A stretch of DNA of 47,826 nucleotides, taken from Pseudomonadota bacterium. Its GTDB lineage: Bacteria > Pseudomonadota > Gammaproteobacteria > UBA6429 > Thiohalophilaceae. Position 1 is the stretch's first letter. The number at the start of each line of letters is the position of its first letter. Both the position numbers and the translations under genes were made by a program. The notes beneath the pieces were generated by a model. The model did not search any database. It worked only from the letters and a program-made list of their open reading frames with translations, and was not told the DNA's origin. The stretch lies in contig JAJDNN010000070.1 in NCBI GenBank assembly GCA_022340685.1, positions 1 to 47,826 of the forward strand. Reading direction: 5' to 3'. This document shows, piece by piece, positions 1-47,826 of the stretch.

Positions 1-7
1 CACTGTC

Positions 8-520
8 ATGCCGAACCGTTCCTATCAGGAGTTCAGAATTATCACAGGTGGTCAAACCGGCGTGGATCGTGGTGCGCTGGATGCGGCGCTGGCAGCAGGG
101 ATCCCCTGCGGTGGCTGGTGTCCGGACGGCCGCAAGGCCGAGGATGGGGTCATTCCGGCACGCTACCCTGTGCAGGTTCTGCCTGGTGCTGGATATTCGC
201 AACGTACCCGGCAGAATGTGATCAACAGTGATGCTACACTGATTTTGTATTTTGGCGAGCTCGAAGGCGGAACCGCACAAACCCTGACATTCTGCCGCCG
301 TTTCGGCAAGCCGATGAGGGTGCTCGATCTGTCATGTCTGAACCCGAACGCGGCTGCCGAGAGGGTACGGCAATTCCTGCATGAACAGCGCATCCGGATT
401 CTGAACGTGGCCGGTCCACGTGCCAGCAAGGTCCCGGAGGCGGCGGCAGTGACGACCCGGGTTTTGGGACGGGTGCTGCCAAAACCGGCCCGACATCCGG
501 GAACCACCGACCTGGGCTGA
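8..520 (+). CDS. YpsA-related / putative molybdenum-cofactor carrier-like protein
   Basis: 170-aa ORF; N-terminal IITGGQTGVDRGALDAAL and GGWCPDGRKAEDG motifs typical of the MoCo-carrier/cpYpsA-related family. Confidence 0.8.
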   Translation: MPNRSYQEFRIITGGQTGVDRGALDAALAAGIPCGGWCPDGRKAEDGVIPARYPVQVLPGAGYSQRTRQNVINSDATLILYFGELEGGTAQTLTFCRRFGKPMRVLDLSCLNPNAAAERVRQFLHEQRIRILNVAGPRASKVPEAAAVTTRVLGRVLPKPARHPGTTDLG

Positions 521-701
521 GAGTCACGCATTCTGCATTTTCCTGTCGCGTCGGTTCAAATACACTGCTAAAAGTAATAAACTCATATACAACACGTAGC
601 CTGACATGTTCCTGAAAAAATGTCTTTTAAGATATTGATAATTAATGGATTAATATAGGGAGCTGACAGGACCCAATGAATGGATAAAGGGGTTAGTAAC
701 C

Positions 702-1310
702 ATGCAATATGCCGAGATCATCAATCTGACCGTTTCTGACGGCCTGATGATACTGGCGGCTTACCTTGTGGGCGGGATTAGCCCGGGGTATCTGCTGGTG
801 CGCATGCTACGCGGTATCGATATCCGAACCGTTGGCAGTGGTAGCCTGGGTGCACGCAATGTCGGGCGAGTGCTGGGGCGGAAAGGGTTTTATTTCGCCC
901 TGGTGGCAGACATCCTGAAAGGTGCTTTTATTGTCTGGTTGGCGCGCGAGCTGGATTTTCCGCCCGGTGTCGTAGGTAGTGTTGTGGTCGCCGTTATTGT
1001 GGGTCATATCTGGCCGCTGTGGCTCCATTTTCACGGTGGCAAGGGGATTGCGACCAGCCTGGGCGCATTTGTGGCGCTCGATTACAAGATATTGTTGATG
1101 GGTGGCGTGGTGCTGCTTGTTACCTATATGGCGACGCGCAGCTTTCTGGTGAGCTGGATTGCTACGCTGGTAGCCATGCCACTGATTGCATTTTCGCTCG
1201 GCTACCCCATGTACGTGGTTGTGCCACTATTCGTTTCTGCCGCGATAGTATTGTATGCACATAAAGAGAACATCAAGCAGGCGTGGCATACGTCGGAGCA
1301 CAAAGGATAA
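702..1310 (+). CDS. PlsY-family glycerol-3-phosphate acyltransferase-like membrane protein
   Basis: Motifs YLVGGISPGYLL, GSGSLGARNVGRVLGRKG, LWLHFHGGKGIATSLGAF and multiple TM segments match the PlsY family. Confidence 0.85.
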   Translation: MQYAEIINLTVSDGLMILAAYLVGGISPGYLLVRMLRGIDIRTVGSGSLGARNVGRVLGRKGFYFALVADILKGAFIVWLARELDFPPGVVGSVVVAVIVGHIWPLWLHFHGGKGIATSLGAFVALDYKILLMGGVVLLVTYMATRSFLVSWIATLVAMPLIAFSLGYPMYVVVPLFVSAAIVLYAHKENIKQAWHTSEHKG

Positions 1311-1318
1311 ACAACGGC

Positions 1319-2968
1319 ATGTCAACTAATGATTCACTGGTTTTCAAGATTGCCTCGGAGCCCTGGGAGTTCGAGCAGATCCATGAACTGAATTATCAAA
1401 CCTTCGTGGACGAGATCCCACAGCACCAGCTGAATAAAAACAAGAAACTTGTCGATAAGTATCACAAGGAAAACACCTATGTAATTTGTGTGAGTGACAA
1501 GGAAGTACTGGGCATGATCGCATTGCGTGATAAACGGCCGCTATCACTGGATGAAAAACTTGAAAATCTGGAATCTTATCTGCCGCCCTTTAAGACAATT
1601 CTTGAATACCGTTTATTGGCGGTAAAGAAACAACATCGCAATACCGCTATCTTTACCGGCATAATGAAAAAATCTTTCGACTTGGCGATTAAAGGTGGCT
1701 ATGACATAGCCGTTATTTCTGGCACCACTCGCCAGGCCCGACTTTACAAGCATCTGGGCTTTAAACCCTTTGGGCCGTTGGTCGGCAAACAGGACGCGCT
1801 GTACCAGCCCATGTATATCGACATTGGTGGCGCGATTGAACTGAAAAAACAATCACAAATTCTGAGACCAAAGAAGGGCAGCGAGATGGAACAGTTGCTG
1901 TTCAACTACCTGCCAGGCCCGGTCTCGATTGCCGAAGGCGTCATGGAGGCCAATTCGGCAGAACCCAATTCACATCGCAGTCAGCAGTTTATGGACCATT
2001 TCAACGAACTGCGCAAAATCCTGTGTGAACGGGTGAATGCGCGGAAGGTCCAGATCATGATGGGCTCGGGCACCCTGGCAAATGATGTCGTTGCGGCGCA
2101 ATTAAGCGTTCTGCCGGGCCGGGGTCTGGTGCTTGTTAACGGTGAATTTGGTAATCGTTTGCGTGATCAGGCGACTCGTGCCGGTCTGGATTTCGATGTC
2201 ATTCAGGTTGAGGAGGGTAAAACCTTCAGCCGTGAAATGCTGGAAGAAAAAATCAATCAGGTTGAAAATCTGGAATGGATCTGGACCGTTCATTGCGAAA
2301 CATCCACCGGGGTACTCAATGATATTGATATGTTGCGCGAACTGTGTAACCGGCATAACTTGAAGCTGTGCTTAGATGGTATCAGCAGCATTGGATCCTG
2401 TGATGTCAACCTGCAGGATGTGTATCTGGCAACCGCAGTCAGCGGCAAGGGTATTGGTTCGCTTCCGGGTCTGGCAATGGTGTTCTGTCGGGAAGATGTC
2501 GTGTCCGGTGATCACCAATTACCGCGTTATTTTGACCTGGCGTATTACGAAGCCAAGCAGGGTATCCCGTTTACCATTTCATCCAATGCCATCTACGCAC
2601 TGAATGCCGCACTGAATAATAGTGACTGGCAGACCCGCTTCACCAACGTCAAGCAGTGGTCTGAAGAGTTGCGCACCGAGTTCGAGGAAATTGGCCTGTC
2701 GATTTTGGCCGAGCCACAGTGCCGGGCGCCACACGTAACAACTATTGTGTTGCCCAAGGCCATTTCGTCACTGGATATGGGCAAGTTGCTGGAAGAGGAA
2801 GGTATTCTGGTTAGTTATCGTAGTGAATACCTGATTGCGAAGAACCAAATCCAGGTCTGCTTCATGGGTGATTGCCAGAAGCCACCACGTATGATCACCT
2901 ATTTCCTGCGTGAAGCTCTGGCGCAGACAGAACCGCATGATGATTCTGCCGAAGCTGGCGCTGCCTGA
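1319..2968 (+). CDS. Fused GNAT-type acyltransferase + class V PLP-dependent aminotransferase
   Basis: ATG at 1319 just after the plsY stop (track start at 1283 is upstream). N-terminal GNAT-like fold (ARLYKHLGFKPFGP); C-terminal aminotransferase V motifs MMGSGTLANDVV, HCETSTGVLNDI, CLDGISSIGS and SGKGIGSLPG (likely PLP lysine). Confidence 0.85.
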   Translation: MSTNDSLVFKIASEPWEFEQIHELNYQTFVDEIPQHQLNKNKKLVDKYHKENTYVICVSDKEVLGMIALRDKRPLSLDEKLENLESYLPPFKTILEYRLLAVKKQHRNTAIFTGIMKKSFDLAIKGGYDIAVISGTTRQARLYKHLGFKPFGPLVGKQDALYQPMYIDIGGAIELKKQSQILRPKKGSEMEQLLFNYLPGPVSIAEGVMEANSAEPNSHRSQQFMDHFNELRKILCERVNARKVQIMMGSGTLANDVVAAQLSVLPGRGLVLVNGEFGNRLRDQATRAGLDFDVIQVEEGKTFSREMLEEKINQVENLEWIWTVHCETSTGVLNDIDMLRELCNRHNLKLCLDGISSIGSCDVNLQDVYLATAVSGKGIGSLPGLAMVFCREDVVSGDHQLPRYFDLAYYEAKQGIPFTISSNAIYALNAALNNSDWQTRFTNVKQWSEELRTEFEEIGLSILAEPQCRAPHVTTIVLPKAISSLDMGKLLEEEGILVSYRSEYLIAKNQIQVCFMGDCQKPPRMITYFLREALAQTEPHDDSAEAGAA

Positions 2969-3010
2969 AGCTCCGTTATTGTCACTGTGGGCATCATCAT
3001 GCCCAGCAGC

Positions 3011-4054
3011 TCAGGCTTCATTGGTAACGGTGTAGGGTAACTCTCCGATTTCGAGTTGCGGACCGTCCGCACTGCCAAGATGTATCGTTTCTTCTATACT
3101 GGCAATCTGGATCACAGCCAGTAAATCGTAGCCGCCCTTCGGTGAGACTGCCGCCTCGACGACTTTCCCAACACTTTGTGCGTCGCTTGTTGCGCTAAAC
3201 AGGTTATCACCTGGTGCGGGAGGGTTATCGTGAGCCACATGGGCAAGGTACATGCGTCGTTTGAGTTTACCGAGATAATGCATGCGGGCGACCACTTCCT
3301 GGCCGGGATAACAGCCTTTCTTGAAACTGACGCCATTCAGGGCCGACAGATTGACCATTTGCGGGACGAATGCTTCGATAGTTTCGGTGCTAATCTCGGG
3401 TATCCCGGCCTGGATGTTCAACCAGCGCCATCCTTCGGTTCCGACTGGTTGGGCCTGGCGGGCAAGGCGCCGCCAGAGTGCAGCAATGGCGTCTGTGTCA
3501 CCATGAAATTCGTAGCGGGGTATCGGGCCAGGTAGTCGCAGGGTCGTGATCCCATCTTCTTGGGTAACCTGGTCGGGATCGAACGGAACACTGGACAGGA
3601 TTTCAGCCAGTCTTTGCGGCGCGTCGGCACCGGCAAAGCCAAACCGGGCCAGCTCATCGCTTGCGTCATCCAGAGTTACCTTGCTGCGCAGGATGAACAT
3701 GCGCAGACGTTTCAGGACAGGTTCCAGAATGTCTACCGGCAAGCGTAAATAAAAGCTCTCGCTACGTATGAACAATCTGAACGCGGCCAGAATGCGGCCC
3801 TTGGGATTACAATAGGCCGACAACTGACTTTGACCCGCCTCGATCAGGTTAACGTCATTACTAAACTGGTTTTGCAGGAAGTCCCGCGCTTCTTCACCGG
3901 ATGCCCGGATCAAGCCGTATTGGGAAAGATCGGCGATAATATGCCTCGCGCCTGTCGCGGCACACTCCTTGTCAGGGTCATCAAAGTGTATCACCCGGCT
4001 GTGTTCGATGTGGGCGCCTTGCTGTTCAAGAAAATTTTGCCAATCTGGGTTCAT
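3011..4054 (-). CDS. ygfZ: tRNA-modifying / Fe-S-related folate-binding protein YgfZ
   Basis: Signature KKGCYPGQEVVARMHYLGKLKRRM; aminomethyltransferase-like fold. Confidence 0.9.
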   Translation of the reverse strand: MNPDWQNFLEQQGAHIEHSRVIHFDDPDKECAATGARHIIADLSQYGLIRASGEEARDFLQNQFSNDVNLIEAGQSQLSAYCNPKGRILAAFRLFIRSESFYLRLPVDILEPVLKRLRMFILRSKVTLDDASDELARFGFAGADAPQRLAEILSSVPFDPDQVTQEDGITTLRLPGPIPRYEFHGDTDAIAALWRRLARQAQPVGTEGWRWLNIQAGIPEISTETIEAFVPQMVNLSALNGVSFKKGCYPGQEVVARMHYLGKLKRRMYLAHVAHDNPPAPGDNLFSATSDAQSVGKVVEAAVSPKGGYDLLAVIQIASIEETIHLGSADGPQLEIGELPYTVTNEA

Positions 4055-4091
4055 CGGTAATCGTTGCTCGTTACGAATTTAATAATCAGTA

Positions 4092-4120
4092 TTGCATTTA
4101 TGTCCGTTGGATGTTTATAC
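4092..4120 (+). promoter_or_regulatory. Candidate sigma70-like promoter for the sdh operon
   Basis: TTGCAT - 17 bp - TTATAC shortly upstream of sdhC ATG at 4146; visual match only. Confidence 0.3.
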
Positions 4121-4145
4121 CATATGATCTAGACTTGTCGGCATA

Positions 4146-4529
4146 ATGTTAATAAAAACACAGCGTCCGAAGTACCTGAATCTACTTAAAATCCGTCAAC
4201 CGATGACGGCGATAGTCTCCATTGCCCACCGTATCAGCGGGGTTATTCTATTCTTGGCTGTGCCAATAGCGATTTATGGTTTAGCCCTGTCATTGCGTAG
4301 CGCCGAGGATTACGCCGCCATAAAGCAAACCCTGCACAGTCCGGGGCTGCAATTATTCTTGCTGCTGATGGCCTGGGCAATCCTGCATCATTTTTTTGCC
4401 GGGATCCGTTTCCTGCTACTGGATCTGGATATTGGTCTGAAGCTGAAAACAGCCCGGGCCTCCGCCTGGACGGTATTTGTCCTGGTGGGCGCTATCTTGC
4501 TGGTGATCGTTACGGAGTTACTGACATGA
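4146..4529 (+). CDS. sdhC: Succinate dehydrogenase cytochrome b556 subunit
   Basis: RPKYLNLLKIRQPMTAIVSIAHRISGVILF motif; precedes sdhD/A/B. Confidence 0.93.
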   Translation: MLIKTQRPKYLNLLKIRQPMTAIVSIAHRISGVILFLAVPIAIYGLALSLRSAEDYAAIKQTLHSPGLQLFLLLMAWAILHHFFAGIRFLLLDLDIGLKLKTARASAWTVFVLVGAILLVIVTELLT

Positions 4530-4867
4530 CGTTTCGCGCCCAGGGTATGCGTGCCTGGTTAGTGCAGCGCCTCAGCGCAGTCTATCTGGCAGTTTTTCTG
4601 ATTGCTGTCGTCATTTGGTATTTCAGTACAGGTGAATACAGCTACGACCAGTGGCGCCACCTTGTCGGCCATCCCCTGGTGAACGTGGCACTGGCGCTAT
4701 GCTTCATAGCCCTGCTGGTGCATGCCTGGGTCGGGATGCGGGATGTTCTGGTGGATTACGTCCCTGCGATGGGGTTGCGGTTTTTCATTCTGATAGGTAT
4801 TGCGGCAACTCTGGTGGCGATGGGCGTATGGACGGCACTGTTACTGATGTCGGTGTTCAGCCCGTGA
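4526..4867 (+). CDS. sdhD: Succinate dehydrogenase membrane anchor subunit
   Basis: WLVQRLSAVYLAVF, HAWVGMRDVLVDYV; overlaps sdhC stop. Confidence 0.92.
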   Translation: MTFRAQGMRAWLVQRLSAVYLAVFLIAVVIWYFSTGEYSYDQWRHLVGHPLVNVALALCFIALLVHAWVGMRDVLVDYVPAMGLRFFILIGIAATLVAMGVWTALLLMSVFSP

Positions 4868-6624
4868 CGCTGGCAAGACGACAATTTGATTCGTTGGTGA
4901 TTGGTGCGGGCGGCGGTGGATTGCGCGCTGCCCTTCAATTAGCCACGGCCGATGCCAATGTAGCGGTGGTCTCCAAGGTATTTCCGACGCGTTCCCATAC
5001 GGTGGCAGCCCAGGGTGGTATCAATGCGGCGCTTGCAAATGTCCTGCCGGACAACTGGCACTGGCACATGTACGACACGATCAAGGGTAGCGACTACCTG
5101 GGAGATCAGGATGCAATCGAGTACATGTGCCGATCAGCCTCCCACCTGGTCTATGAACTGGAGCATGCCGGGGTGCCCTTCAGTCGTCTTGATGACGGCA
5201 AGATCTATCAGCGTCCATTCGGGGGCCAAAGCCAGAACTTCGGGGGCGAGCAGGCGGCCCGTACCTGTGCCGCTGCGGACCGGACCGGGCATGCCATGCT
5301 GCATACCCTGTATCAGCAAAATATCCACGCCAAGACCCATTTTTTCGACGAGTATTTTGCGATTGACCTGATCAAGGATGATGAAGGCTTCGTGCTGGGT
5401 GCCCTGGTGCTGGAAATCGAGACCGGCAAGCCTTTGTTAATTGAAGCAAAGACCACGCTCATTGCCACCGGCGGAGCGGGACAGCTGTTTCGCACCAATA
5501 CCAACGCGCGGATCAATACGGGTGATGGCATGGGCATGGCGCTGCGCGCCGGGATTCCTTTGCAGGACATGGAGTTCTTCCAGTTTCATCCGACCGGTGT
5601 GGCAGGCCGAGGCATGCTGCTCACGGAAGGCGCGCGCGGTGAGGGCGGCTACCTGATCAACAAGGATGGCGAACGGTTCATGGAGCGTTATGCGCCGCAT
5701 GCCAAGGATCTAGCCAGTCGTGATGTTGTCAGCCGGGCGATCTCCACCGAAGTCCGGGAAGGCCGTGGTTGTGGGCCGGACGGAGAATACGTGCTGCTCA
5801 AACTGGACCATCTGGGCCGGGATGTCCTGCAGAAGCGACTGCCCGGAATCAGCGACACGATTCGCACCTTCCTGCACATCGATCCGGCCGAAGAACCTGT
5901 GCCGGTCTTCCCGACAGCCCATTACACCATGGGCGGTATCCCCACCAACCGTCACGGCCAGGTCGTGGTGCCAATCGATCAGGGGGAAGAGGTCATCCCC
6001 GGACTTTATGCTGCCGGCGAATGCGCGTGTGTCTCCGTGCATGGCGCCAATCGACTCGGCGGAAACTCATTGTTGGATATCGTGGTGTTTGGCCGGGCGG
6101 CCGGAAACGACATAATCGAATATCTGAGCAACAACCGGTATCACCGCAGGCTGGACGAGGCGAGTGTGGACAAGGCTGTGGATCACCTGCAGCGTTGGGA
6201 TTTACAGGGCGAGGGTGAATCCGTCGCTAACCTGCGCAATGAATTGCAACTGACGATGGAAAAATATTGCGGCGTATTCCGTACCGAAGTCGTATTGGCA
6301 GAGGGCATCGAGAAAGTACTGGAACTGCAGCAGCGCATGGCAGATGTACGTCTGCAAGACCACAGCCGCATATTCAATACGGCACGCATTGAGGCGATGG
6401 AACTGGAAAACCTGTTCGATATTGCCGTCGCAACGGTTGTCTCTGCCCATGCCCGACAGGAAAGTCGTGGCGCGCATTCGCGCATCGACTATCCGGAACG
6501 TGACGATGTGCACTGGCTCAAGCACAGTCTGTATTACAAGCGGGACCGGCGCCTCGACTACAAGCCGGTGACACTGAAGCCGATTTCGGTAGAAAGTTTT
6601 CCGCCCAAGGAACGTGTGTATTAA
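4864..6624 (+). CDS. sdhA: Succinate dehydrogenase flavoprotein subunit
   Basis: GTG start at 4864 overlapping the sdhD stop; SLVIGAGGGGLRAAL FAD motif, SHTVAAQGGINAAL, HPTGVAGRGMLLTEGARGEGG; full-length SdhA. Confidence 0.96.
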   Translation: MTLARRQFDSLVIGAGGGGLRAALQLATADANVAVVSKVFPTRSHTVAAQGGINAALANVLPDNWHWHMYDTIKGSDYLGDQDAIEYMCRSASHLVYELEHAGVPFSRLDDGKIYQRPFGGQSQNFGGEQAARTCAAADRTGHAMLHTLYQQNIHAKTHFFDEYFAIDLIKDDEGFVLGALVLEIETGKPLLIEAKTTLIATGGAGQLFRTNTNARINTGDGMGMALRAGIPLQDMEFFQFHPTGVAGRGMLLTEGARGEGGYLINKDGERFMERYAPHAKDLASRDVVSRAISTEVREGRGCGPDGEYVLLKLDHLGRDVLQKRLPGISDTIRTFLHIDPAEEPVPVFPTAHYTMGGIPTNRHGQVVVPIDQGEEVIPGLYAAGECACVSVHGANRLGGNSLLDIVVFGRAAGNDIIEYLSNNRYHRRLDEASVDKAVDHLQRWDLQGEGESVANLRNELQLTMEKYCGVFRTEVVLAEGIEKVLELQQRMADVRLQDHSRIFNTARIEAMELENLFDIAVATVVSAHARQESRGAHSRIDYPERDDVHWLKHSLYYKRDRRLDYKPVTLKPISVESFPPKERVY

Positions 6625-6667
6625 AGGGGATTGAACAGAACAGTTTCACTGGACTTGCCAACACGGG

Positions 6668-7372
6668 ATGAAGACGATGCGTTTTCGAATTTATCGCTAT
6701 CAACCGGAGGTCGATAACAAACCCCGGATGCAGGAGTATGTGCTGGAAGAAATACAGCCGGGCATGATGTTGCGCGATGCTCTGCTGAAACTGAGGGAAC
6801 AGGATGAGACGCTGGTATTCCGGCATTCCTGTGGAGAAGGCGTGTGCGGTTCCGATGCGATGAACATCAATGGCCAGAATGGTCTGGCTTGTCTTACACC
6901 GCTGAGCAACCTGAAAGAGCCGGTAGAAGTCCGTCCGCTACCTGGCATTCCGGTCGTGCGTGATTTGGTCGTGGATATGAGCCAGTTTTTCTACCATTAC
7001 CGTGCGGTTAAACCTTATCTAAAAGTCCATGATCCTGAGCCTGAGGTGGAATTTTTGCAATCGCCACAGCAACGGGAAAAACTCGATGGTCTGTATGAAT
7101 GCATACTGTGCGGCTGTTGCACCACCGCGTGTCCTTCATTCTGGTGGAACCCGGACAAGTTTCGTGGGCCAGCTGCCTTGCTTCAGGCCTATCGTTTCCT
7201 GGCCGACAGCCGTGACCAGGCAACCACGGAACGACTCGAGGATCTCGAAGGGCCCTACCGGATGTTTCGTTGCCATACCATCATGAACTGCGTGAATGTT
7301 TGCCCCAAGGGCCTGAACCCTACGGCAGCAATTAACAACATCAAGAAGCTCATGGTCAAGGACATGATTTGA
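6668..7372 (+). CDS. sdhB: Succinate dehydrogenase iron-sulfur subunit
   Basis: CGEGVCGSDAMNINGQNGLAC and CILCGCCTTACPSFWW Fe-S motifs. Confidence 0.96.
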   Translation: MKTMRFRIYRYQPEVDNKPRMQEYVLEEIQPGMMLRDALLKLREQDETLVFRHSCGEGVCGSDAMNINGQNGLACLTPLSNLKEPVEVRPLPGIPVVRDLVVDMSQFFYHYRAVKPYLKVHDPEPEVEFLQSPQQREKLDGLYECILCGCCTTACPSFWWNPDKFRGPAALLQAYRFLADSRDQATTERLEDLEGPYRMFRCHTIMNCVNVCPKGLNPTAAINNIKKLMVKDMI

Positions 7373-7650
7373 ACATGGATCCACAAGCATCGAGTCAGGA
7401 CAGAACATTACATGAACGTGCCAGACTGCAGTGGCAATGTCGTCGAGGCATGCTTGAACTGGACGCCATGCTGCAGGATTTCATGGACAAACGGTACGAT
7501 GATCTGACGCCCGCAGAACTGCAGGCTTTCGAAATGCTGCTCAAGGCGCCGGATCAATTATTGCTGGACTACCTGATGGGCCACGCCATCCCGATTGACA
7601 CGGAAGTTGCCAATGTCGCGCAGCAAATTCGATACGCCGCTGGTCCTTGA
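7369..7650 (+). CDS. sdhE: SdhE/YgfY flavinylation factor (CptB family)
   Basis: ARLQWQCRRGMLELDAMLQDFMDKRYDDLTPAELQAFEMLL; directly after sdhB. Confidence 0.9.
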   Translation: MNMDPQASSQDRTLHERARLQWQCRRGMLELDAMLQDFMDKRYDDLTPAELQAFEMLLKAPDQLLLDYLMGHAIPIDTEVANVAQQIRYAAGP

Positions 7651-8056
7651 ACTGCGACGTTCGCGCTACCTTATCGTTTACCTGCTACTGATCCACGGCA
7701 TCGCCCTGCTGGCGCTGCTGTTTCCCTTGCGCATGCCGCTGATTGTCCAGACCGGTTTGTTCATGCTGGTTTGTGCCAGTCTGATCGTGTCGCTATATCG
7801 CTGTAATTATCGCACTCACACCCGCATTGTTCAGGATCCACAAGGCGAATGGCGCCTGCTGTGCGATGATGGTAAGGATATCCCGGCCAGCTTGCGGCCG
7901 GACAGTTACATTGCAGTCGGGTTGTGTATCCTGCGGTTTCGTTTCGAAGGGGGAGGGAAGCGGAACTATATTGTCCTACCCGACATGCTTGATGCCGACA
8001 CGTTGCGGCAGTTGCGGGTGCGCCTGCGTCAAGGCCGGCCGGAGGCGACCCATTGA
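7613..8056 (+). CDS. YgfX/CptA-like membrane protein
   Basis: Two adjacent TM helices near the N-terminus then a cytosolic domain; position directly after sdhE as for ygfX; ATG at 7613 preferred over track start 7595. Confidence 0.65.
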
Positions 8057-9660
8057 TCCTCGTCACGGTAGTTGACTGGAGTGAGGATCGTATTGACGGG
8101 GGCGTGGCGGGTATCCGGCTGTGGATAATCCAGGGTGTAATGGAGGCCCCGGCTTTCCTTGCGCGCCATGGCAGAACGCACAATCAGGTCCGCTACCAGG
8201 GCCAGGTTCCGTAATTCCAGCAGGTCACTGTTGATGGTGAAGTCTCCGTAGTATTGCTCGATTTCATCCATCAACAGCTGGGCCCGATGGGTGGCGCGTT
8301 GCAGGCGTTTGTTGGTACGGACGATGCCCACATAGTCCCACATGAAACGACGCAGCTCATCCCAGTTATGGCTAACCACGACTTCCTCATCGGAGTCGGT
8401 CACTTTGCTGGCATCCCATTCGGGGATCGCTATGTCGGCAGCGGACCCGACATCAGCTCCTTCAAGGATAGCCTGACTGGCTGACTGGGCAAATACCAGA
8501 CATTCCAGCAGGGAGTTGCTGGCCATGCGGTTGGCGCCATGCAGACCGGTGAAGGCGGTCTCGCCAATGGCATACAGACCGGGAATATCGGTGTGGCCTC
8601 GCTGGTCCGTGATGATACCACCACATGTATAGTGGGCCGCGGGTACCACCGGGATGGGTTCCTTGGTCATGTCGAAACCGAACTCCAGGCAGCGGCGATA
8701 GACATTGGGGAAGTGGCGGGTGATGAACTTGGCCGATTTATGGCTAATGTCGAGATACACACATTCGGCACCCAGCCGTTTCATTTCATGGTCGATGGCT
8801 CGGGCTACAATGTCACGTGGTGCCAGTTCGGCGCGAGGATCGAAGCGCGCCATAAAGGATGAGCCGTCCGGTAACAGCAATCGTCCTCCTTCGCCACGCA
8901 CCGCCTCGGTAATCAGGAAGGATTTTGCCTTGGGGTGATACAGACAGGTAGGGTGAAACTGGTTGAACTCCAGATTGGCCACCCGGCAGCCGGCCCGCCA
9001 GGCCATGGCAATACCGTCCCCGGTAGAGGTGTCCGGATTGCTGGTATAAAGATAGACCTTGCTGGCGCCGCCAGTCGCCAGCACTACATGCCGGGCGCGA
9101 AAAACCTGGACTTCATTGGTGTCCCGGTCCAGCACATAGGCCCCGACACAGTGGTTGGGTGTGAGCCCCAGCTTGCGGCTGGTTACCAGATCGACGGCAA
9201 TATGGTTCTCGTAAATCGCGATGTGCGGATGTTCACGGACCCGCTGGCTCAGGTTGAGCTCGATGGCCTGGCCGGTCGCATCTGTGGCGTGAATGACACG
9301 TCGGTGTGAATGGCCGCCTTCGCGGGTGAGGTGCAACTTTCCTTGCTTCTTTTCGGTGGTGAAATTGACCCCCTGCGCTAGCAGCCAGTGGATATTTTCT
9401 GCCCCGTGCTCCACGGTCAAGCGCACAATCTCGGGATCGCACAACCCCGCCCCTGCATTGATGGTATCGGCGATATGCGACTCGATACTGTCATCCGAAG
9501 CGAGAACCGCAGCGATGCCACCCTGGGCATAGAGCGTTGACCCCTCTTGCAAGGATTCCTTTGAAATCAAGGAGATAGAATTCGTATCGGCCAGCCTCAG
9601 GGCCAGGCTTAGACCTGCGGCACCACTGCCGATAACTAGGATATCGCTCTGGATTTGCAT
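8029..9660 (-). CDS. nadB: L-aspartate oxidase
   Basis: [58 protein letters not shown]; divergent from rpoE as in many gammaproteobacteria. Confidence 0.96.
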
Positions 9661-9787
9661 CTTTAGTTATACCTGGTGAGTCCCCCGGGTGTTTTGGTGC
9701 CAGCAATGGTTTTCCAATCCACCAAGTCAAGGTATAGAATGGCGCCAATAACTTCATACACTATAACGAAAAATTTCCAGCTCGTGC

Positions 9788-9813
9788 GAACTCTGTTACC
9801 AGTATCTTGTCTA
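9788..9813 (+). promoter_or_regulatory. Candidate sigma-E (RpoE/AlgU) autoregulatory promoter
   Basis: GAACTC - 15 bp - GTCTA about 55 bp upstream of rpoE ATG, resembling GAACTT-N15/16-GTCTAA/TCTGA-type promoters. Confidence 0.5.
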
Positions 9814-9866
9814 GGTAACTAAGTTCGGGTGGCTTTCTGCAACAGGAACAGGAAGGAAAGGCCCGA

Positions 9867-10442
9867 ATGGGCGAACAGATTACTGACCAGGCGTTGGTTG
9901 AACGCGTACAACGTGGTGACAAAAAGGCATATGACCTGTTGGTACTCAAATACCAGCAACGGCTCATGAAAGTCCTGTCACGCTATGTGCGTGATCATTC
10001 AGAAGTGCAGGATCTCGCCCAGGAAGCCTTTATCAAGGCCTATCGTGCCTTGCCCAACTTCCGGGGCGATAGTGCTTTCTATACTTGGCTGTATCGTATT
10101 GCCATCAACACAGCCAAGAATTTTATGGTGGCGCAGGGAAGGCGGCCCCCGAATGCTGATATTGATGCCATCGATGCGGAAACCTACGATGGCGAATCGG
10201 CACTGAAGGATTATGCATCGCCAGAACGGGAAGCCCTGCGCGACGAAATCAAGGAAACCATATTTAATGCAATTGACGAATTGCCCGATGATCTGAAGAC
10301 GGCAATTACACTGCGAGAGTTGGAAGGGATGAGCTACGAAGAGATCGCCGAGGCAATGGATTGCCCGATCGGTACAGTGCGGTCCCGCATATTTCGGGCT
10401 CGTGAGTCGATTGACCACCAACTGCGGCCATTGCTGGATTAG
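9867..10442 (+). CDS. rpoE: RNA polymerase sigma-E factor (RpoE/AlgU)
   Basis: ECF sigma domains: DLAQEAFIKAYRALPNFRGDSAFYTWLYRIAINTAKN, SYEEIAEAMDCPIGTVRSRIFRARE. Confidence 0.96.
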   Translation: MGEQITDQALVERVQRGDKKAYDLLVLKYQQRLMKVLSRYVRDHSEVQDLAQEAFIKAYRALPNFRGDSAFYTWLYRIAINTAKNFMVAQGRRPPNADIDAIDAETYDGESALKDYASPEREALRDEIKETIFNAIDELPDDLKTAITLRELEGMSYEEIAEAMDCPIGTVRSRIFRARESIDHQLRPLLD

Positions 10443-10483
10443 GTGAAAAACGTGAATTTTGAAAATTTGATGATTACAGGTAC

Positions 10484-11089
10484 ATGACTATGAGTGACAA
10501 GCTGAATGAGTCGTTATCCGCCATGGCAGATGGCGAACTGGACAATCTCGATCGCCTGGTCGGCCAACTGAATAGTAACCCCGATCTGAAACAGCGCTGG
10601 TCCCGCTACCATATTATTCGGGACGCGATGACCGACCACATTACGCTACCTGGCATCGATATCTCCTCCGCAGTCAGTAAAGCCTTGGAATCGGAACCGG
10701 CAATCCTCGTTCCCATTCATCACAAACGCCACGGCCGTATACAATTTATGGCGAAGCAAGCCGCGGGCCTGGCCATCGCGGCAACCGTGTCGGCCGTTGC
10801 TGTACTGACTGTCCAGCATTATCAGGTTAAGGAATCAGATCCAACCCAACTTGCTACCAGCCAACCCATTCTTGCTCCATCCAAGATAGCGGCTGTATCG
10901 GCGCCTGTCCACCTGGTGACCGACCAGCAACGTATGGATAGTGCTGTCCAGGCCAGGCTGAGCAATTACCTGGTCAACCATAATGAACATTCTGTCAGCT
11001 CGAACATGCAGGGCTTGATGCCATATATGCGGATTGTCAGCGTGCCGCCGGGTGATCGTATTGAAACCCAAAACGCGAATGATAAATAA
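10484..11089 (+). CDS. rseA: Anti-sigma-E factor RseA/MucA-like
   Basis: N-terminal ESLSAMADGELDNLD...RWSRYHIIRDAM motif; single TM; follows rpoE. Confidence 0.92.
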   Translation: MTMSDKLNESLSAMADGELDNLDRLVGQLNSNPDLKQRWSRYHIIRDAMTDHITLPGIDISSAVSKALESEPAILVPIHHKRHGRIQFMAKQAAGLAIAATVSAVAVLTVQHYQVKESDPTQLATSQPILAPSKIAAVSAPVHLVTDQQRMDSAVQARLSNYLVNHNEHSVSSNMQGLMPYMRIVSVPPGDRIETQNANDK

Positions 11090-12071
11090 CTCCGTTCACC
11101 GACAATCCCTGGTACTGCTGCTGGGATTGTTCATTCCCTTGAGTATAGCGACTGCCGAACAACTGGTGGATGTTCAGGCATGGTTACAAAAGATGCAGCG
11201 TGCGGCGCACACGCTCAATTACGAAGGAACCTTTGTCTATGGACATGGCTCTCAACTCAGCTCTATGCACATCATTCATCGCGCAACGCCAAAGGGTGAG
11301 CAGGAACGGCTGATTGCCATGGATGGTAGTGGGCGTGAAGTCATTCGCGACGCCAACAAGGTTACCTGCATCATGCCTGATCGTAAGACAGTGGTAGTGG
11401 AGAAGAGCAGGGCATTAAAGCATTTTCCTCCTGCCTTTCCCAACCAGATTGAAAATCTGGCCGACTATTACAGGTTTACCCTGAACGGAACTGGCAAGGT
11501 GGCTGGCCGAGTTACCCAGCGGATCGAGATCACCCCGAAAGACAATTACCGTTTTGGCCATCATCTGTGGGTGGACAGTAAAACCGGCCTGTTATTACAG
11601 ACCCATCTCATCAATGAACAGGGTCAGCCGATAGAGCAATTCGTATTTACTGATATCAAGTATCTCGATACGATTCCGGATGAACTGTTGAAGCCCGGAG
11701 TAGACAAAAAAGGTTTCACCTGGATTGAGGCGAAAGATGACGGAAAAAAGGTGGCCGGCAGTTTTGAAGGAATGGATATATCCTGGCTTCCTGATGGATT
11801 CATGGAGGATATGAAAATAAACAAAAAATTGCCGAATAGCATCATACCAGTCGAACAGGTTGTGTTCAGTGACGGGCTGGCGTCAGTGTCCGTCTTTATT
11901 GAAGAAGAGATTGAACATGATCCGACCAGTCTGCTTGGAGGAACGCGCATGGGGGCGCTAAATGTTCATGGGCGCACGCTGGGTGATTACCACTTGACTG
12001 TAATCGGTGAAGTGCCCTATCGGACTGTAAAAAAAATCAGTGATTCGATTACCAACCAGACCAGGCAATGA
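11079..12071 (+). CDS. rseB: Sigma-E regulatory protein RseB/MucB
   Basis: Signal peptide then AWLQKMQRAAHTLNYEGTFVYGHG; ATG at 11079 preferred. Confidence 0.93.
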   Translation: MINNSVHRQSLVLLLGLFIPLSIATAEQLVDVQAWLQKMQRAAHTLNYEGTFVYGHGSQLSSMHIIHRATPKGEQERLIAMDGSGREVIRDANKVTCIMPDRKTVVVEKSRALKHFPPAFPNQIENLADYYRFTLNGTGKVAGRVTQRIEITPKDNYRFGHHLWVDSKTGLLLQTHLINEQGQPIEQFVFTDIKYLDTIPDELLKPGVDKKGFTWIEAKDDGKKVAGSFEGMDISWLPDGFMEDMKINKKLPNSIIPVEQVVFSDGLASVSVFIEEEIEHDPTSLLGGTRMGALNVHGRTLGDYHLTVIGEVPYRTVKKISDSITNQTRQ

Positions 12072-12556
12072 TCGAGCAAACTGCGGTAGTTGTGGAACTG
12101 GATGGTAATTTTGCCTGGGTTCAGGCTGAACGTGAAAGTAGTTGCGGTAACTGTGCCGTCAAATCAGGCTGTGGTACGTCCGTTTTGTCCAGGGTGATTG
12201 GTAACAAATTCACTCGTATGCGCGTAATAAATAACCTGCATGCACAAGTTGGCGAAACTGTTATTGTCGGGCTGAAAGAAGCTGCGATGTTAAAAGGATC
12301 CGTTGCGATATATTTGATGCCGCTGCTATTTATGATTTTGTTCTCCATTACTGGAAAATTAATCGCGGGGCAGATGCAACTTTCAGCTGAGATGTTGTCA
12401 ATTGTTTTCGGAGTTGTAGGACTGGTTGTGGGTGGATTTTGGCTACGCCGTTTTTCTCGGCGCATTCAAAATGACGACCACTATCAGCCGGTTATCCTCA
12501 AAAAAGGCAGGGAGCCAGTCAAGCATGAATTGCCTGTATCACAAATCAGTTCTTAA
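12068..12556 (+). CDS. rseC: SoxR-reducing / RseC-MucC family protein
   Basis: CGNCAVKSGCG cysteine cluster, two TM helices; operon position. Confidence 0.9.
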   Translation: MIEQTAVVVELDGNFAWVQAERESSCGNCAVKSGCGTSVLSRVIGNKFTRMRVINNLHAQVGETVIVGLKEAAMLKGSVAIYLMPLLFMILFSITGKLIAGQMQLSAEMLSIVFGVVGLVVGGFWLRRFSRRIQNDDHYQPVILKKGREPVKHELPVSQISS

Positions 12557-12597
12557 ATTGCATATTTTTTAAATATTAAATGTTGTAGAGGAAGAGA

Positions 12598-14058
12598 ATG
12601 AAAAATATTGTCATGTCCCGTTGGGCTTACTCCAAATATGTTTTGTTGTTTTCCCTGCTTGCCCTGGCCTATGCAGGGAACGCTGTGGCGTTGAGTTTCG
12701 GTGGGGAAAGCCGTTTACCTGATTTCACCAAACTGGTTGAGCAAAACAGCGCTGCCGTTGTGAATATCAGTACCACACAAAAAATCAAACGCAAGCACAT
12801 GTTACCACCTGGTATGGAAATGCCGGACATTCCGGAAGACTCTCCGTTTGGCGATTTACTACGGCGTTTCTTTGGTGAAGATGGTGGGGAACTCGAGGAA
12901 TATGATGGTCAGTCACTGGGTTCCGGTTTTATCATTGACACAAACGGCTACGTGGTGACCAACTACCATGTGGTCAAGGACGCTGATGAGATAATTGTAA
13001 ACCTGAGCGATCGACGTGAACTGAAGGCTAAACTGGTCGGTAGCGACCCCCGCTCTGATATTGCCTTGCTCAAGATTGATGCCAACACCCTACCGGAAGT
13101 CAAAATCGGCAGTTCCGAAAAACTCAAGGTTGGAGAATGGGTAATGGCCATCGGTTCACCATTTGGTTTCGATCATTCGGTGTCTGTCGGCATCGTGAGT
13201 GCGATCGGGCGCAACCTGCCTTCGGAAAACTACGTCCCCTTTATCCAGACAGATGTTGCCATCAATCCGGGCAACTCGGGTGGACCATTGTTCAATCTGG
13301 ACGGTCAGGTGGTCGGTATAAATTCCCAGATTTACAGCCAGACAGGCGGTTACATGGGATTATCCTTTGCTATTCCCATTGATGTCGCCATGAATGTTAT
13401 CCATCAGCTCAAGACCACGGGCAAGGTTACCCGTGGCTGGCTGGGACTGCTGATTCAGGATGTGAATCGGGAACTGGCCGAATCATTTGGCATGAAACAA
13501 CCGCGCGGGGCCGTGGCGTTACGCGTTATGCCGGATAGCCCTGCGGCCAAGGCCGGCTTCAAGGTTGGCGATGTGGTGGTGGAATTCAATGGCAAAAAGA
13601 TCCAGCGCTCTTCGGACCTGCCCCTTGCCGTTGGCCGCACCCCGGTAGGTGAGACGGTCAAAGTGAAAGTGATCCGGGAGGGCAAGACCCGCACCCTTAC
13701 GGTTAAAATTGCCGAACTCCCTTCCGAGGAACAACTGGCCCAGCAGGACGAGACGGCCAAGCCGAGTGAGTCCAAATCGAATCGCCTCGGCCTCGTTGTC
13801 GATGCACTTAACGACCAACAGCGCAAGCGCCTGGATGTGGGTGACCGCGGTGTGTTGGTCAGGAATGTCGAAAAGGGTTCGGCGTGGGAGGCCGGTATCC
13901 GTAACGGGGATGTGATCCTGATGCTCAATGGTGTGGACGTCACAAGCCCCACGCAATTCGCCAAACTGGTCAAAGATCTGCCGGCCGGAAAGCTGGTGCC
14001 AACGCTGGTGCAGCGCGGTAACGCACCGGTCTTTCTGCCGTTGAAAGTGCCGAAGTAG
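12598..14058 (+). CDS. degP: DegP/MucD-family periplasmic serine protease
   Basis: Trypsin-like triad (TNYHVV, DPRSDIALLKID, NPGNSGGPLFN) plus two PDZ domains; end of rpoE operon. Confidence 0.95.
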   Translation: MKNIVMSRWAYSKYVLLFSLLALAYAGNAVALSFGGESRLPDFTKLVEQNSAAVVNISTTQKIKRKHMLPPGMEMPDIPEDSPFGDLLRRFFGEDGGELEEYDGQSLGSGFIIDTNGYVVTNYHVVKDADEIIVNLSDRRELKAKLVGSDPRSDIALLKIDANTLPEVKIGSSEKLKVGEWVMAIGSPFGFDHSVSVGIVSAIGRNLPSENYVPFIQTDVAINPGNSGGPLFNLDGQVVGINSQIYSQTGGYMGLSFAIPIDVAMNVIHQLKTTGKVTRGWLGLLIQDVNRELAESFGMKQPRGAVALRVMPDSPAAKAGFKVGDVVVEFNGKKIQRSSDLPLAVGRTPVGETVKVKVIREGKTRTLTVKIAELPSEEQLAQQDETAKPSESKSNRLGLVVDALNDQQRKRLDVGDRGVLVRNVEKGSAWEAGIRNGDVILMLNGVDVTSPTQFAKLVKDLPAGKLVPTLVQRGNAPVFLPLKVPK

Positions 14059-14060
14059 TC

Positions 14061-14300
14061 GTGGTGCGGCTGACGGTCTACGTCCGCAGCGGTTGTCACC
14101 TGTGTGATGATATGCTGCTGGCACTGGCCGAATGGCGTCAGAAACGGGATGTTGAACTGGAGGTGATAGATATTTTCGACCAGCCGGCACTGGAATCGGC
14201 CTACGGCACAAAAATTCCGGTTCTGGCAATGGATGGACAGGAGATCTGCCACTATTATCTGGACCCGGTCGCGCTGGGGCAGTATATCGACAGCGCCTGA
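14061..14300 (+). CDS. Glutaredoxin-fold family protein
   Basis: VYVRSGCHLCDDMLLAL CxxC motif, short thioredoxin-like fold (DUF836-like). Confidence 0.85.
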   Translation: MVRLTVYVRSGCHLCDDMLLALAEWRQKRDVELEVIDIFDQPALESAYGTKIPVLAMDGQEICHYYLDPVALGQYIDSA

Positions 14301-14336
14301 TTTTCGTTACAATACGCTCCGGCAGCGAGCTGGAAG

Positions 14337-14361
14337 AAAAAGGCGCTTTGGGCGCCTTTTT
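14337..14361 (+). terminator. Rho-independent terminator upstream of lepA
   Basis: AAAAAGGCGC-TTTGG-GCGCCTTTTT perfect 10-bp stem with T-run. Confidence 0.85.
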
Positions 14362-14387
14362 CATTATGACCATTCAACAGGTGTGTA

Positions 14388-16193
14388 GTGACTGATTTAA
14401 GCCATATCCGAAATTTCTCGATTATTGCCCATATTGACCATGGCAAATCAACATTGGCTGACCGTCTGATCCAGATCTGCGGCGGCCTGACGCAACGCGA
14501 GATGGCTGAGCAGGTGCTGGATTCAATGGATCTGGAGCGGGAGCGGGGCATCACTATCAAGGCCCAGAGCGTCATGCTCAACTATACGGCGCGCAATGGC
14601 ATAACCTATCAGCTCAACTTTATCGATACGCCCGGCCATGTGGATTTTTCCTATGAAGTATCCCGCTCGCTGGCGGCCTGTGAAGGCGCCTTGTTGGTGG
14701 TGGACGCCTCGCAGGGGGTAGAGGCCCAGAGCGTGGCAAACTGCTATACCGCCATTGAACAGGGCCTGGAAGTGATCCCGGTACTGAACAAGATCGACCT
14801 GCCTGCTGCCGATCCAGAGCGGGTTATCAATGAAATCGAGGAAATCATCGGACTGGAGGCGCACAACGCCATCCGGGTCAGCGCCAAAACCGGGCAAGGG
14901 GTGGAGGATCTGCTGGAACAAATCGTGGAATTGATCCCGCCGCCCGAGGGTGATACCGAAGCTCCGCTAAAGGCCCTGATCATTGATTCCTGGTTCGATA
15001 ATTACCTGGGTGTAATTTCACTGGTGCGCGTCATGGAGGGTACCCTCAAGCCGAAACAGAAGATCCGTATTATGGCGGCACAACGTGACCACCTGGTTGA
15101 TCATGTCGGAGTCTTTACTCCGAAACGAACCAATACAGCTGCCTTGCGCGCCGGGGAAGTTGGTTACGTGATTGCCGGGATCAAGGAAGTTGACGGAGCA
15201 CCGGTCGGGGACACGATCACCGGGATTAATAATCCTGCCAGTAATCCTCTACCGGGATTCAAGCCGATCCAGCCGCAAGTGTTCGCCGGCCTGTTTCCGG
15301 TTACGGGGGATGGCTACGAGTTGCTGCGCGATGCGTTGGCCAAGCTGCGTTTGAATGATGCCGCCTTGTTCTATGAGCCGGAAACGTCGACGGCACTGGG
15401 TTTTGGTTTCCGTTGCGGCTTTCTCGGCATGCTGCATATGGAAATCATCCAGCAGCGCCTGGAACGGGAATATGATCTGGATCTCATTACTACTGCGCCG
15501 ACCGTTATTTTCGAGGTGCTGAACACCTCCGGCGAGGTAGTCCAGATTGACAACCCGGCTGCCTTGCCCGCGCCCAACTATATCCAGGAAATCCGGGAAC
15601 CGATTATCACAGCCCATATTCTGTCGCCGCAGGAATATGTCGGTAATGTCATCAGCCTGTGTATCGAAAAACGTGGCACACAGAAATCTCTGCAATATCT
15701 TGGCAACCAGGTGGCACTGGTCTATGAAATGCCAATGAATGAAGTCGTGCTGGACTTTTTCGATCGCCTGAAGTCGGTGAGTCGTGGTTATGCTTCACTC
15801 GATTACGAATTTACCCGCTTTGAAAAAGCAGATCTGGTTAAAATGGATATCCTGATTAATGGGGAAAAAGTCGATGCCCTGTCGATAATTGTGCATCGTG
15901 AAGTGGCACAATCACGTGGCCGTGAATTGACCGAGAGGATGAAGGAAATCATTCCACGCCAGATGTTCGAGGTCGCCATCCAGGCTGCTGTCGGTTCGAA
16001 GATTCTGGCGCGGACAACCGTGAAAGCGCTTAGAAAAAACGTTACCGCAAAATGCTACGGTGGTGATGTGTCGCGGAAGCGAAAATTGCTGGAAAAACAA
16101 AAAGCAGGTAAACGGCGCATGAAGCAGGTCGGCAAGGTCGAGATCCCGCAGGAAGCGTTTTTGGCAGTATTAAACACAGGAAAGGATAGATAA
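14388..16193 (+). CDS. lepA: Elongation factor 4
   Basis: GTPase motifs [29 protein letters not shown]-terminal LepA domain. Confidence 0.97.
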
Positions 16194-17029
16194 TGAATTT
16201 TGATTTTTCTCTACTATTGGTCATCGTGACCATCGTAACGGGCATCATCTGGGGCATCGATGCGTTGTTTTTCGCCAAGAAGCGTGATGCGGATGCCAGG
16301 CGCAACGCGATTACGTCGGAAGGTCATACCGATGCCGCAACCACAGCCCCGCTGTCCGAAGAGACAGAGGAAACGGGGCCGCGTGAACCTATCCTGGTTG
16401 AATATGCCCGGTTTCTGTTCCCGGTGGTGCTGGTGGTCCTGATTCTGCGAAGTTTCGTGGCGGAACCATTCCGGATTCCTTCCGGTTCCATGCTGCCGAC
16501 GCTGGAAATCGGGGATTTCATCCTGGTTAACAAGTTTACCTACGGTATTCGCTTGCCGGTGTTGAACACCGAGATCATTGACTTTGGAGAGCCGGAGCGG
16601 GGGGATGTCATCGTGTTTCGTTATCCTGAAAACCCCTCCATCGACTACATTAAACGGGTCGTGGGCGTTCCCGGCGATGAAATCGCCTACTATAATAAGG
16701 TATTGTATATTAATGGGAAACAGGCAAAACAGGAACTGGATATGCCGTATGAGCAGGCCTTCCCCAACCTTAAGCGGTTCAAGGAAGATCTGGATGGCAC
16801 CGAGCACGATATCCTGGCGAATGTGATGTACCCGGCCGGCGACTTTGTCGTAACCGTTCCGGAAAACAGTTACTTCGTGATGGGTGATAATCGCGATAAC
16901 AGCAGGGACAGTCGTTACTGGGGATTCGTGCCGGAACAGAACCTGGTCGGCAAGGCGATGCTGGTATGGATGAACTGGGAGTGGGGCCACTGGCCCGATC
17001 TGGGACGGATCGGTAATACAATTGATTAA
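16193..17029 (+). CDS. lepB: Signal peptidase I
   Basis: RIPSGSMLPTLEIGDFILVNKFTYG, GDVIVFRYPENPSIDYIKRVVG, MGDNRDNSRDSRYWG. Confidence 0.97.
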   Translation: MNFDFSLLLVIVTIVTGIIWGIDALFFAKKRDADARRNAITSEGHTDAATTAPLSEETEETGPREPILVEYARFLFPVVLVVLILRSFVAEPFRIPSGSMLPTLEIGDFILVNKFTYGIRLPVLNTEIIDFGEPERGDVIVFRYPENPSIDYIKRVVGVPGDEIAYYNKVLYINGKQAKQELDMPYEQAFPNLKRFKEDLDGTEHDILANVMYPAGDFVVTVPENSYFVMGDNRDNSRDSRYWGFVPEQNLVGKAMLVWMNWEWGHWPDLGRIGNTID

Positions 17030-17055
17030 CATAATAACGAGAGGACGGCAGTGAT

Positions 17056-17430
17056 ATGAAATCCATCAAGAATCAACGCGGGATGACACCCATCGGCTGG
17101 ATCCTGGTCTTTGCCCTGATTGCCTTCTTTGTCCTGCTAGCACTCAAGCTGGTGCCGGTCTACATCAGTGGCTTCAAGGTTACCTCTATCCTTGAAAGCC
17201 TGAAGGAAAATCAAGAAATAGCTACCATGTCGCCACGTCAGATCATGACAACCCTCAACAAGCGTTTCGATATTGACATGGTGACCGGTATCGAGCCCGA
17301 TGATATTTATATTGAAAAAGCCGGTGGTGTTATGACGATTACGGTGGATTACGAGATCCGCAAAAACTTCATCGGTAATATCGATTTTTTGATCACCTTC
17401 AATAAATCCGTTGAGGTGCCGGCACGTTGA
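17056..17430 (+). CDS. DUF4845 family protein
   Basis: [31 protein letters not shown]; position between lepB and rnc. Confidence 0.85.
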
Positions 17431-18101
17431 CACTGGAGCCAGCCAGGTTATCCAAACGGTTTGGATACCGCTTCAGTAATCCGGCACTTCTCGAAACAGC
17501 ATTGACCCACCGCAGCGCGGGATCTGTCAACAATGAACGCATGGAGTTCCTGGGTGATGCTATTCTGGGTTACCTCATCAGTGCCGAGCTTTTTCATCGT
17601 TTCCCGACCGCCACCGAGGGAGAACTGAGCCGTTTGCGTGCCAGCCTGGTCAAGGGTGAAACGCTGGCCAATATCGCCGGTCAGCTGGAACTTGGCGAAT
17701 ATCTGATCCTGGGACCTGGCGAGATGAAAAGCGGCGGATTCAGACGCCGTTCCATTCTGGCCGACGCATTCGAAGCCGTGATCGGGGCCGTCTATCTCGA
17801 TAGTGACATCAGCACGGTCCGGGACGTTATCCTGCCGCTGTTTACCAGCCGCCTCGAAGAATGTGATCCTGACCGGGTTAACAAGGACCCCAAGACACGC
17901 CTGCAGGAGTACCTGCAGGCAAGAGGCGCTGCCCTGCCGGAATATGAAGTGCTTGCTATTACCGGCAAGTCGCATAACCAGACATTTGAGGTGGCCTGTC
18001 AGATCGACGGACTGGCTGAACAACCGGTTGGCACTGGCAGCAGCCGCCGCATCGCTGAACAGGCGGCGGCAGAACAGGCCCTGGAGCTGCTCGGCGCATG
18101 A
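17427..18101 (+). CDS. rnc: Ribonuclease III
   Basis: [29 protein letters not shown]-terminal dsRBD; TTG start overlapping upstream stop. Confidence 0.96.
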
Positions 18102-19006
18102 TAACCAACCAACCCTATCGGTGCGGATATGTGGCCCTGATTGGCAGACCCAATGTGGGCAAGTCCACCTTGCTAAATCATCTGCTGGGTCAGAAGATCA
18201 GCATTACCTCACGTAAACCGCAAACTACCCGCCACCAGATTCTTGGGATCAAGACCACGCCCGAGGCGCAAATTATCTATGTGGATACGCCCGGTCTGCA
18301 CGGTCAGGCCAAACGCGCCATGAACCGCTATATGAACCGCGCCGCCAGCAGCGCCCTCGAGGGGGTGGACGTGGTGCTGTTTGTGGTTGAGGCCCTGCAA
18401 TGGACCGAGGACGACGAACTCGTTCTGGAACGTATCCGCCAGAGTGGTGCCCCGATCATCCTCGTGGTCAACAAGGTGGACAAGCTGGAGGACAAGGCCA
18501 CGCTGCTGCCGTTTTTACAAACACTATCAGGCAAGTTCACCTTTGGCGACGTCATCCCGGTATCGGCATTGAAGGGTGACAATCTGGCGCAACTGGAAAC
18601 TCTGATCCGTGCCCATCTCGGTGAGACGTCGCCCCAGTACCCGGAGGATCAGGTCACCGATCGCAGTGTTCGTTTCATGGCGGCGGAAATAATTCGTGAG
18701 AAGCTCATGCGCCGTCTTGGCCAGGAACTGCCGTATGATCTGACCGTGGAAATCGAGCAATTCAAGGAAGAAAAAGGGCTGACACGAATCAACGCCCTGA
18801 TCTGGGTGGACCGGACTAACCAGAAGGCCATCGTGATTGGAAAGAAAGGGGAACGACTCAAGGCAGTCGGCCAGGAAGCACGCAAGGATATTGAAAAACT
18901 CCTGGACGGCAAGGTCTATCTTGAATTGTGGGTCAAGGTGAAAGCCGGCTGGTCGGATGACGAACGGGCGCTGCACAGCCTTGGTTATCACAATGATTTC
19001 GAATAG
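18098..19006 (+). CDS. era: GTPase Era
   Basis: [47 protein letters not shown] domain [17 protein letters not shown]. Confidence 0.97.
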
Positions 19007-19008
19007 GC

Positions 19009-19761
19009 ATGCCTTCCACACCTGACAGCGCCAGTCGGCACCGGGTTAGTCTGCAATTGGCCTATGTGCTGCACACCCGTCCCTACCGTGACACCAGCCA
19101 GTTGCTGGAGATTTTCAGCCGCAAACATGGCCGCATCGGTCTGGTGGCGCGCGGCGTACGGTCCGGTAAATCCCGCTATGCGGGCCAGTTGCAGCCCTTC
19201 GCACCGTTGTTGCTGTCCTGGAACGGGCAGGGCGAACTGCCTACCCTGGCCGGCGCGGAAACCGCAGGCGTTGCCACTGCACTGGAGTACCGGACCATGC
19301 TGAGTGGTTTCTACCTCAATGAATTGCTTATGCGCTTGTTGCAACGCGGGGATGCCCATCCCCTGTTGTTCGATGCCTATGTGGAAGCGTTGTCGGCATT
19401 GGCAGCAGGACAACAGGAAACCATCTTGCGTCGGTTTGAACGGATCCTGCTGCAGGAGATGGGCTATGGCCTGATCCTGGACACGGACGTAGAGAACGGC
19501 GAGCCGATCCAGGATGAGGTACTCTACTGCTACCATCCGGAACAGGGCCCGGTGCGGGTCGTCACGGGTGATGAGGCGGGGATCCGGGTCCATGGCCGGA
19601 CGCTGCGCGCGATTACTGCCGATCACTATCCCGATCTGCAGACCCGGCACGAAGCCAAGCAGTTGATGCGCTCGGCCCTGGCTGTTCATCTGGGAGGACG
19701 CCCGTTAAAATCACGTGAGCTCTATCGCCAACAAAACGCCGTGTCGAAATTACATGAATAA
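19009..19761 (+). CDS. recO: DNA repair protein RecO
   Basis: [34 protein letters not shown]; operon position. Confidence 0.93.
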
Positions 19762-20494
19762 TCCTGATCCGATCCTGCTGGGTGTCAACATTGATCACGT
19801 TGCCACCTTGCGTCAATCACGTGGGACCCGCTATCCCGAGCCCATTCAGGCCGCGCTGGCAGTCGAACAGGCCGGTGCCGATGGGGTGACCCTGCACCTG
19901 CGGGAAGATCGCCGTCACATCCAGGACCGGGATGTGGAAATGCTCAGCGATATTCTGCAGACCCGGATGAACCTGGAGATGGCCGTCACTGACGAGATGT
20001 TGGGCGTCGCAGCGCGTGTTCGGCCGGCAGATTGCTGCCTGGTGCCGGAACGGCGCGAGGAACTGACTACCGAAGGCGGCCTGGACGTGGCCGGACAGAA
20101 AAGTCGCGTCAGCGAGGCCTGCAGCCGGCTAGCCGAAGCGGGTGTACGCGTATCGCTGTTTATCGACGCCGATCCGGCACAGGTCGCGGCCGCCACCGAG
20201 TGCGGCGCGCCAGTGATTGAATTGCACACCGGTCACTATGCCGATGCAAGCGGTGCGGACGCACAGCGGGAGCTGCAGCGCATCGTGCAGGCCGTCGAGC
20301 AGGGCCTGGCGGCCGGTCTGCAGGTTAACGCCGGCCACGGTCTGCATTACCACAATGTGCAGGCCATCGCCGCGATCCCCGGGGTGCGGGAACTGAACAT
20401 CGGTCATGCCATTATCGCCCGCAGTATCTTCACCGGTCTGCATGACGCGGTAGTGGAAATGAAGCGTCTGATGATCGAGGCGCGCCGGGCATGA
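19754..20494 (+). CDS. pdxJ: Pyridoxine 5'-phosphate synthase
   Basis: [23 protein letters not shown]; start ATG 19754 overlapping recO end. Confidence 0.97.
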
Positions 20495-20877
20495 TTTACG
20501 GGATTGGCACCGATATCGTGCATGTCGCGCGGATGCAGCAAAACCTCGATAAATTCGGCGAGCGGTTTGCCGCGCGGATCCTGACCGAACAGGAACTGGC
20601 CGACTACAGCCATGCCGCGCGCCCGGCCCACTTCCTCGCCAAACGCTTCGCCGCCAAGGAAGCCACCGCCAAGGCCATGGGCACCGGCTTCCGCAACGGC
20701 CTCTCGCTCAGACACATTGAGGTGGGCCATGACACACGCGGTAAACCGCTATTGATCCTGACGGGCCAGGCCGAAGCACTGGCGAGCCAGTGTGGCATCT
20801 GCGAGTCTCACCTCAGTCTGGCCGACGAGAACGAGTACGCGGTGGCCTTCGTTACCCTTGTGAACCGGCCAGTCTGA
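20491..20877 (+). CDS. acpS: Holo-[acyl-carrier-protein] synthase
   Basis: [34 protein letters not shown]. Confidence 0.96.
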
Positions 20878-21088
20878 GCCAGCCACGCCGATCGGCCTGG
20901 CGCTGCGGAATTGCTACTGCGCTGATTTTTTTGAAATTCACTGCGACGACGGGGGTTTCGGCCTCTGTCAAAACGGGCCAACCTGCTCAACCAACACAGA
21001 CGAAACCAACATGGAATTAAGCTGGACTTGCATGGTCAAATACCATAAATCTGAATCAAGACAAACTCACAATATGGAGGCGAGGGTG

Positions 21089-21451
21089 ATGAATAATGTA
21101 ATGAGTGACAAGTCCAAACGTGAATCGATACTTGGTATTCATGATACAAAGGGCATGGAGTCGGACTGGAGCCGTCAGATTGCCGAGTCACGCGCGAAAG
21201 AGAAGAAAATCGAGCTGACCGATACACACTGGGAGGTTATTAATTTCCTGCGCCAGTACTACGAAGCTAACGGCCCTGTAACACATGCCCGACAGCTGAG
21301 CGGGGCATTGGAAAGCAAATTTGACGCCCAGGGTGGAAACAAGTTTCTGTTTCAACTGTTTCCCAATGGACCGGTTGATGAGGGTTGTTATATCGCCGGC
21401 CTGACCCCCCCCGCCGATAGCCGGAATGGTTCGTTCGGGTATGTGATGTAA
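21089..21451 (+). CDS. DsrC/TusE-family sulfur-transfer-like protein, atypical C-terminus
   Basis: DTHWEVINFLRQYYEANGPVTHARQLSGALESKF...KFLFQLFPNGPVDEGCYIAGL; SD-like TGGAGGCGAGG before ATG 21089; lacks the penultimate Cys. Confidence 0.85.
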   Translation: MNNVMSDKSKRESILGIHDTKGMESDWSRQIAESRAKEKKIELTDTHWEVINFLRQYYEANGPVTHARQLSGALESKFDAQGGNKFLFQLFPNGPVDEGCYIAGLTPPADSRNGSFGYVM

Positions 21452-21590
21452 CACGAGTCTGTTGGGACCGTCCGGGATTGCAGCTATTGTGATTTACCCG
21501 GTGCGCTTGCGGAGAATCCGCAGCACAGTATAGCGGGACATATTTAATCGTTTCATTTAAGCACGGGCCCGATGGATTGGGTCCATCGTA

Positions 21591-21938
21591 TTACATCCAT
21601 GCCTGCGCGAGGTGCGCGGATCCCGTTTCAACCAGTTCATCAATCGCGCGAACTACACCTTCAACTTTGCAACTCAGGTCATCTGCCTGTTCCTTGATGG
21701 CTTCTTCAAGTTGTCTGGCCGCACTGCGCAAGGTCGGCACGCCGCAGTACGAGGTGGCGCCGTAGATCTTGTGGGTGTGGTCCCACAGGGCTTGTTCGTC
21801 GTTGTTCCGGGAGGCCTGCTTCAGCTTGTCCCGGTGGTCGGGCAATTCATTGAGTAACATGGTGAACAGCTCTTTGGCCAGCTCGGGGTTGCCGCCAGCC
21901 TGTTCGATGGCAAGGGGGATATCCAGCATGTCGGGCAT
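21591..21938 (-). CDS. Stand-alone HPt phosphotransfer domain protein (GacS/BarA-type HPt)
   Basis: DIPLAIEQAGGNPELAKELFTMLLNELPDHRDKLKQA...HTHKIYGATSYCGVPTLRSAARQLEEAI; start at Met41 of the track ORF. Confidence 0.85.
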   Translation of the reverse strand: MPDMLDIPLAIEQAGGNPELAKELFTMLLNELPDHRDKLKQASRNNDEQALWDHTHKIYGATSYCGVPTLRSAARQLEEAIKEQADDLSCKVEGVVRAIDELVETGSAHLAQAWM

Positions 21939-22056
21939 GGTTAAATCCTGTCGGGACGAGTGTGACACTATGCCACAGTGATATGCCGCGTCAATATCAA
22001 GGTAGCCAGCAGCGGGTAGCGTTTTCTGGCTGCCCGTTATCCGATACACTTGACTC

Positions 22057-22947
22057 ATGAACTATCCCACTATTGAAGGCTTTATCGGTAATACCCCGCT
22101 GGTGCGTCTGCAGCACCTGCCAGGTGACACCAGTAACACGGTTCTGGTCAAGCTGGAGGGTAATAACCCGGCCGGGTCGGTCAAGGATCGCCCGGCGCTG
22201 AGCATGATCCGGCATGCCGAAGCGCGTGGCGAAATCAAACCCGGCGACACCCTGATCGAGGCGACAAGCGGCAATACCGGGATTGCGCTTGCGATGGTCG
22301 CGGCGATCAAGGGCTATACCATGGTGCTGATTATGCCGGAGAACCTGAGCATCGAACGGCGTATGGTGATGAAAGCTTACGGTGCGGACCTGATTCTGGT
22401 CAGCACGGAAACCGGCATGGAAGGGGCACGGGATCTGGCCCAGACGATGGCGGCCGAGGGTAAGGGCAAGGTGCTGGATCAGTTTGCCAATCCGGATAAT
22501 CCCCTCGCCCACTATGAAACCACCGGCCCGGAAATCTGGCGCGACACCAAGGGCAGCGTGACCCACTTCGTCAGCGCCATGGGGACCACGGGCACGATCA
22601 TGGGAATTTCCCGTTATCTCAAGGAACAGAATCCGGCGGTGAATATTGTTGGCGTACAACCGGCCGAGGGCGCCAAGATCCCCGGTATCCGGCGTTGGCC
22701 AGAAGCCTATATGCCGAGTATTTTCGAAGCCTCACGCGTGGATATGACGCTCGACGTGGGTCAGGCTGAGGCGGAGGAGACCACCCGGGCACTGGCGGCG
22801 CGGGAAGGCATTTTCTGCGGCATCTCCTCCGGCGGTGCTGTAGCGGCGGCGCTGCAACTGAGTCGGCAGGTGGAACAGGCGGTGATTGTTTCCATTATCT
22901 GCGATCGGGGTGATCGGTACTTGTCTACCAATGTCTTTCCCGCCTGA
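22057..22947 (+). CDS. cysM: Cysteine synthase B (O-acetylserine sulfhydrylase)
   Basis: IGNTPLVRLQHLPG, EGNNPAGSVKDRPAL PLP lysine, EATSGNTGIALAM; CysM-type length. Confidence 0.94.
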   Translation: MNYPTIEGFIGNTPLVRLQHLPGDTSNTVLVKLEGNNPAGSVKDRPALSMIRHAEARGEIKPGDTLIEATSGNTGIALAMVAAIKGYTMVLIMPENLSIERRMVMKAYGADLILVSTETGMEGARDLAQTMAAEGKGKVLDQFANPDNPLAHYETTGPEIWRDTKGSVTHFVSAMGTTGTIMGISRYLKEQNPAVNIVGVQPAEGAKIPGIRRWPEAYMPSIFEASRVDMTLDVGQAEAEETTRALAAREGIFCGISSGGAVAAALQLSRQVEQAVIVSIICDRGDRYLSTNVFPA

Positions 22948-22965
22948 ACCGGAACCTCTTGACAC

Positions 22966-23739
22966 ATGAATATCTTTGTCTTCGATATCGAAACCGTTCC
23001 GGACGTGGACGGGGGTCGACGGATCTATAACCTGGACGGTCTGAGCGACAAGGAAGTCGCCAATATTATGTTTCACAAGCGTCGCCAGGAAACAGGCAAC
23101 GAGTTTCTGCGTCTGCATCTGCATCGTATCGTTGCTATCTCGGTGGTGCTGCGCAGCCATGATCGTCTTGCGGTGTGGTCATTGGGAGACATAGACACGG
23201 ATGAAAAGGAAATCATCGAGCGTTTTTTCAGCGGCATCGAAAAATATGTGCCCACCATCGTATCCTGGAACGGCAAGGGCTTCGATCTGCCGGTGTTGCA
23301 TTATCGTTCACTGCTGCACGGGATCCAGGCGCCACGCTACTGGGAGACAGGTGATAGCGATCAGAGTTTCCGCTGGAACAACTACCTGAGCCGTTATCAC
23401 CGACGCCATACGGATCTGATGGACGTCATCGCCGGTTATGAAATGAGCGCTGCGGCGCCACTGGATGAAGTGGCGACCCTGCTCGGTTTTCCAGGCAAGA
23501 TGGGGATGAGTGGGGCGAAGGTCTGGGACAATTATCTGGCCGGCAACCTGGCCGGCATTCGCGATTATTGCGAAACTGACGTGCTCAATACCTATCTGGT
23601 CTATCTGCGCTTCGAACTGATCAGCGGTAACCTAAACCACGCTGAATATGTGCAGGAATGTCAGCGGGTGCGCGAAACCCTCGCGGCCGAAAACAAACCT
23701 CATTTAACTGAATTCCTGTCGCACTGGCAGGATATTTGA
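22966..23739 (+). CDS. Predicted 3'-5' exonuclease (PolB-like exonuclease domain)
   Basis: FVFDIETVPDVDGGRRI, VSWNGKGFDLPVL, CETDVLNTYLVYLRF DEDD-type motifs. Confidence 0.9.
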   Translation: MNIFVFDIETVPDVDGGRRIYNLDGLSDKEVANIMFHKRRQETGNEFLRLHLHRIVAISVVLRSHDRLAVWSLGDIDTDEKEIIERFFSGIEKYVPTIVSWNGKGFDLPVLHYRSLLHGIQAPRYWETGDSDQSFRWNNYLSRYHRRHTDLMDVIAGYEMSAAAPLDEVATLLGFPGKMGMSGAKVWDNYLAGNLAGIRDYCETDVLNTYLVYLRFELISGNLNHAEYVQECQRVRETLAAENKPHLTEFLSHWQDI

Positions 23740-23762
23740 TCGTGTTACGCTGATTCGCCTTC

Positions 23763-25094
23763 GTGTCGCGCCGCCGCAAGCAAAAACTGCCACCCGTACC
23801 GCAACGCGCGGTGATCGAAAATCTCAGTCACGAAGGACGCGGGGTGGCGCGTATCGACGGCAAGACAGTCTTCATTGAAGGCGCCTTGCCTGGTGAAGCC
23901 GTGATGTTCCGCTATACCCGGCTCCACTCGCGGCATGATGAAGGTACGACTACCGAGGTGCTGGACGCGTCACCACTGCGCGTCAGACCGCAGTGCGAGT
24001 ACTATGGCCTGTGCGGCGGCTGCAGTCTGCAGCATCTGGATCCCGCTGCACAAATCGAACACAAACAATCGGTTCTGCTGGACGATCTGCAACATATTGG
24101 CAAGGTGCAACCACAGGAAATCCTGCCACCGCTGACCGGCCCCCTGTGGGGCTACCGCCAGAAGGCCCGCCTCGGCGTGCGATACGTTCATAAGAAGGGA
24201 CGGGTCCTGGTCGGGTTTCGGGAAAAACACAGCGCCTTTCTGGCAGACATGCACCGGTGCCGGATCCTGGCACCGCAGGTCGGCGAGCGACTGGATGATT
24301 TATCGGCGGTGATCGGTCAGCTGAGCTGCTATAACCAGATCGCCCAGATCGAAGTGGCACTGGGCGACGAGTGCGCGGCGCTGATTTTCCGGCATCTGGT
24401 GGATCTGACCGACGCGGATCGCGAAATTCTGTCCGGGTTCGGCCGGCAGTTCGATTTCCAGATTTACCTGCAACCGAAAGGACCGGACAGTGTGCATCTG
24501 TTGTGGCCCGACACGGCCACGCTGAGCTACCGTTTACCAGCCCAGGATGTCACCCTTGAATTTCGCCCCAATGATTTTGTCCAGGTCAATACCGCCATCA
24601 ATCGTGATATGGTGACACTCGCGATCGATTTGCTCGAACCGTCCGCAACAGATCGGGTGCTGGAGCTGTTCTGTGGCCTGGGTAATTTCTCGCTGCCTCT
24701 GGCAAAACAGGTCAGCCAGGTCGTCGCTGTCGAAGGGGAGGCGGGGTTGGTTGAACAAGCCCGGCAAAATGCACAGCGCAATAATATCGGCAATATTGAA
24801 TTTCATACCGCCAACCTGGTGGATGAGGTGCGCGATCTGCCATGGCTGTACCAGCAACGCTATGACAAGATTCTGCTCGATCCACCGCGCAGCGGTGCGG
24901 TGGAACTTATTCCGCAACTGGCCGAAACTCGTGCCAACCGAGTCGTGTATGTGTCCTGTAACCCGGCCACCCTGGCGCGGGATGCGGGGCTGCTGGTCAA
25001 CGAACTGGGTTATCAACTGGTCAAGGCAGGGGTGATGGACATGTTTCCTCATACGGCACACGTGGAATCCATCGCGCTGTTCGTCAGGGACTGA
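23763..25094 (+). CDS. rlmD: 23S rRNA (uracil-1939-C5) methyltransferase
   Basis: N-terminal TRAM-like SHEGRGVARIDGKTVFIEGALPGE, CxxxxxCGGCSLQHL Fe-S cysteines, LELFCGLGNFSLPLA, VYVSCNPATLARD; GTG start. Confidence 0.96.
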   Translation: MSRRRKQKLPPVPQRAVIENLSHEGRGVARIDGKTVFIEGALPGEAVMFRYTRLHSRHDEGTTTEVLDASPLRVRPQCEYYGLCGGCSLQHLDPAAQIEHKQSVLLDDLQHIGKVQPQEILPPLTGPLWGYRQKARLGVRYVHKKGRVLVGFREKHSAFLADMHRCRILAPQVGERLDDLSAVIGQLSCYNQIAQIEVALGDECAALIFRHLVDLTDADREILSGFGRQFDFQIYLQPKGPDSVHLLWPDTATLSYRLPAQDVTLEFRPNDFVQVNTAINRDMVTLAIDLLEPSATDRVLELFCGLGNFSLPLAKQVSQVVAVEGEAGLVEQARQNAQRNNIGNIEFHTANLVDEVRDLPWLYQQRYDKILLDPPRSGAVELIPQLAETRANRVVYVSCNPATLARDAGLLVNELGYQLVKAGVMDMFPHTAHVESIALFVRD

Positions 25095-25102
25095 CCTGCG
25101 TC

Positions 25103-25573
25103 ATGGGCATCGAGATCGAACGCAAGTTTCTGGTCACTGATGACAGCTGGCGGGGGAATGCAGGTCCGGGCATTCCTATGCAGCAGGGTTACCTGGTCGC
25201 GGCCAAGCTGGCCTCGGTTCGGGTGCGGGTGGAAGGCAAGCAGGCCCGGCTTAATATCAAGAGTATGACCCTGGGGGTGCGGCGCCAGGAATTTGAATAC
25301 GTCATTCCCCTGCACGATGCGCGGACCCTGCTTAAAACCCTGTGCGAAAAACCGTTGATCGAAAAAGTTCGCTATCCGGTGCGGTACGCCGGCAAGACAT
25401 GGGAAATTGATGTGTTTGAGGGCGAGAACACCGGCCTGATTGTCGCGGAACTGGAACTAAAACATGAATCGGAACCGTTCGAAAAGCCGCCCTGGCTGGG
25501 TGGGGAAGTTTCGCATGATCCGCGTTACTATAATACCTGCCTGGTGCGGCATCCCTACCGGGACTGGTCCTGA
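25103..25573 (+). CDS. CYTH domain protein (triphosphate tunnel metalloenzyme)
   Basis: MGIEIERKFLV ExExK motif; VRVRVEGKQARLNIKS; WEIDVFEGENTGLIVAELEL. Confidence 0.93.
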   Translation: MGIEIERKFLVTDDSWRGNAGPGIPMQQGYLVAAKLASVRVRVEGKQARLNIKSMTLGVRRQEFEYVIPLHDARTLLKTLCEKPLIEKVRYPVRYAGKTWEIDVFEGENTGLIVAELELKHESEPFEKPPWLGGEVSHDPRYYNTCLVRHPYRDWS

Positions 25574-25589
25574 GGAACAGACAATACAC

Positions 25590-26069
25590 ATGCAGATAGA
25601 GGTGGACATCGACAGTCAGATCCTGCGCGTGCGCGATGCGGATGATCGCATCGTCAGCGAGTACCGCGTCTCGACGGCTCGCAACGGTGCCGGGGAATTG
25701 CTGGACAGTGAACAGACGCCGCGGGGCTGGCATGTGGTGCGGGCCCGGATCGGTGCCGGCCAGCCACTGAATACGGTGTTTCGCGGCCGTCGCCCGACCG
25801 GCGAGATCTATTCGGCGACCTTGCGTGAAGCACAACCGGATCGCGACTGGATCCTGACGCGCATTTTATGGCTGAGCGGGCTTGAACCTGGCAAGAACCG
25901 GCTGGGCAAGGTGGATACCATGCGCCGCTATATTTACATTCACGGTTGCCCCGATGAAGATGAATTGGGTGTTCCCGCTTCGCATGGCTGTATTAAGATG
26001 CGCAATCAGGATGTGATTGAACTGTTTGACCAGGTGCCAACGGGTACCCGGGTCTTCATCCACGAATAA
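25590..26069 (+). CDS. YkuD-family L,D-transpeptidase/carboxypeptidase-like protein without signal peptide
   Basis: YIHGCPDEDELGVPASHGCIKMRN catalytic motif; ATG 25590 after the CYTH gene; no hydrophobic leader. Confidence 0.88.
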   Translation: MQIEVDIDSQILRVRDADDRIVSEYRVSTARNGAGELLDSEQTPRGWHVVRARIGAGQPLNTVFRGRRPTGEIYSATLREAQPDRDWILTRILWLSGLEPGKNRLGKVDTMRRYIYIHGCPDEDELGVPASHGCIKMRNQDVIELFDQVPTGTRVFIHE

Positions 26070-26100
26070 CCGTACACATAACCAATAAGAACACAGATTT

Positions 26101-27150
26101 ATGTCGCTTGGCCCCGTCATGCTGGACTTGCAAGGAGTGGACATCACGCCGGAAGAGCGTGAGTTGCTGGCGCATCCGCATGTGGGCGGGGTGATCCTGT
26201 TCAGCCGCAACTTCACGTCGGTCGAACAGCTCGAACGTCTGGTTAGTGACATTCACGGGATCCGCACGCCGCGATTGCTGATCGCGGTGGATCACGAAGG
26301 CGGTCGGGTGCAGCGCTTCCGTGACGGGTTTACCCTGTTACCCGCCGCGGCCCACTTCGGGCAGGTGTATGACGAGGATCCGGGTCGTGGCCGACATCTG
26401 GCGGAGCGGGCGGGTTGGTTGATGGCGGTGGAGCTTCGCGCCGTGGGTATTGATTTCAGCTTCGCGCCGGTGCTGGATGTCGATCACGGTATCAGTGAAG
26501 TGATCGGCAATCGCGCCTTTCACCGGGAACCGGCAGTGGTGGCCGAGCTTGCCCATGCCTATATAAAAGGAATGCACGATGCAGGCATGGCCGCCACCGG
26601 CAAGCATTTTCCGGGGCACGGCGCAGTCAGCGCCGATTCCCATGTCGCCATTCCGGTCGATGAACGGGATTACAATGACATTTATGCCCATGACATTCTG
26701 CCATTCAAGCGCCTGATCCCCGAGGGCCTGGCCGCCATCATGCCGGCGCATGTCATCTATCCGAAGATTGACAAATTACCGGCCGGTTTTTCCAGCCACT
26801 GGTTGCAAGAGATCTTGCGCACCCGACTGCAGTTTCAGGGCGTGATTTTCAGTGATGATCTGGATATGCAGGGCGCCAGTGTGGTGGGACAGGATTATGC
26901 GACGCGGGCCCGGCTTGCCCTGCAGGCCGGATGTGACATGGTGCTGGTGTGCAACAACCGCGCCGGTGCGGTTGAAGTGGTCGACGCGCTGGCCGATGAC
27001 AACGACCCGGTCGCCCATGTGCGTCTGGCCCGGATGCACGGGCGGCATGATATTACGCGGCGCAAGCTGCATCAGCAGATCCGCTGGAAAGAAGCCGTGG
27101 CGCTGATTGAACGGTATCAGGATGATCCCAGCATGGAATTTAATTTTTAG
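26101..27150 (+). CDS. nagZ: Beta-N-acetylhexosaminidase NagZ
   Basis: GGVILFSRNF, AVDHEGGRVQRFRDGFT, GKHFPGHGAVSADSHVAIP. Confidence 0.96.
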   Translation: MSLGPVMLDLQGVDITPEERELLAHPHVGGVILFSRNFTSVEQLERLVSDIHGIRTPRLLIAVDHEGGRVQRFRDGFTLLPAAAHFGQVYDEDPGRGRHLAERAGWLMAVELRAVGIDFSFAPVLDVDHGISEVIGNRAFHREPAVVAELAHAYIKGMHDAGMAATGKHFPGHGAVSADSHVAIPVDERDYNDIYAHDILPFKRLIPEGLAAIMPAHVIYPKIDKLPAGFSSHWLQEILRTRLQFQGVIFSDDLDMQGASVVGQDYATRARLALQAGCDMVLVCNNRAGAVEVVDALADDNDPVAHVRLARMHGRHDITRRKLHQQIRWKEAVALIERYQDDPSMEFNF

Positions 27151-27161
27151 CTGGCGCGATA

Positions 27162-27722
27162 ATGTCAGACAAGCCATTACAACCCGATGAAGTTCGCCTG
27201 GTCCTGGCCGAGGCGGAATGCCTGTTCAGTCAGGCCGAGGTGGAACGTGAACTCGATCGGCTGGCAGTTGAAATTACCGCCCGGCATGCCAACACAAACC
27301 CGGTAGTCTTGTGCGTCATGACCGGCGGCCTGATCCCGGCCGGGCACCTGTTGACGCGACTGGGGTTTCCGCTTGAAGTTGATTACATTCATGCTACACG
27401 CTACGCGGGCGAAACACGTGGCGGGGAACTGAGTTGGCAAACCGAGCCCGGTATCGAACTGCGGGATCGCGAAATCATCATCATCGACGACATATTGGAC
27501 GAAGGTATTACGCTTGCCGCCATCGTTGACTATTGCCGCCAGCAGGGGGCGTGTCAGGTCTGTACCGCAGTGCTGGTGGAGAAACGGCACGATCGCAAGA
27601 ACGGTTTTCGGGCAGACTATGTCGGTCTCGAAATCGAGGACCGTTACGTATTTGGTTACGGCATGGACTACAAGGGATATTTACGCAATGCAGCGGGGAT
27701 TTATGCAGTCAAGGGCCTCTAG
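27162..27722 (+). CDS. Hypoxanthine/guanine phosphoribosyltransferase
   Basis: VLCVMTGGLIPAGHLLTRL; PRPP loop IIIIDDILDEGITL. Confidence 0.92.
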   Translation: MSDKPLQPDEVRLVLAEAECLFSQAEVERELDRLAVEITARHANTNPVVLCVMTGGLIPAGHLLTRLGFPLEVDYIHATRYAGETRGGELSWQTEPGIELRDREIIIIDDILDEGITLAAIVDYCRQQGACQVCTAVLVEKRHDRKNGFRADYVGLEIEDRYVFGYGMDYKGYLRNAAGIYAVKGL

Positions 27723-27770
27723 GCCGTACTCAGTGTCGTCAACTCTGGTTTTAATCACATTTATTCAGGA

Positions 27771-28517
27771 ATGAACATGACAAGCGTAGCAATCATCGGC
27801 GGCACGGGGCTGGCCGCCCTGCATGGTCTGGAAATCACCCATCGGGAAATCATGCAGACGCCATTTGGTGAACCCTCGGGGATCCTGACACGGGGCCGGT
27901 ATTGCGGTCATGATGTCATGTTTTTACCACGTCATGGGGCGGGGCATAATATCCCGCCGCACAAAGTCAATTACCGCGCGAATATCTGGGTGTTGAAAGA
28001 AGCAGGCGTAAAAAATGTGATCGCGGTGAACGCTGTCGGGGGAATTCATGCCGACATGAGCCCCGGCTGTCTGGTTATCCCCGATCAGATCATTGATTAC
28101 ACCTGGTCACGAACCAACACATTTTTCGAAGACAGCCTCAGCACGGTCGTGCATGTCGATTTTACCGAGCCTTACTGCGAAGTAGTGCGTCAGCACCTGA
28201 TCAAGGGTGCCCGGAAGGCCGACCTGGCGTTGATCGATCAGGCGACCTATGGTGCCACCCAGGGTCCGCGCCTGGAAACTGCAGCCGAAGTCGATCGGCT
28301 TGAACGGGACGGGTGTGACATTGTTGGCATGACGGGCATGCCTGAAGCGGTTTTGGCGCGGGAGCTGGATCTTTGTTACGCCAGTGTATCCCTGGTGGTC
28401 AATCGTGCCGCCGGACGCGGGACAGGCGCAATTACCATGGAAGAGATTGAGCAGAATCTTAACAGCGGCATGCAACAGGTGCGCCGGCTGCTGGAATATA
28501 CAATTCCCCTGATTTAG
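27771..28517 (+). CDS. S-methyl-5'-thioinosine phosphorylase (MTAP/PNP family)
   Basis: VAIIGGTGLAALHGLE, FLPRHGAGHNIPPHKVNYRANIWVLKEAGV, GATQGPRLETAAEV. Confidence 0.9.
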   Translation: MNMTSVAIIGGTGLAALHGLEITHREIMQTPFGEPSGILTRGRYCGHDVMFLPRHGAGHNIPPHKVNYRANIWVLKEAGVKNVIAVNAVGGIHADMSPGCLVIPDQIIDYTWSRTNTFFEDSLSTVVHVDFTEPYCEVVRQHLIKGARKADLALIDQATYGATQGPRLETAAEVDRLERDGCDIVGMTGMPEAVLARELDLCYASVSLVVNRAAGRGTGAITMEEIEQNLNSGMQQVRRLLEYTIPLI

Positions 28518-29287
28518 TTTTTCGGGGCGGACTTGCCCGTGTTGGTCTGATTTTCGTAAGGGGTAATAAATATCAGCAGTCCCAGCACCGGGTTGTCCAA
28601 GTAATGCAATTCCCGGCTACGCATGCGGCGTCGGGTTTGATGTTGCCGATAGGTCACAGGCTGCTGAACATCCGGCGTACTGGTTTCGAACATAAGGGGA
28701 TCTGCCGACTGGTTAGCCGGTTGTGGCACGAAGATAATATCCGTGGTGACGTGCAGGTAGCGCGACAGATACACCCTGATCAGAGCTTCGATCTCGCCGG
28801 CCTCAGGAGTGACATAGGGTGACTGTGGCGTTGCAGTGGTATTGGCAGCACCCGTCGCCTGCGTTCCGGACGCGCCGGGCGGCACACCGGGAATCATTTT
28901 CTTGAAATAAACTGTCATTGCATCCTCTTCCGACAGACCCGGCTGGCGCCAGGCGGTGTGTAACAGTACCCGCCGTGAATCTGATGCTTCGATCTTTTCG
29001 GCCTGCTTCGTTAACTGCAGACTTTTGGCCGGGAGTAGTTTAAAGGCGAGGGCGGGATCGACGCCCTCGGGCAAGGTACCGGTAAAACGCTCGCCGAGCG
29101 ACACTGTCTTGTCATCCCGCACGAGTTCGACGCTGCTGGGCCAGTACTCCGAGTCACGTGCGGAACGGTCCAGATTCTCAAATAATATGATTTCAACGTC
29201 ATAGTAGCGAATTTCTTCCTCTGCCTGAACCGAAATGGGAAGCACGCAGATAATCAGGCCCAGCCAGAATAGTTTATTCAATTTCAA
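28514..29287 (-). CDS. csiV: CsiV-like envelope protein
   Basis: Signal peptide; RYYDVEIILFENLD...SEYWP; C-terminal RRMRSRELHYLDNPVLGLLIFITP. Confidence 0.8.
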   Translation of the reverse strand: MKLNKLFWLGLIICVLPISVQAEEEIRYYDVEIILFENLDRSARDSEYWPSSVELVRDDKTVSLGERFTGTLPEGVDPALAFKLLPAKSLQLTKQAEKIEASDSRRVLLHTAWRQPGLSEEDAMTVYFKKMIPGVPPGASGTQATGAANTTATPQSPYVTPEAGEIEALIRVYLSRYLHVTTDIIFVPQPANQSADPLMFETSTPDVQQPVTYRQHQTRRRMRSRELHYLDNPVLGLLIFITPYENQTNTGKSAPKN

Positions 29288-29346
29288 ATCCTGTGATTAG
29301 TGTTGTCTTTTCAAGTAGCGGGACTGCTGCTCTTCCGCCAGCTCGA

Positions 29347-29362
29347 CATAGTGTAAACTATG
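29347..29362. promoter_or_regulatory. Short inverted repeat in csiV/def divergent intergenic region
   Basis: CATAGT-GTAA-ACTATG. Confidence 0.3.
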
Positions 29363-29468
29363 CCATCATCGTAGTCCGGTCCGAGTACCCCGTCACAGCG
29401 ATTGCGCGTTGTCCTTGTTTCGCATGCCGCTGAGCGCCCCGGACTGAAATCTGGTTTGGAGAACGTAC

Positions 29469-30020
29469 ATGGCCGTCAAGGAAACCCTGAAAATGGGCCA
29501 CCCCCTGTTGCAGCAAGTAGCCCAGCCCGTCACGGATTTTAACACGCCGGCGCTGGACGCGCTGATTCAGGATATGCTGGATACCATGCAGGCCCTGAAC
29601 GGTGCGGGCCTGGCGGCGCCCCAGATTGGGGTCAGCCAACGGGTGGTCATTTTCGGCGTGGATGCCAATCCGCGCTACCCGGACATCGAGGTAGTCCCGC
29701 AGACCGTGTTAATCAACCCGCAACTCACCATGCTGGATGACGAGATGGAAGAGGGCTGGGAAGGGTGCCTGAGTGTGCCGGGCATGCGGGGGCTGGTCCC
29801 GCGCTATACCCGCATCCACTACACTGGTAGGGATCAGCAGGGCGACAGTATCGAGCGTGACGCAAGCGATTTTCATGCGCGTGTCGTGCAGCACGAAGTA
29901 GATCATCTGGATGGTATCCTGTACCCGCAACGCATCCGGGACCTGCGCAATTTCGGCTATGAGTCGGTGCTGTTCCCTGATCTGACACCGGAGACTGAGC
30001 CGCCCGAGGCGCGCGAGTAA
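29469..30020 (+). CDS. def: Peptide deformylase
   Basis: [47 protein letters not shown]. Confidence 0.95.
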
Positions 30021-30068
30021 AATGTGTGAAGTGAAACATACCAAACTGGCTTATTTAAAGGAGCAACT

Positions 30069-30431
30069 GTGAAGTCGATTCGCTGGATACTGGGTAAAAT
30101 CATTCTGTTTCTGGATGCCGTATTTGCACCCAGTCCACGCGTGCGTTCCACCGAGGCACAAGCCGAAGTCGATGCGCGCACTGCGCAACTGAAACTGTAT
30201 CAGTATTTGGCCTGCCCCTTTTGTGTCAAGACGCGACGGGCGATTCGGCGTCTGGGTCTGCAAATCGAAACCCGTGATGCCCTGCATAACCCCGAATTTC
30301 GCAAGGAACTGGAAGAGCAGGGTGGCAAACAGCAGGTTCCGTGCCTGAAAATCACCCACGATGATGGCCGCGTTGAATGGATGTATGAATCATCGGACAT
30401 CATCCGGTATCTGGAATCCTGCTTCGGTTGA
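30069..30431 (+). CDS. Glutaredoxin / GST N-terminal domain protein
   Basis: LKLYQYLACPFCVKTRRAIRRLGL CPFC motif; QVPCLKI; ESSDIIRYLE. Confidence 0.88.
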   Translation: MKSIRWILGKIILFLDAVFAPSPRVRSTEAQAEVDARTAQLKLYQYLACPFCVKTRRAIRRLGLQIETRDALHNPEFRKELEEQGGKQQVPCLKITHDDGRVEWMYESSDIIRYLESCFG

Positions 30432-30474
30432 TCGGGGCAGAGAGACTGCGGGGCTGAAGTGACGGAAAGAGGGT

Positions 30475-30882
30475 GTGTTGAGCTACGATTTAATCAAAAC
30501 GCTGCATATCGCTACCGTCGTTACGACATTCCTGCTATTCGTAACGCGTGCCGCCTGGTTGTTCGGCCAGGCAAACAACCGGCCAGGCTGGATGCGCTGG
30601 TTACCGCACGTCAATGATACCCTGTTGCTGATTTTTGGTATCTGGCTTGCCGTTCTGGCCGGACTAAATCCCCTACTGCACGCCTGGCTGCTGGCCAAGT
30701 TGATTGCGTTGATTGTTTACATCTGGCTTGGCATGCTGGCCCTGAAATGGGCGCAAACCCGCCGCAGCCAGGTCATTGCGATTGTGCTGGCACTGCTGGT
30801 ATTCGGCTATATGGTGGGTGCTGCATTGACCAAACAGGCAGGGTGGATTGGCTTTGTAGGCTTGACCACTAAAATATTTTAA
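30475..30882 (+). CDS. SirB2 family integral membrane protein
   Basis: LIKTLHIATVVTTFLLFVTRAAW, LPHVNDTLLLIFGIWLA; four TM helices. Confidence 0.85.
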   Translation: MLSYDLIKTLHIATVVTTFLLFVTRAAWLFGQANNRPGWMRWLPHVNDTLLLIFGIWLAVLAGLNPLLHAWLLAKLIALIVYIWLGMLALKWAQTRRSQVIAIVLALLVFGYMVGAALTKQAGWIGFVGLTTKIF

Positions 30883-31820
30883 AAACGGACGACTGCGTGA
30901 CCACCTTGCTCAATCCAGCCGTGTATCATCTTTTTGGTAGTGAACCCGCTGGCACAGTTGCCTAGCTTATCAATCACAATTACTCCACCCCGTCCATTCA
31001 CTTTATCGGTTAAATACTGGATACCTGCTTGCGTAGCTTGTTCAGCATTCATGCCCTTCATATAGATAAAGTCTGATATGGTTTTGGCAATAACGCTACG
31101 CATAAAATCTTCACCATAGCCGGTGGCGGATACTGCACATGTTTCATTGTCCGCATAAACTCCTGCGCCGATAATGGGAGAATCCCCGACCCGACCCATT
31201 CGCTTGTTGACAATACCCCCGGTTGAGGTTGCGGCAGCAAGATTCCCATCGGAATCACGTGCAATGGCTCCGATGGTTCCATATTTCTGATCTTCACTAT
31301 CGTTTTCGGTGTCGTCGTGATCCAGCATGACCTTGTGCTTCAGGCGGGCTTTATTAAATTGCTCTATACGATCAGGTGTATAGAAATAATTTTCCGGTGC
31401 GCGATCCATGCCGCAATGTTCAGCAAAACGTATGGCGCCTTCGGAAATCAACATAACATGCTCACTTTCAGTCATAACGAAGCGTGCCAGCTGAATCGGG
31501 TTGGAGATATTATCTACTGCGGCCACCGCACCGGCGGACAGATTGCGCCCATCCATAATTGCGGCATCCATTTCTACCTTGCCTTCTTCGTTTAGTACTG
31601 AACCACAACCGGCATTAAATATTGGGTCATCTTCAAGCAGGGACGCGCAGGTTTCTACCGCTTGTAATGCCGAGCCACCGAGTGTAAGTATTTCGCGACC
31701 ATGCTCAAGGACACGACGGATACTTTCCAGATAACGAACTGCAGTTTTGTTATCCTTTATGTTATCCATGGCCCCGGCACCGCCGTGAACCATAAGCGAA
31801 AAATTGTCTGATTGATTCAT
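30879..31820 (-). CDS. Isoaspartyl peptidase / L-asparaginase (Ntn hydrolase)
   Basis: FSLMVHGGAGAM, FNAGCGSVLNEEGKVEMDAAIMDG, autocatalytic YGTIGAIARD, STGGIVNKRMGRVGDSPIIGAGVYAD. Confidence 0.93.
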   Translation of the reverse strand: MNQSDNFSLMVHGGAGAMDNIKDNKTAVRYLESIRRVLEHGREILTLGGSALQAVETCASLLEDDPIFNAGCGSVLNEEGKVEMDAAIMDGRNLSAGAVAAVDNISNPIQLARFVMTESEHVMLISEGAIRFAEHCGMDRAPENYFYTPDRIEQFNKARLKHKVMLDHDDTENDSEDQKYGTIGAIARDSDGNLAAATSTGGIVNKRMGRVGDSPIIGAGVYADNETCAVSATGYGEDFMRSVIAKTISDFIYMKGMNAEQATQAGIQYLTDKVNGRGGVIVIDKLGNCASGFTTKKMIHGWIEQGGHAVVRF

Positions 31821-31883
31821 AAACGACTAATTGACGGGAATGATGCCGGCACACTTAATGTGATGACGAATCAAAAAATCATA

Positions 31884-33002
31884 TCAGAGTCGGGCAGCAA
31901 GTTCTACTTCCAGCGCATCCTGGTATGGCCGTGAACCCGCCATCAGTATTACCAGTTTGCCCTCCAGAACAGTTCCCCAGTTGATTACAATCGCGCCTTC
32001 ACCGGTTCTTTTATCAAACTCAATATCACTGAGATCGATGTTTGCAAGCGACCGGTGTCTGGTTGAAAAGTTCATGGCTGTCCATTCAGGGATATCAAGT
32101 TTCTGTGCAACAATTGTTGGATATGTCGCGCCATTAAATCGCGGGTTACATTCAATGACAGGAAAACGCAGGCCCCTGTCTGTTTGGGTAATAGCAACAT
32201 CGAATGCGAAGATGCCCTTCATGCCATGTTCCACTAACCATTGAGCCATCTTGTCAACTGCAACCCAGGGTTCAAGGCTGGCAGGATAGCGATTTCCCTG
32301 ATGTGTGAATTTATCCAGTATTTGTTCGCTTGCGGCAAGGCGAACAACATCGTTTCCGAGCACCCTGTACTGCAAATTCAGGAAGGTCTCTGTATTCACT
32401 TCTTCCTGTATCTGGACCGGAGTATCATCTGGAAATTGCGATAGAGCCGCCCTGAACTCAATTTTGTCTGCACAATGGTAAATACCTACCCCGGAAACAG
32501 ACACTGCTGCCTTGAGGTAACAGGGAAAGGTGATTTCACTTATGACCTCGGACCCGATATCTGTGACATTGTTAAAACAGAGTGTCATGGGCACATCAAC
32601 ACCAAGCTTTTCAGCCAGGGCTATGAAATTGTTTTTTGAGTTTATGTATTCAACAGTTTCCAGCCACGCATGGTCGCCCCAGTAGCCACATTCATTCGGA
32701 CCAAAATAGAAAACAGATGGTTGAAATCCGATATGTGAGCCGAGGTGTTTCAGATTCAGGTCCCAGATCACATATTCCGTGTGGGGCAGGCCAATACGCT
32801 GATAGTGGGCAACGATGTCCTGCCAGAGTGGTTTCAATGCCGGGTGAAGTTGAATGATATCGCTGGGTTCCGAGACCCCCAGAGCGCGACCGGAATACAG
32901 ATAATTGCCCGCTACTCCCTCGGCTGTACAATTCATTATGTCGTGATTGATTATGTATTTACCCGCCGGTAAATAGCCGTGACTGATAGCAACAGATGAC
33001 AT
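31884..33002 (-). CDS. ATP-grasp domain ligase of unknown substrate
   Basis: C-terminal metal site FPVIECNPRFNGATYPTIVAQKL; central KAAVSVSGVGIYHC loop; IQEEVNTETFLNLQYRV; start at Met8 of track ORF (33002) or 33023. Confidence 0.8.
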   Translation of the reverse strand: MSSVAISHGYLPAGKYIINHDIMNCTAEGVAGNYLYSGRALGVSEPSDIIQLHPALKPLWQDIVAHYQRIGLPHTEYVIWDLNLKHLGSHIGFQPSVFYFGPNECGYWGDHAWLETVEYINSKNNFIALAEKLGVDVPMTLCFNNVTDIGSEVISEITFPCYLKAAVSVSGVGIYHCADKIEFRAALSQFPDDTPVQIQEEVNTETFLNLQYRVLGNDVVRLAASEQILDKFTHQGNRYPASLEPWVAVDKMAQWLVEHGMKGIFAFDVAITQTDRGLRFPVIECNPRFNGATYPTIVAQKLDIPEWTAMNFSTRHRSLANIDLSDIEFDKRTGEGAIVINWGTVLEGKLVILMAGSRPYQDALEVELAARL

Positions 33003-33359
33003 GACTTTTATCCTCCTGCCCACACCTTCTACATAAATGAAAGCAAGTATCAGGCCATGCAGTAAGTTGCTGTTATATCAAGAATCAGTCATGGACTTGG
33101 GTATAATTATGGTGCGTGAATATGAGCCTTTGCGCAGTTTTGGTGCGACCGGTATTCGTGAACAGAGCCTGATGTTCCCGTACGATTGTGCGGCACCATT
33201 GGGCCGGTGCGTATCTACCGTCATTAGTGGGTGGTTGCCCAAAGTTACAAGGTAGATGGACTGCCTGAATGTATGGATGCATTACCAGTGCAACGACGTG
33301 CCTTGTAAGTGGGTGAGGGGTGTTTTCATGCTAGCCGAACGTAATTTTAGTGGAAGAAT

Positions 33360-36089
33360 GTGAAAAGAAAGAAGGAAACATCTGTGTTCATGATAACACC
33401 GCCCGTACGGGATCCCCATGCCCAGCCGGTGTCGGCGGTGCTGGCGTTACTGCAAAGCGATCCGCATGGTCTTGCTGCAGACGAAGTAAAAATCCGCCTG
33501 CAAAAATATGGACCCAATGCCTTGCCAAAAACCCACGCGGACGGTGCGATAACGATTTTCTTGCGCCAGTTTGCCAGCCCATTGATTTATGTGCTGATGG
33601 CGGCTGCCTTGGTGTCGCTCCTGATCCGGGAGTGGTCCGATGCCGGTTTCATCACGGCCGTTCTTGTCATCAACGCAATCATTGGGATGCTACAAGAGTA
33701 TTCGGCACAGCGTGCCGCCGAAGCCCTGCAGGGCCTGGTGCGTACCAGCAGCCGGGTTCTGCGTGAGCGGGAGGACTATGAAATCGATGCGGAATCGCTG
33801 GTGCCGGGCGATATTGTTCTACTCGAATCCGGTGACCGTGTGCCGGCCGATCTACGTTTGCTGGACAACCGCGATCTGGAAATTGACGAATCCCTGCTGA
33901 CCGGTGAATCGCTACCGATAGACAAGCAGGCCGATGTGATTCTGCCGGAAGACACGCCACTGGCGGAACGGGTCAACATGGCTTTTGCCGGTACCCTTGT
34001 CGTGCGAGGTCGTTGCCACGGTGTTGTTGTGGCCACGGGTCTTGCCACCGAGCTGGGCCAAATCGCGGCGGATATTCTGGTTCGTCCGCCGACCAGGGCG
34101 CCGCTGATGGAACGCATGGAACGATTCACTCGGCGGGTGGCAATCATTGTTGGCGTCGCGACACTGGGTATGGCCTTGATGGCACTGCTTCGGGGTTTGC
34201 CCTTGCATGAAGTCTTTTTGCAAGCCGTGGCGCTGGCCGTTTCGGTCATCCCGGAAGGGTTGCCAGTCGCAATCACCGTGGCGCTGGCAATCAGTATGCG
34301 GCGAATGGCGCAACGAAATGTGATCATTCGTCGTCTGGTTGCGGTGGAGTCGTTAGGTTCATGCACCTTTATTGCCACGGATAAAACCGGCACCCTTACG
34401 CTCAACCGGTTGGCGGTACAACGCATCGTTATTCCGACAGAGGAAACCTGGCATGTCACGGGTGAAGGCACGGATCCAAAAGGGGAAATCGTCACACCGC
34501 GGGGCATACCGGATCCGGGGGAATATGCATTACTCCGGCGCATAGCAGAAGCAGCGGCACTGGCCAATGAAGGGTTCCTGGGTATGCGCAATGGCAGCTG
34601 GCGCTGGCACGGCGATGCGGTCGATGTTGCCGTGTTGATTCTTGCGCACCGGGCGGGTTTGGTGCGGGACGAACTCCTGAATCGCATGCCGTTACTTGCG
34701 ATGATCCCGTTTGAATCGGAACGGATGTTCATGGCCACCCTGCACACTGAGGGCGAGCACAAGCGGATCTATGTAAAAGGGGCCGTGGAACGAGTCCTGC
34801 CCATGTGCACTGAAGTGGCGGCGACCGGGGATGACAGGCCGATAGACCGTGTCCGCATGGAAGAACAGGCCCGTCAACTGGCCGTCAATGGATACCGGGT
34901 TATTGCACTTGCCAGCGGTGAAATCAGATCAGACGAAACGGAAGCCTTTAGTGAAGAACACCTGCATGGTCTGACGTTGCTGGCCTTCATCGGTATGATC
35001 GATCCCCTGCGTCCTGAAGCGCGGCAGGCCGTGGCCGCCTGCCGGGCGGCCGGGATCCAGGTGGCGATGGTGACCGGTGACCATCCGACCACGGCACTGG
35101 CTATTGCCCGTGAACTGAATCTGGTGCAGGGCGCAGAGCAGGTCGTGACCGGACCCGAGCTGGCTGCGGCCGGTTCCGAGGAACAACTGGATTATTTAAC
35201 GGCCCGGGCCCTCGTGTATGCACGGGTCGAGCCCCGCCAGAAACTGGACATCGTTCATTCCCTGCAACGGCAGGGTCATTTCGTGGCCGTCAGCGGTGAC
35301 GGTGCCAACGATGCCCCAGCCCTGCGTGCGGCACAGGTCGGCGTGGCGATGGGTGAGAGCGGCACCGATGTGGCGCGGGAAAGTGCCGATCTTATCATCA
35401 CCGACGACAACTTCTCTTCCATCGTCGCCGGTGTAGAAGAGGGACGCATTGCCTACGCGAACGTGCGCAAGGTCATCTTCCTGCTTATCTCCACCGGTGC
35501 AGCCGAACTGGTGCTGTTCAGTCTGGCGCTGTTCACCGGTTTACCATTGCCGTTGCTGGCGGTGCAGTTGCTGTGGCTCAATCTGGTGACCAACGGGATA
35601 CAGGACGTGGCACTGGCCTTTGAACCGGGCGAGGGTGATGAATTGCGTCGCCCGCCGCGAACCCCATCGGAACCCATCTTTGACCGTCTCATGGTCGAGC
35701 GAGTTATTCTCACTGCAACGGTTATGGGTGGCGTGGCCTTTGCCCTGTACACCTGGCTGCTTTCGCAAGGCTATACCATGGAGGAAGCCCGTAACGGCAC
35801 CCTGTTGCTCATGGTGCTGTTCGAGAATATTCACGTCTTCAACTGCCGCTCCGAGACGCGCTCGGTCTTCCGGCATAACCCGATGCGTAACCCTATCCTT
35901 CTGTTTGGCACTGCTGCCGCACAACTGGTGCATATCGGTGCCATGTATACACCCTGGCTCAGCGACGTGCTGGGTATCCAGCCCGTCTCGCCGCAACACT
36001 GGCTGGAGCTGCTGGGATTGGCCCTGACTATCCTGGTGGTAATGGAAATCCAGAAAAAGTTCTGGCAGCTGCGTCGGCGCAATTTGTAG
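33360..36089 (+). CDS. P2-type cation-transporting P-type ATPase
   Basis: DKTGTLT phosphorylation motif, LLTGESLPI, SVIPEGLPVAI M4 motif, MVTGDHPTTAL, SGDGANDAPAL; GTG 33360 or ATG 33390 start. Confidence 0.95.
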   Translation: MKRKKETSVFMITPPVRDPHAQPVSAVLALLQSDPHGLAADEVKIRLQKYGPNALPKTHADGAITIFLRQFASPLIYVLMAAALVSLLIREWSDAGFITAVLVINAIIGMLQEYSAQRAAEALQGLVRTSSRVLREREDYEIDAESLVPGDIVLLESGDRVPADLRLLDNRDLEIDESLLTGESLPIDKQADVILPEDTPLAERVNMAFAGTLVVRGRCHGVVVATGLATELGQIAADILVRPPTRAPLMERMERFTRRVAIIVGVATLGMALMALLRGLPLHEVFLQAVALAVSVIPEGLPVAITVALAISMRRMAQRNVIIRRLVAVESLGSCTFIATDKTGTLTLNRLAVQRIVIPTEETWHVTGEGTDPKGEIVTPRGIPDPGEYALLRRIAEAAALANEGFLGMRNGSWRWHGDAVDVAVLILAHRAGLVRDELLNRMPLLAMIPFESERMFMATLHTEGEHKRIYVKGAVERVLPMCTEVAATGDDRPIDRVRMEEQARQLAVNGYRVIALASGEIRSDETEAFSEEHLHGLTLLAFIGMIDPLRPEARQAVAACRAAGIQVAMVTGDHPTTALAIARELNLVQGAEQVVTGPELAAAGSEEQLDYLTARALVYARVEPRQKLDIVHSLQRQGHFVAVSGDGANDAPALRAAQVGVAMGESGTDVARESADLIITDDNFSSIVAGVEEGRIAYANVRKVIFLLISTGAAELVLFSLALFTGLPLPLLAVQLLWLNLVTNGIQDVALAFEPGEGDELRRPPRTPSEPIFDRLMVERVILTATVMGGVAFALYTWLLSQGYTMEEARNGTLLLMVLFENIHVFNCRSETRSVFRHNPMRNPILLFGTAAAQLVHIGAMYTPWLSDVLGIQPVSPQHWLELLGLALTILVVMEIQKKFWQLRRRNL

Positions 36090-36108
36090 CCGTCTATTGA
36101 TACACGAC

Positions 36109-39100
36109 TCAGGCTGCTTCCTGGCTGCGTAAATCGTCGAGCAGGGTGTTAAGCAAATGCAGGCGCGAATCTGCATCGGGCAGGTCGCGGTGGATGCGCA
36201 GTTTGTCGTTACCGTCGAGGCGATAGATGTTGGGTTGAGTCTGGATGAGCTGGAAAATTCGGGTTGGGTCGATATCGGGCTTGTCATTGAAAATGAGGCG
36301 GCCGCCACTGGCGCTCATGTCGATCTTCTCGATGCCGAGCGGGGAAGCCTTGAGCTTGAGTTCGGCGATGCGGAACAGGGTTTTGACCGGCTCGGGCAAC
36401 AGACCGAAACGGTCGATCATCTCGACCTGCAGTTCATGCAATTCCTGTTTGTCGGCGGCGCTGGCAATCCGCTTGTACATGATCAGTCGTTCGTGCACAT
36501 CGGGCAGGTAGTCTTCGGGGATCAGGGCCGGCACATGCAGATCGATCTCGGTAGCATGGTGCAACGGGGCAGTGAGATCCGGTTCCTTGCCTTCCTTGAG
36601 ACTGTTCACTGCCCGCTCCAGTAATTCGGTGTACATGCTGTAGCCGATTTCCATGATCTGGCCACTCTGTTCCTCGCCCAGCAATTCGCCCGCACCGCGG
36701 ATTTCCATATCGTGAGTGGCCAGGGTGAAACCGGTGCCGAGGGATTCAATCGACTCGATGGCTTCGAGCCGCTTGCGGGCATCGGCAGTGAGGGTGTTGC
36801 GCGACGGAATTACCAGGTAGGCGTAGGCGCGGTGATGGGAACGCCCGACCCGACCGCGTAACTGGTAAAGCTGCGCCAGGCCGAACTTGTCGGCACGGTT
36901 CATAATAATGGTGTTGGCAGTCGGGATATCGATACCGGTTTCGATAATTGTGGTGCACACCAGGATGTTGAACCGCTGGTGATAGAAGTCGGACATCACC
37001 TGTTCCAGTTCGCGCTCTCGCATCTGGCCATGGGCGAAATGCACGGTAGCTTCCGGCACCAGCTCGGCGATCTTGCGTGCTTCCTTTTCGATGGTTTCCA
37101 CTTCGTTGTGCAGGAAGTAGACCTGGCCACCGCGGTGGATTTCACGCAGGCACGCTTCACGGATCAGCGCTGGCTTCTGTTCTGTGACGAATGTCTTGAT
37201 CGTCAGGCGTCTTGCCGGTGGCGTGGCGATGATCGACAGGTCACGCATGCCGGACATAGCCATGTTGAGGGTGCGGGGAATGGGTGTGGCGGTGAGGGTC
37301 AACACATCCACCTCGGCGCGCAGTGCCTTGAACTTTTCTTTCTGACGCACACCGAACCGGTGTTCCTCGTCGATGATCACCAGCCCGAGGTTGGCGTACT
37401 TGACGTCATCCTGCAGGAGCTTGTGGGTGCCGATGATGATGTCGACCTTACCGGCCTTGAGATCGGCCAGTACCTGGTTTTGTTCCTTTTTCGAAACGAA
37501 GCGCGACAGTGCCTCGATACGCACCGGCCAGTTGGCGAAGCGGTCACGAAAGTTTTCCAGGTGCTGTTGTGTTAACAGGGTAGTGGGCGCAAGCAGGGCA
37601 ACTTGCTTGCCGGCCTGCACCGCAATAAAGGCAGCGCGCATGGCTACCTCGGTCTTGCCGAAGCCGGCGTCGCCGCACACCAGGTGATCCATGGGTTTGT
37701 CGTCACGCATACCAGCCAGCACGTTGTCGATGGCGATCTGCTGGTCCGGCGTTTCCTCGAAGGGAAACTCGGCGGCGAAGGCGCGGTACGCAGCCTCGTC
37801 GACGTGGTACTGGAAACCGTGGCGCGCCTCGCGTGCGGCGTAGATGGCCAGCAGCTCGGCGGCCACGTCACGGACCCGTTCGGTGGCCTTGCGCTTGGCC
37901 TTTTCCCACTGGCCGCTGCCAAGCTTGTGCAACGGTGCGCTGTCCGGCGCGGCGCCGGTGTAACGGCTGATCAGGTGCAGCGCGCTGACCGGTACGTACA
38001 GCTTGTCGCCGCCGGCATATTCCAGGGTCAGAAATTCGGTGTCGATATCGCCCACATGCAGGGTTTGCAGGCCTAGATAGCGGCCCACGCCATAGTCTTC
38101 GTGGACGACGGGTGCGCCGAGGGTCAGCTCTGCCAGATTACGTATGATGGCGTCGGTGTCCCGTTCGGCACGCTTGCGGCGTCGGCGTTGCAGAACCTGC
38201 AGGCCAAATAGTTGAGGCTCGGCGATCACCGCCAATGGCGGTTCGGTTAGCAGTACGCCCTGTTCGAGCGGTGCGACGGTGATGCCAAGCTTTGTGTCGG
38301 CATCGAGAAAGGCAGTCCAGTTCTCGACCGGAGAAGGATGAATGTCGTGGCCACGCAGCAGATCCAGCAGGTATTCACGCCGGCCGGTCGTTTCGGCGGC
38401 GAACAGCACGCGACCCTTGAATTCGGTTAGAAAAGTTTCCAGGGCAGCGGTGGGGTTGGCGGCACGTACGTCGAGATTGAGGCTCGGTGGTGCCGCGGTT
38501 GCGAAATTGATGCCGTGCGCGGTTTCCAGCTCGAAGCGCTGGAACTGCACCCGAGGACGGGTCTTGAAGCTGGCAAAGGTCCCGGCTACGGGCACAAACA
38601 TCTCGATGGGCGGTAACAACGGTCGTTCCTGGTCGTAGCGCAGTTGTTCATAGCGCTCGCTGACTTCTTGCCAGAACACCCCGGCGGTGTGTTCAACCGA
38701 GTCGGTGGTAAAGATCAGGCTGCTTTCGGGTAAATAGTCGAACAGGGTCTGGGTCTGTTCATGAAACAGCGGCAAGTAGTACTCGATGCCGGCGGGTGCC
38801 ATGCCGTTGCTGACCTCACGGTAGAGCGCCGATTGCTGGGGATTGCCCTCGAAGCGGGCCCGCCAGCCCTGGCGGAAGCGGGCGATGCCGTCCTTGTCGA
38901 GCGGGAACTCGCGCGCCGGCAGTAACCGTACCTGCTCGACCGGCTCGATTGAGCGTTGCGATTCGGGATCGAAGGTGCGCATGGTTTCGATCTCATCGTC
39001 AAACAGCTCAATGCGGTAGGGCAGTGGGCTGCCCATCGGATAGAGATCAAGCAGGCTGCCGCGTACTGCGAATTCACCGTGTTCCATGACCGTCGCCACA

Positions 39101-39576
39101 CAGCGATACCCGCCCGCCTCCAGCCGTTGGCGCATCTCCTCAAGCTGGAGAGTCTGGCCGGTGTCCAGCAGCAGACTGTGGGTGTCGAGGTAGGATCGGG
39201 GCGCCAGGCGGTGCATAAGCGTCTGGACCGGTACCAACAGGATACCCTGTTCGAGTCGGGGCAGGCGGGCCAGCGCCGCGAGACGTTCGGAGATGATGTC
39301 CTGATGCGGGGAGAAGGCATCGTAGGGCAAGGTCTCCCAGTCGGGAAACGGTAATACGGGAAGCCTGGCCTCGCTTATGAAAAAATGCAAGGCATATTCA
39401 AGTAGTTGCGCCTCGTGGCTGTCACCAGTAACAATCAGAAGCGGACCGTCGTGCTGACGCGCAGCGCGAGTGATGGCCAGTGCCGCGCTGTTGCCGTACA
39501 GGTGGCCCCAATGACGCGTGTCGCCTGGAGTATCAGGCAGAACGGGGGCGAGGGGACTGGGACGCGACTGGGACAT
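36109..39576 (-). CDS. mfd: Transcription-repair coupling factor Mfd
   Basis: 1155 aa; CID domain VHEDYGVGRYLGLQ, helicase motifs GDAGFGKTEVAMRAAF, DEEHRFGVRQKEK, RVGRSHHRAYAYL. Confidence 0.97.
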   Translation of the reverse strand: MSQSRPSPLAPVLPDTPGDTRHWGHLYGNSAALAITRAARQHDGPLLIVTGDSHEAQLLEYALHFFISEARLPVLPFPDWETLPYDAFSPHQDIISERLAALARLPRLEQGILLVPVQTLMHRLAPRSYLDTHSLLLDTGQTLQLEEMRQRLEAGGYRCVATVMEHGEFAVRGSLLDLYPMGSPLPYRIELFDDEIETMRTFDPESQRSIEPVEQVRLLPAREFPLDKDGIARFRQGWRARFEGNPQQSALYREVSNGMAPAGIEYYLPLFHEQTQTLFDYLPESSLIFTTDSVEHTAGVFWQEVSERYEQLRYDQERPLLPPIEMFVPVAGTFASFKTRPRVQFQRFELETAHGINFATAAPPSLNLDVRAANPTAALETFLTEFKGRVLFAAETTGRREYLLDLLRGHDIHPSPVENWTAFLDADTKLGITVAPLEQGVLLTEPPLAVIAEPQLFGLQVLQRRRRKRAERDTDAIIRNLAELTLGAPVVHEDYGVGRYLGLQTLHVGDIDTEFLTLEYAGGDKLYVPVSALHLISRYTGAAPDSAPLHKLGSGQWEKAKRKATERVRDVAAELLAIYAAREARHGFQYHVDEAAYRAFAAEFPFEETPDQQIAIDNVLAGMRDDKPMDHLVCGDAGFGKTEVAMRAAFIAVQAGKQVALLAPTTLLTQQHLENFRDRFANWPVRIEALSRFVSKKEQNQVLADLKAGKVDIIIGTHKLLQDDVKYANLGLVIIDEEHRFGVRQKEKFKALRAEVDVLTLTATPIPRTLNMAMSGMRDLSIIATPPARRLTIKTFVTEQKPALIREACLREIHRGGQVYFLHNEVETIEKEARKIAELVPEATVHFAHGQMRERELEQVMSDFYHQRFNILVCTTIIETGIDIPTANTIIMNRADKFGLAQLYQLRGRVGRSHHRAYAYLVIPSRNTLTADARKRLEAIESIESLGTGFTLATHDMEIRGAGELLGEEQSGQIMEIGYSMYTELLERAVNSLKEGKEPDLTAPLHHATEIDLHVPALIPEDYLPDVHERLIMYKRIASAADKQELHELQVEMIDRFGLLPEPVKTLFRIAELKLKASPLGIEKIDMSASGGRLIFNDKPDIDPTRIFQLIQTQPNIYRLDGNDKLRIHRDLPDADSRLHLLNTLLDDLRSQEAA

Positions 39577-39704
39577 TAAAAATACGGCAACGGGTCATTC
39601 GACAGGGTGGCTATTCTACTATGGTATCGCGTCCGGGTGGTGAGTCAGGCGTGCGTGTCACCGGTAATGCTGAGTGGTTGCAAGATAGCCGATTTATGAC
39701 TGCG

Positions 39705-40220
39705 TCAGCGGATTTCCTCAATGGAAAACTGCTTGGACATCACGGTCGGGCGGATCACGGCATAACCTTGCTGCTGCCAGTGGACCAGCTCGGTAATGGC
39801 TGAGGGAACGACCTCGATGAAGTCCTGGAAGTCCTCAACCCGGTAATCATAATCCTGTGCGGCCAGACCACAGACCTTGAAGCTGACACCGAGGTCAGCG
39901 TAGTAACGCATGCGGTCCACGGCGTTCTTGTATTTGGTATAATTTTTCTTTGCCACGGTAACGATCTCGGTGCCATGAATAACCACCACGATGTTCATAA
40001 ACTCGGGGGCATAGCCGTAGGGTTCTTCACTGAGGGGATTGATCAGGGAGCGGATCCAGAATATGGCGGCATTGATTTTTTGTGGATCGTCCAGGTAGAA
40101 ATCGTACACCACTTTCGGTTCGGCATAGGGCGTTGTGACGTAGCGGGGGCCTTCAGCCGGGATGGCTGCAGATGTAGCCAGCAGGAACAACAGGACGGAA
40201 TTAAAAATCCGGTAGCGCAT
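39705..40220 (-). CDS. Exported DsrE-superfamily-like protein
   Basis: N-terminal signal peptide; NIVVVIHGTEIV...MRYYADLGVSFKVCGLAAQDYDY...VVPSAITELVHWQQQGYAVI. Confidence 0.7.
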   Translation of the reverse strand: MRYRIFNSVLLFLLATSAAIPAEGPRYVTTPYAEPKVVYDFYLDDPQKINAAIFWIRSLINPLSEEPYGYAPEFMNIVVVIHGTEIVTVAKKNYTKYKNAVDRMRYYADLGVSFKVCGLAAQDYDYRVEDFQDFIEVVPSAITELVHWQQQGYAVIRPTVMSKQFSIEEIR

Positions 40221-40352
40221 CTTGTATCCCTCGCCGTCGAGGTCAACACGGATAGGCCAAGTATAGTTTGTGGCCGCGAGTTTGTATGCGCAGGGGGTAA
40301 CAATAAATAAACCGGCAAAATGTCGGTCTATTATTTTACCGGTAAGGCGCGA

Positions 40353-41099
40353 TCAGAATGTGACGTTAATGCCGGCGTAGGGGCCCTTGAAATCAAGCTT
40401 GCCGGTCGTGTCGTTCAGATCTTCGAGGTCAACGGACTGCGCCCGGTAGCCGGCTTCAACGCCGACATGCCACTTCGTGGTATAGGAAACCTTGGCGAAA
40501 AAGTCGGAAACGGTATTACCACTGTAACTGATATAGCTGCCTTCCACGCCCAGGTACAGACCTTTAAGGGGCGTGATGCCGAACATGCCATACAGGAGCG
40601 GGAGGGTTGCTGATGATGAATCACTGGATGAATCACCAAAGCTGTCGCTGATATTGTAATTCACCTCCAGCCGTTTGATATCCAGACCCAGGTCGAGATT
40701 CAACATTAACGTGTCGTCGAGCACTTCGTAGTACATTACCAGATCGGTCTGTTTGACGCTGGCGCTATTGGTTACTGTGCCAGTGAAGGTTTGGCCATTG
40801 AAAGTAAAACTGGTTGGCCCACTGCCTGATTGATCGATATTGGTTTGCATAAGACGGAAGTTAGGCAGAATCGGGATTGGATGTTCCAGGGTCACATAAA
40901 AATAATTCTGGCTTTCTTTTGACCAGTACAGTTCATCTTCCACATTAACCGCCTGGGGATCACCTGTCTTTTTAACCGAACCACTTGGCGTCGGTTGCCA
41001 GATTCCGGCGCCGACGGAAAGACCCAGGGTCGATGCCGCAGCGAACCCGGAAAATCCGAGCAAGGCGGTGAGCAAGGTAATCTGACCTGATTTTAACAT
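40353..41099 (-). CDS. Outer-membrane protein, TIGR04219-like family
   Basis: Signal peptide, LSVGAGIWQPTPSG, alternating beta-strand pattern and C-terminal Phe (INVTF); start at Met16 of track ORF. Confidence 0.75.
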   Translation of the reverse strand: MLKSGQITLLTALLGFSGFAAASTLGLSVGAGIWQPTPSGSVKKTGDPQAVNVEDELYWSKESQNYFYVTLEHPIPILPNFRLMQTNIDQSGSGPTSFTFNGQTFTGTVTNSASVKQTDLVMYYEVLDDTLMLNLDLGLDIKRLEVNYNISDSFGDSSSDSSSATLPLLYGMFGITPLKGLYLGVEGSYISYSGNTVSDFFAKVSYTTKWHVGVEAGYRAQSVDLEDLNDTTGKLDFKGPYAGINVTF

Positions 41100-41178
41100 G
41101 GGCTGTTTTCCAGAAGTGATGAATTTATAACTTATCGGCAACACAGGATTTAGACTGAATGGTTCAGACGCAAAACGA

Positions 41179-41194
41179 CGTGATCCAGATCACG
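41179..41194. promoter_or_regulatory. CRP/Vfr-like operator
   Basis: CGTGATCCAGATCACG, a perfect inverted repeat matching the GTGA-N6-TCAC CRP architecture, about 80-95 bp upstream of the outer-membrane protein ATG. Confidence 0.55.
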
Positions 41195-41204
41195 GTTATG
41201 ACAG

Positions 41205-41714
41205 TTACCGGCGCAGTGTCAAGGTATTGCCTTTCTGGCTGAATTCGACGTGTTTGAGGAACGACATGCCGAGCAGGACATCATCGCCCGACATATTGGG
41301 ATTGATAGAGGCGGACACATCTTGCAGGGTGAGATTACCGAGGGTAACCGAACCCAGTCGGGTAGCATAATTGATAACCTGGCCATTGGCAGTCTGGTAC
41401 ACCACGGGTCGGCCGCGTTTCAGTCCAAGACGCTGCGCGGTGGACTGGGGGATGGAGATATCGCTGGCGCCAGTATCCAGCATGAACACCACGGGCTGCT
41501 GGTTGATCAGTCCGGAGGCTACATAGTGGCCGTACTTGTTGCGCACCAGCACGACTTCCTGGGCTTTGCCTACCATGCGTTGTGCCAGGTTCTGGTTCGG
41601 GTTGTATTGCCTGTCGAGCACCTTACTGAAAAACAGGGTGAGCAGGCCCAGCAGTACCAGCCACATGAGCCAGAACATGTTGCGACCGAATTTGCGCTGC
41701 TGGCGTTCGCTCAT
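41205..41714 (-). CDS. Retropepsin-like aspartic protease (TIGR02281 family), membrane anchored
   Basis: N-terminal TM; VVFMLDTGASDISIPQSTAQRLGL, DDVLLGMSFLKHVEF. Confidence 0.9.
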   Translation of the reverse strand: MSERQQRKFGRNMFWLMWLVLLGLLTLFFSKVLDRQYNPNQNLAQRMVGKAQEVVLVRNKYGHYVASGLINQQPVVFMLDTGASDISIPQSTAQRLGLKRGRPVVYQTANGQVINYATRLGSVTLGNLTLQDVSASINPNMSGDDVLLGMSFLKHVEFSQKGNTLTLRR

Positions 41715-42607
41715 TGGTCCGTTTCGTCCCGGTAACGAAGTGTTAAATCGTCATAGGCATCGATGCGCCGGTCACGCAGGAAGGGCCAGATACGCCGTAC
41801 CGTTTCGCTGCGCTGAAGATCCAGCGTGGCAATCACTACTTCATCTTCATCCATACTGGCTTCGGCCAGCAGTTCACCCTGCGGCCCGGCAATGAAACTC
41901 GAACCCCAGAACCGGATTGTGGAAGACTGATCAGGGGCATGCTCGGTGCCGGTCCGGTTGCAGCATAAAAGCGGGATGCCGTTGGCGACGGCATGGGCGC
42001 GCTGCACGATTTGCCAGGCGTCTTTCTGTCGTTGCTGTTCCGCGCTGTCGTCGGCAGGGTCCCAGCCGATCGCGGTGGGGAACAGCAAAAGCTCGGCACC
42101 GGCCAGCGCCATCAGGCGGGCGGCTTCGGGAAACCACTGGTCCCAGCAGACCAGTACACCGAGTTTACCCAGCGAGGTCTGGATTGGCGTAAAGCCGAGA
42201 TCACCGGGTGTGAAGTAGAATTTTTCGTAATAGCCGGGATCGTCCGGGATATGCATCTTGCGATACCGGCCAGCCAGGGAACCATCGGCGTCAATGACGA
42301 CCGCGGTGTTGTGATACAGGCCGGCACTGCGTTTCTCAAACAGGGATGCCACGATAACCACTTGCAGTTCCGCCGCAAGTTCAGCTAGCAGTTTGCTCGT
42401 TGGACCAGGCAGCAATTCGGCCAGTTCGAAGTGCGCGGGATTTTCCGTCTGACAGAAATAAAGCGAGTTATGCAATTCCTGTAACAATACCAGTCGGGCA
42501 CCCCGGGCGTGGGCGTCCCGGATGCCTGACAGGACTCGTTCGATATTGGTGGCAGGGTCATCGGTACAGACGTGCTGGACGAGGGCAACTTTCAGTGCAG
42601 AGGACAT
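41711..42607 (-). CDS. aguB: N-carbamoylputrescine amidase (carbon-nitrogen hydrolase)
   Basis: QELHNSLYFCQTENPAHFELAE, RKMHIPDDPGYYEKFYF, VLVCWDQWFPEAARL; aguA nearby; ATG at 42607. Confidence 0.92.
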   Translation of the reverse strand: MSSALKVALVQHVCTDDPATNIERVLSGIRDAHARGARLVLLQELHNSLYFCQTENPAHFELAELLPGPTSKLLAELAAELQVVIVASLFEKRSAGLYHNTAVVIDADGSLAGRYRKMHIPDDPGYYEKFYFTPGDLGFTPIQTSLGKLGVLVCWDQWFPEAARLMALAGAELLLFPTAIGWDPADDSAEQQRQKDAWQIVQRAHAVANGIPLLCCNRTGTEHAPDQSSTIRFWGSSFIAGPQGELLAEASMDEDEVVIATLDLQRSETVRRIWPFLRDRRIDAYDDLTLRYRDETDQ

Positions 42608-42729
42608 GACGGCATGCTTTGATGAATGGATATTGGAAACGATGATTATAACCGGATTTTCTGCCTGCCGGACGGCATGCGGGATGGAGTATACTGTCCG
42701 CACTCTGAACGACCCAAAAGGAAGGGACC

Positions 42730-43119
42730 GTGAAAACCATTGCCGTCAACCTGATGTTTGCCTTGTTGCTGGTTTTGCCGGGCTGTGCCAGCGTGGATAT
42801 CAATCACAAATTCAATGACGCCACGTTCCGTTATGAGCGGGCACTGCGCTGGGGTAATCCGCAGCAGGCAACCATGTTCCAGAAGCACCCAGAAAAATTC
42901 AGCGACAAGCAACTACAGCAATTCAAGCGGATCAAAATCACCGCCTACAATCTTGTTGACTCGGTCAAGTCAGGCAACCAGGTCAAACAGACGGTAGAAA
43001 TCCAGTATTACCGTGACGATGAAGTGGTCGTGCATACCCTGATGGATCATCAGCTGTGGGAATATGACACTGATACCGGCAATTGGTATCTGATGACACC
43101 GATCCCGACCTTCAAATAG
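42730..43119 (+). CDS. Small lipoprotein of unknown function
   Basis: MKTIAVNLMFALLLVLPGCASV lipobox. Confidence 0.8.
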   Translation: MKTIAVNLMFALLLVLPGCASVDINHKFNDATFRYERALRWGNPQQATMFQKHPEKFSDKQLQQFKRIKITAYNLVDSVKSGNQVKQTVEIQYYRDDEVVVHTLMDHQLWEYDTDTGNWYLMTPIPTFK

Positions 43120-44161
43120 GGATACTTGCAGGCAACTGCATGGTGATACAGTGCAGGCTGCCATTTTGCCGGATCAGAGGCCGGCAATCGATACCAATGA
43201 TTTCCCGATCCGGAAAAGCGTCGGCCAGTTTGGCCATTGCGACGGCATCGTTGGTGTCGTTATACAAGGGCACCAGCACCGCCGTATTAATAATCAGAAA
43301 GTTGGCGTAACTACCCGGCAGGCGCTGCCCGGCCTCGTCATAAATCGGCGCTGGTATGGGCAGGTCGATCAGCCGGTAGGGTTGACCATCGGGCTGGCGG
43401 AGTTGCGCCAGCTCCGCGCGCATGGTGGACAGCGCCGGGGTGTTCTCATCGGTTGGATCCTCGCATACGCTACAGGCCAGGGTGCCGGTATCGCAGAAAC
43501 GGGCCAGCATATCGATGTGGCCATCGGTATCGTCCCCGGCCAGACTGCCATGCTGCAGCCACAGGATGTGCTCCACTCCCAGGTGATGGCGTAGCTGGAT
43601 CTCCAGTTCATCACGGGACAGGCCCGGGTTCCGATCAGGGTGAAGCAGGCAGGAGGTGGTGGTGAGCAGGGTGCCCGCACCATCGCTGTCGATACTGCCG
43701 CCTTCCAGAACAAGCTCGACATGTTCAGCGGGGACATTATCGAAAATGCCCTGCGCAATCAGCCCGGCGGTGATCCGATCATCGAGGTCATGCTCGAATT
43801 TACCGGCCCAGCCATTGAAACGAAAGTCGAGCAGGCGCGCCGTACCGTCTTCCAGCACCGTAATGGGCCCGGAGTCCCGCGCCCAGGTGTCATTGGAAGG
43901 CTGGACGGCGTAGCGGACACGATGTGCGCTGATGCCGGCCTCGTTAAGACAACCGGAAACATGTTGCAGGTGAGCATCGCTATGACACACGACCAGTAGT
44001 TTTTCGTATGACGTGATGCCCTGTGCCAGCTGCAGATAGACCGCTTCGACCGCCGCGAGATCCTCATTCCAGTCGGTGTGGCCATGGGGCCAGATCAGCA
44101 TGATGCCGCTCTGCGGCATCCATTCCGCCGGCAGAAGGCGATGCGCGCCCGTGACAGTCAA
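43112..44161 (-). CDS. aguA: Agmatine deiminase
   Basis: LLPAEWMPQSGIMLIWPH, NDTWARDSGPITV, LEGGSIDSDGAGTLLTT, WLQHGSLAGDDTDGHID; TTG start. Confidence 0.94.
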   Translation of the reverse strand: MTVTGAHRLLPAEWMPQSGIMLIWPHGHTDWNEDLAAVEAVYLQLAQGITSYEKLLVVCHSDAHLQHVSGCLNEAGISAHRVRYAVQPSNDTWARDSGPITVLEDGTARLLDFRFNGWAGKFEHDLDDRITAGLIAQGIFDNVPAEHVELVLEGGSIDSDGAGTLLTTTSCLLHPDRNPGLSRDELEIQLRHHLGVEHILWLQHGSLAGDDTDGHIDMLARFCDTGTLACSVCEDPTDENTPALSTMRAELAQLRQPDGQPYRLIDLPIPAPIYDEAGQRLPGSYANFLIINTAVLVPLYNDTNDAVAMAKLADAFPDREIIGIDCRPLIRQNGSLHCITMQLPASIPI

Positions 44162-44162
44162 C

Positions 44163-44561
44163 TCACTGCTTGGCGCGGCTGGAAACGGCGTTGATCACAT
44201 ACTGGTATTCGAAGTAAACCGTGAAATCGTTATAGTTCCAGCGAATGATGGGCGGATCGCCCACTTCCGGCATTTTTTCGCGGGGCGAACCGAACGCTGC
44301 TTCGACCTGATCCATGGTCATGCCACGGCCGGGCAGGCGCACACTGTACGTGCCGCCGGGGCTCGCGGGTGATGTGGCGCCAGGCGTGGTTGTTGCATCC
44401 GGCGCGGCGCTGTCTCCCGGCGGTTGGGCGGTGGACGGCGCCATGACCGGCTCGGAATTGTCCGGCGCCGGGATCGGGGTGGGCATGTTGAGTGTTTCGG
44501 CTCCGGCCGTAATGGCAAGACCCAGAGCGAAAAGGGGTAGTAGTGGCAGCAGACGGCGCAT
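44163..44561 (-). CDS. Secreted protein with Pro/Ala/Thr-rich linker and short C-terminal SmpA/OmlA-like domain
   Basis: Signal peptide RRLLPLLPLFALGLAITAGAE; low-complexity linker; VRLPGRGMTMDQVEAAFGSPREKMPEVGDPPIIRWNYNDFTVYFE. Confidence 0.6.
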   Translation of the reverse strand: MRRLLPLLPLFALGLAITAGAETLNMPTPIPAPDNSEPVMAPSTAQPPGDSAAPDATTTPGATSPASPGGTYSVRLPGRGMTMDQVEAAFGSPREKMPEVGDPPIIRWNYNDFTVYFEYQYVINAVSSRAKQ

Positions 44562-44887
44562 GGTGAGCTCCTTCATGGTAGATTTGTGGCGAGGCCGCGT
44601 TTCATTAAAATATACTCTATCAATAGCTTACAGGCAAAACTTGCATCACTTCATGAATATAGTATTGCGCTGAACCTTCCCGGCCGTTGACTCTGTCCGC
44701 CAGACAACGGTTTAACCCGTGTTCTGGCTGGCGCGAAGCCGGGCCAGGATGGAAGGCAAGACGTTGCGGTTGTGTGAATGCACCGGGTCAGGCGTCGCAC
44801 CGCTCGCGGCGCCTTGATCCGAAGGGGTTTGTTCTCCCTCCACCTTCCTCGCCACGTGGCCCCGGTTTTATGGTTTAATGCGCACCC

Positions 44888-46135
44888 ATGTTTCGCCCTC
44901 TCGAACTAGCCATTGGCCTGCGCTATACCCGCGCCAAGCGCCGCAATCACTTCATCTCGTTTATTTCGATGAGCTCGATGCTGGGTATTACGCTTGGTGT
45001 GACGGCGCTGATCACCGTTCTGTCCGTAATGAACGGATTTGAAAAGGAAGTGCGCGGCCGTATTCTCGACATGGTTTCCCACCTCACGGTGACGACGTTC
45101 GAGGGTCGTCTGGAAGGCTGGTCGGACGTAACGATGCAGCTGAAGGAAAATCCCCAGGTGGTTGGTGCAGCACCCTATATCGAGGCGCAGGGGATGATGA
45201 TTCACGGCCGCAATGTCACCGGCATACTCATCCGCGGTGTGGTACCGAAACTCGAACCAGAAGTCTCCAGTGTGGGTGAAAAGATGGTCGAGGGCAGTCT
45301 GGATGACCTGATACCGGGCAAATTCAACATCATTCTGGGTCGCGATCTGGCGCGTAAGCTGGGCGTGGATGTGGGTGACAAGGTCACCATGGTAACGCCC
45401 AGCGCCAATGTGACGCCGGCCGGAATTTCTCCGCGCCTGAAACGGTTCAAGGTTGTAGGCATTTTCCACATCGGGATGTATGAATATGACAGCGCCCTGG
45501 CAATCATCAATCTGGATGATGCCCGCCGCCTGTTACGTATGAAAGAGGCGGTCACTGGAGTTCGTGCCAAACTCCAGGATTTGTTTATGTCGCCGCAGGT
45601 GCGCTATGAACTGCAAAACGGCGGGCTGGGCAGCTACTGGGTGCGGGACTGGAGTTCCTACCATGCCAACTGGTTTCGGGCAGTGAAAATTGAAAAACGC
45701 ATGATATTCCTGCTGCTGTTACTGATTATTGCGGTGGCGGCCTTCAATATCGTCTCCACACTGGTGATGCTGGTTACCGACAAGCAAAGTGATATTGCTA
45801 TCTTGCGAACCCTCGGCGCGAGCCCACGGAGTATCATGGCTGTTTTCATGGTCCAGGGTACCCTGATCGGCGTCATTGGCACCTTGCTGGGGATTGCCGG
45901 TGGCGTCAGTTTATCCCTCAACCTCGATACCGTGGTGCCGTGGCTGGAACGGACCTTCGGTTTTCATGTCCTCGATCCGGGCGTGTATTACATCAGTGAA
46001 TTGCCCTCCGATCTCCACTGGGACAACGTATGGATGATCAGTGCTGTGGCACTGGTGCTCAGCGTGGTTGCCACCCTGTATCCGGCCTGGCGCGCCAGTC
46101 GCACCCAGCCGGCCGAGGCGCTGCGCTATGAATAA
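44888..46135 (+). CDS. Lipoprotein-releasing ABC transporter permease (LolC/LolE family)
   Basis: [52 protein letters not shown]-terminal [19 protein letters not shown]. Confidence 0.93.
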
Positions 46136-46814
46136 GCCGGAAACAAAGAGCGTTTTGGCCTGTCGGGGACTGATTAAAACCTTCGAGGAAGGACCGGCCC
46201 CGGTCGAAGTACTGAAGGGAATCGACCTGGATGTGGCCCAGGGGGAACAGCTGGCCATTGTCGGCGCCTCCGGCTCGGGCAAGAGTACCCTGTTGCACCT
46301 GCTGGGCGGACTGGATGCCCCGAGCGCCGGCCAAATTGTGTTAGGCGGCAAGGACCTGTCAGCTTTAAGCGAAGCCAAACGTGGCTTTCTGCGTAACCGT
46401 ATGCTGGGTTTTGTTTACCAGTTTCATCACCTGCTGCCGGAATTCACTGCGCTGGAGAACGTGGCCATGCCGTTGTTGATTCGACGCGAGCCACTTCGGA
46501 CGGCCAATGCCGCCGCGAGCCAGATTCTAGACCGGGTCGGGTTAGGGCACCGACTGAATCACAAGCCGGCTGAATTGTCGGGGGGTGAACGGCAGCGCGC
46601 TGCTGTCGCCCGCGCGCTGGTGACGAAGCCCCGCTGCGTGCTGGCTGATGAGCCGACGGGAAATCTGGATGCCCATACCGCTGATCAGGTGCATACCCTG
46701 ATGCTGGAGCTTAACCAGGAATTCGGTACCAGTTTCGTTGTGGTGACCCATGATCCACGCTTTGCCAGGAAGATGGATCGGGTCCTTGAAATGGAAGATG
46801 GAAGAATAAAATAG
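46128..46814 (+). CDS. lolD: Lipoprotein-releasing ABC transporter ATP-binding protein
   Basis: Walker [21 protein letters not shown], signature [16 protein letters not shown], Walker [14 protein letters not shown] at 46128 overlapping the upstream stop. Confidence 0.95.
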
Positions 46815-46841
46815 CTATATAAAACAATGACTAAAGATATT

Positions 46842-46875
46842 TAGTTAATGTATTCTTCATAAACTGCATTAACTA
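46842..46875. terminator. Candidate bidirectional terminator between lolD and DUF2062 gene
   Basis: TAGTTAATG - 16 nt - CATTAACTA inverted repeat followed by TTTT, at convergent gene ends. Confidence 0.45.
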
Positions 46876-47402
46876 TTTTCCCGCGCTGCCCGCGCCTGTT
46901 TGCGACGTTTGAGATTGCGTGCCACGTAACAGCGCCAGACAAAGCGAATCCCGGCCCAGCCCAGGGTGGCGCTGATAATGCCTGCCACAGCGCAGCCGAG
47001 CAGGAAGGGTTGCCAGATATGGGTCATTTCCGTGGCCAACCACTCCCAGCTCATTTCAAATTCAATATCCAGCAACGGTGTGCCCAGGATCCACGTCCCG
47101 AGTTTGTAACAGAAATAGAACATGGGCGGGATGGTTAGCGGGTTTGTCAGCCATACCAGCCCGACCGACAGAGGCAGGTTGACGCGAAACAGGATAGCCA
47201 TCCCGGCGGCCATTGCCATCTGGGTTGGAAGCGGCACAAAGGCGAAGAACAAGCCCACGGCAAAGGCGCCCGATACAGAACGGCGATTCAGGTGTAACAG
47301 GTTGGGATCGTGGAGCAGGCTGCCGAACACCCGGTTAAGCTGTTTGTTATTGCGGATCTTGTTGTGATCCGGCATATAACGTTTTAGAAACTTCTTTGGC
47401 AT
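46869..47402 (-). CDS. DUF2062 family membrane protein
   Basis: NPNLLHLNRRSVSGAFAVGLFFAFVPLPTQMAMAAGMAILFRVNLPLSVGLVWLTNPLTIPPMFYFCYKLG (read as HDPNLLHLNRRSV at its start). Confidence 0.92.
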   Translation of the reverse strand: MPKKFLKRYMPDHNKIRNNKQLNRVFGSLLHDPNLLHLNRRSVSGAFAVGLFFAFVPLPTQMAMAAGMAILFRVNLPLSVGLVWLTNPLTIPPMFYFCYKLGTWILGTPLLDIEFEMSWEWLATEMTHIWQPFLLGCAVAGIISATLGWAGIRFVWRCYVARNLKRRKQARAARENS

Positions 47403-47497
47403 CGATTTATACGGTTTCGGGATTTACCTGTTAAACCGGGACAGGCCCATGGTATCGGGCATATTATCGCCGATTGCGACAGGACTGTCAGAACATT

Positions 47498-47826
47498 ATG
47501 CGAACAGGGACGTTGGCTTTTCTTTTCGGGGTATGGCTGTTTCAGCAGCAGGCGACGCTGCCGCATGGCCAATGGGGCTGGGCCCTGTTGCTGGTGATCC
47601 CCGCCGGACTGTTACTGAAACCTTACTGGCATCTGCCGGCCTGGCTGGTGGCTGGCTATTTGTGGAGTCTGGTGATGGCCGCGCCGTTACTCGACCAGAC
47701 CCTGCCGGCGGAACTGGAGGGGCAGGATGTGCTGCTCGAAGGCCAGGTGGCCTCAATGGTGGTTGCCGGTGAACGTCGGGTGCGGTTCGAATTTGATATT
47801 CAGCACGCCCAATTCAAAAGCCAGGC
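47498..47826 (+). CDS. comEC: ComEC/Rec2 family DNA uptake protein, N-terminal fragment truncated by window edge
   Basis: Open frame from ATG 47498 to the end: MRTGTLAFLFGVWLFQQQATLPHGQWGWALLLV...LPAELEGQDVLLEGQVASMVVAGERRVRFEFDI; not in ORF track because it runs off the edge. Confidence 0.75.
   Translation, partial: MRTGTLAFLFGVWLFQQQATLPHGQWGWALLLVIPAGLLLKPYWHLPAWLVAGYLWSLVMAAPLLDQTLPAELEGQDVLLEGQVASMVVAGERRVRFEFDIQHAQFKSQ

Follow-up and report, generated by a model that had tools for sequence, protein, structure and literature searches.

Organization of the locus

The window analysed here, a stretch of 47,826 nucleotides from the gammaproteobacterial genome G000, carries close to its 5' end two adjacent genes read from the forward strand. 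The first, plsY2, encodes a divergent membrane acyltransferase of the PlsY family, and the second a protein in which a GNAT domain is fused to a class V PLP enzyme. The features of this two-gene locus are the following:

702..1310, forward strand: plsY2, divergent PlsY-family membrane acyltransferase of 202 aa (PF02660, 138 bits; clade apart from canonical PlsY, support 100/99)
834..869, forward strand: PlsY motif 1, GSGSLGARNVGR, with the phosphate-clamp Ser and Arg kept, Asn37 replaced by Ser and Thr41 by Arg (alignment; roles from PMC5700162)
1260..1271, forward strand: PlsY motif 3, HKEN, with the equivalents of His177 and Asn180 kept (alignment)
1319..2968, forward strand: GNAT-class V PLP enzyme fusion, 549 aa (ORF coordinates and domain matches)
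1319..1864, forward strand: GNAT domain, residues 1-182, predicted FeeM/AHL-synthase-like fold (PF21926; structure model and Foldseek; stand-alone homologue at L067)
1901..2938, forward strand: class V PLP domain, residues 195-540 (PF00266; Foldseek matches 2dr1 and 7e7g/1m32)
2447..2449, forward strand: codon of Lys377 (SGKG), predicted PLP Schiff-base lysine, invariant in the 11 complete fusions and aligned with the class V Lys
2852..2854, forward strand: codon of Gln512, at the position of the class V substrate-carboxylate Arg (alignment)

The TAA of plsY2 occupies positions 1308-1310 and the ATG of the fusion gene begins at 1319, which leaves the spacing of 8 bp given in the first-pass annotation of this DNA. 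The domain plan drawn there also holds: the N-terminal GNAT-like domain of about 180 aa (residues 1-182) matches PF21926 and the class V aminotransferase domain (residues 195-540) matches PF00266, both above cut-off, and the motifs HCETSTG and SGKGIGSLPG are both found in the fusion. The rest of the window is housekeeping-looking DNA, with succinate dehydrogenase genes, nadB, a degP-lepA-lepB-rnc-era-recO-pdxJ block and others, named from the list of open reading frames. About 180 bp upstream of plsY2, positions 8-520 encode a circularly permuted YpsA/SLOG-family protein (PF12694, 185 bits). Further along, at 30879-33023, a plant-type asparaginase gene (PF01112) adjoins a same-strand gene for a 379-aa protein that has no Pfam match, and at 41711-44161 a PF00795 carbon-nitrogen hydrolase stands together with a PF04371 protein of the peptidyl-arginine-deiminase type, in an arrangement like that of the agmatine deiminase/N-carbamoylputrescine amidase route to putrescine.

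Distribution and genomic context of the pair

Twelve fusions were found: that of the window, those of genomes G040, G041, G822, G042, G043, G019, G005, G226, G059 and G792, and that of Cytobacillus spongiae. The G792 fusion is partial and lies at a contig end, and the other 11 are complete. PlsY2 stands beside the fusion in nine of the twelve, in Gammaproteobacteria, in Desulfobacterota (Candidatus Electrothrix) and in Bacillota (C. spongiae), so that the linkage first noticed in the window is conserved over three phyla. In eight cases (window, G040, G041, G822, G042, G043, G059 and C. spongiae) plsY2 immediately precedes the fusion in the same orientation, at a distance of 7-119 bp, and in G019 it lies 0.7 kb downstream of the fusion. 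A plsY search did not find PlsY2 in the genomes of G005 and G226, though both carry the fusion. The fusion itself is rare, occurring in 3 of 369 gammaproteobacterial genomes, the window's own included, and in 1 of 395 genomes of the phylum of Electrothrix, that one being the query genome itself; a phage search returned one partial match to the PLP domain in one record. With dN/dS values of 0.12-0.22 for plsY2 and 0.05-0.07 for the fusion, both genes are under purifying selection and, since they are also adjacent in genomes of three phyla, their coupling is real and goes beyond chance.

The window fusion is 84-87% identical to those of G040, G041 and G822, which belong to another order, and 47% identical to that of G019, which belongs to its own family. 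This cross-order pattern of identity, together with the jumps between phyla, suggests horizontal transfer, perhaps recent, the alternative being a mis-binning of the contig. The fusion tree is weakly resolved save for the Electrothrix pair, and the long branches of G059, G019 and G005 blur its deep order; the module has probably spread by horizontal transfer.

Several genes accompany the pair. In G040, G041 and G822 it is followed, on the opposite strand, by genes for a cyclopropane-synthase-like methyltransferase of the CMAS family and for an FA_hydroxylase protein of 171-176 aa, and in G019 the order is hydroxylase, CMAS, FabF-like condensing enzyme, fusion and PlsY2. The window genome has its FA_hydroxylase, at 75% identity, on another contig. 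Among 25 genomes of the family searched for both genes, the hydroxylase occurs only in G000 and G019, which bear PlsY2, a co-occurrence with the low-scoring plsY that amounts to two genomes, few and related. In Electrothrix, G059 and C. spongiae, neither hydroxylase nor CMAS was seen next to the pair. The surroundings of the G005 fusion include CdsA, PlsC-type and PAP2/dual-specificity phosphatase genes. In C. spongiae the pair lies on a 690-kb plasmid (L113:13631-18455), with pssA about 7 kb further, in an operon coding for a TMEM164-like membrane protein, PlsY2, the fusion and an LTA-synthase-like protein, whose gene, third after plsY2 and the fusion, overlaps the fusion by 4 bp. Taken together, these lipid-modifying satellites point to membrane lipids, but none of them is common to all lineages. 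As a separate observation, in Candidatus Electrothrix gigas (L064:8075-9339) tandem genes for 176-aa cysteine-rich ferredoxin-like proteins lie just upstream of plsY2; the two copies are identical in protein sequence and may alternatively be an assembly duplication.

PlsY2 as a specialised paralog

The window PlsY2 matches PF02660 with 138.1 bits (cut-off 24.1), and its match to the PlsY model TIGR00023 is borderline, with 137.7 bits against a cut-off of 137.2. Three orthologous PlsY2 fall below the latter cut-off, with 115.9 bits in G059, 125.3 in G019 and 95.5 in C. spongiae. Besides PF02660, the family search gave for the window protein only a sub-threshold DUF2834 match, and PF01553 and PF19576 were not matched.

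The window copy had been proposed to be a specialised paralog because it lies away from tsaD and folB, and its position is as described: the housekeeping plsY of relatives adjoins tsaD (G041, G059) or folB/folK (G019), neighbours that were judged by sequence, without a profile scan. A second plsY, by which this proposal was to be checked, does not appear in the window's own genome, where a single PF02660 search of an assembly 86.8% complete, in 208 contigs, gave one plsY. A second, canonical plsY is present in all six other pair-bearing genomes searched (G040, G041, G042, G043, G019 and G059), among which G041 is a 2.8-Mb chromosome and G042 and G043 are Candidatus Electrothrix. In two-copy genomes the canonical protein scores 176-184 bits and the copy at the fusion 121-136 bits; the window copy, with 138 bits, groups with the second, fusion-linked set, and PlsY2 forms in the tree a clade separate from the canonical PlsYs. 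Since the six other genomes also carry a normal plsY, the window PlsY is, on the evidence of these relatives, a specialised paralog.

It could be argued instead that PlsY2 is a housekeeping or backup PlsY that happens to lie beside an unrelated enzyme, as the single plsY of the window genome and the retained active-site clamp would allow. That explanation is very improbable and largely refuted already, given that both types of plsY occur in the six related genomes and split with 100/99 support, that the pair is adjacent in three phyla, and that the window genome is just 86.8% complete.

Active site of PlsY2

The PlsY2 sequences were aligned with 37 canonical PlsYs and with 5xj5, whose numbering (Aquifex aeolicus PlsY) is used here, and the roles of the residues were taken from the A. 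aeolicus structure (PMC5700162). The window protein retains the phosphate clamp formed by Ser35, Arg45, Lys104 and Asn180, plus His177 and His92. Over the whole set, the equivalents of Ser35, Arg45, Lys104 and His177 are retained with the exception of G059, which has Thr for Ser35, and in C. spongiae a Lys is aligned at Asn180. With these clamp and acyl-phosphate residues kept, PlsY2 still has the appearance of an acyltransferase that depends on acyl-phosphate and works on a phosphate-bearing acceptor.

Other positions have changed. Asn37, of the oxyanion site, is replaced by Ser or Thr in eight of nine PlsY2 and Thr41, which contacts the acyl-phosphate carbonyl, by Arg in four of nine. Position 139 is Ser in 37/37 canonical PlsYs and Leu, Asp, Ile, Lys or Thr in 9/9 PlsY2, and the position of Ser142 holds Trp, Val or Gly, a position at which canonical gammaproteobacterial copies vary too. 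Because the helix bearing residues 139 and 142 faces the 2-position of glycerol-3-phosphate (G3P), these changes could suit an acceptor that is substituted differently at that position, though drift would account for them just as well.

The substitutions beside the acyl-phosphate carbonyl and the oxyanion, in an enzyme that keeps the G3P phosphate clamp, also lend themselves to another explanation, according to which PlsY2 would be a G3P acyltransferase for an unusual acyl-phosphate (hydroxylated, branched or very long) and the fusion would transfer the same chain to a separate N-acyl compound. The common theme would then be an unusual fatty acid and not an unusual acceptor, and the chain-modifying CMAS and FA_hydroxylase neighbours, like the FabF-like condensing enzyme within the G019 cluster, would find their place in it. 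We regard this explanation as unlikely, if the most serious of the competitors: Ser139 and Ser142, which face the 2-OH of G3P, are more consistently altered, a FeeM-like GNAT-PLP fusion is hard to read as a donor modifier, and in three lineages the pair was found without chain-modifying genes at its side.

The GNAT domain of the fusion

The GNAT domain matches the FeeM family PF21926 with 31.8 bits (gathering cut-off 27), and several GNAT models match it too. Its structure was modelled with a pLDDT of 84, and Foldseek places this model close to the CoA-dependent AHL synthase BjaI (TMq 0.72), to LasI (0.70) and to FeeM (2g0b, 0.67-0.69), the top match by E-value being a small CoA-dependent GNAT. 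From this AHL-synthase- and FeeM-like predicted fold, long-chain N-acylation is the natural guess for the activity of the domain. In a Thiotrichaceae MAG the GNAT domain is encoded alone (L067:10001-10549, 182 aa, 73% identical to the GNAT domain of the window), with no PLP domain downstream; by identity it nests inside the fused family and has probably arisen through loss or splitting of the fusion.

The closeness of the modelled fold to AHL synthases and FeeM raises the question of whether the fusion might make a diffusible N-acyl signal or an N-acyl amino acid, with PlsY2 balancing the supply of acyl-phosphate or being incidental. G005, G226 and the GNAT-only L067, in which PlsY2 is missing near the gene or from the genome, agree with such a role. 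We nevertheless hold it to be improbable, since the pair is conserved over three phyla together with genes that modify lipids, since the neighbouring ORFs that were read show no recognisable LuxR-type regulator, and since a signal synthase does not need a PlsY of its own.

The PLP domain of the fusion

The PLP domain matches PF00266 (Aminotran_5) with 58.3 bits (cut-off 21.5), and 2dr1 and the AEP transaminases come nearest to it in sequence and in fold, with Foldseek TMt of about 0.82 for 2dr1 and 7e7g/1m32. It retains Asp353 and Lys377. At the position of the carboxylate Arg each of the 11 complete fusions has Gln, where 2dr1 and nearly all aligned class V relatives have Arg; in AGT the corresponding residue, Arg360, forms a salt bridge to the substrate carboxylate (PMC9340776). 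The exceptions among other class V proteins are an outlier with Tyr and L037 (G015:C84:2212-3240), a distant, stand-alone class V PLP protein with Gln, which may be related to the source of the PLP domain in the fusion.

The motifs had led to a comparison with aminoethylphosphonate- or serine-type transaminases, and this assignment was not supported. The PhnW-AepZ model (TIGR03301) gives 145 bits against a cut-off of 360.8, and because Gln512 replaces Arg in every complete fusion the domain is not filed under the PhnW or serine-pyruvate transaminases. A phosphonolipid reading was set aside as well, PEP mutase being inconsistently present: PF13714, a model that also catches methylisocitrate lyases, is above cut-off in three of ten genomes and missing from four. 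PDB entry 9os7, which shares the PLP match at the same offset, was considered for the same architecture and dismissed, as it is a Mycoplasma penetrans methionyl-tRNA synthetase fusion.

An intact PLP Lys and Asp combined with Gln in place of the carboxylate Arg, in 11/11 complete fusions, would also suit a lyase, a decarboxylase or a racemase whose substrate is an amino acid or the product of the GNAT domain, with PlsY2 then acylating the amino alcohol derivative that results. A parallel way to such amines is known, the decarboxylation of phosphoserine to ethanolamine phosphate (PMC11800397). Against this variant, all the families that come closest in sequence and fold are transaminases, and we judge this variant improbable in much the same degree as the signal.

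A proposed pathway

Because both genes travel together in rare bacteria of three phyla, the pair probably builds an undescribed nitrogen-containing membrane lipid, a view drawn from sequences. We propose, tentatively and at a little short of an even chance, that the locus is a two-gene lipid module which in three phyla makes a two-chain, amide-containing, phosphate-bearing lipid through the PLP domain, the GNAT domain and PlsY2. The PLP domain would supply or modify a small phosphate-bearing amine, and the fused GNAT domain would acylate the nitrogen of that amine with a long chain donated by acyl-ACP or acyl-CoA. The N-acylated product would then pass to the membrane, where a free hydroxyl would receive from PlsY2 a second chain, taken from acyl-phosphate. 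The end product would be an aminolipid built like phosphatidic acid, N-acylated by the GNAT domain and O-acylated by PlsY2. We infer every one of these reactions, as well as the identity of the amine, for which serinol phosphate from dihydroxyacetone phosphate is favoured, because N-acyl-serinol phosphate would offer PlsY2 a primary hydroxyl and a phosphate like those of G3P. Transamination of dihydroxyacetone phosphate to serinol phosphate is known from Campylobacter jejuni (PMC11800397).

Four points weigh against this aminolipid module. PlsY2 keeps essentially the whole G3P clamp and therefore may still use ordinary G3P. Gln512 leaves the donor carboxylate without an obvious site, which makes transamination doubtful. 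G005 and G226 have the fusion without PlsY2, so the product of the fusion does not strictly depend on PlsY2. Finally, no hydroxylase or CMAS gene was seen at the side of the pair in Electrothrix, G059 and C. spongiae. Of the earlier idea that the pair makes or acylates an amino-containing head group, lipid N-acylation survives as the best reading, and the transaminase type assigned to it does not.

In its most specific form, the proposal would be an undescribed membrane phospholipid class with one amide-linked chain, for example N,O-diacyl-serinol phosphate as the amide analogue of phosphatidic acid. Its synthesis would take a PLP enzyme with a fused N-acyltransferase, and a PlsY accepting an N-acylated amino-alcohol phosphate. 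We consider this form of the proposal distinctly unlikely; if true, such a lipid would occur in cable bacteria, in relatives of the Thiotrichales and in a relative of Bacillus.

Comparison with known systems

A literature search outside most subscription journals returned no GNAT-aminotransferase-PlsY system, no such PlsY paralog and no such cable-bacterium lipids. To our knowledge, no role of PlsY has been described beyond the opening step of ordinary phospholipid synthesis. A PlsY paralog tied to an N-acyltransferase/PLP fusion in three phyla, cable bacteria included, suggests a hidden branch of membrane-lipid chemistry.

Each component of the system has a recognisable relative. Like the PlsY of 5xj5 (PMC5700162), PlsY2 belongs to family PF02660 and has the phosphate clamp, the acyl-phosphate site and His177; unlike it, PlsY2 belongs to a separate clade, is altered at Asn37, Thr41, Ser139 and Ser142 and scores at the edge of TIGR00023 or below it, and it differs from a housekeeping PlsY in being an additional paralog away from tsaD/folB. 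The GNAT domain shares its predicted fold with FeeM (2g0b) and with the AHL synthases BjaI and LasI, the FeeM Pfam model being above cut-off, but is about 15-20% identical to them and is fused to a PLP domain. For the latter, PhnW/AepZ (7e7g, 1m32) are the best-scoring class V relatives by family model and are close by fold, and the fusion departs from them by its score (145 vs 360.8 bits), by Gln in place of the carboxylate Arg and by genomes in which PEP mutase is inconsistent. PntC-AEPT (6pd1), like the window fusion, joins an N-terminal domain to a class V PLP fold.

As a system, the closest likeness is found in the aminolipid pathways OlsB-OlsA, GluB, GlsB and OlsF (reviewed in PMC11631085). 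In these pathways, as here, a GNAT-type N-acyltransferase and an O-acyltransferase are often encoded by adjacent genes, and their product is a two-chain amide lipid, as is proposed for the pair. The GNAT of the window system differs in being fused to a PLP enzyme. The second-step enzymes of known bacterial aminolipid pathways are PlsC/LPLAT-like (PF01553) or PF19576 proteins (PMC11631085), whereas here the O-acyltransferase is PlsY-like (PF02660) with a predicted use of acyl-phosphate; and the head groups of known aminolipids are amino acids or similar, whereas the acceptor here is probably phosphate-bearing. Taken with these differences, the best reading of the pair, by analogy, is that of a variant on the two-step synthesis of N- and O-acylated aminolipids.
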